NCBI RefSeq assembly: GCF_030167915.1
Contig: NZ_JARGNB010000009.1
Span: 124,001-188,000 of the forward strand
Length of the DNA: 64,000 bases
Source of the DNA: Aquabacterium humicola
GTDB lineage: Bacteria > Pseudomonadota > Gammaproteobacteria > Burkholderiales > Burkholderiaceae_C
Reading direction: 5' to 3'
Shown: piece after piece, positions 1 to 64,000 of the stretch
How positions within the stretch are numbered: the first letter of the stretch is position 1
How the letters are laid out: each line of letters starts with the position of its first letter
The notes under the pieces: model-generated
Seen by the model: the letters and a program-made list of their open reading frames with translations, nothing else
What the model was told of the DNA's origin: nothing
Databases searched by the model: none
Program-made: the position numbers and the translations under genes

Positions 1-1167
1 GCGCTGCAGCACCGCGTCGATCGAGATGTCGTGCTCGGCCAGGATGGTCGTGATGCGCGACAGCACGCCGGTCTGGTCGGCGACCTGCAGGCGCAGGTAG
101 AACGACGTGATCACCTGCGCGATGGGCAGGATCGGCGTGTCGTGCAACTCGTCGGGCTGGAAGGCCAGGTGCGGCACGCGGTGGTCGGGGTCGGCGGTGT
201 GCAGGCGGGTGATGTCGACCAGGTCGGCGACGACGGCCGACGCGGTCGGCTCGGCGCCGGCGCCCTTGCCGTAGTACAGCGTCGTGCCTACGGCATCGCC
301 CTGCACCACCACCGCGTTCATCGCACCCTCGACGTTGGCGATCAGGCGCTTGGCCGGCACCAGCGTCGGGTGAACGCGCAGCTCGATGCCACCGACATCG
401 TCTCGGCGCTTCGTGATGCCCAGCAGCTTGATGCGGTAGCCCAACTGCTCGGCATAACGGATGTCCGCGGCCTGCAGCTTCGTGATGCCCTCGACGTGGG
501 CCTTGTCGAACTGCACCGGCACGCCGAAGGCGATGGCGCTCATGATCGTCGCCTTGTGCGCGGCGTCGACGCCTTCGATGTCGAAGGTCGGGTCGGCCTC
601 GGCGTAGCCCAGGCGCTGCGCCTCCTTCAGCACGACGCCGAAGTCCAGGCCCTTGTCGCGCATCTCGGACAGGATGAAGTTCGTCGTGCCGTTGATGATG
701 CCGGCGATCCACTCGATGCGGTTCGCCGTCAGGCCCTCGCGCAGCGCCTTGATGATCGGGATGCCGCCGGCCACCGCGGCCTCGAAGGCCACCATCACGC
801 CCTTGTCGCGCGCGGCGGCGAAGATCTCGGTGCCGTGCACCGCCAGCAGCGCCTTGTTGGCGGTGACGACATGCTTGCCGGCGGCGATGGCTTCCATCAC
901 CAGCGTCTTCGCGATGCCGTAGCCGCCGATCAGCTCGATCACGATGTCGATCGCCGGGTTGGCGATCACCGCGCGGGCATCGGACACCACCTCGACGCCG
1001 TCGCCGACGATGGACTTCGCGCGCGCGGTGTCGAGGTCGGCCACCATCGTGATCTCGATGCCCCGGCCGGCGCGCCGGCGAATCTCCGCCTGGTTGCGCG
1101 TGAGCACCTTGAAGGTGCCGGAGCCGACGGTACCGATGCCGAGCAGGCCGACCTGGATGGGTTTCAT
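1..1167 (-). CDS. hom: homoserine dehydrogenase, C-terminus cut by window edge
   Basis: Catalyses the NAD(P)H-dependent reduction of aspartate semialdehyde to homoserine, the branch point to threonine and methionine, in the cytosol. The N-terminus reads MKPIQVGLLGIGTVGSG, a Rossmann dinucleotide-binding glycine motif. About 389 residues lie in the window; betaproteobacterial enzymes are usually near 430-440, so part of the C-terminal ACT regulatory domain lies beyond base 1. The start ATG at 1167 follows a purine-rich GAGAGAAC stretch. It lies 50 bases downstream of the aminotransferase gene on the same strand, a common Burkholderiales order in which thrC usually follows. Identification is firm; only the end is unseen. 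Confidence 0.95.
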   Translation of the reverse strand, partial: MKPIQVGLLGIGTVGSGTFKVLTRNQAEIRRRAGRGIEITMVADLDTARAKSIVGDGVEVVSDARAVIANPAIDIVIELIGGYGIAKTLVMEAIAAGKHVVTANKALLAVHGTEIFAAARDKGVMVAFEAAVAGGIPIIKALREGLTANRIEWIAGIINGTTNFILSEMRDKGLDFGVVLKEAQRLGYAEADPTFDIEGVDAAHKATIMSAIAFGVPVQFDKAHVEGITKLQAADIRYAEQLGYRIKLLGITKRRDDVGGIELRVHPTLVPAKRLIANVEGAMNAVVVQGDAVGTTLYYGKGAGAEPTASAVVADLVDITRLHTADPDHRVPHLAFQPDELHDTPILPIAQVITSFYLRLQVADQTGVLSRITTILAEHDISIDAVLQR

Positions 1168-1217
1168 TGCGTTCTCTCTCACTCTCGCTGCGAAGGGCGC
1201 GCTGGTTCCGAACGCCG

Positions 1218-2444
1218 TCAGACGGCGTGGCGTTTGCGGTAGTGCGCCAGGAAACGGTCGATGCGGCCGATCGCCTCGGCCAGATCATCGGAATTGGGCA
1301 GGAACACCAGGCGGAAGTGGTCCGGGTGGATCCAGTTGAAGCCGGTGCCCTGCACGATCAGCACCTTCTCCTCGTCGAGCAGCTCGTAGGCGAACTGCTG
1401 GTCGTCGGTGATCGGGTACAGCTTCGGGTCGAGCCGGGGGAACATGTACAGCGCGGCCTTGGGCTTGACGACGCTGACGCCCGGGATCTGCGTCAGCAGG
1501 TTGTAGGCGAGGTCGCGCTGGCGGCAGAGCCGGCCGCTGGGCGCGACGAGGTCCTTGATGCTCTGGTAGCCGCCGAGCGCCGTCTGGATCGCCAGCTGCC
1601 CCGGCGTGTTCGAGCACAGGCGCATCGAGGACAGCATGTTCAGCCCCTCGATGTAGTCGCGGGCGTGGCGCTTGTCGCCGGAGACGATCATCCAGCCGGC
1701 GCGGTAGCCGCAGGAGCGGTAGTTCTTCGACAGCCCGTTGAAGGTGATGAACAGCACGTCGTCCGCGAGCGACGCGATGCTGGTGTGCGTTTCGCCGTCG
1801 TACAGCGTCTTGTCGTAGATCTCGTCGGCAAAGACGATCAGCTGGTGCTGGCGGGCGATCTCGACGATCTGCTGCAGCAGCTCGGTCGGGTACAGCGCGC
1901 CGGTCGGGTTGTTCGGGTTGATGACCACGATGCCCTTCGTATTGGGCGTGATCTTCTTGCGGATGTCGTCGAGGTCGGGCAGCCAGCCGGCGCCTTCGTC
2001 GCACAGGTAGTGCACCGGCCGGCCGCCGGACAGCGACACCGACGCCGTCCACAGCGGGTAGTCGGGCGCCGGCACCAGGATCTCGTCGCCGTTGTCGAGC
2101 AGCGCGTTCAGGCTCATCGTGATGAGCTCGGAGGCGCCGTTGCCGAGGTAGACGTCGTCGACGGTGACGCCGGCGATGTGCTTTTCCTGCGAGTAGTGCA
2201 CCACCGACTTGCGCGGCGCGAAGAGGCCCTTGCTATCGGTGTAGCCGGCCGCATGTGGCAGGTTCCGGATCATGTCCTGCACGATCTCGTCCGGCGGCTC
2301 CAGGCCGAACGCGGCGATGTTGCCGATGTTCAGCTTGATGATCTTCTGGCCCTCTTCTTCCATCTCGCGGGCCTTGTCGAGCACGGGCCCGCGGATGTCG
2401 TAGCAGACGCTGGCGAGCTTGCTGGACTTGGTGATCGGCTTCAA
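1218..2444 (-). CDS. alaA: AlaA-type pyridoxal-phosphate aminotransferase
   Basis: Fold-type I aminotransferase, most like AlaA (glutamate-pyruvate aminotransferase) of alanine synthesis. Family marks are the N-terminal CYDIRGPVL, the NPNNPTGALY loop, the FADEIYD aspartate that contacts the PLP ring nitrogen, and NGLSKNYRSCGYRAGW, where the lysine forms the Schiff base. Length of about 408 residues is normal. I prefer TTG at 2444 because GGAG sits 8 bases upstream and relatives start MKPI; a GTG at 2453 overlaps that ribosome site and would add three residues. It probably forms an operon with hom. Substrate specificity (alanine versus another amino acid) is inferred from family similarity. 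Confidence 0.9.
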   Translation of the reverse strand: MKPITKSSKLASVCYDIRGPVLDKAREMEEEGQKIIKLNIGNIAAFGLEPPDEIVQDMIRNLPHAAGYTDSKGLFAPRKSVVHYSQEKHIAGVTVDDVYLGNGASELITMSLNALLDNGDEILVPAPDYPLWTASVSLSGGRPVHYLCDEGAGWLPDLDDIRKKITPNTKGIVVINPNNPTGALYPTELLQQIVEIARQHQLIVFADEIYDKTLYDGETHTSIASLADDVLFITFNGLSKNYRSCGYRAGWMIVSGDKRHARDYIEGLNMLSSMRLCSNTPGQLAIQTALGGYQSIKDLVAPSGRLCRQRDLAYNLLTQIPGVSVVKPKAALYMFPRLDPKLYPITDDQQFAYELLDEEKVLIVQGTGFNWIHPDHFRLVFLPNSDDLAEAIGRIDRFLAHYRKRHAV

Positions 2445-2539
2445 CGTCGGCACTCCTGCGGGCGCTTGCTGCGCTGCAAAAACTACAATTTTATCCGTGC
2501 GAACCCGGCCTCCCGGCCACCGACCTTCACCATCCGTCG

Positions 2540-2938
2540 ATGAAATTCCAGCCCGACAGCCTGGCCGGCACCAACACCATCACCCGCCACGCCCCCGGCG
2601 AGCTGTGGGTCGGCAACAACCGCTTCGACCGCAGCATGCTGGTGCCCTGGGTCGGCACGGTGCAGCCCTGGGAGCCGTCGAGCATCGAGGAGCTCGAGCC
2701 GCGGCACTTCGAGGCGCTGCTGGACCTGAAGCCGGAGCTGGTGATCTTCGGCTCGGGCCCGCGCATCCGCTTCGTGTCCCCGGCGCTGCACCGGGCACTG
2801 ATCGACCGGCGCATCGGCGTCGAGACCATGGACACCGCCGCCGCCTGCCGTACCTACAACGTGCTGGTCGCGGAGGGCCGATCGGCCGTCGCGGCGCTGC
2901 TTCTGCCGCCTGTTCCGGCGACGGTGCGCGGGGCCTGA
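2540..2938 (+). CDS. Mth938-like domain protein (DUF498 type)
   Basis: A 132-residue single-domain protein of the Mth938/Xcc1710 fold. Family marks include the FDRSMLVP segment, the LKPELVIFGSG strand-turn near residues 65-75 and the late GVETMDTAAACRTYNVL segment, where relatives carry a similar T-x-A-CRTYN motif. The biochemical role is not established for this family; relatives are found in bacteria and in mitochondrial complex I assembly (NDUFAF3). It is transcribed divergently from alaA across about 95 bases that contain a TACAAT element at 2484-2489. No signal peptide or membrane segment is visible. The family call is firm and the function is unknown. Confidence 0.85.
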   Translation: MKFQPDSLAGTNTITRHAPGELWVGNNRFDRSMLVPWVGTVQPWEPSSIEELEPRHFEALLDLKPELVIFGSGPRIRFVSPALHRALIDRRIGVETMDTAAACRTYNVLVAEGRSAVAALLLPPVPATVRGA

Positions 2939-2983
2939 GGGATTCCCTAGCCCATCCGCGGCAAGAGCTTCATTGCCGAACTT

Positions 2984-2989
2984 TATAAT
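2984..2989 (+). promoter_or_regulatory. -10 box of the bcp promoter
   Basis: A perfect TATAAT lies 46 bases after the Mth938-like stop and about 97 bases before the bcp ATG. No clear -35 hexamer is visible. It implies a leader of roughly 90 bases for bcp. Confidence 0.5.
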
Positions 2990-3085
2990 CACGGGCTAAG
3001 CCCCCACCTACCCGATGCCGCCTGGTGGCCCGGGTTTATTCCGTGCCGTGACGGGGGCGCAACGACAGAACTCCCCTCATCGCAC

Positions 3086-3562
3086 ATGACGCCTGTCCTC
3101 AACAAAGCCCTGCCCGATTTCGAGGCGCAAGCCACCAGCAGCGTGAAATTCACGCCGCAGGCCTTCGCCGGCCAAGCGATCGTGCTGTACTTCTACCCGA
3201 AGGACCACACGCCCGGCTGCACGACCGAGGCGATGCAGTTCCGCGACAAGCACAAGGACTTCCAGAAGGCGGGTGCGGTCGTCTTCGGCGTCTCGCGCGA
3301 CAACATGGCCTCGCACGAGAAGTTCCGCCAGAACCTGGAACTGCCGTTCGAGCTGATCGCCGACACCGAAGAGAAGCTTTGCCACATGTTCGGCGTGGTC
3401 AAGAACAAGATCATGTACGGCAAGAAGGTCAAGGGCATCGAGCGCAGCACCTTCCTGATCGACGGCACCGGCGTGCTGCGGGCCGAATGGCGCGGCATCA
3501 AGGTCGCGGGCCACGTCGACGAGGTGCTCAAGGCCGTCAAGGACCTCAAGAAGGCCGCCTGA
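3086..3562 (+). CDS. bcp: peroxiredoxin, Bcp/PrxQ family
   Basis: Thiol peroxidase that reduces hydrogen peroxide and organic hydroperoxides, with electrons from thioredoxin. The peroxidatic cysteine is C45 in HTPGCTTEAM, with the upstream FYPKDHTPGCT signature. In the E. coli-type enzyme the resolving cysteine lies five residues later; here that position (50) is methionine. A second cysteine is C99 in EKLCHMF. The enzyme is therefore either 1-Cys or resolves through C99. Length of 158 residues is typical. It is preceded by its own TATAAT and followed by a strong hairpin at 3681-3710. Confidence 0.93.
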   Translation: MTPVLNKALPDFEAQATSSVKFTPQAFAGQAIVLYFYPKDHTPGCTTEAMQFRDKHKDFQKAGAVVFGVSRDNMASHEKFRQNLELPFELIADTEEKLCHMFGVVKNKIMYGKKVKGIERSTFLIDGTGVLRAEWRGIKVAGHVDEVLKAVKDLKKAA

Positions 3563-3680
3563 GCCCGGGGCGGCCCCTGCACGAGCGATCTGTCACAGCC
3601 CCGTACCGGAGCCGCGCGACCGCTTGTGCATAATCGATCCATGCCCGTGAGTCGCCCATCGCGTTTCACCGCTTCAGCGA

Positions 3681-3710
3681 AAGCCGCACAGTCGACTGTG
3701 CGGCTTTTTT
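3681..3710 (+). terminator. intrinsic terminator between bcp and phoH
   Basis: A perfect 26-base palindrome (11-base arms around TCGA, 3681-3706) runs into a T tract ending at 3710. It ends bcp transcription, or a short transcript starting near a CATAAT element at 3629-3634. It lies 28 bases before the phoH ATG, so phoH must be read through it or use a promoter within this gap. Confidence 0.85.
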
Positions 3711-3737
3711 GTTTGTCCAGCCGCCCCTGAAAGCTCC

Positions 3738-5408
3738 ATGCCGCTACCCAAGCCGCCTGCCACCAAAGCCGCGTTGCTGACCCCCGCCGACTTCGAATCC
3801 CAGGCCGCGCCCCGGACCGACAAGAAAAGCCTGAAACCCACCGCCGCCGCGGCCGAGCCCGCGGCGGCGTCGCTGGACCTGTACGACGGTGCGGCACCGG
3901 TAGCCGCACCGACGGCCAAGTCGAGCAAGCCCGCGCCCGCCGCCGGCAACATGCCGGTCAAGGCGCCGACCCTGGCGGCCGCGACCAAGCCGCGCCCGCG
4001 CCGGGTGCACCGTGAAGGCCCGCCGAAGCTCTTCGTGCTCGACACCAACGTGCTGATGCACGACCCGATGAGCCTGTTTCGCTTCGAGGAGCACGACGTC
4101 TTCCTGCCGATGATCACGCTGGAGGAGCTCGACGGCCACAAGAAGGGCATGAGCGAAGTCGCGCGCAATGCGCGCCAGGTCAGCCGCGAGCTCGACGGGC
4201 TGGCCGGCGGCGAAGGCAAGCTCGATCCGAAGGAAGGCATCGCGCTGGCCAAGACCGGCCACAAGGATGCCGGCGGCAGGCTCTTCTTCCAGACCCAGCT
4301 GCTGGAGATCAAGCTGCCGGCCGGCCTGCCGCAGGGCAAGGCGGACAACCAGATCCTCGGCGTCGTGCAGTCGCTGCGCGACCAGCACCCGGGGCGCGAC
4401 GTGGTGCTGGTGTCCAAGGACATCAACATGCGCGTGAAGGCGCGCGCACTCGGGCTGCCAGCCGAGGACTATTTCAACGACAAGGTCCTCGAGGACGGCG
4501 ACCTGCTCTACACCGGCGTGATGCCGCTGCCCGGCGACTTCTGGGAGCGCCACGGCAAGACGATGGAGAGCTGGCAGCAAGGCGGCCAGACCTTCTACCG
4601 CATCAGCGGCCCGCTGGTGCCGGCGCTGATGGTCAACCAGTTCGTCTACCTCGAGTCGCCCGGCGCCTCGGCGCTGTACGCGCGGGTCACCGAGATCACC
4701 GGCAAGACCGCGGTGCTGAAGACGCTGAAGGACTACACCCACGCGAAGAACTCGGTGTGGGGCGTGACCGCGCGCAACCGCGAGCAGAACTTCGCCCTGA
4801 ACCTGCTGATGGACGCCGAATGCGACTTCGTGTCGCTGACCGGCACCGCCGGCACCGGCAAGACGCTGATGACACTGGCCGCCGGCCTGTCGCAGGTGCT
4901 CGACGAGCGCCGCTACACCGAGATCATCGTCACCCGGGTCACCGTGCCGGTGGGTGAAGACATCGGCTTCCTGCCCGGCACCGAGGAAGAGAAGATGGGC
5001 CCGTGGATGGGCGCGCTCGACGACAACCTCGAGGTGCTGGCCCGCGGCGACGGCTCCGCCGGCGAATGGGGCCGCGCGGCGACGCAGGACCTGGTGCGCT
5101 CGAAGATCAAGATCAAGAGCCTGAACTTCATGCGCGGGCGCACCTTCCTGAACAAGTTCGTGATCATCGACGAGGCGCAGAACCTGACGCCCAAGCAGAT
5201 GAAGACGCTGATCACCCGCGCCGGCCCGGGCACCAAGATCGTCTGCCTGGGCAACCTGGCGCAGATCGACACGCCCTACCTCACCGAAGGCAGCTCGGGC
5301 CTGACATTCGCGGTCGACCGCTTCAAGGGCTGGCCGCATTCCGGCCACATCATGCTGGCGCGCGGCGAACGCTCGCGGCTGGCGGACTTCGCCTCCGAAG
5401 TCCTGTAA
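3738..5408 (+). CDS. PIN domain - PhoH ATPase fusion (PhoH2/YlaK type)
   Basis: Predicted RNA-directed ATPase/nuclease. A low-complexity Ala/Pro/Lys-rich stretch fills residues 1-90. A PIN ribonuclease domain follows at about 95-240 (LDTNVLMHD with D102 as a metal-binding acid), then a PhoH P-loop domain to residue 556. The Walker A motif GTAGTGKT is at 369-376, and the Walker B motif with IIDEAQN is near residue 478. PIN-PhoH fusions are known as PhoH2 proteins with RNA helicase and RNase activity in some actinobacteria; that activity is not shown here. The gene stands alone between two hairpins. Confidence 0.92.
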   Translation: MPLPKPPATKAALLTPADFESQAAPRTDKKSLKPTAAAAEPAAASLDLYDGAAPVAAPTAKSSKPAPAAGNMPVKAPTLAAATKPRPRRVHREGPPKLFVLDTNVLMHDPMSLFRFEEHDVFLPMITLEELDGHKKGMSEVARNARQVSRELDGLAGGEGKLDPKEGIALAKTGHKDAGGRLFFQTQLLEIKLPAGLPQGKADNQILGVVQSLRDQHPGRDVVLVSKDINMRVKARALGLPAEDYFNDKVLEDGDLLYTGVMPLPGDFWERHGKTMESWQQGGQTFYRISGPLVPALMVNQFVYLESPGASALYARVTEITGKTAVLKTLKDYTHAKNSVWGVTARNREQNFALNLLMDAECDFVSLTGTAGTGKTLMTLAAGLSQVLDERRYTEIIVTRVTVPVGEDIGFLPGTEEEKMGPWMGALDDNLEVLARGDGSAGEWGRAATQDLVRSKIKIKSLNFMRGRTFLNKFVIIDEAQNLTPKQMKTLITRAGPGTKIVCLGNLAQIDTPYLTEGSSGLTFAVDRFKGWPHSGHIMLARGERSRLADFASEVL

Positions 5409-5424
5409 GCCCGCCGGAAAGACG

Positions 5425-5452
5425 AACGGCCGCGGGCACCCCGCGGCCGTTT
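5425..5452. terminator. bidirectional hairpin between phoH and the M3 peptidase gene
   Basis: Twelve-base perfect arms (5425-5436 and 5440-5451) around a CAC loop separate two convergent genes. The T-rich tails are weak on both sides, so termination is likely but may be partial. Confidence 0.7.
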
Positions 5453-5465
5453 CGCTTTCAGCGTG

Positions 5466-7466
5466 TCACTTCTTCAGGTCTTCGAAGAAGGCCTTCGAGT
5501 TGAACTCGCGTCCGAGGAAGTCCTTGACGATCGCCGCCGGCGGCCGCTGGCTGCCATTGGCCAGCACGATGTCGCGGTAGCGGCGACCGACCGTCGGATC
5601 GAGACGCTTGCCGCCATCGAACGCGGTGCGCATGTCCATCGCGACGACCAGGCTCCACAGGTAGCCGTAGTAGCCGGCCGAGTAGTTGGTGGCGATGTGG
5701 CTGAAGCCGGCCGGGAACATCGTGCCGCGCACATGGCCCAGCGGCGTCGCGCCTTCCATCTGCGCCCACAGCGCCATCGGATCGCGCGGCTCGCCGCTGT
5801 ACAGCGCCAGGTCGTAGCTGGCGTACAGGTGCTGGCGGCTCTGCTGCACGCCCTTGCCGTACTCGCGCGCGGCCTTGGCCTGCTCGATCATCCTGTCCGG
5901 CACCGGCTTGCAGCTCGGGCAGACCTGGCCGAAGAGCTTCAGCACCTGCTTGTCGTAGACCCAGTCCTCCAGCATCTGCGACGGCGCCTCGACGAAGTCG
6001 CGCTTGGTGCTGGTGCCCGCCTGCTGGGCCCAGCGCGTCGCCGACAGGTTGTTGTGCACCGAGTGGCCGAGCTCGTGCAGCAGCGTCTCGAGCTCGTCCA
6101 GTGTCAGGCCCTGCCGGTCGAAGTTGACGACCAGCGCCGCCTGCGGGGTGCGCTGTGTCGCGGTCGAGCCGTTGCGCACGCTCCAGACCGCGGCATGGTT
6201 GTACTTGCCCTCGCGTGGGTAGAGGTCGATCCACAGCGTGGCCAGCGGCTTGTTCGTCTTCGCGTCGACGACGCGCCAGGTCTGCGCCTCCGGGTGCCAC
6301 AGGGTCACGCCCGGCACGCGCTCGTAGCGCACGCCCATCAGCGTCTCGATCAGGCGGAAGCAGAACAGCAGGCTTTCCTGCGGCGGGAAGTACTGCCGGA
6401 AGGCTTCCTGGTCGACCTGGAAGCGCGCCTTGCGCTGGCGCTCGGTGTAGAACGGAATGTCCCAGCGCTCGACCTTCACGCTGTCGAGCGGCTGCCCGAG
6501 GTGCTCGGCCTTGGCCTTGCGCAGCTCGTCGATCTCGCGGCGCTCGCGCTCCTCGACCGCCGCCTTGACGTCGGCCAGGAAGGCCTGCGCCTTCGTCACG
6601 CTCTCGGCCATGCGCCGGCGCACGACGAAGTCCGCCCAGCTCGCGGCACCGAACAGCGAGGCGTACTCCTTGCGCAGCTTCGTGATCTCGGCCAGCACCT
6701 TCAGGTTCGCTTCGCCGCCTTCGTTGGTCTTCGCGCGCCACATGCGCTCGCGCGTCGCACCGCTGTCGGCCAGCTGCAGCACCGGACCGTAGGTCGGGTA
6801 GTCGACACCCAGCAGCAGGCGGCCTTCGGCGTCCCGCTTGGCGTTCTTCCACACCGACTCCGGCACGCCCTTCAGCTCGGCTTCGGTCAGAGGCACCTGC
6901 ACGCCCGCGTCGCGCACGTTGCGGTCGAATTCGATGCCGAGCGCCGCGATGCGGTCGTTCAGCGCCTTCGCGCGTTCGCGCTGCTGCGGCGGCAGCGCGA
7001 CGCCGGCGTCCTCGAAACCTTCGAGTGTGGTCTTCAGCAGCTCGCGGTCGATCGCATCGCGCGGCTTGGCTTTCTTCGCTGCCTTGAACAGCTGCTCGTT
7101 CTGGCCCAGCGAGGACTGGAACTCGGTCCAGCGCTGCTCGCAGGCCTCCGACGCGTCGCGCACCGACTTGTCCGGATGCACCGCGGACAGGAACTGCAGC
7201 GGGTAGCCCAGGTCCTCGAGCTGCGCATTGAAGCGGTCGTAGGCGGCCAGCCAGCGGGCGTCGACCGGACGGGCTTCGAGCTGCTTCAGCGCGGCGGTCG
7301 CGGTGTCGAGCCCGCGGTCGCAGGCGGCCTTGAGGTCGGCGGCCGCCGCGAAGCTGGGGAAGGCCGGGCCGGGCGCCTGGACATCGGCGGCACCGGCGGT
7401 GGCGGCGCCAGCCAGCAGCGCGGCGGCCAGCGCCAGCGCGTGGCGAGCGGAATGGGAGGGATGCAT
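5466..7466 (-). CDS. secreted M3-family metallopeptidase
   Basis: Zinc oligopeptidase of the thimet/oligopeptidase A (M3) family. The catalytic motif is HELGHSVH, with both zinc histidines and the glutamate. I set the start at the ATG at 7466 because it opens a signal peptide (MHPSHSARH, then a long alanine/leucine stretch ending AGAADV); the longer open frame lacks one. That gives 666 residues, normal for M3 enzymes, and predicts export to the periplasm, unlike the cytosolic E. coli OpdA and Dcp. It follows the S8 peptidase gene by 31 bases on the same strand, so the two peptidases are probably co-expressed. Confidence 0.9.
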   Translation of the reverse strand: MHPSHSARHALALAAALLAGAATAGAADVQAPGPAFPSFAAAADLKAACDRGLDTATAALKQLEARPVDARWLAAYDRFNAQLEDLGYPLQFLSAVHPDKSVRDASEACEQRWTEFQSSLGQNEQLFKAAKKAKPRDAIDRELLKTTLEGFEDAGVALPPQQRERAKALNDRIAALGIEFDRNVRDAGVQVPLTEAELKGVPESVWKNAKRDAEGRLLLGVDYPTYGPVLQLADSGATRERMWRAKTNEGGEANLKVLAEITKLRKEYASLFGAASWADFVVRRRMAESVTKAQAFLADVKAAVEERERREIDELRKAKAEHLGQPLDSVKVERWDIPFYTERQRKARFQVDQEAFRQYFPPQESLLFCFRLIETLMGVRYERVPGVTLWHPEAQTWRVVDAKTNKPLATLWIDLYPREGKYNHAAVWSVRNGSTATQRTPQAALVVNFDRQGLTLDELETLLHELGHSVHNNLSATRWAQQAGTSTKRDFVEAPSQMLEDWVYDKQVLKLFGQVCPSCKPVPDRMIEQAKAAREYGKGVQQSRQHLYASYDLALYSGEPRDPMALWAQMEGATPLGHVRGTMFPAGFSHIATNYSAGYYGYLWSLVVAMDMRTAFDGGKRLDPTVGRRYRDIVLANGSQRPPAAIVKDFLGREFNSKAFFEDLKK

Positions 7467-7497
7467 CAAGACTCCTCTTCGTTGTCGTCGGCCGCGG

Positions 7498-9351
7498 TCA
7501 GGAGACCGCGGCCTGGGCGGCGGCAAGCGCCTTCTTCGGATGGACCAGGTTGCGGCGGCCATCGGCGCTGCGCTCGGCGGTGTCGACGATCAGCGTGATC
7601 AGCTCGGCCGGCTTCAGCTTCGGATTGACCACCAGCAGCTTGGTCGCCAGGTTCGCCACCTGCGGGGAGGCCATCGAGGTGCCCGACAGCGCGACGCGCT
7701 GGCCGCCCGGGAGATAGCTGTCGACCTGGTAGCCGTTGGCATGCACCTTCACCGTCGGGCCATAGCTGGTGAACGGCGCCTCGTCGCCGGCACGGTCCAC
7801 GGCCCCCACGGTCAGCAGGTTCGGCGCGACGATGTCGGCCGGCATGCTCTCGGCGAAGCTGGCGTCCTCGTTGTTGTTGCCGGCGGCGGTGACGAACAGG
7901 ATCTCCGGTGCGCTGGCGAAGGCCTTGACCAGCGCCGACTTGCCGATGTCGAAGTACTCGCGGGCGAGCGCCTTGCGCTCGTCCGGCGTCTTGCCGGTGC
8001 CGCAGCGCTCGAGGTCGCCGGCGATGTCGCCCACGCTGCCGCCCCAGCTGAGGTTGGCCACCCTCACGCCGCGCTGCCTGAACGCATCGACCGCCGCCTG
8101 CAGCGCCTTCGCGTCGCGTTCGGCCAGCTCACGCGTCGGGCACGGCTCGGGCTTCAGTGTGTGGCTGAACTCCAGCCGCCCGACCATCAGCCGCGCCTGC
8201 GGAATGCCTGCCAGCGCAATGCCGGCGACGTGCGTGCCGTGCTGGTAGTTGCCGGCGAGGCCGAGCTCCTCGATCGTCGCCTTGTACTGGTCGGCCGGCA
8301 TCGTCGACAGCAGCTGCTTGACCTGGCTCGCCTCGGCGCTGTCGATGTTCGAGCGCAGGTCGGACAGGCCCTTGCTGCGCGCCGTCATCTGCGGCAGCTT
8401 GGCCACCAGCGCCGGCGGGATCGGCATCAGTTCACCCTGCGCCGGCCGGGCGTACTTGTCGAACGCGATCAGCGCCGGCTTGCCGTCGGTGCCCAGCAGC
8501 AGCTGGCCGGGGAAGAGCCTGGTGTCGACGCCGGAATCCCACACCGCGACCGTCACGGTCTGCGTGGCGCCGGCCGGCAGCACGGCTTCGCGCGCGGCCC
8601 AGATGTCCGGCTTCTCGACCTTGTTCGCCGCCAGGTAGCGGCCGTAGGTGTCGATCAGCACCGTCTTCAGCGGCAGCAGGGTCAGCAGGTTCAGCCGCGA
8701 CGCGACGACGCCGGGCGCGAAGTCGCTGGACAGCGCGCCGTTCTGGTCGACGATCGGCTGCCAGACCTCGCGCGCGCGGCCCAGCATCAGCGCTTCCCCG
8801 ACCAGCTCGGCACTGGCCTTCGCGCCCTTGATGTCGTTCTCGATCACCGCATAGGGCATCGGCGTGATCTCGCGCCGGATCGCCTCGGCCACCGCCTGGC
8901 GCCACGGCTCGCTGCCGACCGGGTGCTGGCGTGCCGCCTGCGCCATGGCCTTCAGCCGCAGGCCTGACAGCAGCTTGTCGGCGGGCTTGTCCTGCAGCGC
9001 GCGCACCTCGTCGGCGCGCGCGATCGCGCGCTCGTACTGGCCGTCGAGGAAGTCCAGCGCGGCAAGCGTGGCGATCAGGTCGCGGCGCGTGCCCTTGTCG
9101 GCGATGTCGTAGTTCGCCAGCAGCGATTCGGTGTCGCGGCGCACCGCCGCCCCGAAGGGCGCGAAACGCTCGGCCGAACGCAGCAGGTCCTCGACCTTGC
9201 CGTCGATCCTGTAGGTGAAGCGCGGAACATCGGCCGCTTTCTCGATGCGCGGCTTCGTGCTCGTCGGTTGCGCCCAGCCGGTGACGGGCGAAACGGCGGC
9301 GAACGCCAGCACCAGCGCAGCAGCGGCGGGCGCGATGACTTGTCTATGCAT
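7498..9351 (-). CDS. secreted subtilisin-like S8 serine peptidase
   Basis: Exported serine protease. It has a signal peptide (MHRQVIAPAAAALVLAFAA, cleavage probably after GWAQ), a region of about 220 residues without a recognised domain, then the subtilase domain. The triad is visible: Asp in VAVWDSGVD, His in HGTHVAGIA and Ser in SGTSMASPQ, with the oxyanion Asn likely in TAAGNNNED. Length is 617 residues. The long N-terminal part could act as a propeptide or a targeting segment. It lies upstream of the M3 peptidase gene, suggesting joint processing of periplasmic or extracellular peptides. Natural substrates cannot be read from sequence. Confidence 0.9.
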   Translation of the reverse strand: MHRQVIAPAAAALVLAFAAVSPVTGWAQPTSTKPRIEKAADVPRFTYRIDGKVEDLLRSAERFAPFGAAVRRDTESLLANYDIADKGTRRDLIATLAALDFLDGQYERAIARADEVRALQDKPADKLLSGLRLKAMAQAARQHPVGSEPWRQAVAEAIRREITPMPYAVIENDIKGAKASAELVGEALMLGRAREVWQPIVDQNGALSSDFAPGVVASRLNLLTLLPLKTVLIDTYGRYLAANKVEKPDIWAAREAVLPAGATQTVTVAVWDSGVDTRLFPGQLLLGTDGKPALIAFDKYARPAQGELMPIPPALVAKLPQMTARSKGLSDLRSNIDSAEASQVKQLLSTMPADQYKATIEELGLAGNYQHGTHVAGIALAGIPQARLMVGRLEFSHTLKPEPCPTRELAERDAKALQAAVDAFRQRGVRVANLSWGGSVGDIAGDLERCGTGKTPDERKALAREYFDIGKSALVKAFASAPEILFVTAAGNNNEDASFAESMPADIVAPNLLTVGAVDRAGDEAPFTSYGPTVKVHANGYQVDSYLPGGQRVALSGTSMASPQVANLATKLLVVNPKLKPAELITLIVDTAERSADGRRNLVHPKKALAAAQAAVS

Positions 9352-9440
9352 GGGGGGGCCCTGTGGGATTCCAGGGGCCCGATGCTAGCGGGCCGCCGGA
9401 GCCCTCCAGCGGCCATGCGACGAACGGCAGAACCGGTGGA

Positions 9441-11339
9441 TCAGACTGCGCCCACCAGCTCGCGGATCTGCTGTAGCGCCGTCGGATCCTCGATGGTCGT
9501 CAGGTCGCCCGGGTCGCGCTGTTCGCAGACGGCCTGGATCGCGCGCCGCAGCAGCTTGCCCGAGCGTGTCTTCGGCAGCACCGTCACGAAGCGCACCCGC
9601 GCCGGCCGCGCGACGGCGCCCAGCGTCTCGTCGACGCGCTTCATGATCTCGCCCTCGAGCTTCAGCGCGCCGGCGGCATCGGCCGCGGCCGAGGCATCCT
9701 TCAGCACCGCGAAGGCCATCGCCACCTGGCCCTTGAGCTGGTCGGCGACGCCGACCACCGCCACTTCGGCGACGTTGGGATGGCTGGAGATGCTCTCCTC
9801 GATCTCGCGCGTGCCGAGGCGGTGGCCCGCGACGTTGATGACGTCGTCGGTGCGGCCGAGGATGAAGAAGTAGCCGTCCTCGTCGCGGATGCCCCAGTCG
9901 AAGGTGCTGTAGACCTGCCGGCCCGGAATGCTGGTCCAGTAGGTCTTCACGAAGCGCTCGTCGTCGCGCCAGACGGTGGACATGCAGCCCGGTGGCAGCG
10001 GCCCGGCGATGGCGACGACGCCCTTCTGGTTGGCGCCTGTCAGCTCGGCGCCGGTGGCTTCGTCGATCAGCTTGACGTCGTAGCCGTACATCGGAACGCC
10101 GGGCGAGCCGAATTTCGACGGCGCCGGCTCGACGCCGTTGGCGATGGTCAGGATCGGCCAGCCGGTCTCGGTCTGCCAGTAGTTGTCGACGATCGGCTTG
10201 CCCAGACCCTGCGCGATCCACTGCGCGGTCGGCTCGTCGAGCGGCTCGCCGGCAAGGAAGAGGCGCTTCAGCGAGCTGAGGTCGTACTTCGACAGGAAGG
10301 CCGGGTCCTGCTTCTTCAGCACGCGCACGGCGGTCGGCGCGCTGAACATCACGCTGACCTTATATTGCTCGACCAGCTTCCACCAGATGCCGCCATCGGG
10401 GCGGATCGGCAGGCCCTCGTACATGATGGTCGCCATGCCGGCGATCAACGGGCCGTAGATGATGTAGCTGTGACCGACGACCCAGCCGATGTCGCTGGTC
10501 GAGAAGTAGGTCTCGCCAGGCCGTCCGTCGAAGATGTGTTTCATCGAGGCGGCCAGTGCGACCGCGTAGCCGCCGGTGTCGCGCTGCACGCCCTTCGGCC
10601 TGCCGGTGGTGCCCGAGGTGTACAGCGTGTAGCTCGGCTGCGTCGACTCGATCCAGGTGCAGGGCACCTGGGCGTCGAGGTGCTGCTCGCGCAGCGTCGC
10701 GTAGTCGAGGTCGCGGCCGGCGACACGCTCGAACGGGCTCAACCCGCGGTCGACCATCAGCACCTTCGAGGGTTTGTGCTGGGCGAGGCGGATGGCCTCG
10801 TCGAGCAGCGGCTTGTAGGCAACCACCTTGCCACCCCGGCTCCCGGCATCGGCGCTGACCACCACGCTCGGCTCGGCATCGTCGATGCGGCTGGCGAGGC
10901 TGACGCTGGCGAAGCCGCCGAAGACCACCGAATGGATCGCGCCGATGCGTGCGCAGGCCAGCATCGCGAATGCGGCTTCGGGGATCATCGGCATGTACAG
11001 CAGCACCCGGTCGCCCTGCTTCACGCCGGCCGCCTGCAGCACCGCGGCCATGCGCTGCACCTCGGCATGCAGCGCGGCGTAGCTGTAGATGCGCTCCTGC
11101 TCGACCTCGGTCGAAACCCAGATCAGCGCGTTCTGCTGCCCGCGTTCGGCCAGATGCCGGTCGACCGCGTTGTGGCACAGGTTCGTGGTGCCGCCGACGA
11201 ACCACTTCGCGAACGGCGGGTTGTCATAGTCGCAGACGCGGTCGAAGGGCCGCTGCCAGTCGATCAGCGCGGCCTGCTCGCGCCAGAAGCCGTCGCGGTC
11301 GTCGATGGAACGGCGGTAGAACTCGCGGTAGCTGGTCAT
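9441..11339 (-). CDS. prpE: propionyl-CoA synthetase
   Basis: Activates propionate (and, less well, acetate) to the CoA thioester through an acyl-adenylate. ANL-superfamily motifs are [11 protein letters not shown] (phosphate loop), [25 protein letters not shown] (hinge) and [12 protein letters not shown] with the catalytic, acylation-sensitive lysine. Length of 632 residues and the [10 protein letters not shown] ending favour PrpE over Acs. The start is the ATG at 11339 ([11 protein letters not shown]), preceded by GGAGA; the longer open frame upstream is not coding. No other prp methylcitrate-cycle genes are adjacent. It is divergent from the C40 peptidase gene. Confidence 0.9.
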
Positions 11340-11498
11340 GGCGGTGGGTCTCCTGCAAGCCTGGCGCGGTGCAAAGTTGCCGCGCATTGCACGGCCTGCC
11401 ACTGACGTCACTCTGACGCCACGCCCGGCGCTCGGCAATCGCTTGACGCTACACAAACCCCAGGAAATCACCGGGCAAACCCCCTGTCCGGGGGGTGG

Positions 11499-11504
11499 TA
11501 TCCT
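11499..11504 (+). promoter_or_regulatory. -10 box placed for a leaderless C40 peptidase transcript
   Basis: TATCCT lies 8 bases before the GTG at 11513, the normal distance from a -10 box to the transcription start. It sits just downstream of a C6/G6 inverted repeat (11479-11496). TTGACG at 11443-11448 is a second promoter-like element further up. Confidence 0.4.
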
Positions 11505-11512
11505 CGCGCGCT

Positions 11513-12100
11513 GTGCCGACGCCCACCCTGCCCTCGAAGCGCCTGCTCGCCGCCGCCCTGATCGCGCTGGCGGCATTCGGTGCCCAGGCCACGCCCGCGA
11601 ACGCCCCCGCCACGCCGGCGGACGAGGCGGTGATGAGCCTGCTGGCCGAGCACAAGGCCGCGAAGGACCGCGCAGGGCTCGTTCAGAGCGTGCGCGACAC
11701 CGCCTCGGACCTCGTGATGTCGGCGATGGACTTCCTCGGCGTGCCCTACCGCCGCGGCGGCAACACCGAGTCCACCGGTTTCGACTGCTCCGGTTTCACG
11801 CGCCACATCTTCGAGAAGAGCATCGGCCTCGTGCTGCCGCGCCGCGCCGACGAGCAGGCCTCGCTGGCCTCGCTGCTGCAGATCAAGCGCGACGAGCTGA
11901 AGCCCGGCGACCTGGTGTTCTTCAACACGATGCGCCGCACCTTCTCGCACGTCGGCATCTATGTCGGCGACGACAAGTTCATCCATTCGCCGCGCGCCGG
12001 CGGTGCCGTGCGCATCGAGGACATGTCGGATTCGTACTGGGCCCGCCGCTTCACCGGCGCGCGCCGCGCCGAGCTGGCCGCGCCGGCAAGCCCCCGCTAG
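11513..12100 (+). CDS. secreted C40 (NlpC/P60) peptidase
   Basis: Cell-wall endopeptidase of the NlpC/P60 family that cleaves peptidoglycan stem peptides. The catalytic Cys lies in [10 protein letters not shown] and the His in [10 protein letters not shown]; the third polar residue should follow shortly after. A signal peptide ([20 protein letters not shown]) directs export. GTG at 11513 is preferred because the signal peptide begins right after it; GTG at 11495 would add six residues and overlap the inverted repeat. Length is about 195 residues, usual for single-domain members. It is divergent from prpE and followed after 36 bases by the moaA leader ORF. Confidence 0.9.
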
Positions 12101-12123
12101 CGCGCGCCCGCGCCCCGCGCGCG

Positions 12124-12129
12124 CACAAT
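12124..12129 (+). promoter_or_regulatory. -10 box for the moaA leader ORF
   Basis: CACAAT lies exactly 7 bases before the ATG of the 25-codon ORF at 12137, so transcription should begin at or next to that ATG. The spacing is identical at the surE leader. Confidence 0.45.
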
Positions 12130-12136
12130 CGGCCGG

Positions 12137-12214
12137 ATGGTCCGCCCCCTGCTCACTTCGTTCGCTCCCCCCAAGGGGGGCTCAGCGCCCTACGGGCGGC
12201 CGGGCGGGCGCTGA
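12137..12214 (+). repeat. dispersed repeat copy A, forming a 25-codon leader ORF for moaA
   Basis: A GC-rich repeat with two short hairpins (C6/G6 around AA; GCCC/GGGC around TAC). Read from the ATG at 12137 it encodes 25 residues containing [18 protein letters not shown], and its TGA overlaps the moaA ATG by one base (TGATG). The copy before surE (61136-61213) has the same length, frame and junction. Translation is inferred from the preserved frame and junctions. Confidence 0.6.
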
Positions 12215-13323
12215 TGGGCGAAACGATCATCCCCCTGGCCGACCTGCGCTATAGCGCGCTGGTGCCGCCCATCCCCGAGCAGCTGACGCCGCCCACCGGC
12301 CTGCTGGCCGACCGCCTCGGCCGGCCGCTTCACGACCTGCGCATCTCGGTCACCGACCGCTGCAACTTCCGCTGCAGCTACTGCATGCCGAAGGAGGTCT
12401 TCGACCGCGACCATGCCTTCTTGCCGCAGGCTTCGCTGCTGAGCTTCGAGGAGATCACCCGGCTGGCACGCGTCTTCGTCGCGCACGGCGTGCGCAAGCT
12501 GCGCCTGACCGGCGGCGAGCCCCTGCTGCGCAAGGGCCTGGAGACGCTGATCGCCATGCTGGCCGAGCTGCGCACCCCCGACGGCCAGCCGCTGGACCTG
12601 ACGCTGACGACCAACGGCTCGCTGCTCGCGCGCAAGGCGCGGGCGCTGGCCGATGCCGGCCTGAAGCGCGTGACGGTGAGCCTCGACGCGCTCGACGACA
12701 CCATCTTCCGGCGCATGAACGACGTCGACTTCCCGGTCGCCGACGTGCTGCGCGGCATCGACGCGGCGCAGGCCGCGGGCCTCGGGCCGATCAAGCTGAA
12801 CATGGTCGTCAAGCGCGGCACCAACGATCACCAGATCGTGCCGATGGCGCGCCACTTCCGCGGCTCGGGCCTCGTGCTGCGCTTCATCGAGTACATGGAC
12901 GTCGGCGCCAGCAACGGCTGGCGCATGGACGAGGTGCTGCCGTCCGCCGACGTGCTCCAGCTGCTGCAGGCCGAATGGCCGCTGGTGCCGCTCGACCCGA
13001 CGGTCGAAGGCGAGACCGCCGAGCGCTGGGCCTATGCCGACGGCGGCGGCGAGATCGGCGTGATCTCCAGCGTCACGCAGGCCTTCTGCCGCGACTGCAA
13101 CCGCGCGCGGCTGTCCACCGAGGGCAAGCTGTTCCTGTGCCTGTTCGCCAGCCGCGGCCACGACCTGCGCGCGCTGCTGCGCGGCGGGCGCAGCGACGAG
13201 GAGATCAGCGCCGCGATCGGCCCGGTGTGGGCCGCTCGGGATGACCGTTACTCCGAGCTGCGCGGCGCGGCGCAGGTGCCGGCGGCTGAACGACGCATCG
13301 AGATGCACTACATCGGCGGATAG
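12214..13323 (+). CDS. moaA: GTP 3',8-cyclase, molybdenum cofactor biosynthesis
   Basis: Radical-SAM enzyme that, with MoaC, turns GTP into cyclic pyranopterin monophosphate, the first step of molybdopterin synthesis. The SAM cluster motif is CNFRCSYC, after RISVTDR. The C-terminal cluster has [10 protein letters not shown] plus a third cysteine in LFLCLF. The protein ends in GG, the conserved tail that contributes to catalysis in MoaA. The ATG at 12214 gives 369 residues with an N-terminal extension of about 40. It is coupled by TGATG to the upstream 25-codon ORF and lies 98 bases before moeA. Confidence 0.96.
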
Positions 13324-13425
13324 ATGAGGCCCCCACGCTCCCTGCCGGTCGCTGCCCCCCGAGGGGTCCCTTGCAGCGGACCGGCAGAGCCGGATCCGCG
13401 CAAGACCCTCGGATATAACCCATGA
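13324..13425 (+). repeat. dispersed repeat copy B, bridging ORF between moaA and moeA
   Basis: This spacer carries the repeat core GCCCCCCGAGGGG. A 33-codon frame opens at an ATG directly after the moaA TAG (TAGATG) and closes with a TGA inside the moeA ATGA. It is more diverged than copies A and E, and the predicted peptide lacks the GRPGG ending. The bridge fits translational coupling but could be chance. Confidence 0.4.
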
Positions 13426-14714
13426 CCCAGCCCACGCTCGAGCAGATCGCGTCGTGCATCGCCGGCTACGACCCGAACGCGATGCCCGTCGCCCAGGCGC
13501 AGGAGTTCATCGCGCGGCTGGTGCCGCGGGTGCAGGCGGTCGAACGGCTGCCGATCCGCAGCGCGCTGGGCCGGGTGCTGGCGCACGACGTGGTGTCGCC
13601 GATCGACGTGCCCTCGCACGACAACGCGGCGATGGACGGATACGCGATGCGCGGCATGGACCTGGCCGACGACGGCCCGACGCTGTTGCCGGTGGCCGGC
13701 ACCAGCTTCGCAGGGCAGCCGGTGGTCAGCGTGGTGCCGCCGGCGTTCTGCGCCCGCATCATGACCGGCGCGGTGATGCCCGACGGGCTGGACACCGTCG
13801 TGCCGCAGGAATTCACGACGCTGCTGCCCGATGGCCGGATCAGCATCCCGGCCGGCATCGTGCGCACCGGCGACAACCGCCGCCTGCGCGGCGAGGACCT
13901 GGCACGCGGCGAGGCCGCGCTGAAGGCCGGCCGCGTGCTGCGCCCCGCCGACCTCGGGCTGCTGGCCTCGCTGGGCCAGGCCGAGGTGCCGGTGCTGCGC
14001 CGCCTGCGCGTGGCCTTCTTCTCGACCGGCGACGAGCTGCGCTCGGTCGGCGAGCCGCTGGACGAGGGCTGCGTCTACGACAGCAACCGCTACACGCTGT
14101 GGGGCATGCTGACGCGCCTGGGGGTCGAGCTGATCGACCTCGGCGTCGTGCGCGACGAGCCCGACGCGCTGCGCGCGGCCTTCGAGCAGGCGGCCGCGGC
14201 CGCCGACGCGGTGATCACCTCCGGCGGCGTCAGCGTCGGCGAGGCCGACCACACGAAGCGCATCATGGCCGAGCTCGGCGAGGTGCTGTTCTGGCGCATC
14301 GCGATGCGTCCGGGGCGGCCGCTGGCGATCGGCCGCATCGGCGACGGTGCCGGCGGCCGCGGCGCGATCCTCTTCGGCCTGCCCGGCAACCCGGTGGCCG
14401 TGATGGTCACCTTCTACGCCTTCGTGCGCGACGCGTTGCTGGCGATGGCCGGCGCCAACGCCGAGCCGCTGCCGGTGATGCAGGCGATCAGCGCCGGCGC
14501 GCTGCGCAAGAAGCCGGGGCGCACCGAGTACCAGCGCGGCACGCTGCGGCCGACCGCCGACGGCCGCTGGCAGGTGGAGATCACCGGCAGCCAGGGCTCG
14601 GGCATCCTGCGCAGCATGAGCCAGGCCAACGGCCTCGTCGTGCTGCACCACGGCCAGGGCAACGTGGCCGCCGGCGACCTGGTGGACGTGCTGCCCTTCG
14701 ACGGCCTGGTCTGA
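13422..14714 (+). CDS. moeA: molybdopterin molybdenumtransferase
   Basis: Inserts molybdate into adenylylated molybdopterin, the last common step of cofactor assembly. Typical motifs are SHDNAAMDGYA near residue 65, FSTGDEL, the molybdopterin-binding SGGVSVGEADHTK and FGLPGNPVAVMVTF. Length of 430 residues is slightly above E. coli MoeA (411). The ATG at 13422 shares ATGA with the stop of the preceding mini-ORF. It is co-directional with moaA, so one transcript probably supplies two non-adjacent pathway steps; moaC, moaD, moaE and mog must lie elsewhere. Confidence 0.95.
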   Translation: MTQPTLEQIASCIAGYDPNAMPVAQAQEFIARLVPRVQAVERLPIRSALGRVLAHDVVSPIDVPSHDNAAMDGYAMRGMDLADDGPTLLPVAGTSFAGQPVVSVVPPAFCARIMTGAVMPDGLDTVVPQEFTTLLPDGRISIPAGIVRTGDNRRLRGEDLARGEAALKAGRVLRPADLGLLASLGQAEVPVLRRLRVAFFSTGDELRSVGEPLDEGCVYDSNRYTLWGMLTRLGVELIDLGVVRDEPDALRAAFEQAAAAADAVITSGGVSVGEADHTKRIMAELGEVLFWRIAMRPGRPLAIGRIGDGAGGRGAILFGLPGNPVAVMVTFYAFVRDALLAMAGANAEPLPVMQAISAGALRKKPGRTEYQRGTLRPTADGRWQVEITGSQGSGILRSMSQANGLVVLHHGQGNVAAGDLVDVLPFDGLV

Positions 14715-14754
14715 GCCTGGCGGCCCGGCGTCAGGAGGCGCCGCCTCGCGCCGA

Positions 14755-16815
14755 TCAGGAGGCGCCGCTTCTCGCCGTGGCGCCGTCGGCCCACTGCAGG
14801 TCGAGGTGGCGCGACAGCAGCTCCAGCAGCAGCCGCCGCTCGATCGGCTTCGGCAGGAAGTCGTCGGCACCGGCGTCGAGGCAGCGGGCGCGGTCCTGCT
14901 CGGACGCATTGGCTGACACCGCGATGATCGGCAGGCGCCGCGTCGCCGGATCTTCGCGCAGCCGGCGCGTGGCGGCATGCCCGTCCATCAGCGGCATCAC
15001 GGTGTCCATCAGCACCAGGTCCGGCGCGGCCTGCCGGACCTGGGCGATCGCCGCCAGGCCGTCGCAGGCCTCGATCACCTCGAAGCCGTGTGCGCCCAGG
15101 ATCTCGGCCAGCACGCGCCGGTTGCCGACGACGTCGTCGACGACGAGGATGCGCCGCCGCGGCCCCTGGTAGCCGCTGCCCGCCGCCTGCGCCGCCCGCT
15201 CGTGCGCCGCGGGCAGTACCGGCTGCGCCGGGCGCAGCACCGCGATCTCGAACCAGAACCGGCTGCCCTGCTGCGGCCGGCTTTCGACGCGGATCTCGCC
15301 GCCCATCAGCCGCACCAGCTGGCGGCTGATCGCCAGGCCCAGGCCGGTACCACCGGAGCGGCGCTGCAGGTCGCCGGCCTGCTCGAACGGCTCGAAGATG
15401 CGCTCGAGGTGCAGCGCGTCGATGCCGATGCCCTGGTCGTGGACCTCGAAGTGCAGCATCGGCTGGGCCTCGTTGCCTGTCAGCGTGACGGCCAGCCGGA
15501 CCAGGCCGCGATCGGTGAACTTCACCGCATTGCCCAGCAGGTTCAGCAAAACCTGGCGCAGTCGCTGGCCGTCGGCCTCGATCATCGTCGGCAGGTCCGG
15601 CGCGGCGGTCACGACGAAGTCCAGGCGCTTCTCCAGCGCCTTGATGCGCACGATGTCGCCGACGCCGGCGACCAGCGCCGGCAGGTCGACCGGCCCCGGA
15701 TTGAGCTCGGTCTTGCCGGCTTCGATGCGGGCCAGGTCCAGGATGTCGACGATCAGCGTCAGCAGGTGTTCGCCGCTGGTCTGGATGGTCGACAGGCCGT
15801 TGCGCTGGCGATCGCTGAGCTGCGTGTCCATCTGCAGCAGCTGCGCGTAGCCGAGCACGGCGTTCAGCGGCGTGCGCAGCTCGTGGCTCATGCGCGCGAG
15901 AAACTCGCTCTTCGCAAGGTTGGCGACCTCGGCCCGCTCCTTCGCGACGATGAGCTCGTGCGTGCGCTCCTCGACCAGTTCCTCGAGGTGCTCGCGGTGC
16001 ATCTTCAGCTCGCTCTCGCGCTGGCCGAGCGCGGCGATCATGCTGTTGAAGGCCTGGGCCATCGCGCCGATGTCGCGCGGGCCGCTGACGTCCGCCCGCA
16101 CGTCCTCCTCGCCGCGCTCGGCGCGCGCCATCGCCAGCGACAGCGCCTGCAGCGGTTTCGTCAGCCGCAGCGCGAACCAGCGCAGCACGACGAGGAACAG
16201 CAGCGCGAACAGCAGCGACACCGCCATGTTGGTGAAGAAGACGTTGGCGACCATGCGCTTGAGCGTCGCCTTGGTCAGCGTGACGCGGGCATGGCCGAGC
16301 AGTTCCTCGGGCTGGGCCTCGACGACGAAGGGCGAGTCGGCGCGCTTGGTGCGCACCGGCGCGACGAAGTGCCACGCGTCGTCGGACTCGGCCTCCAGGT
16401 AGGCCTGCGCCGGCGCCGCCGCGGCGCTGCGCGGCGCCGGCAACGCCGCGGCGGCATCGTTGCGCGGCGCGCCGCGGGACAGCAGCACCGCGCCCCCGGC
16501 AAAGCGCAGCTCGACCGCGGTGACGTCCGGGAAGCTCAGCGTCATGCTGACCGCCTCGGCGGCGTTGTCGGCCGCGCCGTAGAGCATCGCCAGCGTGCTC
16601 TGCGTGGCCAGGCTCTGCGCGATGCGCTCGCCCTGTTCGACCAGCGCATTGCGGATCTGCTGGCTCGCCTGCCACGAGCTCACCAGCGAAGCCACCAGCG
16701 CGATGCACAGCACGCCGATCGCCACCACCACCGACAGCTGGCGCCGGAAGGTTGCGCCGCGGGCGGCCGTTGTTCGGGCGGGGCGTACTGCCATGCCGAT
16801 CGTCCGGTCATTCAT
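14755..16815 (-). CDS. membrane hybrid histidine kinase with receiver domain
   Basis: Order: TM1 near residues 28-48, a periplasmic sensing region of about 150 residues, TM2 near 195-215, a HAMP linker, a coiled coil, HisKA with the phosphoacceptor in [14 protein letters not shown], HATPase with [13 protein letters not shown], and a C-terminal receiver with VLMDTVMP (phosphoacceptor Asp) and LPKPI. No output domain follows, so a histidine phosphotransferase or a separate regulator should take the signal. The ATG at 16815 is one base past the stop of the binding-protein gene (TGA-g-ATG), giving tight coupling. The genomic link suggests that the binding protein feeds this kinase and that the RND pump is the output. 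Confidence 0.9.
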
Positions 16816-16816
16816 C

Positions 16817-17770
16817 TCATTGCTCCGGGAACACCATGTCGAAGGCCTGCTGGGCATTCGACAGGTTCAAGCCGAGGTGACTTGCTGCGCGTACGTTGAC
16901 GGCAATGCGCACATCCTTCAGCGGCAGCACGCCCGGGGAGCGGTGGCCGCCGGCGGCGGCCATCGCGGCGCCGCCGAGGCGGCGACCGAGGGCGAGGTTG
17001 TCGGGGTACAGGGAGAACAGCGCACCGCGCCGCACATGCGCGACGCTCGACGACAGAACCGCGAAATTGCGGTCCCAGGCCTCCTGCAGCACCAGCGGCA
17101 GCACGGCGGCATCGTCGACCGTCGCTGAGTCGTGCGGCAGCCACAGCACGTCGCGCTTGGCATCGAAGGACGCCACCAGCGTCTGGTAGATGCGCAACGC
17201 GGCCTTCAGGTCGTCGGCCTCGTGGGCCATCAGTTCCAGGCCATGAGCCTTCGCGGCGTCGCGCGCCATGCGGATCAGCCAGGCGTTCTGCCTCGGGTCG
17301 TAGACCACCGCCACCCGGCGCGCCGAGGGCACCAGGCTGCGCAGCCGCGCGAACAGCAGCGAAGGGTCGGGCGTGAGGCTGTGCACGGCGAAGTCCCTGG
17401 CCTCCGACTCCGGCACGGCCAGCACGCCGCCGGCGATCACCGAGACGCTGCGGTCCAGCGCGCCGACGGCCTTCAGGCCGTTGCGGCCGAGCGCGATCAC
17501 CGCCCGCACCTCGCGCTTGCGCAGCTCGGACTGCGCATCGGCCGGCAGGCCCGCCGGCCCGACCGCGAAGCTGGCGACACGGCCGCGCGCCTGCTGCTCG
17601 ATGCCCTCGAGGATCTTCGTGAAGACGCTGCGGTACGGTTCGCCGATATCGGGGTAGACCACCGCCAGCGACTGCGCGTCGGCGCCCTGCGCCAACGCCG
17701 CAGCCGCCGGCGCCGCGAGCAGCGTGGCGATCAGCAGGCGCCGCTGGCGGATCGGCGCCTTCATCGTCAT
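16817..17770 (-). CDS. periplasmic ABC-type substrate-binding protein (ABC_sub_bind family)
   Basis: A 317-residue exported protein with a signal peptide ([20 protein letters not shown]) and a two-lobed periplasmic-binding fold ([61 protein letters not shown]). This PF04392-like group is often found beside sensor kinases rather than transporters. No ABC permease or ATPase is adjacent; the gene sits 10 bases after the RND pump gene and 1 base before the hybrid kinase. The likely role is a ligand-binding sensory subunit. The ligand is unknown. Confidence 0.85.
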
Positions 17771-17780
17771 GCGTGCCGGC

Positions 17781-20700
17781 TCAATGCGCCGGCGCGGTGG
17801 CTTCCGCGAGCTCGGGCGTGGTGTTCTCGCCCGGCACCGCGCCGCGGGCCAGGAGCGTGTAGACGGTGGGCACGACGAAGATCGTCAGCAGCGTGCCCAG
17901 CGACATGCCGCCGACGATCACCCAGCCGATCTGCTGCCGGCTCTCGGCACCGGCGCCGCTGGCCAGCGCCAGCGGCAGCGCCCCCAGCACCATCGCCCCG
18001 GTGGTCATCAGGATCGGCCGCAGGCGCAGGCTGGCGGCCTCGATCGTCGCCTCTCTCACCGACCGTCCCTGCTGTCGCAGCTGGTTGCTGAACTCGACGA
18101 TCAGGATGCCGTGCTTGGTGATCAACCCGACCAGCGTGATCAGCCCGATCTGCGAGTAGACGTTCAGCGTGCCCCCGGTCAGCGTGATCGCCCCGAGCGC
18201 ACCGACCATCGACAAGGGCACCGACAGCATGATCACGAAGGGGTCGATGAAGCTTTCGAACTGCGCCGACAGTACCAGGAAGATGAACACCAGCGCGAGC
18301 ACGAAGACCAGCGCGAGCGCGCCGCTGGACGAGCGGAATTCACGCGAAACGCCGTTCAGTTCGGTGGCATAACCCGGCTGCAGCACGGCACGCGCGGTGT
18401 CGTCCATGAACTTCAGCGCGTCGCCGAGCGCGTAGTTCGGCGCCAGGTTCGCGGTGATCGACACCGAGCGCCGCTGGTTGAAGTGGTTCAGCTCGCGCGG
18501 GCTCACCGACTCGCGCACCTTGACCAGCGACGACAGCGGCAGCATTGCGTCGCCGCGGCCGCGCACGAAGAGCTTCTCGATGTCCTCGGGCGTCGTGCGG
18601 CCCGTGGTCTGCGTCTGCACGATCACGTCGTACTGGTCGGCCCCGCGCTTGTAGCGCGTGACGGCGCGGCCGCCGAGCATGGTCTCGACCGTGCGCGCGA
18701 CCTGGTCGACGCTAACGCCGGCATCGGCGGCGCGGTCGCGATCCACCTCCATGAAGAGTTCCGGCTTGTTCAGCCGCAGGTCGCTGTCCGGCGCGACGAA
18801 GCCGGGGTTCTTGGCCATCTCGGCCAGGATCTTCTGCGTCGTGGCGGCCAGGTTTTGGTAGCTGTCGCTGGTGACGATGACGAAGTTCACCGGCCGGTCG
18901 CGGAACCCCTGACCGAGGCTCGGCGGCGTCGACGCGAAGGCCAGCACGCCCGGCAGGCCGGCGAACTGCTGCTGCAGCTCGCGCGCGATCTGCTGCGTGC
19001 TCTTCTCGCGCAAGGACCAGTCCTTCGCGCCCATGAAGGACATCGCCTGGGCCACCGTCGGATTGCCCGACGACACGAAGACGCGGTCGAGCTCCGGATG
19101 TTTCGCGGCGATCTTCTCGAGCTCGCGACCATAGCGCGCGGTGTATTCCAGCGTCGCCCCGTCGGGCGCGTTGATCGAGCCGAGCACGACGCCGCGGTCC
19201 TCCATCGGCGCGAGCTCGCTGCGCAGCCCGTTGAACAGCACCCAGCTGCCGGCGCCGCTGGCCAGCATCATCACCAGCACGACCCAGCGGTGCGCGAGCA
19301 CCCAGGTGAGCGCGCCCGCATAGCGCTCGGTCAGCCAGACCAGGAAGCGCTCCATGCCGCGGTCGAAGAAGTTGGGCTTCGGGTTGTGCCTCAGCAGCAG
19401 GCTGCACATCATCGGCGTCAGCGTCAGCGCGACGAAGCCCGAAACGATCACCGCGCCGGCCAGCGCCAGCGCGAACTCGACGAACAGCCGACCGGTGCGC
19501 CCCGGCGTGAAGGCCAGCGGCGCGAACACCGCGGCCAGCGTCATGGTCATCGCCAGCACCGCGAAGCCGATCTCGCGCGCGCCCTTCAGCGCCGCCTGGA
19601 ACGGCGTCATCAGGTGGCCGCCACCCTCCTCGATGTGGCGGAAGATGTTCTCCAGCACGACGATCGAATCGTCCACCACGAGGCCGATCGCCAGCACCAG
19701 CGACAGCAGGGTCAGCGTGTTGATCGTGAAGCCGGCGGCGGCCATCAGCGCGAAGGTGCCGATCAGGCTGACGGGGATCGTCACCAGCGGGATCACCGAC
19801 GCGCGCAGCGTGCGCAGGAATACGAACACCACCAGCGCGACCAGGCCGACCGCCTCGGCGATCGTCGTGTACACCGACTTCACCGAGCGGTCGATGAACA
19901 CCGAGTTGTCGTTGGCGATGCGCACCGTCATGCCCGGCGGCAGGTCCTGCTGCACCTTCGGCAAGGCCTCGCGCACGCCGGCCGAGATCTCCAGCGGGTT
20001 GGCCGTGGCGTTGCGGATGATGCCGGCGGAGATCGCCGGCGAGCCGTTCAGCCGCACCGACTGGCGCTCGCTGGCCGGTGCCTGCTCGATGCGCGCCACG
20101 TCCTTCAGCCGCACCGTGAAGCCGTTGACCGCCTTCAGCGCCACCTCGCCGAACTGGCGCTCGGTGTTGAGGTCGGTTCGTGCGGTGACGTTGAACTCGC
20201 GCTGCCGGCTCTCGATGCGGCCGGCGGGCACTTCGAGGTTCTGGCGCCGCAACGCGTCCTCGACGTCCTGCGTCGTCAGCCGGTACGAGGCGAGCTTGTC
20301 GGCATCGAGCCAGATGCGCATCGCGTAGCGCCGCTCGCCGAAGATCGGCACGTCGGCGACCCCGGGAATGGTCTGCAGCCGCGGCTTGACGATGCGGTTG
20401 ACGACGTCGGTGATTTCCAGCGGCGACATGGTGTCGCTGGTGAAGGCGATCCACACGACGGGGAAGGCATCGGCCTCGACCTTCGCGACGATCGACTCGT
20501 CGGTGGCCTCGGGCAGGCGGCCACGCACGCGGGCCACGCGGTCGCGCACGTCGGCCGCCGCGGAGTCCGGATCCTTGCTGAGCTTGAAGCGCGCGGTGAT
20601 GAAGCTCTGCTCGGCGCGCGAGATCGAGGTCAGGATGTCGACACCGTCGATGCCGGCGATCGAGTCCTCGAGCGGCTTGGTGACCTGCGACTCGATGACC

Positions 20701-20870
20701 TCCGACGACGCGCCGATCAGGCGCGTGCTGACGGTGACCACCGGCTCGTCGATGCGCGGGTACTCGCGCACGCTGAGCTTGGTGTACGACACCGCGCCGA
20801 CGAGGATCAGCAGCAGCGACATCACCGTGGCGAACACCGGTCGCCGGATCGAGATCTCTGAGAGCTTCAT
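17781..20870 (-). CDS. RND multidrug/solute efflux permease (AcrB-type)
   Basis: Inner-membrane proton-driven exporter of the HAE1 group, working as a trimer with a membrane-fusion protein and an outer-membrane channel. Length of 1029 residues is standard. It opens MKLSEISIRRPVFATVMSL. The proton-relay aspartates are in GLVVDDSIVVLENIF (TM4), and the second half carries the matching repeat with GLITKHGILIVEFSNQL. It follows the membrane-fusion gene by 15 bases and precedes the binding-protein gene by 10. No TolC-like channel gene is nearby, so a channel encoded elsewhere is presumably used. Substrate unknown. Confidence 0.94.
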   Translation of the reverse strand: MKLSEISIRRPVFATVMSLLLILVGAVSYTKLSVREYPRIDEPVVTVSTRLIGASSEVIESQVTKPLEDSIAGIDGVDILTSISRAEQSFITARFKLSKDPDSAAADVRDRVARVRGRLPEATDESIVAKVEADAFPVVWIAFTSDTMSPLEITDVVNRIVKPRLQTIPGVADVPIFGERRYAMRIWLDADKLASYRLTTQDVEDALRRQNLEVPAGRIESRQREFNVTARTDLNTERQFGEVALKAVNGFTVRLKDVARIEQAPASERQSVRLNGSPAISAGIIRNATANPLEISAGVREALPKVQQDLPPGMTVRIANDNSVFIDRSVKSVYTTIAEAVGLVALVVFVFLRTLRASVIPLVTIPVSLIGTFALMAAAGFTINTLTLLSLVLAIGLVVDDSIVVLENIFRHIEEGGGHLMTPFQAALKGAREIGFAVLAMTMTLAAVFAPLAFTPGRTGRLFVEFALALAGAVIVSGFVALTLTPMMCSLLLRHNPKPNFFDRGMERFLVWLTERYAGALTWVLAHRWVVLVMMLASGAGSWVLFNGLRSELAPMEDRGVVLGSINAPDGATLEYTARYGRELEKIAAKHPELDRVFVSSGNPTVAQAMSFMGAKDWSLREKSTQQIARELQQQFAGLPGVLAFASTPPSLGQGFRDRPVNFVIVTSDSYQNLAATTQKILAEMAKNPGFVAPDSDLRLNKPELFMEVDRDRAADAGVSVDQVARTVETMLGGRAVTRYKRGADQYDVIVQTQTTGRTTPEDIEKLFVRGRGDAMLPLSSLVKVRESVSPRELNHFNQRRSVSITANLAPNYALGDALKFMDDTARAVLQPGYATELNGVSREFRSSSGALALVFVLALVFIFLVLSAQFESFIDPFVIMLSVPLSMVGALGAITLTGGTLNVYSQIGLITLVGLITKHGILIVEFSNQLRQQGRSVREATIEAASLRLRPILMTTGAMVLGALPLALASGAGAESRQQIGWVIVGGMSLGTLLTIFVVPTVYTLLARGAVPGENTTPELAEATAPAH

Positions 20871-20885
20871 GCCGCGCTCCTCGGA

Positions 20886-22112
20886 TCAGGGTGTCGTGAA
20901 GGCGACGCGCGGCGCCGACGCGCCATTGGCCGTTGCGCGCGCGCCGGCCGGTGCACTCGCCGCACCCGGCGCGGGCCCGCCGCCGCCGGCGCCGCTCGCA
21001 CCACCCAGCTGCACGATGCGCAGCGGCTGCGGTTCGCCGCGCATCAGCCGCGCCTGGCCGGCGACCACGACGGCATCGCCGGCGCGCACGCCTTCGAGCA
21101 CCTCGACGCGGCCCGCGGTTCGCGCGCCGATGCGCGCCTGCATGCGCTGGCCAAGCTTGGCGCCGTTCGGACCGTCGACCACCTTGATCAGGAACTGCTG
21201 CTCGCCCATCGGCACCAGCGCTTCCTCGGGCACGGTGACCGCCTGCTCTCGCACGGCGAAGACGATGCGCGTGCGCGCAAACATGCCCGAACGCAGATCG
21301 CCGCCGGTATTGGCCAGCTTCGCGCGCACCAGCAGCGAACGGCCGCTGGCGTCGAGTTGCGAATCCACCGCCTCGACCCTCGCCGCGTAACGCTTGCCCG
21401 GCAGCGCATCGAGGTTCACCGCGACCGCCTGGCCGGGCTTGAGCTGCGAGAGATAGCGCTCGGGCAGCCGGAAGTCGACCCACACCGACGACACGTCCTC
21501 GACCTGCACCAGGTCGGCGCCGTCCTTCACGTAGTCGCCGATGTTGACGCTGCGGATGCCCACGATGCCGTCGAACGGCGCCACCACCTTCATGCGCTGC
21601 AGCTGGGCGCGGGCGAGCGCCACCTGGGCTTCGGCCACCTCGAGGTTCGCCTGCGCCTGGTCCACCACGCTCTGGCTGACGAAGTTCTGCGCCACCAGCT
21701 CGCGGTTGCGCTGCAGGTTCGTGCGCGCGATGTTGGCTTGCGCGTTCGCCTGCTGGGCCTGGGCCTGCTGCAGCGCATCGTCCAGCTGCACCAGCAGCTG
21801 GCCGCGGCGCACGCGCTGCCCGTCGGCAAAGCCCAGCTTCGCGATGCGGCCGCCGACCTCGGGACGCAGCATCACGCCCTGGTTCGAGCGCAGCGTGCCG
21901 ACCGCCTGAGCGTCCTCCTCCAGGCGCGTCACCTCAGCCCGGCCGATCTCCACCGCCACCGGCCCCGCCGCCGCGCCCGGGCCGCCGGGCGCCCGCGCCC
22001 CGCCGGTGGCGGCCTGCGCGGCCGGTGTCGCGGGGCGGTTCTGCAGCCACCAGGCGCCGAAGGCGGCGCCCGCCAGCGCGAGCGCGACAACGGTGGTATG
22101 GACCTTGTTCAT
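20886..22112 (-). CDS. RND efflux membrane-fusion (periplasmic adaptor) protein
   Basis: Adaptor linking the RND pump to an outer-membrane channel. An N-terminal hydrophobic anchor (TTVVALALAGAAFGAWWL) precedes an Ala/Pro/Gly-rich linker and a lipoyl-like half (GVMLRPEVGGRIAKLGFADGQ). An alpha-helical hairpin rich in Gln/Ala follows (QQAQAQQANAQANIARTN), then the second lipoyl half (VVAPFDGIVGIRSV) and the beta-barrel domain. ATG at 22112 gives 408 residues; the longer frame upstream is not supported. It is the first gene of the four-gene operon, so the operon promoter should lie upstream of 22112. Confidence 0.92.
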   Translation of the reverse strand: MNKVHTTVVALALAGAAFGAWWLQNRPATPAAQAATGGARAPGGPGAAAGPVAVEIGRAEVTRLEEDAQAVGTLRSNQGVMLRPEVGGRIAKLGFADGQRVRRGQLLVQLDDALQQAQAQQANAQANIARTNLQRNRELVAQNFVSQSVVDQAQANLEVAEAQVALARAQLQRMKVVAPFDGIVGIRSVNIGDYVKDGADLVQVEDVSSVWVDFRLPERYLSQLKPGQAVAVNLDALPGKRYAARVEAVDSQLDASGRSLLVRAKLANTGGDLRSGMFARTRIVFAVREQAVTVPEEALVPMGEQQFLIKVVDGPNGAKLGQRMQARIGARTAGRVEVLEGVRAGDAVVVAGQARLMRGEPQPLRIVQLGGASGAGGGGPAPGAASAPAGARATANGASAPRVAFTTP

Positions 22113-22236
22113 CGAATCGCCATTCGCATCGAATTGCACACTGTAACGTTGCACGACAAGCCCGCACCGGCAGTTTGCGACGACCGGCCGCCGGATCGCC
22201 CCGGATGACGAACCGCGACGCGACCCACGTGTGCAG

Positions 22237-22680
22237 TCAGCGCCGCACGGTCTCGACGCCGCGATTGGCGAGCTGGTCGGCGCGCTCGTTGCCCGGGTCG
22301 CCCGCATGACCGCGCACCCAGTGCCACTGCACCTGGTGCTGCGCGACCAGCGCGTCGAGCCGCTGCCAGAGCTCCTGGTTCTTCACCGGCTTGTTGTCCG
22401 CGGTGCGCCAGCCGCGGTTCTTCCAGCCCTTGATCCAGCTGGTGATGCCGTTCTTCACGTACTCGCTGTCGGTGTAGATCGCCACCGGCGTCGGCCGCTT
22501 GAGCGCAGACAGTGCCTCGATCACCGCGGTCAGTTCCATGCGGTTGTTGGTCGTCGTGGCCTCGCCGCCGAACAGTTCCTTCTCGTGCTCGCCCCAGCGC
22601 ATCCAGGCGCCCCAGCCGCCCGGACCCGGGTTGCCCTTGCAGGCCCCGTCCGTGTAGATCACCACCAACGCTTCGCTCAT
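22237..22680 (-). CDS. rnhA: ribonuclease HI
   Basis: Cleaves RNA in RNA-DNA hybrids, removing R-loops and primers. All four catalytic acids are visible in context: Asp in [11 protein letters not shown], Glu in NRMELTAV, Asp in YTDSEYVK and Asp in [10 protein letters not shown]. The basic handle GWKNRGWRT is also present. At 147 residues it matches the bacterial length. The ATG at 22680 is the usual start (MSEAL); an in-frame ATG at 22725 overlapping the methyltransferase end by 8 bases is possible. It lies 37 bases downstream of the methyltransferase, an arrangement common in betaproteobacteria, where dnaQ often follows. Confidence 0.95.
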
Positions 22681-22717
22681 CTGTTCGTTCTGCCTTGCGG
22701 TCGCTCGCTGCGACACG

Positions 22718-23557
22718 TCAGCCATTGTCGGTGGGCCGGCCCCGCGTGTGCATGCGCGGTTGCGCGACCACGGCCGGCGCCTTGGCCGGCACCTTCTGCA
22801 TGCGCGCCAGGCCGACCAGCCGCATGCCGCGCACGCGCTTGACCGCGACGACGCAGTACAGCGCGCCGAGCACCGGCCACCAGCGCTCGCCGGCGCGCTC
22901 CATCCAGCCGCCGCGATCGAGCCAGCGCTGCGAGCCGAAGGGCGGGCGCCAGCAGCCGAATCGGCCGCGCTCGACCTCGAAGCCGAGCAGCCGCAGCCAG
23001 TCGCGCAGGCGCCAGTAGCCGATGAAGTCGCCGGCGCGCGGCAGGAAGAGCTTGCCGCCCAGGCCCATGCCGCGTCGCAGGTGACCGTAGCGCTGGCGCG
23101 CACCCCACAGGCTCGCCGGGTTGAAGCCCGTGACCACGACGCGGCCTTCCGGCACCAGCACGCGCTCCACTTCACGCAGCGTGTCGTGCGCATCGCGTGC
23201 GAGCTCCAGCGCATGCGGCAGCACGACGAGGTCCAGGCTCTGGCTCGGGAACGGCAGCGCGTCGTAGTCGCAGTGCAGCGCGAGGCCGGCGTGCGGCGCC
23301 AGCGTCGAGATCGATTCGTCGACCGGCGGCAGCTCGTACGGCTCGGGCATGTACAGCGAGTCGCTCGCCACCCAGCGGTGCGGCATGCGGTTCGCGCGCA
23401 GGCCGTCGAGCTGCGGCAGCCCCAGCTGCAGCGCATGGAACCCGAACAGGTCGCTGACGTGGCGGTCCAGCTGCACCTGCTCCCAGCCCAGCAGATAGCG
23501 CCCTGGCGGGCTCTTCAGCCACTGAGCCAACTCTATAATCGATGATTCGCGCGTCAT
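22718..23557 (-). CDS. class I SAM-dependent methyltransferase
   Basis: Small-molecule-type methyltransferase of the Methyltransf_11 kind: an acidic-loop segment [19 protein letters not shown] and the downstream [20 protein letters not shown]. The classic glycine-rich motif I is poorly preserved. It is regularly found upstream of rnhA in Burkholderiales; the substrate is unknown. I start it at the ATG at 23557 (MTRESSI). That codon and the divergent gloB ATG share the bases of one CATG. An upstream in-frame ATG at 23590 would run into gloB. The C-terminus is basic. Confidence 0.8.
23534..23539 (+). promoter_or_regulatory. -10 box of the gloB promoter
   Basis: A perfect TATAAT 16 bases before the gloB ATG, inside the start of the divergent methyltransferase gene. 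It predicts a leader of about 10 bases. The -35 match (TCTTCA, 23512-23517) is weak. Confidence 0.55.
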
Positions 23558-24347
23558 GAATCTGATCGCCCTGCCCGCCTTCTCGGACAACTACATCTGG
23601 ATGCTGCACGACGGCCGCCAGGCGATCGTCGTCGATCCGGGAGACGCGGCGCCGGTGCAGTCCGCACTCGATGCCAACGGGCTCGCGCTGGCGGCCATTC
23701 TAGTGACGCACCATCATCCCGATCACGTCGGCGGCGTGGACGCGCTGCGGCCGCGGCTGCAGGGCCCGGTCCATGCGCCGGCGCACGAGGTCATCCCGCA
23801 ACCGAACGTTCCCCTGCACGACGGCGACCGCATCCAGGTGCTCGGCATCGAGTTCGAGGTCTTCGACGTGCCGGGCCATACCGCCGGTCATATCGCCTAT
23901 GTGGAGCGGCCACGGGCGGGGCAGCCGCCGGCGACCGGCGCGGCGCCGATCCTGTTCTGCGGCGACACGCTGTTCTCGGCCGGCTGCGGCCGCCTGTTCG
24001 AAGGCACCCCTGCCCAGATGCACGCATCGCTGACACGCCTGGCTGCGCTGCCGGGCCAGACGCAAGTCTGCTGCACGCACGAATACACCGAGGCCAACCT
24101 GCGCTTCGCCGCCGCGGTCGAACCGGCGAACACCGCCGTCGCCGATCATGTCCGGGCCTGCGGCGCGCTGCGCGCCCAGGGCCTGCCCACCCTGCCTTCC
24201 ACCGTCGCCCGCGAGCGGGCCATCAACCCTTTCCTGCGCTGCGCCGAGCCGGACGTGATCCGTGCCGCCCGCGCGCAGGGCGCCGCCAACGACAGCGCCG
24301 TGGAAGTCTTCGCGGCGCTGCGCGAATGGAAGAACCGATTCCGATGA
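23556..24347 (+). CDS. gloB: hydroxyacylglutathione hydrolase (glyoxalase II)
   Basis: Hydrolyses S-lactoylglutathione to lactate and glutathione, completing methylglyoxal detoxification. It is a metallo-beta-lactamase fold enzyme with the binuclear motif THHHPDHVGG, the second metal ligand region VPGHTAGHIAY, the bridging aspartate in LFCGDTLFSAGCGRLFEG and THEYTEANLRFA. Length of 263 residues is normal. The start [17 protein letters not shown] is the conserved family N-terminus. Its TGA overlaps the start of the lytic transglycosylase gene (ATGA). Confidence 0.96.
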   Translation: MNLIALPAFSDNYIWMLHDGRQAIVVDPGDAAPVQSALDANGLALAAILVTHHHPDHVGGVDALRPRLQGPVHAPAHEVIPQPNVPLHDGDRIQVLGIEFEVFDVPGHTAGHIAYVERPRAGQPPATGAAPILFCGDTLFSAGCGRLFEGTPAQMHASLTRLAALPGQTQVCCTHEYTEANLRFAAAVEPANTAVADHVRACGALRAQGLPTLPSTVARERAINPFLRCAEPDVIRAARAQGAANDSAVEVFAALREWKNRFR

Positions 24348-25963
24348 CTCGCCGCCTCGCCCTGTCCCTGCTCGCCGCGCTGCTGGTCAGCGCCTGCGCC
24401 ACGCCACCCGCGCCGGCCCCGGAGGCGCCTCCGGTCGCACCCGCACCGGCCGAGCCTGCGCCGCCGCCGGCCGCACCCGCGCCGGTGGCGCCGCCGCCGG
24501 AACCCGTCGAACCCGTGCCGCCGCCGGTGGCGATCGACCCGCTGCGTCCCGACGTGCGCATCGATCCCGAGGACCAGCGCACGCGCATCGACCTGTGGAT
24601 GCGGCTGCGCGCCGGCTTCGCGATGGCCGAGCTCGATGGCGAGCTCGTGCGCAAGTGGGAGCAGTGGTATTCGTCGCGGCCCGACTACGTGCAGCGCATG
24701 ACCGAGCGCGGCGGGCGCTACCTGTTCCACATCCTCGAGGAGCTCGACAAGCGCGGCATGCCCAGCGATCTCGCGCTGCTGCCGTTCATCGAAAGCGCCT
24801 ACAACCCCGAGGCGATGTCGCACGCGAAGGCCTCCGGCATGTGGCAGTTCGTGCCCGCGACCGGGCGCGATTTCGACCTGCGCCAGAACGTCTTCCGCGA
24901 CGACCGCCGCGACGTGCTGGCCTCGACGCGCGCCGCGCTGGATTACCTGCAGGCGCTGTACGGCATGTTCGGCGACTGGCAGCTGGCGCTGGCCGCGTAC
25001 AACTGGGGCCAGGGCAACGTGCAGCGCGCGCAGGCGCGCAACCTGCGCGCCGGCCTGCCGACCGACTACGCGAGCCTGCGCATGCCAGACGAGACGCGCA
25101 ACTACCTGCCCAAGCTGCAGGCGGTGAAGAACATCGTGCTGAAGCCGGAGCGCTTCGCGCTGACGCTGCCGCCGCTGCAGAACCACCCGTATTTCCTGTC
25201 GGTGCCGATCGAGCGCGACATCGACGTCGAGCTCGCCGTGCGCTTCGCCGGCCTGTCGCTGGAGGAGTTCCGCCAACTCAATCCGCAGATGAACAAGCCG
25301 GTGATCCTGGCCGCCGGCACGCCCCAGGTGCTGCTGCCGTACGACGCCGCGAACACCTTCGTTCGCGCGCTGTCGGCACACCGCGGCAAGCTCGCCAGCT
25401 GGACCGCCTGGGTCGCGCCGAAGACGCTGAAGCCGGCCGAAGCGGCGCGCCAGGTCGGCATGGACGAAGCCCAGCTGCGCGAGGTGAACCGCATCCCCGC
25501 CGGCATGCTCGTGAAGGCGGGATCGACGCTGCTGGTGCCGCGCGACGCGAAGCGCGGCGCCGACGTCGCCGAGGAGATCGCGCACAACGCGATGCTCGCG
25601 CTGGCGCCCGATCGGCCGCCGCTGCGCCGCGTCAGCTTCCGCGCCGGCAAGAAGGGCGACAGCGTGGCCGCTGTCGCCAGGCGTTACCGTGTCGCGCCGG
25701 CGCAGGTCGCGGCCTGGAACAAGGTCGGCGCGCAGGCGAGCTTCAAGCCGGGCGAGGCGATCGTCGTGATGCTGGCGTCGCAGCCGGCGCGCACCGCGGA
25801 AGCCCGGCCGGTCCGCGAGGACGCGCGGCCCGCACGCGCCACGGCCACGAAGGTCCGCTCCGTCGCCAAGCCGGTGCGCACGGCCGCCCGTCCCGCCAGC
25901 AGCACCGGACGCCGCCTGTCGAAGCCGGCCCCGACGGCGCGCAGCCGCGCGACCCAGCCCTGA
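24344..25963 (+). CDS. mltD: LysM-containing membrane-bound lytic transglycosylase (MltD-like lipoprotein)
   Basis: Cleaves peptidoglycan glycan strands to 1,6-anhydro ends. The start MTRRLALSLLAALLVSAC carries a lipobox (VSAC), so it is an outer-membrane-type lipoprotein; a Pro/Ala-rich linker follows. The SLT domain near residues 100-260 has the catalytic Glu in LLPFIESAYNP and the usual SGMWQFVPATGR and AAYNWGQGNV. Two LysM-like regions follow (about 340-400 and 420-475), then a basic Arg/Ala/Pro tail. ATG at 24344 overlaps the gloB stop; this order is common in betaproteobacteria. Confidence 0.9.
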   Translation: MTRRLALSLLAALLVSACATPPAPAPEAPPVAPAPAEPAPPPAAPAPVAPPPEPVEPVPPPVAIDPLRPDVRIDPEDQRTRIDLWMRLRAGFAMAELDGELVRKWEQWYSSRPDYVQRMTERGGRYLFHILEELDKRGMPSDLALLPFIESAYNPEAMSHAKASGMWQFVPATGRDFDLRQNVFRDDRRDVLASTRAALDYLQALYGMFGDWQLALAAYNWGQGNVQRAQARNLRAGLPTDYASLRMPDETRNYLPKLQAVKNIVLKPERFALTLPPLQNHPYFLSVPIERDIDVELAVRFAGLSLEEFRQLNPQMNKPVILAAGTPQVLLPYDAANTFVRALSAHRGKLASWTAWVAPKTLKPAEAARQVGMDEAQLREVNRIPAGMLVKAGSTLLVPRDAKRGADVAEEIAHNAMLALAPDRPPLRRVSFRAGKKGDSVAAVARRYRVAPAQVAAWNKVGAQASFKPGEAIVVMLASQPARTAEARPVREDARPARATATKVRSVAKPVRTAARPASSTGRRLSKPAPTARSRATQP

Positions 25964-26022
25964 ACGCCCCCGCGGTCGCGGCGGCTGCCGCGGACCGCCT
26001 GCACTCGATCGCCTGGCCGACC

Positions 26023-27357
26023 GTGGCCGCGGCGCCGGCCACGCGTCTGGCCGCGCTGGTCGAGATGCTGCGCGACACCCAGTGGCTGCCGGCGCAGCGG
26101 CTGCGCGCGGGCCAGATGCAGCAGCTCGCGGCGCTGCTGCAGCATGCCTTCGAGGCGAGTGAATTCCATCGCGAGCGCCTGAGCTCGGTCGGCTACCGCC
26201 GCGGCTCGCCGGTCACGCCCGCGCTGCTGGCCGCACTGCCGGTGCTGACGCGCTCGGAGGTGCAGGACCACCGCGCCGCGATCGAATGCCGACGGCTGCC
26301 CGCAGGCCACGGCGAGCCGATCCCGATCGAGTCGTCCGGTTCCACCGGCGCGCCGGTGCGCGTGCTCGGCAGCGGCCTCACGAAGTTGTTCTGGAACGCG
26401 CTGACGGTCCGCTCCCACGAGTGGAACCGCAGCGACCTGAAGGCGCTGGCGGCGGTCATCAACTTCTTCCCGAAGCTGCCGCCGGGCGGGGCCCGACGGC
26501 CGGACTGGGGTCCGCCGATGAACCGGCTGTTCCAGACCGGGCCCTGCGTCGGCATGCACATCGTCACGCCGGTCGACGTGCAGGCGCGCTGGCTGATCGC
26601 CCAGCAGCCGACCTACCTCGTCACGCATCCGACCAACGCGATGGCCCTGGCCGAATGGTTCCTGGCGCACGGCGAGCGCCTGAGCCACCTGCGCGAGGTC
26701 CGCACGATGAGCGAGGCCCATCCTGCCGATCTGCGGCAAGCCTGCCAGTCCGCCTGGGGCGCGCGCGTCGCCGACCTCTACAGCTCGCGCGAAGCCGGGA
26801 TCATGGCGATCGAGTGCCCGCACAGCGGCCTGTACCACGTGCAGTCCGAGCACCTGATCGTCGAGGTACTGCGTGACGACGGCAGCCCGTGCGAACCAGG
26901 CGAGCTGGGTCGCGTCGTCGTGACCAACCTGCACAACTACGCGTTCCCGCTGCTGCGCTACGACGTCGGCGACCTCGCGGAACCGGGGCCGCCCTGCGGC
27001 TGCGGCCGGCACCTGCCGACGCTGCGACGCATTGCCGGGCGCATCCGCAACATGCTGGTGCTGCCGAACGGCCAGACCCTGTGGCCGTCGATCGCCGGCC
27101 TGAAGATGGGGCGCGCCGCACCGATCCGCCAGTTCCAGGTGGTGCAGACCAGCCTGCGCGAGGTCCAGGTGCTGCTGGTCGCCGACGCCCCGCTGGATGC
27201 AGCACAGGCGCAGACCGTGCGCGACATCGTCGCCGAGGCGCTGGTGCACCCCTTCGAGATCACGCTGTCCTATCGGGACGCGATCCCCCGCGCCGCCAGC
27301 GGCAAGTTCGAGGAGTTCAAGTCGCTGGTGCCAGCGCCGGGTCGCGGCACGACGTGA
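26023..27357 (+). CDS. PaaK/CapK-like adenylate-forming ligase
   Basis: ANL-superfamily enzyme resembling phenylacetate-CoA ligase. It has the phosphate loop SSGSTGAPVR near residue 104, SREAGIMAIEC (A5 region), RYDVGDLA (hinge region), a Cys-rich CGCGRHLPTLRRIAGR and a terminal ASGKFEEFKS with the candidate catalytic lysine. The start is uncertain: CTG at 25960 overlaps the mltD stop, GTG at 26023 gives 444 residues, and ATG at 26065 gives 430. No phenylacetate-pathway gene is nearby, so the acyl substrate is unknown. Its 3' end overlaps the convergent cupin gene by 41 bases. Confidence 0.75.
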   Translation: MAAAPATRLAALVEMLRDTQWLPAQRLRAGQMQQLAALLQHAFEASEFHRERLSSVGYRRGSPVTPALLAALPVLTRSEVQDHRAAIECRRLPAGHGEPIPIESSGSTGAPVRVLGSGLTKLFWNALTVRSHEWNRSDLKALAAVINFFPKLPPGGARRPDWGPPMNRLFQTGPCVGMHIVTPVDVQARWLIAQQPTYLVTHPTNAMALAEWFLAHGERLSHLREVRTMSEAHPADLRQACQSAWGARVADLYSSREAGIMAIECPHSGLYHVQSEHLIVEVLRDDGSPCEPGELGRVVVTNLHNYAFPLLRYDVGDLAEPGPPCGCGRHLPTLRRIAGRIRNMLVLPNGQTLWPSIAGLKMGRAAPIRQFQVVQTSLREVQVLLVADAPLDAAQAQTVRDIVAEALVHPFEITLSYRDAIPRAASGKFEEFKSLVPAPGRGTT

Positions 27358-28015
27358 GGTGCTCGGCGTAGCTCATGCGCGGCAGGACGTCCGGGTCGCC
27401 ATGATCGTGGTGATCGATCGGCAGCACGAATCCATCGGCGGCCGGCGACACGTAGCGGGCCATCGCCGAGACGAGCCAGAACCCGTGGCCGGCATCGAAG
27501 GTGTGCGCGGTCCAGGCCGGCCAGTAGATCAGGTCGCCCTCCTGCACCGGACACACCAGCATCCGGGGACGCCCATCCACCTGGCGCGCGACGTAGAGCG
27601 TGGCGCGCCCCCGCGTGATCAGCGAGATGCGCCCGGAGTCGTGCAGGTGGGGCGCGCGGTTGCGGCTGCTCAGCGAGCCCTCCTGGACCTGCTCCGCCGG
27701 CGCCTGGATGTGGATGGCGCCCGGCAGTCCGGGACGGCCGACCAGCCATTGGCTGCGAAAATCCAGGTCCGGCGCATCCTTGGCGTAACCCGCGTCGATC
27801 GATTGCTGCAGGGCACGCTCGCGCAGCCAGGCCGCCGTTTGGGGCGCTGACTCGATGAAGCGGCCGCTCGCCCAGCGCTGCGCGACCATGGCCTCGAATT
27901 CATCGGCCGCCAGTGTCTGGCCGAGCATGCGAGAAAAGAAGTCGGCAGCCCATCGATCCGCGGGAGGTGAAGGGACCGGCGCGGGTGCGTCGAGCGGCAC
28001 GGAGTTCGAACTCAT
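27317..28015 (-). CDS. cupin-fold protein of unknown role
   Basis: A 232-residue protein with an N-terminal helical region (about 20-75) and a cupin core at about 115-190. Possible metal ligands are H123 and H125 in APHLHDSG and H171 in WTAHTFDAG, with the strand motif GDLIYWP between them. No exact family is recognised; an asparaginyl-hydroxylase-like or sensing cupin is possible. The ATG at 28015 has no visible ribosome site, since the bases upstream are the Shine-Dalgarno of the divergent gene. It converges on and overlaps the PaaK-like ligase gene. Function not assigned. Confidence 0.65.
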   Translation of the reverse strand: MSSNSVPLDAPAPVPSPPADRWAADFFSRMLGQTLAADEFEAMVAQRWASGRFIESAPQTAAWLRERALQQSIDAGYAKDAPDLDFRSQWLVGRPGLPGAIHIQAPAEQVQEGSLSSRNRAPHLHDSGRISLITRGRATLYVARQVDGRPRMLVCPVQEGDLIYWPAWTAHTFDAGHGFWLVSAMARYVSPAADGFVLPIDHHDHGDPDVLPRMSYAEHLTSCRDPALAPAT

Positions 28016-28029
28016 AGGACAGGAGTGAG

Positions 28030-28872
28030 ATGGCAACCCAATGGCAGGTCGAATCGGCAGCGCGCCGCCTCGGCGGGACCGCATTGTCGCCGGACCGCGG
28101 TGGTTACACCCTGACCATGCGCGAATGCGCCGGTGCCGACGAGTGCATCGCCGCCGTTCGCGACGCCGCCCCGATGGCGCCGGCGCGTGCGCTGCATGTC
28201 GGCTGGGGCAGCTTCAGGAACCTGGACCTCGCCGCCGCCGCGCGCGTGGCAGCGCTGCTGCTGCTCGACGTCAACGAACACCAGTTCCGCGTGTGGCGTG
28301 CCGTCGCCCAGGTGCTGCCGGACAGCCGCAGCGCCGCGGACTTCATCGATCGCGTCGCGGTGGCGCTGCCGAACGAGCCGCGCCTGCGCCAGTTCGGCAC
28401 CGATACGCGCCGCTGGCTTCGCGGCGACCTCGAGCGTCCCGGCAGCTGGCTCTTCGAAGGCGACCCCGATGGCTTCCGGCGCGTGCGCGAGCTGTTCATG
28501 TCCGGCCAGGTCGCCACCGCGGCGCTGGACCTGCGCGACGGCGCCGGCATGGCCCGCCTCGAGGCCGAGCTCGGCCTGGCCGCTCACGATGGATGGCAGC
28601 TGGAAACCACCTACGTCTCGAACATCCCGTGGATGCTCGCCCAGCCGGTCGGATTCTTCGGCGAGCAACATGGCACGCTGGGCGGCGAACGATCGGTGCT
28701 GGAAGCGGCACGCGAACACCTCGCGCCCGTCGCCATGCGCAGTCGCCGCGTGGTGTCGGCGATGCACCTTCGCGCGGACGCGAGTGCGGACAACCTGCAA
28801 TGGCAGACCGAACTGCTGAACCCCGCGGACTTCCTCGAGCCCGCGCGCTGGCGCGTCCTGACGACGCCTTAG
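28030..28872 (+). CDS. Rossmann-like, methyltransferase-like protein
   Basis: A 280-residue protein with an apparent SAM-binding core: [17 protein letters not shown] (glycine loop, residues 53-69), then [11 protein letters not shown] with D80 and N82 at the end of strand 2, and a later YVSNIPWML where methyltransferases carry their substrate-loop motif. It resembles the LIC10091-like / DUF3419 group of predicted methyltransferases. AGGAG sits 6 bases before the ATG at 28030. It is divergent from the cupin by 14 bases, and its TAG overlaps the recR TAA on the other strand. No substrate can be proposed. Confidence 0.55.
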
Positions 28873-29465
28873 GGCAGCCCGTGCCGGTCGTGCAGCGCGT
28901 GGGCCAGCGTCGACAGGTCGACGTATTCCAGGTCGCTGCCGGCCGGCACGCCGCGGGCGAGCCGCGTCACCGACAGGCCGCGCGCCTTCAGCGCCTGCGA
29001 CAGCACATGCGCGGTGGCCTCGCCCTCGGCGCTGAAGCCGGTGGCCAGGATCACCTCCTGCACCACGCCGTCACCCACGCGCTCCAGCAGCGGATGCGCG
29101 CCGATGTCGCGCAGTCCCACGCCGTCCAGCGGCTTCAGCCGCCCCATCAGCACGAAGTACAGGCCGCGGTAACTGCCGGTGCGCTCGAGGGCGGCCAGGT
29201 CGGCCGGTGTCTCGACGACCATCAGCTGGCGCACGTCACGCGCCGGATCGAGGCAGGTGCGGCACACCGGCGCCTCGGTGAAGGTGTGGCAGCGCTGGCA
29301 GTGGCCGATGCCCTCGGCCGCGGCGCGCAACGCGCCGGCCAGGCGCAGGGCCCCTTCGCGGTCGTGCTGCAGCAGGTGGAATGCCATGCGCTGAGCCGAC
29401 TTCACGCCCACGCCGGGCAGGCGGCGCAGCGCGTCGATCAGCGCCTCGAGGCTGGCTTCGCCCAC
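28869..29465 (-). CDS. recR: recombination mediator RecR
   Basis: Works with RecF and RecO to load RecA on gapped DNA. It opens [20 protein letters not shown] with the helix-hairpin-helix, followed by a zinc finger ([16 protein letters not shown]) and a Toprim domain ([14 protein letters not shown]). The GTG at 29465 gives 198 residues, the family length; the longer frame running upstream is repeat DNA, not RecR. It is the last gene of dnaX-ybaB-recR, a conserved order, and is separated from ybaB by 232 bases of repeat carrying its own frame. Confidence 0.94.
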
Positions 29466-29469
29466 CGGC

Positions 29470-29697
29470 TCAGCCGCCGCCGGGCCGCCCCAGGGCGGCT
29501 GACGCCCCCTCGGGGGGCAGGAGCGAAGCGACGTGGGGGTCCCAGCCGCCGCCGGGCCGCCCCAAGGCGGCTGAGCCTCGCAGGCCGCGCCGGTCCTTGC
29601 GGACCAGCCGTTCGCCAGGCGAGGACAGTCCGCTGGACTGTCCTCGTCCGGGCTCACCCCCCTCGGGGGGCAGGAGCGAAGCGACGTGGGGGTCCAT
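29470..29697 (-). repeat. two tandem repeat copies (C) in a 75-codon ORF between ybaB and recR
   Basis: The ATG at 29697 abuts the ybaB TGA (TGAATG), and the frame closes 4 bases before the recR GTG. It encodes ASLLPPEG near both its ends and [10 protein letters not shown] twice. The second copy is continuous ([18 protein letters not shown]); the first is split by about 26 codons that contain two hairpins, one with perfect 12-base arms (29620-29631 and 29635-29646). Frame and composition match copies A and E. Confidence 0.6.
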
Positions 29698-30024
29698 TCA
29701 GAACGGGAACTTCATGCCGGGAATCTGCGGCATGCCCGCGGTCAGGCGACCCATCTTCTCCTGCGTCGTCGTCTCGACGCGGCGCACCGCGTCGTTGAAC
29801 GCCGCGGCGACGAGGTCTTCCAGCATGTCCTTGTCGTCGGCCAGCAGGCTCGGATCGATGGTCACGCGCTTGACGTCGTGCTTGCAGGTCATCTGGACCT
29901 TCACCAGTCCCGCGCCGGACTGGCCTTCGACCTCGATCGTCGCCAGCTCTTCCTGCGCCTTGCGCAGGTTGTCCTGCATCGCCTGGGCCTGCTTCATCAG
30001 CCCGGCGAGTTGGTTCTTCATCAT
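29698..30024 (-). CDS. ybaB: nucleoid-associated protein, YbaB/EbfC family
   Basis: A 108-residue dimeric DNA-binding protein. Family features are the N-terminal amphipathic helix ([20 protein letters not shown]), the strand pair around [26 protein letters not shown], and a C-terminal helix ending PGMKFPF. It lies 53 bases after dnaX and before recR, as in most proteobacteria, which suggests a link with replication or repair. Two ATGs (30024, 30021) are adjacent at the start. Confidence 0.95.
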
Positions 30025-30077
30025 GGTCGGTGCTTCCTGCGTTCGGTGAAGGGTCGCCGCGTCGCCGGCGCCACGGC

Positions 30078-31922
30078 TCAGGCCGTGGGCGGCTGCTGCG
30101 GCTTGATCGTGCCCGGCACGATGCGGGCGGTACGGAACTGTGCCATCAAGGCGCGCACGGCCGGGTCGTCGCGGATCAGGCGCTCGGCGTCCCGCTGCGC
30201 AGCTTCGCGCTCGGCGATGTCGCGTCGGGCGATCGAATCCACGGCGACGCCGGCCTCGACCTGCAGGCGCAGCGCATGGCCCAGCGCCGGCTCGAGCGCC
30301 GCCTGCAGCTTGTCGCGCAGCGCCGGCGTGCGCAGCGTCTCGCGCTCCACGCGCAGGCGCCAGGTCGCGATGCCGTCGATGATCTCGGTGCCGATCAATT
30401 CGGCCTGGAGGGCGAGCTCCCGCACCAGCGCCGTGATCGCCCCGGCGGCGATCAGCGGCCGCAGCGCGGCGACCCAGCGGTCGCCGAGCGCGGTGGTGCG
30501 CACGACCGTCGGTGCCGGAGGCGAAGGCGCGCGGTGATCCTCGGCCTCGTCCATCGCGGGCTCCGGGACCGCGCCCGCCGCCGCGGAATAGTCCGGCAGG
30601 GGTTCGTCGACCCACGGGGGCGGCTCCGGAGGGGCGACCGGCTTCGAAGCGGCGGGCGCCACCGGCGCGGGCGCGGGCGCGGGCGTGGCCGGAACCGGTG
30701 CGGCGACCGGCGACTTCGGCAGCGGCCTCGCCACCACGGGGCGCGGCGGCGTCGACAGCCGGGCCTCGCGGGGCGTGGCCTGCAGCGGCACGGCGCGCAT
30801 CGGCGTGGGTGCCGGGGCAGGACCGGACGGCGGGAATGCGAGCAGCCGAAGCAGCACCATCGTCAGTGCCGCGTAGTCGTCGGACAGCAGGCTCAGCTCG
30901 GCCCGGCCATGCACGACGATGCTGTACAGCAGCTGCGTCTCGTCGGCCGGCATCTGCGCCGCGAGGGCACGTGCGCCGGCGACGTCGGGATCGTTGTCGT
31001 CGAGCGCCCCGGGCACCGCCTGCTCGACGGCCATCTGCTGCAGCAGCGCGGCCATCTCCTCGAGCGTGCCGGCGGCCGACAAGCCGTGCTGGCGCAGCGC
31101 ATCGACGGTCGCCAGCACCGACGCCCCGTCGCGCGTGGCCAGCGCCTCGACCAGCCGGGCGGCATGGCGGCGGTCGACGCTGCCGAGCATCGTGCGCACG
31201 CCGGCCTCCTCGAGTCGGCCACCGCCATAGGCGATCGCCTGGTCGGTCAGCGACAGCGCGTCGCGCATCGAGCCGCGCGCGGCCCGCGACAGCAGGCGCA
31301 GCGCGCCGGCATCGGCCGGCACGCCCTCGGCCTCGAGCACGGCCTGCAGGTGGCCATGCACGACCTCGGGCGCCATCGGCCGCAGGTTGAACTGCAGGCA
31401 GCGCGACAGCACCGTCGGCAGCATCTTCTCCGGGTCGGTCGTCGCCAGCACGAACTTCAGGTACTCCGGCGGCTCCTCCAGCGTCTTCAGCAGCGCGTTG
31501 AACGCGTCCTTGGTCAGCTGGTGCGCCTCGTCGATCATGAAGACCTTGAAACGGCCGACGCTGGGCTTGTAGGCCGCGCGTTCGATCAGGTCGCGGATCT
31601 CGTCGATGCTGCGGTTCGACGCCGCGTCGAGCTCGATGTAGTCGATGTAGCGGTCGGCATCGATCTCGGTGCAGGCCTGGCACTGGCCGCAGGGCTGCGC
31701 GGTGACGCCGCCCTGCCCGTCGGGGCCGGTGCAGTTCAGGCTCTTCGCGAGGATGCGGCTGACGGTCGTCTTGCCAATGCCGCGGGTGCCGGTGAACAGG
31801 TAGGCATGGTGCAGCCGGCCGGTGGCGAGTGCATTGCCCAGGGCCTGCACGACATGCTCCTGGCCGACCATCTGTTCGAAGCAGCGGGGTCGGTACTTGC
31901 GGGCCAGGACGACGTGGGACAT
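30078..31922 (-). CDS. dnaX: DNA polymerase III subunit gamma/tau
   Basis: Clamp-loader ATPase of the replisome. AAA+ domain: VLARKYRP at the start, Walker [10 protein letters not shown], a zinc module (CTGPDGQGG, then CGQCQAC), [22 protein letters not shown] and the sensor segment [12 protein letters not shown] long Pro/Ala-rich linker (about residues 375-480) leads to a C-terminal tau-like domain. Length is 614 residues. I saw no A-rich slippery heptamer, so the E. coli type of frameshift to gamma is not evident. The ATG at 31922 is chosen because TAGAAT lies 7 bases upstream. Confidence 0.95.
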
Positions 31923-31929
31923 GCGCTTC

Positions 31930-31935
31930 ATTCTA
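31930..31935 (-). promoter_or_regulatory. -10 box for a leaderless dnaX transcript
   Basis: TAGAAT on the minus strand ends 7 bases before the dnaX ATG at 31922, so the transcript would start at or beside the start codon. The alternative ATG at 31931 lies inside this hexamer. Confidence 0.5.
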
Positions 31936-31980
31936 CGGGCCGGGTCCGCGGCGGCCGGCGGGCGCGCAGGAGGCGTCGCC

Positions 31981-31986
31981 GATAAT
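31981..31986 (+). promoter_or_regulatory. -10 box for a leaderless transcript of the PurM-like gene
   Basis: GATAAT ends 6 bases before the ATG at 31993, placing the transcription start at the start codon. It is back to back with the dnaX promoter. Confidence 0.5.
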
Positions 31987-31992
31987 CGCGCG

Positions 31993-33120
31993 ATGAATGC
32001 GACCCCTTCCGAGACCGGCCAAGGCACGCTCAGCTACGAGCAGGCCGGCGTCAACTACGATCTGATCGACCCGCTGAAGGTCAGCGCCCAGCGGGCCGCG
32101 GCCGCCACCGCGACGCTGCTGTCGCGACACGGCTTCTCCGAAGTCGCCGCGTCGCGCGGCGAATCGGCCTACGTCGTCGACGTCGGCCCGTTCTACATCG
32201 CGTCGATCGTCGAGTGCCTCGGCTCGAAGGCCCTGGTGGCCGACGAGATGGCCGCGCTCACCGGCCGCAGCTGGTACGACGGCATCGCGCAGGACACCAT
32301 CGCGATGGCGGTCAACGACCTGATCACCGTCGGCGCGACGCCGCTGGTCGTGCAGGCCTACTGGGCGGCAGGCGGCTCGGACTGGTTCGGCGATGCCGAG
32401 CGCGCACAGGCGCTGGTCGCGGGCTGGAAACGCGCCTGCGAGGTCTGCGGCGTGGCCTGGGGCGGCGGCGAGACGCCCGCACTGGCCGGCATCGTCGAAG
32501 GGGGCCGCATCGATCTGGCGGCCTCCTGCACCGGGCTGATCAATCCGAAGCAGCGGCTGTCGGTCGGCGAGCGGCTGGCACCCGGCGATGCCATCGTGCT
32601 GCTCGATTCGAGCGGCATCCATGCCAACGGCCTGAGCCTCGCGCGCAAGCTGGTCGAGCGGCTGCCGAACGGCTGGCTGACCGAAGTGGCGCCGGGCCTC
32701 GGCTACGGCGCGGCGCTGCTGGCGCCGACGACGCTGTATTCGCCGGTCACCGAAGCGCTGTGGCAGGCCGGCATCGTTCCGCACTACTGCGCCAACATCA
32801 CCGGCCACGGCTGGCGCAAGCTGCTGCGGCATCCCGGCGCGTTCACCTACCGCATCGACACGCTGCCGCCGGTGCCGCCGGTGCTGTCGTTCATCCAGCG
32901 CGAGGCGAAGCAGGACGACCGCGAGGCCTACAGCACGCTGAACATGGGCGCCGGCTTCGCGCTCTTCGTCGCGGCGGACGACGCGGCACGCTGCGTCGAG
33001 ATCGCGCAGGCGCAAGGCATCGACGCACGCGTCGCGGGCCGGATCGAAGCGGGTCCGAAGCGCCTGCTGATCGAGCCGCTGGGCATCACCTTCGGCGACG
33101 AAGACCTGCAGCTGCGCTAG
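31993..33120 (+). CDS. AIR-synthase-related (PurM-like) protein
   Basis: A 375-residue PurM/PurL-fold ATP-binding enzyme. Shared with PurM are MAVNDLITVGATP, WGGGETPALAGI, SSGIHANGLSLARKL and TLNMGAGFALFVA. The canonical PurM start (YxDAGVDI, then SGTDGVGTK) is replaced by SYEQAGVNYDLID, with KALVADEMAAL where the substrate loop should be. It is therefore a paralogue rather than clearly the purine-pathway enzyme; true PurM probably lies elsewhere. It is divergent from dnaX and followed by the SRP RNA. Cellular role unknown. Confidence 0.8.
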   Translation: MNATPSETGQGTLSYEQAGVNYDLIDPLKVSAQRAAAATATLLSRHGFSEVAASRGESAYVVDVGPFYIASIVECLGSKALVADEMAALTGRSWYDGIAQDTIAMAVNDLITVGATPLVVQAYWAAGGSDWFGDAERAQALVAGWKRACEVCGVAWGGGETPALAGIVEGGRIDLAASCTGLINPKQRLSVGERLAPGDAIVLLDSSGIHANGLSLARKLVERLPNGWLTEVAPGLGYGAALLAPTTLYSPVTEALWQAGIVPHYCANITGHGWRKLLRHPGAFTYRIDTLPPVPPVLSFIQREAKQDDREAYSTLNMGAGFALFVAADDAARCVEIAQAQGIDARVAGRIEAGPKRLLIEPLGITFGDEDLQLR

Positions 33121-33185
33121 CCCGGCGCCGCGCCACGAGAGGCCTGTCCCGCCGGGTGGTCGGGCCGCCTCGCCTACAATCGTTC

Positions 33186-33284
33186 GTGACGGGCCTCCTC
33201 GCATGGAAGCGCGGCCAACCGGGTCAGGTCGGGAACGAAGCAGCCCTAACCGTTGCGACCAGTGCCGAGGGCAAGGCTCGTCAC
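33186..33284 (+). ncRNA. ffs: signal recognition particle RNA (4.5S)
   Basis: The RNA scaffold of SRP that binds Ffh and targets nascent membrane proteins. The conserved apical loop GGTCAGGTCGGGAACGAAGC and the following AGCCC are present. The ends pair (GTGACGGGCCT with AGGCTCGTCAC, one G-U pair), giving a 99-base single hairpin, slightly shorter than the E. coli RNA. A TACAAT at 33175-33180 is placed correctly for a start at about 33186. No T-run terminator follows directly. Confidence 0.93.
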
Positions 33285-33489
33285 CCTCACCAGCGTCAGC
33301 GCACCGTGCCATCCGAGTGCAGCATCGGCGCAACGCTTTGAGCGCGTGGTAACGCGCGGCGACCTCGCGACGTCAACCCGCCCCCACCTGCGACGTTAAG
33401 ATCATGGAGGTAGTGCTGCGCCCCTTCCGTGCATCGAGTTTCGAGCGGGCGTCTTGGCTCTTTCCCTCGAATCCAACCAGGAGTTGCTG

Positions 33490-33885
33490 ATGAAGATGAA
33501 GACTGCTCTCTCGCTGATCGCCACCGTGGCCGCCGCGATGGTCGCCCAAGCCGCCTACGCGCAAGCCGCCTCGTCGCCGAGCCGTGCCGAAGTGAAGGCC
33601 GAGGCCAAGAAGGCCGTCAAGGAAGGCAAGACCGCCGCTGGCGAAGCCACGCCGGGCGCCGCGCCGGCCGCGACCGGCAAGAGCGACAAGGCCCGTGCCG
33701 ACGTGAAGGCCGAGACCAAGGCCGCCGTCAAGGAAGGCAAGACCCCGAAGGCTGGCGAAGCCACCCCGGCCGCTGCCACGGCCACGGGCACGTCCGACAA
33801 GGCCCGCGCCGACGTGAAGGCCGAGACCAAGAAGGCCGTCAAGGAAGGCACCACTCTGCCGGCCGGCGAAGCCACCAAGAAGTGA
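33490..33885 (+). CDS. small secreted Ala/Lys-rich three-repeat protein
   Basis: A 131-residue exported protein. A signal peptide (MKMKTALSLIATVAAAMVAQ, cleavage after AYA) is followed by two and a half copies of a unit of about 37 residues beginning ARADVKAETKKAVKEG, then a Pro/Ala/Gly stretch (AGEATP). The charged part should be helical and the linker flexible. AGGAG lies 8 bases upstream of the ATG. No domain is recognised; DUF4148-like Burkholderiales envelope proteins look similar. It stands alone between ffs and a strong hairpin. Function unknown. Confidence 0.8.
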   Translation: MKMKTALSLIATVAAAMVAQAAYAQAASSPSRAEVKAEAKKAVKEGKTAAGEATPGAAPAATGKSDKARADVKAETKAAVKEGKTPKAGEATPAAATATGTSDKARADVKAETKKAVKEGTTLPAGEATKK

Positions 33886-33913
33886 TTCCGGGTCGGGCAT
33901 CGCCCGACATGCG

Positions 33914-33939
33914 AAACGGCCGCCCTCGGGCGGCCGTTT
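33914..33939. terminator. bidirectional hairpin between the repeat protein and kinase genes
   Basis: Perfect 12-base arms (33914-33925 and 33928-33939) with A3/T3 ends lie between two convergent genes. The T tract is short (TTTGCTCTT), but position and symmetry fit a shared terminator. Confidence 0.75.
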
Positions 33940-33961
33940 GCTCTTGGCGGCCAGCAGGCCG

Positions 33962-36400
33962 TCAGCCGGCCTGCCGGAAGGCCATCACGGCCTGATTGCG
34001 CAGCGTGCGCAGCAGCGCCAGCTCGCGCTCGCCGAGCTCCAGCGCGCCAGGCGCCGCCTTGTCGCCGTAGATCAGTGCGAACGGCGCGTTCTTCATCGAC
34101 ATCGGCAGCAGCACGAAGGATGCGGCATGGACCTGTGTCGGATACCAGGCCGGCAGCCGCTGCGCGATGTGCGGCGCCAGCGCATCGGTGATCAGCGTGT
34201 CGACGTTCTTCAGGCACACCGCTGCGAAGAGATCCGGCGCGACGCTGCGCTTCAGGTCGACGCGGAAGACCTTGGCCACCGCCTCCACCTGGTGGCCGAG
34301 GCCGAAACGGCCGACCATCGTGTCGGTCTTCGGGTCGCGCAGACAGAAGACGACGCGCTGGAACCCCAGGCCGCGGTACATCGTCTCGAGGATCATGCGC
34401 AGCACCTCGTTGAGCTTGAACTGCTCCGAGGCCATGGAGTTCGTGATGTCCTGGATGCCCGCGGCCAGCATCTCGACGACGCGTTCGGGCGCCACGCTGG
34501 CACCCGCCCCCGTGCTCACGACGGCCGCGGCGGCTTTCGCCGGGTCCAGCGGCTGTGTGGCCTGCAACTCGTAGGGTGACAGCGAATCGCCGGCGTCCTT
34601 CGGCGCGCGTTCGGCCGCTGCGGCGGCCGCCGCGGCCACCTTCGACGTGACGGCTTTCGGCAGCTGCAGACCCATCGCCGGCGCCAGCTGCGCCAGGCGC
34701 TGCTGCGCGGCGGTGACCGCTGCCTGCAGTTCCTTCGCACCGATCGCCAGCACCTTGCCGAAACGCTCGCTGATCGCTGCCAGCTTGCCGGCCACCTGGT
34801 CCGGCTCGGCGTTCAGCAACACGTCGGCCGTCTCGTTGGCCGCCGCAGCCAGCCAGCGCAGGCGCTCGGGGCCACGTTCGGCGGCACGGCTCGGCGGGTC
34901 TCCACCGGGGCGATGCATGCAGCGTTGCAGATTGTCCGGCAGGCCCCAGGCGCGCGCGACGCCCAGGCCGAGCTGCTCGAAGCCGATGCCGAGTACACGC
35001 TCGGAGACGCTTTCCGCGGAAGGCCCGGGTCCGTCGGCGCGCCCCGCAGTCGTCTGCAGTTGCTCCCGGATGGTCTGTGCTTCCTCGGGGAAGTAGTACT
35101 CGGTCAGCAGGCGACCGAGGTTGTGGAACATCGCGCCGAGGAAGGCCTCCTCCGCGTCACGGGCCATCGGCGTCAGCTCGGTGGCCAGCTGTCCGGCCAT
35201 CAGCGAACGCAGGAACTCGCCGCGCAGGCGCTGCGCATGGCCCTTGTCCTTCATGTGCTCCAGCAGCACCAGCGACAGCGCCATGTTGCGGATGCCGGCG
35301 AAGCCGACCAGCGCAACCGCGCGCGACACCGTGCTGATCGTGCCGCCGCCCGCGCTGCTGAAGTGCACGGTGTTGACCATGCGCAGCAGCTTGTTGGTCA
35401 ACGCGACGTCCTTCAGGATCTCGTTGGCCAGGCTGTTCAGGTTCTCCTTTTCGGAGGTCGCGATGCGCTGAATGCGCACCACCGAATCGGACAGGGTCGG
35501 GAAGTCGCTTTTGTGGCGCATGCGCCGCAGCAGGAAGTCGAGCGTGCCGCTGGCGTTGGCAGCGGCGGCGGCCGCATCGGCCTGCGGCTGCAGCCAGGCT
35601 TGAAGCGCATCGCGCATCGCGCCCGCGCCGTCGTAGCGCAAGGCCGCATCGCGTGCGAGGGCCCGTTGCACGATCGCCCGCAGACCGTCATCGACCTGCA
35701 CGCTGTCGGGCAGCCGCATGTCTTCGTTGACGATGCGATGGAGCGCGCGGTACGGGTCGCGCTCGCGCAGCATCGGCGTGCCGGTCAGCAGTTCGGCGAA
35801 CAGCATGCCGGATGCGAAGACATCCATCACCGGCGACGGCGGCAGGCCGCGCGCGGCCTCCGGCGACATGTAGCCCGGCGTGCCGACGATGCGGCCGTCG
35901 CCGCTGTCGGCCACCCGCGCCGCGATGCCGAAGTCCATCACCCGCGCGCGCCCCTCGCCGTCGAGCAGGATGTTCGATGGCTTCAGGTCCCGGTGCACGA
36001 TGCCCTGCTCGTGGGCCGTGCGCAGCGCGTCCAGCACGCCGACCATCAATGTCGCGGCTTCGCGCGGCGGCAGCGCACCGTTGCGCTTCAGGCGATCGGC
36101 CAGCGTGCGGCCGCGCACCAGTTCGAATACGAGGTAGGGCTGGCCGGCGTGTTCATCGGCCTCGAAGACCGGCACGATGTTCGGATGCGACAGGCGGCTG
36201 ACCGCACGCGCTTCGTGCAGCCACTGACTGACCGCCAGCGTATCGGCGTCCGGACTCAGCAGCTTCAGCGCGACGTCGCGGTCGAGCCGCTCGTCGTGGG
36301 CAAGCCAGACCGTCGCCTGCGCGCCGCGGCCGAGCTCCTCGCCCAGGCGGAAGCGGCCGATTCGCCGTCCGTCGCGGGCCACCACGGCCGTGCTGTTCAA
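33962..36400 (-). CDS. serine/threonine kinase - HDOD - GAF-type signalling protein
   Basis: An 812-residue protein. The Hanks-type kinase at residues 17-270 has all key residues: glycine loop LGRGAQATV, K46 in VALK, E63, HRDLKPSN (136-143), DFG (156-158) and GTPGYMSPE. An HDOD domain follows at about 290-490 (NEILKDVALTNKLLRMVN; RAVALVGFAGIRNMAL), then a C-terminal GAF-like region (about 645-805). There are no membrane segments. The start TTG at 36400 overlaps the upstream stop (TTGA); GTG at 36385 is an alternative. Likely a cytosolic regulator coupled to the degenerate homologue upstream. Targets unknown. Confidence 0.85.
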   Translation of the reverse strand: MNSTAVVARDGRRIGRFRLGEELGRGAQATVWLAHDERLDRDVALKLLSPDADTLAVSQWLHEARAVSRLSHPNIVPVFEADEHAGQPYLVFELVRGRTLADRLKRNGALPPREAATLMVGVLDALRTAHEQGIVHRDLKPSNILLDGEGRARVMDFGIAARVADSGDGRIVGTPGYMSPEAARGLPPSPVMDVFASGMLFAELLTGTPMLRERDPYRALHRIVNEDMRLPDSVQVDDGLRAIVQRALARDAALRYDGAGAMRDALQAWLQPQADAAAAAANASGTLDFLLRRMRHKSDFPTLSDSVVRIQRIATSEKENLNSLANEILKDVALTNKLLRMVNTVHFSSAGGGTISTVSRAVALVGFAGIRNMALSLVLLEHMKDKGHAQRLRGEFLRSLMAGQLATELTPMARDAEEAFLGAMFHNLGRLLTEYYFPEEAQTIREQLQTTAGRADGPGPSAESVSERVLGIGFEQLGLGVARAWGLPDNLQRCMHRPGGDPPSRAAERGPERLRWLAAAANETADVLLNAEPDQVAGKLAAISERFGKVLAIGAKELQAAVTAAQQRLAQLAPAMGLQLPKAVTSKVAAAAAAAAERAPKDAGDSLSPYELQATQPLDPAKAAAAVVSTGAGASVAPERVVEMLAAGIQDITNSMASEQFKLNEVLRMILETMYRGLGFQRVVFCLRDPKTDTMVGRFGLGHQVEAVAKVFRVDLKRSVAPDLFAAVCLKNVDTLITDALAPHIAQRLPAWYPTQVHAASFVLLPMSMKNAPFALIYGDKAAPGALELGERELALLRTLRNQAVMAFRQAG

Positions 36401-38154
36401 TTCAGGCTCCCGAGCTGCGACGCACGGGCGCCAGGATCGTCGTCGCTGCCTGGCCGGATGCCTTGCGCGGCCAGCTGGATCTCGCGCAGCGTGATGCCGA
36501 GCGCACGGGCGTAACGCTGCGCAATGCGCTGCAGGCCGCTGACCTGCTGGGCTGGCGGCAGTCCACCGAGGTCGACCACCTCGTTGGCACAACAGGCGGC
36601 CAGGCGCAGCACTTCGTCGTCGGTGTCCGCGGAGCGGATCGGGCTGTTCGGCGCCACGCGGCGGATCATGTGCATCACGGCGTCGTCCAGGCCCCATTGG
36701 CGGGCCACGGCCGCGCCCAGGCTTTCGACGTCGGTGCCGAGCACGGCGAAGGCGGCGCCCTCTTCGCTCATGCCAGGTTCGTCGGGCTCGCCGGCCTTTG
36801 CCGCCGGCGCCGGCTGCATCAGGCGGCGGATCTGCTGTGCCTCGTCCGGGAAGTGGTACTGCACGACCAGGCGCCCCAGGTTCTGCATCAGCGACAGCAG
36901 GAACACCACTTCGGCGTCGTAGCCGGGTGGCCGCAGCCACTGGGCGATGCGCCCGGCACGGCGCACGCGTTCGAGCAGCCGATCGAGCTCGTCGGCCTGC
37001 TGCTCGCTCAGGGCGCCGGGCCAGGGCCGCAGCGACAGCGCCGCGCGGCGCACGCCGTCGAGCCCCATCATGGCGATCGAGCGTCGCACCGTCAGCACCG
37101 GTCCGCTGCCCGCGGCCATTGCCGCGCGGACCTGCGCGCTGTTGACCATGCGGATCATCTCGAAGGCCAGCGCGGTGTCCTGCAGCACGATTTCGGCAAG
37201 CTCGTTGGTGCGCTCGCGTTCCATCAGCGCCAGCCGGGCCGCCCGCGCGGCTCCCCCGGGCACCGCCGGCAAGACGCCGTTGGCACGGATCCGGTCCGCC
37301 AGTTGCGCGAGCGGTCCGCCACCCTGTCCGCCCTGGGTCGACAGCCAGCCCTCGAGCGCATGCGCGAAGGTCCGCGCATTGCGGTAGCGCTGCCGTTCCT
37401 GGCGATCGGTCGATCGGTTGACGATCGCGCGCAAGGCTTCGGGAATCTGATGCACCGTGCTCCACGGCAGACGCACCATGTCGCGCCCCTGCGGTGGCAG
37501 GCGTTCGATCACGGCCGCGACATCCGGCTGGTCGAGCGCCGCTGCGCCCGACAGCGCCTGGTGCAGCACGATGCCGAAGGCGAGCACGTCGCGCTCGGCC
37601 GCGAGCCGGTGCGCCTGGAGGCTGCCGGGAATCGCCACGCCGTCGGTCGGCGCGAGCGCGACGCCCAAGCCCATCACGCGGCAATGTCCGGTTTCGCCGA
37701 TCAGCAGCATGCACGGCTGCAGGTCCTGGTGCGAGGCACCCGCCTCATGCGCGAACGCCAGCCCCTGCAAGGCCTGCAATGCGCGCGGAACGATCTCCAG
37801 CGCCGGCAGGCCCTTGCCGGTCAGCGTCTCGGACAGCGTGGCGCTGTTGCCACGGTCGTAAGTGATGTAAGGCCACTGCTCGACCTCGCCGATCTCGACG
37901 ACATGCGCCAGCGACGGATGGTCGACGCGCGCGGCCTTGCGGGCGGCCTCCCGCCAGCGATCCAGCCCCTCGGCATCCGCGGGACGGTTGCGCGGCATCG
38001 CGAGCACGAGGTCCTGTCCGTTGCGCGGGTCGGCCACCTGCCAGAGCATCGTGCGTACGCTCTTGCCGATCAGCTGCAGGAGCTGAAAGCGGCCGAAGTG
38101 ACGCACCGCCTGAGGGCGGGACGCTGGAGGCTGAACGGTGGTGGGCGAAGGCAT
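36397..38154 (-). CDS. pseudokinase - HDOD protein
   Basis: A 585-residue homologue of the downstream kinase. The kinase fold remains recognisable but the catalytic set is lost: the beta-3 lysine is M53 (LVLAM), the catalytic loop reads HQDLQPCM (142-149, with Lys to Gln and Asn to Met), DFG is MGL (161-163), and the glycine loop is reduced to LIGKSVR. An HDOD domain follows (AEIVLQDTALAFEMIRMVN, then MGLDGVRRAALSL). There is no GAF region. It is first in the pair, joined by a TTGA overlap. It probably works as an allosteric or scaffold partner of the active kinase; that is inference. Confidence 0.8.
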   Translation of the reverse strand: MPSPTTVQPPASRPQAVRHFGRFQLLQLIGKSVRTMLWQVADPRNGQDLVLAMPRNRPADAEGLDRWREAARKAARVDHPSLAHVVEIGEVEQWPYITYDRGNSATLSETLTGKGLPALEIVPRALQALQGLAFAHEAGASHQDLQPCMLLIGETGHCRVMGLGVALAPTDGVAIPGSLQAHRLAAERDVLAFGIVLHQALSGAAALDQPDVAAVIERLPPQGRDMVRLPWSTVHQIPEALRAIVNRSTDRQERQRYRNARTFAHALEGWLSTQGGQGGGPLAQLADRIRANGVLPAVPGGAARAARLALMERERTNELAEIVLQDTALAFEMIRMVNSAQVRAAMAAGSGPVLTVRRSIAMMGLDGVRRAALSLRPWPGALSEQQADELDRLLERVRRAGRIAQWLRPPGYDAEVVFLLSLMQNLGRLVVQYHFPDEAQQIRRLMQPAPAAKAGEPDEPGMSEEGAAFAVLGTDVESLGAAVARQWGLDDAVMHMIRRVAPNSPIRSADTDDEVLRLAACCANEVVDLGGLPPAQQVSGLQRIAQRYARALGITLREIQLAAQGIRPGSDDDPGARASQLGSLN

Positions 38155-38322
38155 CGCAAGTATGGACAGCGGTGCCCCGATTGGATCAAAGGGCCGAGGC
38201 GCCCGATGACCGGAACAGGCCCGGGATAGCGCACCAGATCACGGGGCGGGCACGTTCATACCCACGCCGGCCGACGGCATCGGCGTGCGGGCGAGGCCGC
38301 TACCCAGGCCGGGCGCGAACGT

Positions 38323-38337
38323 CTATCGCAGCGATAG
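38323..38337. promoter_or_regulatory. 15-base palindrome upstream of trxA
   Basis: CTATCGCAGCGATAG is a near-perfect inverted repeat (6-base arms) in the 277-base gap between the pseudokinase gene and trxA. It looks like an operator half-site pair; no known regulator is assigned. The rest of the gap shows a hairpin at about 38396-38413 just before trxA. Confidence 0.3.
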
Positions 38338-38431
38338 CGTTACAGCCACGGGCCGTGGCCGGTGGGGCCAAGCCCTTTATGTCAGAATTCTCGAAGGCCC
38401 TCTTTCGGGGCCTCTCCCCCGAGGAACCGCG

Positions 38432-38761
38432 ATGAGCAGTGAACTGATCAAGGAAGTCACCGACCAATCGTTCGACGCCGAGGTCCTGAAGTCCGAGACC
38501 CCCGTGCTGGTGGACTACTGGGCCGAATGGTGCGGCCCGTGCAAGATGATTGCGCCGATCCTGGACGAGACGGCCAAGGAGTTCAACGGCCGCCTGCAGA
38601 TCGCGAAGCTCAACGTCGATGACAACCGCGACGTGCCCGCGAAGTACGGCATCCGCGGCATCCCGACACTGATGCTCTTCAAAGGCGGCCAGCTCGCGGC
38701 AACGAAGGTGGGCGCCCTGTCGAAAGCCCAGTTGACGGCCTTCCTGCAGCCGCACCTATAA
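38432..38761 (+). CDS. trxA: thioredoxin
   Basis: General disulfide reductant, also electron donor for Bcp-type peroxiredoxins. The active site is [10 protein letters not shown], with the cis-proline in [11 protein letters not shown]. The ATG at 38432 gives 109 residues, the standard length; the longer frame upstream is not coding. It is followed directly by rho, the conserved trxA-rho order. The rho promoter lies within its last codons. Confidence 0.96.
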
Positions 38762-38762
38762 T
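38757..38762 (+). promoter_or_regulatory. -10 box of the rho promoter inside the trxA end
   Basis: A perfect TATAAT spans the trxA stop codon, with TTGACG at 38732-38737 (19-base spacer). It predicts a rho transcript starting near 38769, with a leader of about 230 bases. Confidence 0.6.
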
Positions 38763-38768
38763 TCGCCC

Positions 38769-39000
38769 CATTGCAGCGGGTGGTGACGCCACAAGCGCGC
38801 CCCCGCCGCCGCAGGATCTGCCACCACGCTGCCGGCACAGCCGGCTCTCGACAGAACGCGTGGTTCCGGCCCCAACCCCAGCGCATCGTCTTTTCTCCGC
38901 CGCGCGCGGAGCTGTTGCTGCAGCGGTTCGTGCCTCGACATCCGGCCCCAAGCGACCCTGGCAAGGCGCCCGGCTCACCACCCCAGGGTGATTCCCCCTT
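38769..39000 (+). promoter_or_regulatory. long rho leader with C-rich segments
   Basis: The 230-base leader has C-rich, G-poor stretches (for example around 38867-38905, with GGCCCCAACCCCAGC and TCTTTTCTCC) that could act as Rho-loading sites. It also has small hairpins, including TCACC/GGTGA just before the ATG. E. coli rho is autoregulated through Rho-dependent attenuation in its leader; the same is inferred here. Confidence 0.45.
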
Positions 39001-40263
39001 ATGCATCTTTCCGAACTGAAGGCGCAACACGTCTCCGAGCTCATCAAGATGGGCGAAGCGCTGGAGATCGACAACGTCGCTCGCATGCGCAAGCAGGAGC
39101 TGATGTTCGCCATCATGAAAAAGCGCGCCAAGGGCGGCGAACAGGTGTTCGGCGACGGCGTGCTCGAGGTGCTGCCGGATGGCTTCGGCTTCCTGCGCTC
39201 GATCGACACCAGCTACATGGCGTCGACCGACGACATCTACCTGTCGCCGAGCCAGATCCGCCGCTTCAACCTACACACCGGCGACATGATCGAAGGCGAG
39301 GTGCGGGTCCCCAAGGACGGCGAGCGCTACTTCGCGCTCGTGAAGGTCGACCGCGTGAACGGCCTGACGCCCGAGGAGAGCAAGCACAAGATCATGTTCG
39401 AGAACTTGACGCCGCTCTTCCCGAAGGAGCCGTTCAAGCTCGAGCGCGACATCAAGAACGAAGAGAACATCACCAGCCGCATCATCGACCTGATCGCGCC
39501 GATCGGCAAAGGCCAGCGCGCGCTGCTGGTCGCGCAGCCGAAGACCGGCAAGACGGTGATGATGCAGCACATCGCGCATGCGCTCGTCGCCAACCATCCC
39601 GAGATCCACCTGATCGTGCTGCTCGTCGACGAGCGGCCCGAGGAAGTGACCGAGATGCAGCGCACGGTGCGCGGCGAGGTCATCAGCTCGACCTTCGACG
39701 AGCCGGCCGCGCGCCACGTGCAGGTGGCCGAGATGGTCATCGAGCGCGCGAAGCGCCTGGTCGAGCTGAAGAAGGACGTCGTGATCCTGCTCGACTCGAT
39801 CACCCGCCTCGCCCGCGCCTACAACAACGTGCTGCCGTCCTCCGGCAAGGTGCTCACCGGTGGTGTCGACGCCAACGCGCTGCAGCGCCCGAAACGCTTC
39901 TTCGGCGCCGCGCGCAACGTCGAGGAAGGCGGCTCGCTGACCATCATCGGCACCGCGCTGATCGACACCGGCAGCCGCATGGACGAGGTGATCTACGAAG
40001 AGTTCAAGGGCACCGGCAACTGCGAGATCCACCTCGATCGCCGCATGGCCGAGAAGCGCGTCTACCCGTCGATCCTGATCAACAAGTCAGGCACGCGGCG
40101 CGAGGAGATGCTGCTGAAGCCGGAGATCCTCCAGAAGACCTGGATCCTGCGCAAGCTGCTCTATCCGATGGACGAGATCGAGGCGATGGAGTTCATCCTC
40201 GACAAGATGAAGTCGAGCAAGAACAACCTGGACTTCTTCGACATGATGCGGCGCGGCGGGTGA
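39001..40263 (+). CDS. rho: transcription termination factor Rho
   Basis: Hexameric RNA-dependent ATPase and translocase that ends transcription. The N-terminal domain [15 protein letters not shown] is followed by the RNA-binding cold-shock-like domain ([16 protein letters not shown]). The ATPase core has the P-loop [11 protein letters not shown], Walker [17 protein letters not shown], the Q loop [15 protein letters not shown] and the catalytic Arg region near [11 protein letters not shown]. Length of 420 residues matches E. coli (419). It is flanked by trxA and rpmE2. Confidence 0.98.
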
Positions 40264-40277
40264 TTCCGCCGTCAGGC

Positions 40278-40334
40278 TATAATTTCGGGTTTTCCGCTTC
40301 TGGCGGTTCCGCTTATCGTGGTTCCGCTCCTGGT
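40278..40334 (+). promoter_or_regulatory. rpmE2 promoter and three-repeat leader
   Basis: TATAAT at 40278-40283 lies just after rho. The leader that follows has three imperfect direct repeats of exactly 15 bases, each holding TTCCGCT (starting at 40292, 40307 and 40322). The leader runs about 100 bases to the rpmE2 ATG. Confidence 0.5.
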
Positions 40335-40387
40335 AAGTGCGCACGCATGGTGCGGCGTGGCTGCCAACACACCCGGCGAGGTTTCGT

Positions 40388-40657
40388 ATGAAAGAAGGCA
40401 TCCACCCCAACTACCGCGAAGTCTGCTTCGTGGACCTGTCCAACGGTTTCAAGTTCGTCACCCGCTCGACGGTGCAGACCAAGGAAACCGTCAAGATGGA
40501 CGACGGCCGCGAGCTGCCGCTGGTGAAGCTGGAAACGACCAGCGAAACCCACCCGTTCTACACGGGCACGCAGAAGAGCATCGACAACCTCGGCGGCCGC
40601 GTCGAGAAGTTCCGCAACAAGTTCGCGCGCGTCGGTCTGGCCAAGAAGTCGGCCTGA
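40388..40657 (+). CDS. rpmE2: 50S ribosomal protein L31, type B
   Basis: An 89-residue L31 that sits at the subunit bridge of the ribosome. It opens MKEGIHPNYREV and holds SNGFKFVTRSTVQTKET and HPFYTGTQK. It has a single cysteine (C13) and no CxxC zinc motifs, which marks the zinc-independent C- form. It follows rho and is closed by a strong terminator. The ATG at 40388 is chosen over longer frames by the family N-terminus. Confidence 0.96.
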   Translation: MKEGIHPNYREVCFVDLSNGFKFVTRSTVQTKETVKMDDGRELPLVKLETTSETHPFYTGTQKSIDNLGGRVEKFRNKFARVGLAKKSA

Positions 40658-40683
40658 TCCAGACTTCCGTGCACACGGACAAC

Positions 40684-40707
40684 AGGGCAGCCTCGGCTGC
40701 CCTTTTT
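40684..40707 (+). terminator. intrinsic terminator of rpmE2
   Basis: An 8-base perfect stem (AGGGCAGC/GCTGCCCT) around CTCG, followed by TTTTT. It lies 27 bases after the rpmE2 stop. Confidence 0.92.
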
Positions 40708-40733
40708 GCTGCCCGCTCGGGCATCATCGACCG

Positions 40734-42392
40734 GTGACGACCCCGCTGCCCAACCCCGCGCTGGTCACGCGCGAGGCCGCACGCCGCCTGCCGCGACTGG
40801 CGCTGCTGCTGTTCTGCGCGTCGTACGTGCTGCCGGGCCTCTTCGGCCGCGATCCTTGGCGCGGCGCCGACCTCAACGCGTTCGGTCAGATGCTGGCGCT
40901 GGCCGAAGGCCGCGCGTCCTGGCTGGCGCCGGCGCTGGGCGGCGTGCCGACCGGTGCCTCGCTGCTGCCGCACTGGATCGGCGGATCGGCCATCGCGTTG
41001 AGCTCCCCCTGGCTCGACCCGGCGCTGGCCGCGCGGCTGCCTTTCGCGCTGCTGCTGGCGCTGACACTGGTGGCCGCCTGGTACGCCGCGTTCCACCTGG
41101 CCCGCACCGAATCGGCGCAGCCGCTGCCGTTCGCGTTCGGCGGCGAGGCTGATCCGGCGGACTACGCACGGGCCATCGCCGATGGCGCGCTGCTCGCGCT
41201 GATCGCTTCGCTCGGACTGCTGCAGTTGGGTCATGAAACCACCCCGGAGCTGGCCCAGCTCGCGGCACTGGCCTGCTTCCAGTGGGGGCTGTCGGCCGCC
41301 CTGCATCGACCGCCGGGTTGGCAGATCGGCGTCGGCGTCCTGCTGTCGCTGCCCGCGTTGGCGGCGAGCGACGCGCCGGCCATGGCACTGGCCATCGGCA
41401 TCGGCAGTCTCGTGCTGAGCTGGCGATCGTCGCTGCCGACCTTGCGCGCGATGCTGCCCTGGCTCGGCGCGGCCACCCTGCTGGCCGCGCTCGTCGCCTG
41501 GCCGGTCCATGCCTGGCGCTGGCGCGCCACACCGTTGATCGATCCGGTGCAACTGGTTCGCCTGGTGGCATGGTTCCTCTGGCCGGCCTGGGCACTGACA
41601 CTGTGGACGCTGTGGCGCTGGCGTCGCCATCTCCTGCAACTGCACCTGGCCATCCCGCTGCTGTCGGTGACCGTCTCGCTGGCCACCTGTGTCCTGATGG
41701 GGGGATCCGACCGCGCCCTGATGCTGGGCCTGCCGGGGCTCGCGATCCTGGCGGCCTTCGCACTGCCGACGCTGCACCGGAGCACCGCGGCCGGCATCGA
41801 CTGGTTTTCGGTCTTCTTCTTCTCGCTCTGCGCCCTGACCATCTGGGTGATCTACATCGCGATGCAGACCGGCTTCCCGGAGAAACCGGCCGCCAACGTG
41901 CAGCGTCTCGCGCCCGGTTTCCACGCCCCGCGCTCGGTCCTCGCCATCGCAGTCGCGCTGCTCGGCACGGCCGCATGGGTCTGGCTCGTGCGCTGGCGAA
42001 CCGGCCGGCACCGTGCGGCGCTGTGGAAGAGCCTGGTGCTGCCGGCAGGTGGTGTCGCGCTGTGCTGGCTGCTGCTGATGACGCTGTGGCTGCCGCTGCT
42101 GGACTACGGCCGCAGCTACCGCCCCGCGATGGAGCGGCTTCAGCGCTGGTTGCCTGCCGGAGCTTGCGTCGCGGCTCCCGGTGCCACGGCATCGGTGGTC
42201 GCTGCCCTGGAGTACCACGCCCGCCGCAGCGTCGACGCATCGCCGGACGCCGCGCGAGGTCGCTGCAGCACTCTGGTGATCGTGCACCGGGGGCCGATGC
42301 AGCCGGTGGTGCCCGCCGGCTGGCGGGAGATCGCCAGGGAGCGCCGGCCGACCGATCGCAACGAGTGGCTGCTGGTCTATCGCCGCATCTGA
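40734..42392 (+). CDS. polytopic membrane protein, ArnT/GT39-like glycosyltransferase candidate
   Basis: A 552-residue inner-membrane protein with roughly ten hydrophobic segments and a soluble C-terminal domain of about 100 residues. The first loop (GLFGRDPWRGADLNAFGQML) resembles the first periplasmic loop of ArnT-type lipid-linked sugar transferases, and the tail holds CSTLVIVHRGP. This suggests a GT-C-fold transferase for lipid A, cell envelope or protein glycosylation, but no diagnostic catalytic pair is certain. It starts with GTG at 40734, right after the rpmE2 terminator. Acceptor and donor are unknown. Confidence 0.65.
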   Translation: MTTPLPNPALVTREAARRLPRLALLLFCASYVLPGLFGRDPWRGADLNAFGQMLALAEGRASWLAPALGGVPTGASLLPHWIGGSAIALSSPWLDPALAARLPFALLLALTLVAAWYAAFHLARTESAQPLPFAFGGEADPADYARAIADGALLALIASLGLLQLGHETTPELAQLAALACFQWGLSAALHRPPGWQIGVGVLLSLPALAASDAPAMALAIGIGSLVLSWRSSLPTLRAMLPWLGAATLLAALVAWPVHAWRWRATPLIDPVQLVRLVAWFLWPAWALTLWTLWRWRRHLLQLHLAIPLLSVTVSLATCVLMGGSDRALMLGLPGLAILAAFALPTLHRSTAAGIDWFSVFFFSLCALTIWVIYIAMQTGFPEKPAANVQRLAPGFHAPRSVLAIAVALLGTAAWVWLVRWRTGRHRAALWKSLVLPAGGVALCWLLLMTLWLPLLDYGRSYRPAMERLQRWLPAGACVAAPGATASVVAALEYHARRSVDASPDAARGRCSTLVIVHRGPMQPVVPAGWREIARERRPTDRNEWLLVYRRI

Positions 42393-42408
42393 GCGGCCAG
42401 GTCGTTCG

Positions 42409-43743
42409 TCAAGCCGCCTTTGCGGCGTCGGCCAGGCGTTGCGCCCACTGGGAAGCCTGCGCGCCGTCGCTCGCCTCGACCATCACCCGCAGCACCGGCT
42501 CGGTGCCCGATGCGCGAATCAGCACCCGGCCTTCACCACCGAGCGCGACCTCGGCCGCCTTCGCCTCCCCCACCAGGCGCTGGTTCTGCTTCCAGTCGGA
42601 CATGCCTGCGAGTCGCACATTGATCAGCGTCTGCGGGAACAGCGCGACGCCGGCCAGCAAGTCGGCCAGCGAGGCCTGCGCGCGCTGCGTCGCCTGCAGC
42701 ACCTGCAGCGCGCTGACGATGCCATCGCCGGTGGTGTGCTTGTCCAGCGCCAGCAGATGGCCCGAGCTCTCGCCGCCGAGCAGCCAGCCGCGCGCCACCA
42801 GTTCCTCGAGCACATAGCGGTCGCCGACCTTGGCGCGCACAAGCTCGACGCCGCGGCGCTTCAGCGCGACCTCGATGCCCATGTTGCTCATCAGCGTGCC
42901 GACCGCGCCGGGCACGGCCTGGCCCTGCGCCAGCCGGTCGGCGACCATCGCGTACAACAATTCGTCGCCGTTGAAGAGCCGGCCGGACCGATCGACCAGC
43001 TGCAGGCGGTCGGCATCGCCGTCGAGCGCGATGCCGTAGTCGGCGCCGTGCTGCTGTACGGCGGCGACCAGCGCCTGCGGTGCAGTCGCGCCCACGCCGT
43101 CGTTGATGTTGACGCCGTCGGGGCTGCAGCCGATGCAGATCACCTCGGCGCCGAGCTCGTGGAAGACGTCCGGCGCCACGTGGTAGGCGGCGCCATGCGC
43201 CGCATCAATGACCACCTTCAACCCACGCAGCGACATGTCGTTGCCGACGGTGCTCTTGCAGAACTCGATGTAGCGGCCTTGCGCATCGTCGACGCGGCGG
43301 GCCTTGCCGAGCGTCGCCGCATCGGCCCATTGCGGAGCCTCCTCGAGCGCGGCCTCGACCGCCAGTTCCCACTCGTCGGGCAGCTTCTCGCCCTTGGCGG
43401 AGAAGAACTTGATGCCATTGTCCTGGTAGGGGTTGTGCGACGCGCTGATCACCACGCCGAGGTCCAGGCGCAGCGCACGGGTCAGGTAGGCGACGCCCGG
43501 CGTCGGCAGCGGACCGGTCAGCAGCGTGTCGACGCCCGCCGAGGCCAGGCCAGCCTCGAGCGACGACTCGATCATGTAGCCCGAGATCCGCGTGTCCTTG
43601 CCGATCAGCACGGTCGGCCGCTGCGTCGAGCGGCGAAGCACCCGCCCGACGGCGTGCCCCAGCTTCAACATGAAGTCGGGCGTGATCGGGTCCTTGCCGA
43701 CCTCGCCGCGGATGCCATCGGTGCCGAAATAGCGTCGAGCCAT
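42409..43743 (-). CDS. glmM: phosphoglucosamine mutase
   Basis: Converts glucosamine-6-phosphate to glucosamine-1-phosphate for UDP-GlcNAc, peptidoglycan and lipopolysaccharide. It opens with [13 protein letters not shown]. The phosphoserine loop is [17 protein letters not shown], the metal loop [11 protein letters not shown] and the sugar loop GGESSGH. The phosphate-binding loop [14 protein letters not shown] is near the end. Length is 444 residues. It is last in ftsH-folP-glmM, 19 bases after folP, as in E. coli. Confidence 0.97.
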
Positions 43744-43762
43744 GCTGTTTTCCTGTTCTGTC

Positions 43763-44596
43763 CTAACGCGACAGGCCAGCGGCCTGCCAGACCTTCAATG
43801 CATCGACGGTCGCGGCAACGTCGTGCACCCGCACGATGCGTGCGCCGCGCTGCACGGCGGCAAGCGCGGCGGCCACGCTCGCCGCCAAGCGGTCGTCGAC
43901 CGTGCGTCCGGTGAGCGCGCCCAGCGTCGACTTGCGCGACCATCCCACCAGCAGCGGCCGGCCGATGGCGAGCAACTCGGCCTGCCGTTCCAGCAGCAGC
44001 CAATTGTGCTCGGGCGACTTGCCGAATCCGATGCCCGGATCCAGCACGATGCGTTCCAATGCCACACCGGCGGCGAAAACCGTATCCAGGCGTTGCCGAA
44101 GGAAGGTCGTGACCTCGTCGATGACGTCGGCGTAGCGCGTGTCGGCCTGCATCGTGCCGGGCTCGCCGCGCATGTGCATCAGGCAAACGCCGGCACCCGA
44201 CCCGGCGACGGTTTCCAGCGCGCCGGGCCGCTGCAGCGCCCGCACGTCGTTGACGATGTCAACGCCGAAGTCCAGCGCGGCACGCATCACCTCGGGCCGG
44301 CTCGTATCGACCGACACCGGCCGGCCGAGCGTGACCGCATGCCGCAGCACCGGCAGCACGCGCGCGAGTTCCTCGTCGACCGTCGGCTGCCCGGCACCGG
44401 GACGGGTCGACTCGCCGCCGATGTCCAGGATGTCCGCGCCCTCGTCCACCAGCTGCTCGCAATGCCTCATCGCCCGCGATGCATCGAGGTAGCGGCCGCC
44501 GTCGGAGAACGAATCGGGCGTCGCATTGATGATGCCCATCACCAGCGGCCGCGAAAGCTCGAGCGTGAAGCGGGTGGTCTGCCAACGGTCTTGCAT
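43763..44596 (-). CDS. folP: dihydropteroate synthase
   Basis: Joins p-aminobenzoate to dihydropterin pyrophosphate in folate synthesis; the sulfonamide target. Motifs are [58 protein letters not shown] and GWSRKSTLG. The ATG at 44596 gives 277 residues, the family length, whereas the longer frame upstream is not supported. It is placed between ftsH and glmM. A hairpin at 44607-44628 sits in the gap to ftsH. Confidence 0.97.
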
Positions 44597-44606
44597 CACC
44601 AATGAA

Positions 44607-44628
44607 GACGGGGCCTTGCGGCCCCGTC
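44607..44628 (-). terminator. intercistronic hairpin between ftsH and folP
   Basis: Eight-base perfect arms (44607-44614 and 44621-44628) lie 27 bases past the ftsH stop, followed on the minus strand by only TTCATT. Probably a partial terminator or an RNA-stabilising stem in the operon. Confidence 0.45.
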
Positions 44629-44654
44629 GTGTCTTGTCGTCGTTCGCTGCGTGC

Positions 44655-46559
<1,905 letters not shown>

Positions 46560-46638
46560 CGCGGCTCCTTTAGCCAATCCCTGACGTCGACGACACGCCC
46601 ACCATGCACACCATGCACGCGCCGCCCGATGCGTGGGC

Positions 46639-46666
46639 AGATGGGGCCGATTCTATTCGAGTCAAG
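46639..46666 (-). promoter_or_regulatory. sigma-32 (heat-shock) promoter of ftsH
   Basis: On the minus strand CTTGACT (46666-46660), 13 bases, then CCCCATCT (46646-46639) closely matches the RpoH consensus CTTGAAA-N13-15-CCCCATnT. An overlapping TAGAAT (46655-46650) could serve sigma-70. It lies about 80 bases before the ftsH start. E. coli ftsH is heat-inducible. Confidence 0.75.
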
Positions 46667-46714
46667 CCCGCACGAAGCTGACGCAAGACCGTGCAGAAAC
46701 GAGGCAAATCAAGG

Positions 46715-47437
46715 TCAATTCGATCCAGTTTGACCGTTGCTCGCAGCGTCCGCACCACCCGGCGACGGGAACTTCAGACCGATGCCCACGAGAAAGGTTT
46801 CGGCCGATTTGTCACGCGATGCTTTGGGCTTGACGGGCTTCACGACGCGGAACGTCTTCTTGAAACGCTCGACCAGCTGGCTGTAGCCGCTGCCATGGAA
46901 GACCTTGGCGACCAGCGCACCGCCGGGCTTCAGGTGGGTCTGGCTGAATTCCAGCGCCAGCTCGATCAGATGCTCGATGCGCGCGGCATCCGACGACTCG
47001 ATGCCGGAGAGGTTGGGCGCCATGTCCGACACGACCACGTCGACCGGGCGGCCGCCGACGGCCTCGTGCAGTGTCTGCAGCACCTCGTCCTCGCGGAAGT
47101 CGCCCTGGATGAAGTGCACCCCCTCGATCGGCTCCATCGGCAGGATGTCCAGCGCGATGATCGTGCCGTCGAGCTCCCCGACCGCCGCACCGCCGGCGCC
47201 CGCGTTCTTCGGCGCGAAGCGCCGCCGCAGGTACTGGCTCCAGGCCCCCGGCACGGATCCCAGGTCCACCACCACCTGGCCGGGCTTGATCAGCTGGAAC
47301 GCCTCGTCGATCTCCTTCAGCTTGTACGCCGCGCGGGCCCGGTAGCCCTCCCTCTGCGCCATCTTGACGTAGGGGTCCGACAGGTGATCCTGCAGCCACG
47401 CCTTGTTGAGCTTCTTGCTCTTGGTCTTGATCTTCAT
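46715..47437 (-). CDS. rlmE: 23S rRNA (uridine(2552)-2'-O)-methyltransferase
   Basis: Methylates U2552 in the ribosomal A loop, needed for late 50S assembly. SAM motif [16 protein letters not shown]. The K-D-K-E tetrad is seen in part: Asp in [11 protein letters not shown], Lys in [10 protein letters not shown] and Glu in [10 protein letters not shown], with the first Lys near LNKAWLQDH. The ATG at 47437 gives 240 residues; the tail is slightly longer than in E. coli (209). It lies upstream of ftsH with a 155-base gap holding the ftsH promoter. Confidence 0.95.
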
Positions 47438-47446
47438 TCGACTGGG

Positions 47447-47453
47447 GATAATA
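47447..47453. promoter_or_regulatory. shared -10 region of divergent yhbY and rlmE promoters
   Basis: GATAATA reads GATAAT toward yhbY (6 bases from its ATG, so leaderless) and TATTAT toward rlmE (10 bases from its ATG). Both genes appear to start from the same 7 bases, so their initiation should be mutually exclusive. Confidence 0.5.
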
Positions 47454-47458
47454 CGAGG

Positions 47459-47935
47459 ATGCCTGCACTCAAACTGACGCCCGCCGACCGCAAGGACAAG
47501 CGGGGCGAAGCCCATCACCTGGATCCGGTGGTGCTCATCGGCGCCGAGGGCCTGACGGCCGCGGTGCTGAAGGAAACCGACGCCGCGTTGAAGGCGCACG
47601 GCCTGATCAAGGTCCGCATGTTCTCCGACGACCGCGAGGAGCGCGAAGCCGCGCTGGTGAGGCTCGCCGACGCGCTGGGGGCAGCGCCGGTGCAGCACAT
47701 CGGCAAGCTGCTGGTGCTGTGGCGGCCGCTGCCGGCAAAGGAAAAGGTCGAGCGCGAGGACCGCATGGCCGGTCCCCGCACCGTCAAGATCGTCAAGTTC
47801 TCGAAGAGCCCGAACCACCGCCCGCAGGTCAAGAAGGTCAAGGTCTTCGGCAACCAGCGCGTCACTGCCGGCGGCTCGATCAAGCGCGCCAAGGTCCGGA
47901 CGACCAGCGTCAAGAAGAAGGCGCAGTCGGACTGA
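47459..47935 (+). CDS. yhbY: CRM-domain RNA-binding protein, YhbY type
   Basis: Associates with pre-50S ribosomal particles in E. coli. The CRM domain fills residues 1-97: [20 protein letters not shown], the GxxG-like loop [11 protein letters not shown] and a C-terminal strand [11 protein letters not shown] basic tail of about 55 residues follows ([21 protein letters not shown]), absent from the 97-residue E. coli protein and probably RNA-binding. It is divergent from rlmE, as in E. coli. Its 3' end overlaps the convergent DUF4149 gene by 26 bases. Confidence 0.93.
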
Positions 47936-48359
47936 CGCGCCAGGCCAGTACCAGCACGAGCAAGGTCTTCACGCCGAAGAAGGCCACGCTCACCGCGTGC
48001 AACTGGCCGAAGCTCAACGGGCCCTGCCCGGCCCGTGCGCCCGGCAGCAGCGGCTGCAGCCCGAAGTGACCGGCGATGGTGCAGAACAGCGTGCCGAAGA
48101 GCAGCAGCATCTCGGTGCTCACCACCGATCCCCGGCCGGCTTCGGCCACGTCACGCGCCCGGCGGCGTTCGACGATCAGGAGCAGCAGGCCCACGATCAG
48201 GCTGAGCCAGGCTTCCTGCACGAAGATGCGGCCGACCACCCGCCCGGCGTCGGCCGGCAGCAGGGTGGCGAACGGCGCCGGCGTCGCGATCAGCGCGACA
48301 CACAGCAGCACGCCGGCCCACAGGCCCGGCAGCAGCCGCCGCAGCCGCTCGACGAGCAT
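47910..48359 (-). CDS. DUF4149-type integral membrane protein
   Basis: A 149-residue protein with four predicted membrane helices (near residues 8-28, 47-63, 82-102 and 120-142). The N-terminal [21 protein letters not shown] resembles the DUF4149/TMEM205 group. Function unknown. It is coupled to greA by a one-base overlap (TGATG) and commonly sits next to greA and yhbY in betaproteobacteria. Confidence 0.8.
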
Positions 48360-48835
48360 CAGATGTAGCGGACTTCGACGATCTCGTAGCGCTTGACGCC
48401 GCCCGGCGCCTGGACCTCCGCCACGTCCCCGGCTTCCTTGCCGATCATCGCGCGCGCGATCGGCGAGCTGATGGAGATCAGGCCCTTCTTCAGGTCGGCC
48501 TCGTCGTCGCCGACGATCTGGTAGGTCACTTCCTGGCCCGAGGCTTCCTCCTCCAGGTCGACCGTCGCGCCGAACACCACGCGCCCGCCGGCGTCGAGCG
48601 AGGTCGGATCGATGACCTGCGCGGCCGCCAGCTTGCTTTCGATCTCGAGGATGCGGCCCTCGATGAAGCCCTGCTTGTCCTTGGCCGCGTCGTACTCGGC
48701 GTTTTCGGACAGGTCCCCCTGCGCGCGGGCCTCGGCGATTGCCTGGATCACCGCGTGGCGCTCGACGGTCTTGAGCCGCTGCAGCTCTTCCTTGAGTTTT
48801 TCCGCGCCGCGCCTGGTCAGGGGAATGGTGGTCAT
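48359..48835 (-). CDS. greA: transcription elongation factor GreA
   Basis: Stimulates RNA polymerase to cleave backtracked transcripts. The N-terminal coiled coil runs from about 10 to 75, with the tip acids in [20 protein letters not shown]. The C-terminal FKBP-like domain holds [20 protein letters not shown] and [14 protein letters not shown]. The ATG at 48835 gives 158 residues, standard. It lies downstream of carB by 83 bases on the same strand, the usual carA-carB-greA order. Confidence 0.97.
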
Positions 48836-48918
48836 GATCGAAATCGGGTCAGCCAAAAGAAACAAGCCGCCGGGGCCCGGAAGGGGCAACGCCAGCGGCG
48901 GGTCGATGGAGCGCGAGT

Positions 48919-52207
<3,289 letters not shown>

Positions 52208-52215
<8 letters not shown>

Positions 52216-53368
52216 GCTTGGTCTCCATCAGCGCCACGAATCGATCGAACAGGTAGGCGATGTCATGCGGTCCGGGGGAAGCCTCCGGGTGGCCCTGGAA
52301 GCAGAAGGCGGGACGGTCGGTGCGGGCCAGGCCCTGCAGCGTGCCGTCGAAGAGGCTGACGTGCGTCGGCCGCAGCGTCGACGGCAGCGACTTCTCGTCG
52401 ACCGCGAAGCCGTGGTTCTGGCTGGTGATCGAGACGCGGCCGGAGTCGAGGTCCTTCACCGGGTGGTTCGCGCCATGGTGGCCGAACTTCATCTTGAAGG
52501 TCTTCGCGCCCGAGGCCAGCGCCATGATCTGGTGGCCGAGGCAGATGCCGAAGGTCGGGATGCCGGCGTCGATCAACGTGCGGGTGGCTTCGATCGCGTA
52601 GTCGCAGGGCTCGGGGTCACCGGGGCCGTTGCTGAGGAAGATGCCGTCCGGGCTCAGCTTCATCGCGTCGGCGGCCGAGGCCTGCGCCGGCAGCACCGTG
52701 ACGCGGCAGCCGCGGCTGGCCAGCATGCGCAGGATGTTGCGCTTGACGCCGTAGTCGAACGCGACGACATGGAAGCGCGGATTCTCGATGCGGCCATACC
52801 CTTGGCCGAGCGTCCATTCGGTCTCGGTCCAGGCGTAGGGCTCGCTGACCGACACGACCTTCGCGAGGTCGAGGCCGCTCATGCTCGGGGCGGCCTTCGC
52901 GGCGGCGATCGCCTCGGCGACCTCGGCCTCGCTGACGACATGGCCCGCCTCGAAGGTCGCGATGCAGCCGTTCTGGGCACCGCCGGTGCGCAGCACCCGC
53001 GTCAGGCGGCGCGTGTCGATGTTGCCGATGGCCACCGTGTTCTCACGGCGCAGGTAGTCCGGCAGGCTCATCGCCTGGCGGAAATTCGACAGGCGCGGCG
53101 GCAGGTCCTTGATGATCAGGCCGGCGGCATGGACCTTCGTGGCTTCGACATCCTCATCGTTGACGCCATAGCTGCCGATGTGCGGATACGTCAGCGTGAC
53201 GATCTGCCTGCAGTAGCTGGGGTCGGTGAGGATCTCTTGATAGCCGGTGAGCGCGGTGTTGAACACCACCTCGCCGACCGTGCGACCGGGCGCGCCGATC
53301 GATGTGCCATGAAAGACCGTGCCGTCTGCGAGTGCGAGGAGTGCGGGGGGCAGCTGGGGCAGCAACAC
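52208..53368 (-). CDS. carA: carbamoyl-phosphate synthase small subunit
   Basis: Glutamine amidotransferase that supplies ammonia to CarB. The N-terminal domain holds [20 protein letters not shown] and [11 protein letters not shown]. The class I amidotransferase domain has the nucleophile Cys in FGICLGHQI, with His in SQNHGFAVD and [11 protein letters not shown]. The GTG at 53368 (GGAG 5 bases upstream) gives 386 residues; a GTG at 53392 would add eight. A leader of about 130 bases precedes it. Confidence 0.96.
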
Positions 53369-53502
53369 AAGAGCTCCGGAAGTCGCGCGCACCCAGCTTC
53401 AATCCCCGACTACGAGCGGTCGGGCCCGTCGCCGAGGTCCTCCGGAGGGGAAACTTCAGTGGAGTTTCGCTGGGGCTGCGGTGGTGGCGGGTAAACCTTC
53501 GA

Positions 53503-53508
53503 AGTATA
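53503..53508 (-). promoter_or_regulatory. -10 box of the carAB promoter
   Basis: TATACT on the minus strand, about 135 bases before the carA GTG. The leader between holds hairpins, including CCCGAC/GTCGGG around an 8-base loop and GAAACT/AGTTTC, which could be used in pyrimidine- or arginine-responsive control. No attenuator T-run is seen. Confidence 0.45.
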
Positions 53509-53544
53509 CCCTGCTGCGGGTTTGTCCCGACGGCGTGACAAGGA

Positions 53545-53952
53545 TCAAAGGCCGAGCGCGGTGATGCCGGCGCGCGCAATCTGCGCGTCCTCGTTCGACT
53601 TGACGCCGCTGACCCCCACGGCGCCGACGCACTGCCCCTCGGCGAGGATCGGGACGCCGCCTTCGAGCATGCCCTCGAGCGTCGGCGCGCTCAGGAAGGA
53701 CACGCGACCCTGGTTGATCATGTCCTCGTAGACCTTGCTCTCGCGGCGGCCGATGGCCGCGGTGCGGGCCTTGGCAGGCGCGATCTGCGCCGAGATCGGT
53801 GCGGCGCCGTCCAGGCGCTGCAGCCAGAGGAGGTGGCCGCCATCGTCGACGATCGCGATGCTCACTGCCCACTGGTGGCTGCGCGCCTCGGCTTCGGCCG
53901 CCTGGGCGATGGCGCGGACATCGTCGAGGGTCAGCTGCGGCTTGGTCTTCAT
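53545..53952 (-). CDS. GlcG/HbpS-family protein (DUF336)
   Basis: A 135-residue protein of the GlcG/HbpS/PduO-C fold. Marks are LTLDDVRAIAQAAEAEA, SIAIVDDGGHLLWLQRLDGA, a middle KARTAAIGRRES and the terminal GGVPILAEGQCVGAVGVSGV. Some relatives bind haem (HbpS) or take part in glycolate or diol use; none of those genes are adjacent. The ATG at 53952 is chosen because the longer frame adds no family sequence. No signal peptide is seen. Role unknown. Confidence 0.85.
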   Translation of the reverse strand: MKTKPQLTLDDVRAIAQAAEAEARSHQWAVSIAIVDDGGHLLWLQRLDGAAPISAQIAPAKARTAAIGRRESKVYEDMINQGRVSFLSAPTLEGMLEGGVPILAEGQCVGAVGVSGVKSNEDAQIARAGITALGL

Positions 53953-54115
53953 CGGGAAACTCCGGAAATTCGCGAGGGGCGCAGTGTGCCCCAATGCTCG
54001 GCACCCCACCGCCGGGCAGGCTGCACCGCGGCAGCGCGGCCACGGCCGGGCGGAACTTAGAATCCCCTCGCGGTGTCCATAACCGCGTCACTGTCATTCA
54101 TTGACTGGAGGTTCC

Positions 54116-54811
54116 ATGAACGATCAAGGCCTGCAACCCTTCGGCTTCGCCGGTTCGGGCACGCTGGCGGCGGAGCGCAATCGCGTACTGCGCAACACCT
54201 ACTGGCTGCTCGCCGTCTCGATGGTGCCGACGGTGCTGGGCGCATGGATCGGGGTCACCACCGGCTTCGCCACCGCGATGAGCCCGATGATCGGCCTGGT
54301 GGTGTTCCTGGTCGGCGCCTTCGGCTTCATGTTCGCGATCGAGAAGACCAAGCATTCGTCGACCGGCGTCTTCGTGCTGCTCGGCTTCACGTTCTTCATG
54401 GGCCTGATGCTCGCGCGGCTGCTGGCCGCGGTGCTGGGATTCCGGAACGGCGGCTCGCTGATCATGATGGCCTTCGGCGGCACCGCCGCGATCTTCTTCG
54501 CGATGGCGACGATGGCGACGATGATCAAGCGCGACCTGTCGACGATGGGCAAGTTCCTGACCGTCGGCGCGTGGATCCTGTTCTTCGCGTTCATCGCCAA
54601 CGCCTTCCTGCAGTCGTCGGCCTTCATGCTCACGCTGCTGGTGCTGTGCCTGGGCATCTTCTCGGCGTTCATCCTGTACGACGTGAAGCGGGTGATCGAC
54701 GGCGGCGAGGACAACTACATCAGCGCGACGCTGGCGATCTACCTGGACATCTACAACGTGTTCCAGAGCCTGCTGTCCATCCTCGGCATCTTCGGCGGCG
54801 AGCGCGACTGA
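54116..54811 (+). CDS. Bax inhibitor-1 / YccA family membrane protein
   Basis: A 231-residue protein with seven predicted membrane helices and the family C-terminal segment (FILYDVKRVIDGGEDNYISATLAIYLD), where the two aspartates correspond to the pH/calcium-sensing pair of BI-1 homologues such as BsYetJ. E. coli YccA is an FtsH substrate and modulator; ftsH is present in this window but not adjacent. TGGAGG lies 6 bases before the ATG at 54116, and a TAGAAT at 54058-54063 is a candidate -10. Confidence 0.92.
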   Translation: MNDQGLQPFGFAGSGTLAAERNRVLRNTYWLLAVSMVPTVLGAWIGVTTGFATAMSPMIGLVVFLVGAFGFMFAIEKTKHSSTGVFVLLGFTFFMGLMLARLLAAVLGFRNGGSLIMMAFGGTAAIFFAMATMATMIKRDLSTMGKFLTVGAWILFFAFIANAFLQSSAFMLTLLVLCLGIFSAFILYDVKRVIDGGEDNYISATLAIYLDIYNVFQSLLSILGIFGGERD

Positions 54812-54834
54812 CACCCCTCGCCTCGCATCGAAAC

Positions 54835-54860
54835 ACAAAGGGCCCCGCGGGGCCCTTTGT
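54835..54860. terminator. bidirectional terminator between the BI-1 family gene and rlmD
   Basis: A perfect 26-base palindrome (13-base arms) with A-rich and T-rich ends, placed 24 bases after one stop and touching the rlmD stop codon at 54861. Confidence 0.88.
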
Positions 54861-56222
54861 TCATGCGCGGTCGAACACCGCGATGCTCTCGACGTGCGCC
54901 GTGTGCGGGAACATGTTGACCACGCCCGCGGCGCTGCAGCGGTAGCCCGCCTGGTGCACCAGCAGCCCGGCATCGCGAGCCAGCGTGGCGGGATTGCAGC
55001 TGACGTAGACGATGCGGCGCGGCGGCTGCCAGCCCTCGCGCGGGGCCTGGTGGATGTCCGCGAGCGCCTTGGCCAGCGCGAAGGCGCCCTCCCGGGGCGG
55101 GTCGACCAGCCACTTGTCGGCGACGCCGTAGCCGACCAGATCGTCGGCCGACAGCTCGAACAGATTGCGTGCCTCGAATCGCGTGCGTGACGCGAGGCCG
55201 TTGCGATCGGCGTTCTCGCGCGAGCGCTGCACCAGCGTCTCGCTGCCCTCGATGCCCAGCACCTCGCGCGCATGGCGCGCCAGCGGCAGCGTGAAGTTGC
55301 CGAGGCCGCAGAACCAGTCGATCACCCGCTCGTCGCGCTGCACCGCCAGCAGGCCCAGCGCGCGGTGCACCAGCACGCGGTTGATGTGGTGATTGACCTG
55401 GGTGAAGTCGGTCGGCTTGAACGGCATCAGCACGCCGTACTCGGGCAGCGAATAAGCCAGCTCCGGCCCGGTGTCGTCGAGCCGGTGCACGGTCTCGGGG
55501 CCCTTGGGCTGAAGCCACCACTGCACGCCGTGCGTCTGGCCGAACGCGGCCAGGCGCCGGCGATCGGCATCGGTCAGCGGCTCGAGGTGCCGCAGCACCA
55601 GCGCGATCACCGTGCCCTCGTCGCGCTCGCCCACCGCGAGTTCGATCTGCGGCAGCCGGTCACGCTGGTCCATCGCGCCGATGAGCGCCCGCAGCGGGAG
55701 CAGCAGGCCGCTCACTTTGGGTGGCAGCACGGGGCACACCGACATGTCGGCCACGTAGCGCGACTTGCGCTCGTGGAAGCCGATCAGCACCGTGCCCTTC
55801 TTCGCGACATGGCGCACCGACAGCCGCGCGCGGTAGCGGTAGCCCCAGCTCGGGCCCTCGATCGGCCGCAGCATGCGCTCGGGCCGCAGCTTGGACAGGT
55901 GCTGCAGGCCGTCCTCGAGCGCCCGTTGCTTGACCGCGACCTGCGCCGCCGCATCGAGGTGCTGCATCTTGCAGCCGCCGCAGGCGCCGGCATGCAGGCC
56001 GAAGTGCGGGCAGCCCGGCCGCACGCGCAGCGGGCTCTCGCGCCGCAGCGACACCAGCGAGCCCTGCTCCCACTGGTTCTTGCGCCGGCCGACCTCGACC
56101 TGCACTTCTTCACCAGGCAATGCGCCGTCGATGAAGACGACCTTGCCTTCGCTGTTGCGGGCGACGCCCTGGCCTTCGAGGTCGATCGAATCGACCTTCA
56201 GCCACTCTTCCTTTGCTGTCAT
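54861..56222 (-). CDS. rlmD: 23S rRNA (uracil(1939)-C(5))-methyltransferase
   Basis: Iron-sulfur RNA methyltransferase. The N-terminal TRAM domain (about residues 5-60) is followed by cluster cysteines C71, C81 and C84 ([14 protein letters not shown]) and a fourth in [10 protein letters not shown]. The SAM site is [16 protein letters not shown]. The catalytic cysteine is in [13 protein letters not shown], and the protein ends close to the [10 protein letters not shown] motif of the family. Length is 453 residues. Confidence 0.95.
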
Positions 56223-56256
56223 GGGGCCGGATTATCCCGGCCCGCGAACGACCGCC

Positions 56257-57420
56257 TCAGGGCTTGACGTAGTCCGAGACGACCTTCCAGCGGCCGTCCT
56301 GGATCTGCGACAGCCGCGACACGTCGCTGCCCAGCCGCTTCGTCGCGGTGAAGGTGGACTCGGGGCTGCCGAAGATGTCAGGCGGGATGACCATCGTGTC
56401 CATGGACTTGATGAACGATTCGACTGTCAAGTTAGGCCCCGCCTTCTGGGCCGCCCGGATGAAGGCCTCGACGATGTTGTAGCCGTAGACCGAGAAGACG
56501 GTCGGATCCTCGTTGAACTTGGTCTTGTACTTCGTCGCCCAGAAGCGGATCGGCTGCGAGGCTTCGTCGAGGTAAGGATGCTGGGCCGTGTGGGTGGCGT
56601 ACAGCCCGTCCATCGCCTTGCCGCCGAGCTTGTGGATCAGGTCGGTGTAGGCTGCGCTGGAGCCGAGGAAGGTCGGACTGAAGCCGGTCTTGCGTGCTTC
56701 CGCGATGGTGCCGATGGTTTCGCGGATGATGGTGCCGAGCACGACGAGGTCGCAGCCGGCGGACTTCATGCGCGCCACCTGCGACGAGAAATCGGTGGCG
56801 CCGCGCTTGTAGGTGGTGCGCTCGGCCAGTTCGCCGCCCATGGCCTTCATGCCGGCTTCGGCGCCGCGCACCACTTCCAGGCCGAACTCGTCGTCCTGGT
56901 AGATGGTGCAGACCTTCTTCGCGCCCTTCTCCTTCGCCAGCTTGGGCAGCGCCGTGCGCACCTGGTCGTAGTAGGTCACCGCGAACGAGTACTTGAGCTT
57001 GTGGAAGGGCTCGTACATCTCGCGCGCCGCGGTGATCGGCATGAAGTTGATGACGTTCTTCTCGAACTGCACCGGCATCGCGGCATTGTTCTGCGCCGTG
57101 CCGATGTGGCCGGCCATCACGAAGATCTTGTCCTGGTTGACGAGCTTCTGCGCCGCCAGCACCGCGCGCTTCGGGTCGTAGCCGGAGTCCTCGACCAGCA
57201 GCTTCAGCTTGCGGCCGTGGATGCCGCCCTGCTCGTTGAGCTCGTCCACGCGCAGCATCATGCCCAGGCGCGCCTGCTTGCCGAACGCGGCGATCGGACC
57301 GGACAGGTCCTGGATCGATCCGATCACGATCTCGTTCTTCGACACACCTTGCGTCTGCGCCGCCAGCGGCAGCACGAGCATCGACAGCGACACAGCAGCC
57401 CACACGCGAGCGAGTCTCAT
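56257..57420 (-). CDS. branched-chain amino acid ABC transporter substrate-binding protein (LivJ-like)
   Basis: A periplasmic type-I binding protein of 387 residues with a signal peptide (MRLARVWAAVSLSMLVLPLAAQ). Family marks are EIVIGSIQDLSGPIAAFG at the start of the mature part, GGIHGRKLKLLVEDSGYDP, ATDFSSQVARMKSAGCDLVV and a C-terminal DGRWKVVSDYVKP. No permease or ATPase gene is adjacent, so it is either an orphan feeding a distant Liv-type transporter or has another ligand. AGGAGA precedes the ATG at 57420. It lies 111 bases after rpoS on the same strand. Confidence 0.88.
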   Translation of the reverse strand: MRLARVWAAVSLSMLVLPLAAQTQGVSKNEIVIGSIQDLSGPIAAFGKQARLGMMLRVDELNEQGGIHGRKLKLLVEDSGYDPKRAVLAAQKLVNQDKIFVMAGHIGTAQNNAAMPVQFEKNVINFMPITAAREMYEPFHKLKYSFAVTYYDQVRTALPKLAKEKGAKKVCTIYQDDEFGLEVVRGAEAGMKAMGGELAERTTYKRGATDFSSQVARMKSAGCDLVVLGTIIRETIGTIAEARKTGFSPTFLGSSAAYTDLIHKLGGKAMDGLYATHTAQHPYLDEASQPIRFWATKYKTKFNEDPTVFSVYGYNIVEAFIRAAQKAGPNLTVESFIKSMDTMVIPPDIFGSPESTFTATKRLGSDVSRLSQIQDGRWKVVSDYVKP

Positions 57421-57531
57421 GGCGGTTCGTCTCCTGGGAAGGGTGCGGGCCATGCTAGCGCCGGCCCTGCCGCGTCACATCCCGGGACAAACGCTGACCG
57501 CCGGCTACAGCGGCCGCGCGTTGCGCGTGCC

Positions 57532-58521
57532 TCAGAACAGCGAGTCGCGATCGACGCCCTGGCGCACCATGCGCCGCTTCAGCTTCAGCAAGGCTTCCTG
57601 CTGGATCTGGCGGATGCGCTCGCGTGTCAGGCTCAGGCGCGCAGCCAGCATCTCCAGCGTCTCGGGCTCGCGGTCGTGCAGGCCGTAGCGGCCGGCGAGC
57701 ACCTCGCGCTCGCGATCGTTCAGCTCCGCGAGGCCATGCGCCAGCAACTGCTCGACCTCGCGGCTGAGCATGAGGCCGACCGGGTCGATGGCCTGGTCGT
57801 CGACGACGCTGTCCAGCAGCGACTCCGCGGCGTCGGCCTCGAGCGGCGCGTCGAGCGATGCCGGGTGTTCGGCCATCTTCAGCAGCGCATCGACCTCCGC
57901 CACCGGGCGACCGAGGCGCAACGCGATGTCCTCGGTGCGCACCGAACGGGCGGCGTCGGCCTGCAGCGAGGATTGCGCCTCGAGCGCGCGACGGGCCTTG
58001 ATCACCTGGTTCAGCTCGCGCACCACGTGCACCGGCAGCCGCACCAGCCGGGCCTGGTGCATGATGGCCCGTTCGATGCTCTGGCGCACCCACCACGACG
58101 CATAGGTCGAGAAGCGGAAGCCGCGCTCGGGTTCGAACTTGGCGATGGCGTGCATCAGGCCCAGGTTGCCTTCCTCGATGAGATCCGGCATCGGCAGGCC
58201 ACGGCCGAGGTAGTTCTTCGCGATGCTGACGACGAGCCGCAGGTTGCGCTCGATCATCGCCTGGCGCGCATCGAAGTCGCCCTGGCGGGCGCGCGTCGCG
58301 GTCAGGAACTCTTCTTCGGGCGTGAAGAGCGGCGCGCGGCGGATCTCGCGCAGGTACAGCTGGAGCGTATTGCCGACATCGGCATCGCCGGCCGGCAGCT
58401 CGATGCCGTTGCTGCCCGGCGGCTCGTTGTCCTCAGCTCCGTTGGAGCGGCCGGAGTGGCGCGCGTCCGGTTCGTCGGCACCGTTCGGGCCTGTTGCCTG
58501 CGCGTCGCGCCGCTTGCCCAT
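57532..58521 (-). CDS. rpoS: RNA polymerase sigma factor RpoS
   Basis: Stationary-phase/general-stress sigma factor. The N-terminal 45 residues are low-complexity. Region 1.2 has [19 protein letters not shown], region 2 [19 protein letters not shown] then [17 protein letters not shown], region 3 [14 protein letters not shown], and region 4 [19 protein letters not shown] followed by [13 protein letters not shown]. Length is 329 residues (E. coli 330). It is 29 bases after nlpD; in E. coli the main rpoS promoter lies inside nlpD, and that arrangement is likely kept. Confidence 0.96.
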
Positions 58522-58550
58522 GGTGCTGCATCCGTCGGACCGGCCGGGCC

Positions 58551-59450
58551 CTACCTGGGCGGCAGCAGCCGCGCCGGATCGATCGGCTTGCCCTGCTTGC
58601 GGATCTCGAAGTGCAGCTGCACGCGCTCGGCGTCGCTCGACCCCATCTCCGCGATTCGCTGGCCTCGGCGCACCACCTGATCCTCCTTCACGAGCAGGGT
58701 CTGATTGTGCGCGTAGGCCGTGAGGTACGTGTTGTTGTGCTTGACGATCACGAGGTTTCCATAACCGCGCAGGCCGGATCCGGCGTAGACCACGCGGCCA
58801 TCGGCCGCGGCCAGCACCGGATCGCCGGCCTTGCCGGAGATCGCGAGGCCCTTGCTGCGGCCTTCCTCGAACGGCGCCGCGACAGGGCCGGTGGCGGGCC
58901 ACAGCCAGTTCAGATCGTCGTCCGGTTCCTTGGCCGCAGCGGGCGCCGCGGGCGCGGGCGGCGCCGTCGCGGCCGAGGCCGCCGGCGCCGAGCCCGCAGC
59001 GGCCACGGGCGCCGATGCGGCGGCGGCCGGCGGCTTGGCGTCTAGCGGACGGCCTTCGACACGCGGGCTGCCGACACCGCGTGTAGCGACCGCGTTCGGA
59101 TCGACGTTCGGCGGCAGGACGCGCAGCACCTGGCCGACCTCGATCAGGTTCGGGTTCTCGATGCCGTTCCAGCGGGCGACGTCGCGCCAGTTCTGCCCGT
59201 TCTCGAGCCCGATGCGGATCAGCGTGTCGCCCTGCTTGACGGTGTAGTAGCCCGGCTTGCCGGCATGTTCGGCATTCGGCAGCGGCTTCACGTCGGCGCT
59301 CGGCGCGGAAGCGGCTGCCGCGGCGGGCACGGCGGCCACCGGACGGGGGGCACTCGCGCGGTCCTCGACGGGCGCCTTGTTCCGTGGCGATGCACAGCCC
59401 GCCATGAGCAGCACCAGCACCACGGACAACAACGACAGGCGATCGAGCAT
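58551..59450 (-). CDS. nlpD: NlpD-like LysM/M23 lipoprotein (amidase activator)
   Basis: Outer-membrane lipoprotein that, in E. coli, activates the amidase AmiC during cell separation. The lipobox is LLMAGC near residue 19. A LysM domain (about 65-115, [14 protein letters not shown]) is followed by a long Ala/Pro linker, then an M23 domain (about 200-299). The metal ligands are partly lost: HxxxD is KGLAI and HLHFE is QLHFE, so it should lack hydrolase activity, as in NlpD. The ATG at 59450 gives 299 residues. It lies between pcm and rpoS. Confidence 0.93.
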
Positions 59451-59485
59451 GGGCAGCAGGGCCGCGCGGGCGGCGTGTGGAGGGG

Positions 59486-60301
59486 TCAGAGGACGCCCGA
59501 TTTTAGAGGGACGAAATGAACGCCCTCGTGATGCGAACGTGACCAGCCGGTCGCCGTGCGATCGACGACCACGAGCACCTGTCCGCCGCCGGTCGATTGC
59601 ATCGGGGCGACGAGGCGTCCGCCGATCGCGAGTTGCTCCAGCCACGCCGGCGGCAGGTCCTCGCCGCCGGCGGCCGCGACGATGCTGTCGTAGGGCGCTC
59701 GCGGCGCATGGCCCAGCATGCCGTCACCGTACACGAGACGCACCTGGTCGAGGCGCCATGGCGCGAGGTTGGCACGCGCCTTGTCGAACAGCGGCCGCAG
59801 TCGTTCGATCGAGACCACGTGCCGCGCGATGCAGGCGAGCAGCGCGGCCTGGTAGCCGCAACCGGTGCCGATCTCCAGCGCCCGTCCGAGGTGGCCCTCC
59901 CGCCGCGCGTTCGCTCCTTCGAGCAGCAAGCCGAGCATGCGCGCGATCACCGACGGCTTCGAGATCGTCTGCCCCAGCCCGATCGGCAGGCTCGTGTCCT
60001 CGTAGGCCTGGTTGGCGAGGGCGGTGTCGACGAACTGGTGACGTGGCACGCGGCCCATCGCCTCGAAGATCGGTTCGCCGCGCAAGCCTTCGGCGCGCAG
60101 ACGGTCGACCATGCGGGCGCGTACATGCGCCGAATCGAGGCCCAGGCCGCTGGGCGCAGCCGAACGTGCCGCATCCTGCGCGGCCTGGTGCAGCAGACGC
60201 TGAGGCCGCAGCGGTTCGCGTGCGCTCGCCGGCGCCCGCGCCGTGGTCGGCTGCGCCAGCTTGTCGAGTCCCAGCGGAAAGCCGCGGCGCTTGTCGCTCA
60301 T
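59486..60301 (-). CDS. pcm: protein-L-isoaspartate O-methyltransferase
   Basis: Repairs isoaspartyl damage in ageing proteins using SAM. The family core begins near residue 60 ([13 protein letters not shown]) and holds [13 protein letters not shown], the SAM loop [23 protein letters not shown], the substrate strand [21 protein letters not shown] and GGRLVAPM. At 271 residues it has an N-terminal extension of about 55 over E. coli Pcm (208). Its ATG shares ATGA with the stop of the 26-codon frame that bridges from surE. Confidence 0.95.
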
Positions 60302-60378
60302 CGACGCCCCCTGCAGCGCTGCGCGCCGGTCCCCCCGAGAGGGAGCGAGCGCCTTCGGAACGGCCGAATGGCGCTCAT
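60298..60378 (-). repeat. GC-rich repeat-like spacer (D), a 26-codon ORF bridging surE and pcm
   Basis: The ATG at 60378 overlaps the surE TGA (ATGA), and the TGA at 60300-60298 overlaps the pcm ATG (ATGA). The spacer is thus read end to end as one frame, with an Arg-rich product. Its plus-strand composition (CCCCC, CCGGTC, CCCCCCGAGAGG) resembles copy B in the opposite sense. Translation is inferred. Confidence 0.45.
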
Positions 60379-61136
60379 GCGCGCTCCAGGCGCACCCGCC
60401 AGTCGCCGAGCGCCTGATGCTCGGTCAGGTCGACCTGCAGCGGCGTGATCGACACGCAACCCGTCGCGGTGGCGTGGAAGTCGGTGCCCTCGCCTGCTTC
60501 GCGTGCGTCGCCGGCGGGCCCGATCCAATAGATGGCCTCGCCGCGCGGATTGGTCTGCTTCACCACCGGTTCGCTCGCATGGCGACGGCCCAGGCGCGTG
60601 ACGCGGCGCGGCAGCGAGGCCGCGTCGGGCCGGTTCGGAATGTTGACGTTCAACAGCCAGGGCCGCGACGACGGCGGCGCCTCGAGCACCTGCTCGACCA
60701 CGGCACGCGCGACGCGCGCGGCTTCGTCCAGGTGCGTCCAGCCGCGCTCGACCTGCGAGAAGGCGATCGCCGGTATGCCGAACAGGTAGCCTTCCATGGC
60801 CGCGGCGACGGTGCCCGAGTACAGCGTGTCGTCTCCCATGTTGGCGCCCTGGTTGATGCCCGACAGCACGAGGTCGGGCCGCTGCGGCAGCAGACCGGTC
60901 AGCGCGACGTGCACGCAGTCCGACGGTGTGCCGTTGACGACCAGGAAACCGCGCTGCGATTCCCCGCGCGCCTCGAAGACCGACAGCGGCCGGTTCAAGG
61001 TCAAGGCGTTCGAGGTGCCGCTGGCGTTCTGCTCCGGCGCGATCACGGTGATCTCGCCGAGACCCTGCATCGCGCCGACCAGCGCCGCCAAGCCGGGCGC
61101 GAGGTAGCCGTCGTCGTTGGCGATCAGTATCCGCAT
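60375..61136 (-). CDS. surE: 5'/3'-nucleotidase SurE
   Basis: Metal-dependent nucleotidase/exopolyphosphatase for stationary-phase survival. The metal site is [15 protein letters not shown], with Ser/Asn ligands in the loop following. Further marks are [27 protein letters not shown] and [25 protein letters not shown]. The ATG at 61136 gives 253 residues; the in-frame extension upstream is repeat DNA. It heads surE-pcm-nlpD-rpoS, the order known from E. coli, and its ATG is overlapped by the stop of a 25-codon leader ORF. Confidence 0.96.
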
Positions 61137-61213
61137 CAGTGCCCGCCCGGCCGCCCGAAGGGCACTGTGCGCCCCTCGGGGGCCGCGAACGAAGTGAGCT
61201 GGGGGCTGACCAT
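61136..61213 (-). repeat. dispersed repeat copy E, forming a 25-codon leader ORF for surE
   Basis: Same length, frame, promoter spacing and TGATG junction as copy A at moaA. It encodes [18 protein letters not shown], 14 of 21 aligned residues identical to copy A without gaps. GC hairpins (GCCCC/GGGGC around CGA; GCCC/GGGC around TTC) are kept although the bases differ. Confidence 0.6.
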
Positions 61214-61220
61214 CTCGCGG

Positions 61221-61226
61221 ATTGTA
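61221..61226 (-). promoter_or_regulatory. -10 box for the surE leader ORF
   Basis: TACAAT on the minus strand ends exactly 7 bases before the leader ORF ATG at 61213, so the surE-pcm-nlpD-rpoS transcript probably begins at that ATG. Confidence 0.5.
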
Positions 61227-61319
61227 GGGAGTCGTCACCCTTGCGACGCGATGCAACCGCCTTGCTGCCTATCATGCCGAGCCTTGATCCGGGCCGAGCG
61301 CCCGCGGGAGACACGGACG

Positions 61320-62297
61320 ATGCACGCCTGGATTTGCGACAACCCGATCGGCGTCGAAGCGCTGCAATGGAAAGAGGTTCCCACGCCGGAGCCGGGGCCG
61401 AATGAAGTCCGCGTCGCGGTGCGCGCCGCGAGCCTGAACTTCCCCGACATCCTCATCGTGCAGGCCAAGTACCAGGTCAAGCCGCCGCTGCCTTTCGTGC
61501 CGGGGTCGGAGTACGCCGGCGTGATCGATGCGGTCGGCGAAGGCGTCACGCAGTTCAAGCCCGGCGACCGCGTCGCGGCGCTGGGCAGCACCGGCGGCTT
61601 CGGCACGCACGCGATCGTCGGCACGGACCGCTTGATGCCGTTGCCGCCCGGTTTCGAGTTCGAGCACGCGGCGGCCTTCGCCTTCACCTACGGCACCTCG
61701 TACCACGCCCTGATCGACCGCGGCCAGTTGAAGGCGGGCGAGACGGTTCTCGTGCTCGGTGCGGCCGGCGGCGTCGGCACCGCGGCGCTGCAGATCGCCA
61801 AGGCCGCCGGCGCGCGCGTGATCGCGGGCGCATCGACCGACGAGAAGTGCGCGCTGTGCAAGGACCTCGGCGCCGACGCGACGCTGAACTACAGCCGCGA
61901 GAACGTGCGCGACGCCTTGAAGGCCCTGACCGACGGCAAGGGCCCCGACGTGGTCTACGACCCGGTCGGCGGCGACCTCGCCGAGCCGGTGTTCCGTTCG
62001 ATCGCCTGGCGCGGCCGCTATCTCGTCATCGGCTTCGCGGGCGGCGGCATTCCGGCACTGCCCTTCAACCTCCCGCTGTTGAAGGGCGCGTCCGTCGTCG
62101 GCGTGTTCTGGGGCGACTACGTCCGCCGCGAACCCCGCGCCAACCTGGCGGCGATGAACCAGTTGGCGACCTGGTACGCGCAAGGCAAGGTCCGTCCGGT
62201 GATCGACGAGCGCCTGCCGATGAGCGAACTTCATCGCGCATACGCCCGCATGACCGGACGCGAGGTCAAGGGCAAGGTGGTGCTCGTCAATGCGTAA
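61320..62297 (+). CDS. NADPH:quinone oxidoreductase-like protein (zinc-free MDR family)
   Basis: Medium-chain dehydrogenase/reductase of the quinone oxidoreductase type, 325 residues. The N-terminal GroES-like domain has RAASLNFPDILIVQAKYQ and PGSEYAGVIDAVGEGV, without the cysteines of zinc-type alcohol dehydrogenases. The NADPH domain has VLVLGAAGGVGTAALQIAKAAGA and the terminal GREVKGKVVLVNA. The ATG at 61320 is preceded by GGGAG at 12 bases. It is divergent from surE. The natural substrate (quinone or enoyl compound) is not known. Confidence 0.9.
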   Translation: MHAWICDNPIGVEALQWKEVPTPEPGPNEVRVAVRAASLNFPDILIVQAKYQVKPPLPFVPGSEYAGVIDAVGEGVTQFKPGDRVAALGSTGGFGTHAIVGTDRLMPLPPGFEFEHAAAFAFTYGTSYHALIDRGQLKAGETVLVLGAAGGVGTAALQIAKAAGARVIAGASTDEKCALCKDLGADATLNYSRENVRDALKALTDGKGPDVVYDPVGGDLAEPVFRSIAWRGRYLVIGFAGGGIPALPFNLPLLKGASVVGVFWGDYVRREPRANLAAMNQLATWYAQGKVRPVIDERLPMSELHRAYARMTGREVKGKVVLVNA

Positions 62298-62388
62298 GCG
62301 TTGGTGACATCGGCGCCGAACCTCCCCCCATGGAGGGGTACGGTGCCAAACCTTCTGCGCTAGCATTTCGGCCGGGAGAACAAACCTC

Positions 62389-63132
62389 ATGGCCGTCAAG
62401 GTCCTCATCCTCGAAGACAACCCCGTCGCGCGAAGCTTCCTCTGCCGCGTCGTGCGCGAGAGCTTCAGCGACACCATCGCGATCACCGAAGCCGGCGACC
62501 TCGAAAGCGCGCGTGCGCAGATCAGCCTCACCGGCGGCCCGAGCGGCCTGCACGGCGTCGATCCGTTCAAGCTCATCCTCGTCGACCTCGAGCTGCCCGA
62601 TGGCAACGGCATGGAGTTGCTCGCCGAGCTCACTCAGTACCCGGCGACGAAGGTCGTCACTACGCTGTACTCCGACGACGAGCACCTGTTCCCCGCGCTG
62701 CAGTGCGGCGCCGATGGTTACCTTCTGAAGGAAGACCGCTTCGAGGTGCTTGTCGAGGAACTTCAGAAGATCGTTCGCGGCCAGCCACCGCTGTCGCCGG
62801 CGATCGCGCGGCGCCTGTTGACGCACTTCCGAAGCGGCTTGCGCGTGGGCGGCGATGGTCCGGCGCCCGATTCCGGCTTCGCACCGCTCGACTACGCCGC
62901 CGTCAGCCGTCCGGTGCCGCTGGAGAAGCCGCCCGAGCACGACCGCCTGACCCCACGCGAGAGCGAGGTGCTGACCTACCTCAGCAAGGGCTTCACGATC
63001 AAGGAGATCGCGAGCCTGATGGGCATCAAGTGGTTCACCGTCAACGACCACATCAAGTCGATCTACAAGAAGCTCAACGTCTCCAGCCGCGCCGAAGCGG
63101 CCGTGCTGGCCACCAAGCAAGGCCTGGTGTGA
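62389..63132 (+). CDS. LuxR/NarL-family response regulator
   Basis: A two-component transcription regulator of 247 residues. The receiver domain (1-125) has acids E9/D10, phosphoacceptor D66 in LILVDLELPDG and the lysine in YLLKEDRF. A variable linker (140-185) leads to a LuxR-type helix-turn-helix (RESEVLTYLSKGFTIKEIA, then TVNDHIKSIYKKLNV). GGGAG precedes the ATG. The next gene, 40 bases on, encodes a membrane protein cut by the window edge that is probably its sensor partner. Confidence 0.92.
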   Translation: MAVKVLILEDNPVARSFLCRVVRESFSDTIAITEAGDLESARAQISLTGGPSGLHGVDPFKLILVDLELPDGNGMELLAELTQYPATKVVTTLYSDDEHLFPALQCGADGYLLKEDRFEVLVEELQKIVRGQPPLSPAIARRLLTHFRSGLRVGGDGPAPDSGFAPLDYAAVSRPVPLEKPPEHDRLTPRESEVLTYLSKGFTIKEIASLMGIKWFTVNDHIKSIYKKLNVSSRAEAAVLATKQGLV

Positions 63133-63133
63133 C

Positions 63134-63156
63134 GGAGCCGGGCCTGCCCCGGCTCC
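63134..63156 (+). other. intercistronic hairpin between regulator and partner gene
   Basis: A perfect 9-base stem (GGAGCCGGG/CCCGGCTCC) around CCTGC, without a T tract, in the 40-base gap. It could lower downstream expression or stabilise the upstream message. Confidence 0.4.
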
Positions 63157-63172
63157 ACGTCCTTCGAACGCC

Positions 63173-64000
63173 ATGAGCGCCGACGCCACGCGCCCGCTGG
63201 CCGAGGCCGCCGGCGAAGCATCCGGCGACGCCCGACACGACTCCCGCAACGATTCACGCGCCGACTCGCAGCTCGACTCGCGCTGGATCGACCAGGCGTT
63301 CCTGACCCGCAGTTCCGCGATGGCGCGCTGGATGGGCTGGCGGCTGCGCATGCTGGTCGTGCTCGCGCTGCTCGGCAGCGTGGGGGTCTTCGCGCTGCTG
63401 CGCGTGCTGGCCGGGCTGCCCTACATCGATGCCCAGTGGCGCAGCATCGGCGCCAGCGGCATCGAACTCGTGTCCAGCAGCGACCCCGCGCTGCGCACCA
63501 AGGTCGGCCAGCGCCTCGTGGCGATCGAACGCGCCGACGGCCGCCGTACCGAGGTCGACGCCCGGCTCCTTCAGCGCTCGCCGCGCTGGACCGTCGGCGA
63601 CGGCGATCGCCAGCGCCAGCTGGCCCTGCAGGAGGACATCGGCCGTGCCCTGCGCGACACCTCCCTGCGCCTCGTCTTCGACGATCGCAGCGCGGTCGAC
63701 GTCAAACCGGTGCCACGCGGCTTCGCGGGACTCGGCAGCCTGTTCTGGCTGCTGTGCGCGCTGGCGCTGGTGCTCTACCTGATCGCCGCCGTCGTCGCGC
63801 TGGCCGCACCGGGCATCGCCAACCTGCTTTATGCGATGGTGGCGACCAGCCAGAGCGTGAACCTGGTGCTGATCGCGGTGGAGTCGATGCCGGGCCTCGG
63901 CATCTCGTCGGGCTTCGGCCAGCTGTCCCTGGACCTGCGCACGTTGTGCGACCTGGTGTCCGCCGCGGCGATCCTGCATGCCTGCCTGGTGCACCCGGCG
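63173..64000 (+). CDS. membrane protein, probable sensor kinase N-terminus, cut by window edge
   Basis: An open frame of 276 codons without a stop. A polar N-terminal tail rich in Asp/Ser/Arg precedes TM1 (about residues 58-80, MLVVLALLGSVGVFALLRVL), a periplasmic region of about 120 residues, then several hydrophobic segments from about residue 195. No catalytic domain lies in the window. Position 40 bases after a LuxR-type regulator suggests a histidine kinase of the 7TM type; that is inference. The ATG at 63173 is the first reasonable start. Confidence 0.7.
   Translation, partial: MSADATRPLAEAAGEASGDARHDSRNDSRADSQLDSRWIDQAFLTRSSAMARWMGWRLRMLVVLALLGSVGVFALLRVLAGLPYIDAQWRSIGASGIELVSSSDPALRTKVGQRLVAIERADGRRTEVDARLLQRSPRWTVGDGDRQRQLALQEDIGRALRDTSLRLVFDDRSAVDVKPVPRGFAGLGSLFWLLCALALVLYLIAAVVALAAPGIANLLYAMVATSQSVNLVLIAVESMPGLGISSGFGQLSLDLRTLCDLVSAAAILHACLVHPA

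Follow-up and report, generated by a model that had tools for sequence, protein, structure and literature searches.

A dispersed hairpin-forming repeat at start codons in Aquabacterium humicola and its relatives, probably carrying a stop-restart reading frame coupled to the gene behind it

The moaA gene of Aquabacterium humicola is preceded by a 25-codon ORF that, in our reading, belongs to a dispersed, hairpin-forming repeat of about 77 bp, which inserts at start codons and carries a stop-restart ORF coupled to the gene behind it. We put the probability of this reading, which rests on the comparison of sequences, at roughly 80%. Two copies lie in the window (the whole stretch of 64,000 nucleotides that was analysed, positions 124,001 to 188,000 of contig NZ_JARGNB010000009.1), one in front of moaA and one in front of surE on the opposite strand (Table 1). 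A repeat comparison within the window found them to be an inverted pair, 86% alike across 92 bp, and the identities of moaA and surE both score above curated NCBIfam cut-offs. An earlier note, made from the letters of the window, had described one and the same layout at the two genes, namely, a −10-like box, seven bases, ATG, 25 codons and TGATG. This layout was confirmed at both, with the correction that the box of surE is TACAAT and not CACAAT, and the peptide cited in that note was recovered in the translation of the mini-ORF. At the Rfam gathering score, the only match in the window was Bacteria_small_SRP, and 12 loci with copies gave no match, so that a known RNA family was rejected as the identity of the repeat. 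Elsewhere in the window, the bacterial small SRP RNA lies at 33188-33285 (Rfam RF00169, 67.6 bits), and direct repeats with 111-bp spacing occupy 33582-33876, probably a coding region.

Table 1. The two copies of the repeat in the window, with the boxes before them and the genes behind them (positions are those of the window)
Feature	Position	Strand	Basis
−10-like box of moaA (CACAAT), predating the repeat	12124-12129	+	Hexamer in repeat-free moaA loci
Mini-ORF before moaA, 25 codons plus TGA; its ATG (12137-12139) lies 7 bases (12130-12136) past the −10-like box, spacing as for a leaderless start	12137-12214	+	Sequence, translation, frame control
Inserted repeat unit, 77 bp	12137-12213 or, equally, 12140-12216 (ATG unassignable to either end)	+	Repeat-free sites; copies in register
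Hairpin I of the repeat	12164-12181	+	Single-strand fold, consensus
Hairpin II, which extends to the stop/start junction	12182-12214	+	Fold, consensus, compensatory changes across copies
TGATG, where the mini-ORF stops and moaA starts (moaA ATG, 12214-12216)	12212-12216	+	Sequence
moaA, GTP 3',8-cyclase, 369 aa	12214-13323	+	TIGR02666, 380.9 bits against a cut-off of 284.05
−10-like box of surE (TACAAT)	61221-61226	−	Also in repeat-free congeners
Mini-ORF before surE, 25 codons, second copy of the window; ATG at 61213-61211, 7 bases past the box, and TGATG at 61138-61134	61136-61213	−	Repeat-free sites in congeners
surE, 5'/3'-nucleotidase	60375-61136	−	NF001489, 363.1 bits against a cut-off of 295

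Repeat-free sites in relatives indicate what preceded the insertion. The closest named relative in the moaA scan was Aquabacterium terrae S2 (91% identity; Pseudaquabacterium terrae, Sphaerotilaceae, in the taxonomy). Upstream regions of moaA were examined at 80 loci, of which one (L062) was excluded as too short; the repeat was present at 0 of the 79 judged at the cut-off used, and 58 of these repeat-free loci have a −10-like hexamer 5 to 9 nt ahead of an ATG that is no more than 90 nt from the moaA start. The surE site is repeat free, with TACAAT ahead of an ATG, in 19 of 20 congeners, and the 20th, P. terrae (L306), has a 20-nt remnant that lies between two ATGs and begins like the repeat. 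Among 18 genomes, the rlmI start is filled in three (A. humicola, G018 and G002) and without the repeat in 15, including P. terrae. The three fillings (L421, L423 and L431) are sequences that differ by eye and would apparently represent three separate insertions at the rlmI ATG, as judged from these differences and not from a tree of copies. Filled sites have an ATG on both sides of the repeat, compared with the single ATG of the empty sites at moaA, surE and rlmI, and neither ATG can be assigned to the element itself. The repeat-free moaA, surE and rlmI sites show that the −10-like box and the ATG were in place before the repeat, which inserted at that ATG; on this comparison of filled and empty sites, a 77-bp dispersed repeat is inserted at the ATG of moaA, with one ATG now on each side. 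As a separate observation, the filling of the rlmI start in three genomes suggests a hot spot for targeting.

The repeat family extends beyond the species. Its copy numbers are given as minimum values, since the searches scored a fraction of their candidates, and a fraction of the listed matches was read. Repetition beyond chance is seen in the 7.39-Mb genome of A. humicola, in which a 106-bp query gave at least 49 matches at an E value of ≤10, at least 46 of them at ≤0.01, with 40 of the 81 candidates scored. Model R1, built from 18 copies, gave at least 81 matches at ≤0.01 (150 of 14845 candidates scored). At 29 of the best 30 R1 places in this genome, the element lies at a gene start, in an in-frame fusion or in a tandem unit leading to a gene; the 30th (L138) has behind it only a 64-aa ORF that is not called as coding. 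Eighteen of 31 relatives, with A. humicola itself counted, match R1 at an E value of ≤1e-6, all within the genus, and 0 of 12 genomes from other families of the order do so. Within the same taxonomic family, at least 40 of 150 genomes and at least 38 of 141 genera match at ≤1e-9 (30 candidates scored per genome). The unit measures 77 bp, with longer variants of 101 to 107 bp; its ends are ATGGTC and CTGATG, and tandem pairs occur. Among the genes behind copies, ligA, hemA, murB, mutM and purU score above curated cut-offs, dinB is above the cut-off in one of nine models and rlmI scores below its cut-offs; the named genes are spread over different pathways. Three copies fused in frame (L122, L132 and L253) form N-terminal extensions of proteins that by eye are phosphoglycerate-mutase-like, PAS-containing and PaaC-like, respectively.

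For the census of junctions, 248 nhmmer hits were reduced to 197 unique full-length copies by removal of partial, edge and duplicate ones (35 from A. humicola, 34 from P. terrae and 128 from other genomes), a sample that leans to the start-codon type and in which other subfamilies are undersampled because R1 was built from start-codon copies. Downstream genes were called by codon-position GC, nearness and ATG, with no use of the mini-ORF frame. In 160 copies, counted as coupled, the mini-ORF ends within −6 to +12 bases of the gene start; these do not represent independent events, as the TGATG junction was mostly passed down from master copies. Of the other copies, 6 are in-frame fusions, 5 are uncoupled, 4 have no start codon at the element edge and 22 have no called gene behind them. 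By eye, 10 of these 22 precede another unit in a tandem array (L003, L215, L250, L007, L008, L393, L399 twice, L388 and L167), and 2 more, L132 and L253, are fused in frame with no new start codon; the other 10 are neither and lie at no called gene. Coupling takes the form of a +1 overlap (TGATG) in 53 copies, −1 (TGANATG) in 52, +4 (ATGA) in 41 and other arrangements in 14. The mini-ORFs have 24, 25, 26, 33, 34 or 35 codons, and tandem pairs are read as single ORFs of 50 and 59 codons. In the position of stop and start, which overlap or are a few nucleotides apart, and in the keeping of the frame, the copies agree with a translationally coupled leader ORF.

The frame control covered 168 of the 171 gene-start rows (L146, L236 and L256, in which the called start lies at least 8 nt past the element, were omitted). 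Frame 0 is coupled in 160 rows, fused in 6 and runs on in 2, whereas the +1 and +2 frames of the same rows couple in just 4 and 12, respectively. One of the run-on rows, L368, is a real failure; the other, L007 unit 2, is a second tandem unit whose frame was read from the first. Openness of the ORF alone is weak evidence because GC-rich DNA has few stops, and the proposition that stops are avoided in frame 0 only was uninformative: of the places at which a change could create a stop, none of 5 showed one in frame 0, and neither did any of 6 and 1, respectively, in the other two frames. Where there is no earlier stop and the frame permits ATGA, the gene starts with ATGA in 41 of 44 copies, compared with 29 of 116 copies with an earlier stop (Fisher P of 9e-16), and the remaining 3 of the 44 genes start with ATGTTGA or ATGCTGA and end the mini-ORF one codon on (7-nt overlap). 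In a stricter set, which keeps only the copies with a base other than A after their own ATG so as to exclude duplication of an ATGA target, the proportion is 15 of 17 (P of 8e-7). The earlier claim of a copied cassette whose ORF is placed for coupling is upheld by the census and the frame control, with the strong copies in the same sense as the gene that follows, and the contrary outcome that the earlier note had named, a majority of copies with frameshifts or without the junction, did not occur among the copies examined.

Coupled copies occur in two settings. In the operon type, the stop codon of an upstream gene lies beside the start of the element; this type accounts for 88 of the 160 coupled copies (7 of 25 in A. 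humicola, 11 of 30 in P. terrae and 70 of 105 elsewhere). With tandem units left out, a −10-like hexamer lies 5 to 9 nt before the ATG in 48 of 67 leader-type copies and 8 of 92 operon-type copies, and before about 2% of all ATGs in the loci. The spacing of box and ATG suggests leaderless initiation at the leader-type copies.

The superfamily also has a stop-codon class, whose census used 25 of the 30 loci fetched, out of 51 matches. Thirteen have the sense of the gene before them and follow its stop immediately or within 12 nt, 8 are antisense with the complement of a stop at the element end, and 4 are neither. A 24-codon frame with a GTG or ATG start beside the stop of the gene is present in 8 of the 13 sense copies and 0 of the 8 antisense copies (A. 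humicola, L275 to L299); ribosomes leaving the gene might read these eight sense frames. Copies of this class also lie on the minus strand of the window at 29471-29701, apparently with one interrupting another. The first begins at the TGA of the upstream gene, whose product ends in MKFPF and which we take to be ybaB-like; the neighbour on the other side is presumably a recR-like gene.

The explanation that competes most seriously with ours takes the repeat for structured DNA or RNA, either mobile or a terminator or attenuator, with ORF and junction as mechanical by-products and no selection for translation. An element end of CTG or CTGA next to a duplicated ATG yields TGATG automatically, and hairpin II covaries strongly: pair 53-75 is GC in 91, UA in 26, CG in 16 and AU in 4 of 151 copies, and the paired cells of this hairpin reach 0.955, compared with 0.832 with partners shuffled, although relatedness among copies inflates such counts. 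The folding energies by themselves are unremarkable: the energy is not lower than that of shuffled sequences for the moaA copy (z of −0.25) and is lower for the surE copy (z of −2.65). No purifying selection on the mini-ORF peptide was seen in 33 distinct 25- or 26-codon copies from A. humicola and P. terrae (codons 4 to 25), in which 15 of the 57 synonymous changes that could arise are seen, as are 45 of the 136 nonsynonymous ones, and third codon positions are the least variable. The antisense stop-class copies, of the same superfamily, likewise all lack the 24-codon frame. What a by-product does not account for is the prevalence of ATGA in copies that have no earlier stop, in the stricter set as well, the maintenance of frame in fusions and tandem pairs and the rarity of coupling in the other two frames. 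We consider this explanation unlikely, and the alternative raised in the earlier note, a structured RNA repeat that merely happens to stay open, survives in part: the compensatory changes in hairpin II and the lack of purifying selection on the peptide agree with it, but the frame and the place of the stop are maintained much more strictly than in the other two frames.

A second rival is a regulatory leader peptide, whose amino acid sequence, or the ribosome stalling upon it, would control the next gene in the manner of attenuation. The copies of A. humicola and P. terrae do encode similar peptides, but a functional peptide was rejected for want of a synonymous excess; in other genomes and subfamilies the element is partly read in other frames, giving other peptides, and is still coupled, and the genes named above fall into different pathways. 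Such a role seems very improbable. Least credible of all is a mobile promoter or start-site cassette that supplies the −10 box and the ATG. The identical spacing at moaA and surE would fit this idea, which was also the earlier note's view of a promoter-proximal cassette bringing a start site, but that view was not borne out: the box varies between copies, box and ATG are older than the repeat at moaA, surE and rlmI, where the repeat-free sites speak against a promoter-carrying element, and most operon-type copies have no box. A repeat that inserts at start codons and brings a stop-restart frame remains our preferred reading.

REP elements are linked to the REP transposase (Y1_Tnp). A search for the Y1 transposase (PF01797) gave 0 matches in the genome of A. 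humicola and was positive in 5 of 14 control genomes; mobilization by a RAYT was therefore rejected. REPs are described as palindromes of 20 to 40 bp with a GTAG or CGTC tag at one end, and those of the GTAG kind often provide an adjoining ORF with its TAG stop codon (PMC3733652). The present repeat resembles them as a short dispersed palindrome at gene edges, and GTAG REPs are its closest precedent in position, but it is about 77 bp long, has two hairpins and no GTAG or CGTC end tag and uses the start codon as its site. As for the features of MITEs, a short target duplication was found, with ATG on both sides compared with one at empty sites (the ATG itself being unassignable), and no clear terminal inverted repeat was seen by eye in the copy alignment. 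The Rickettsia palindromic elements and other MITE-like repeats have been described as fused in frame to ORFs (PMC10969869, PMC2229807). They share with the present repeat a small size, mobility and an open frame tolerated in coding DNA; however, they are inserts inside ORFs, whereas the present repeat lies mostly in front of them and forms an ORF of its own that ends in a stop/start junction.

The nearest description is that of the BRE, a GC-rich repeat of 75 to 91 bp, dispersed and in tandem, in Bordetella (Hot et al. 2011, PMC3110155). Its range is given as Betaproteobacteria including Comamonadaceae, with 29 copies in Polaromonas sp. JS666, and it overlaps some ORFs by a few bases at the 5' or 3' end; in the BRE section of that paper, function is unassigned and insertion at start codons is not reported (PMC3110155). 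The present repeat agrees with it by description in length range (77-bp units), GC richness and tandem pairs, and the BRE may be its kin. The record of Polaromonas sp. JS666 contains three weak R1 matches, which points to a repeat of related design, and a JS666 copy used as a query found 40 matches in JS666, most of them over only its first ∼50 nt. Coupling through overlapping or nearby stop and start codons is established in Escherichia coli (PMC2268962), where, as here, the next start overlaps the stop or lies a few nucleotides from it; there it connects ordinary genes, and here it is supplied by a dispersed repeat. A literature search conducted mostly outside subscription journals and preprints did not find a repeat that inserts at start codons with coupling.

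We propose the following mechanism. Before the insertion, moaA would apparently have been leaderless (−10 box, ∼7 nt and ATG), and even with the repeat in place transcription should start on or next to the first ATG. A ribosome would initiate on this ATG at the leaderless end, read 25 codons through both hairpins, stop at the TGA and reinitiate on the overlapping ATG of moaA; at operon copies, the ribosome terminating on the upstream gene would instead reinitiate at the first ATG of the element. The ends of the repeat would themselves make a new insertion coupled immediately, and later selection for expression of the gene would keep frame and junction (TGATG, TGANATG, ATGA or in-frame fusion) and not the peptide. 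The sequences themselves show the presence or absence of the repeat at start codons, the ATG on either side, the conserved frame and junction, the covariation of the hairpin and a peptide free of purifying selection; the leaderless mode of transcription, the translation of the mini-ORF, the reinitiation and whatever effect these may have on expression we infer from this arrangement. More tentatively still, with the balance of our judgment somewhat against it, the repeats could be a class of mobile element that targets start codons as such, leaderless and operon ones alike, and carries a programmed stop-restart ORF by which an insertion does no harm; this would shift many genes, essential ones among them, from leaderless or native initiation to reinitiation, and their expression might then be set together through reinitiation factors.

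A gene whose start codon takes up an insertion is ordinarily knocked out. This repeat family nevertheless occupies the start codons of genes, including ligA, hemA and murB, in many genomes of one bacterial family, and such occupation is tolerated apparently because the repeat brings its own stop-restart frame. The finding raises the question of which kind of transposition finds start codons. If our reading is true, it would account for a class of tiny ORFs that might be annotated as hypothetical genes or as incorrect gene starts, and the copies would amount to a natural collection of numerous test constructs in which reinitiation follows a leaderless start.
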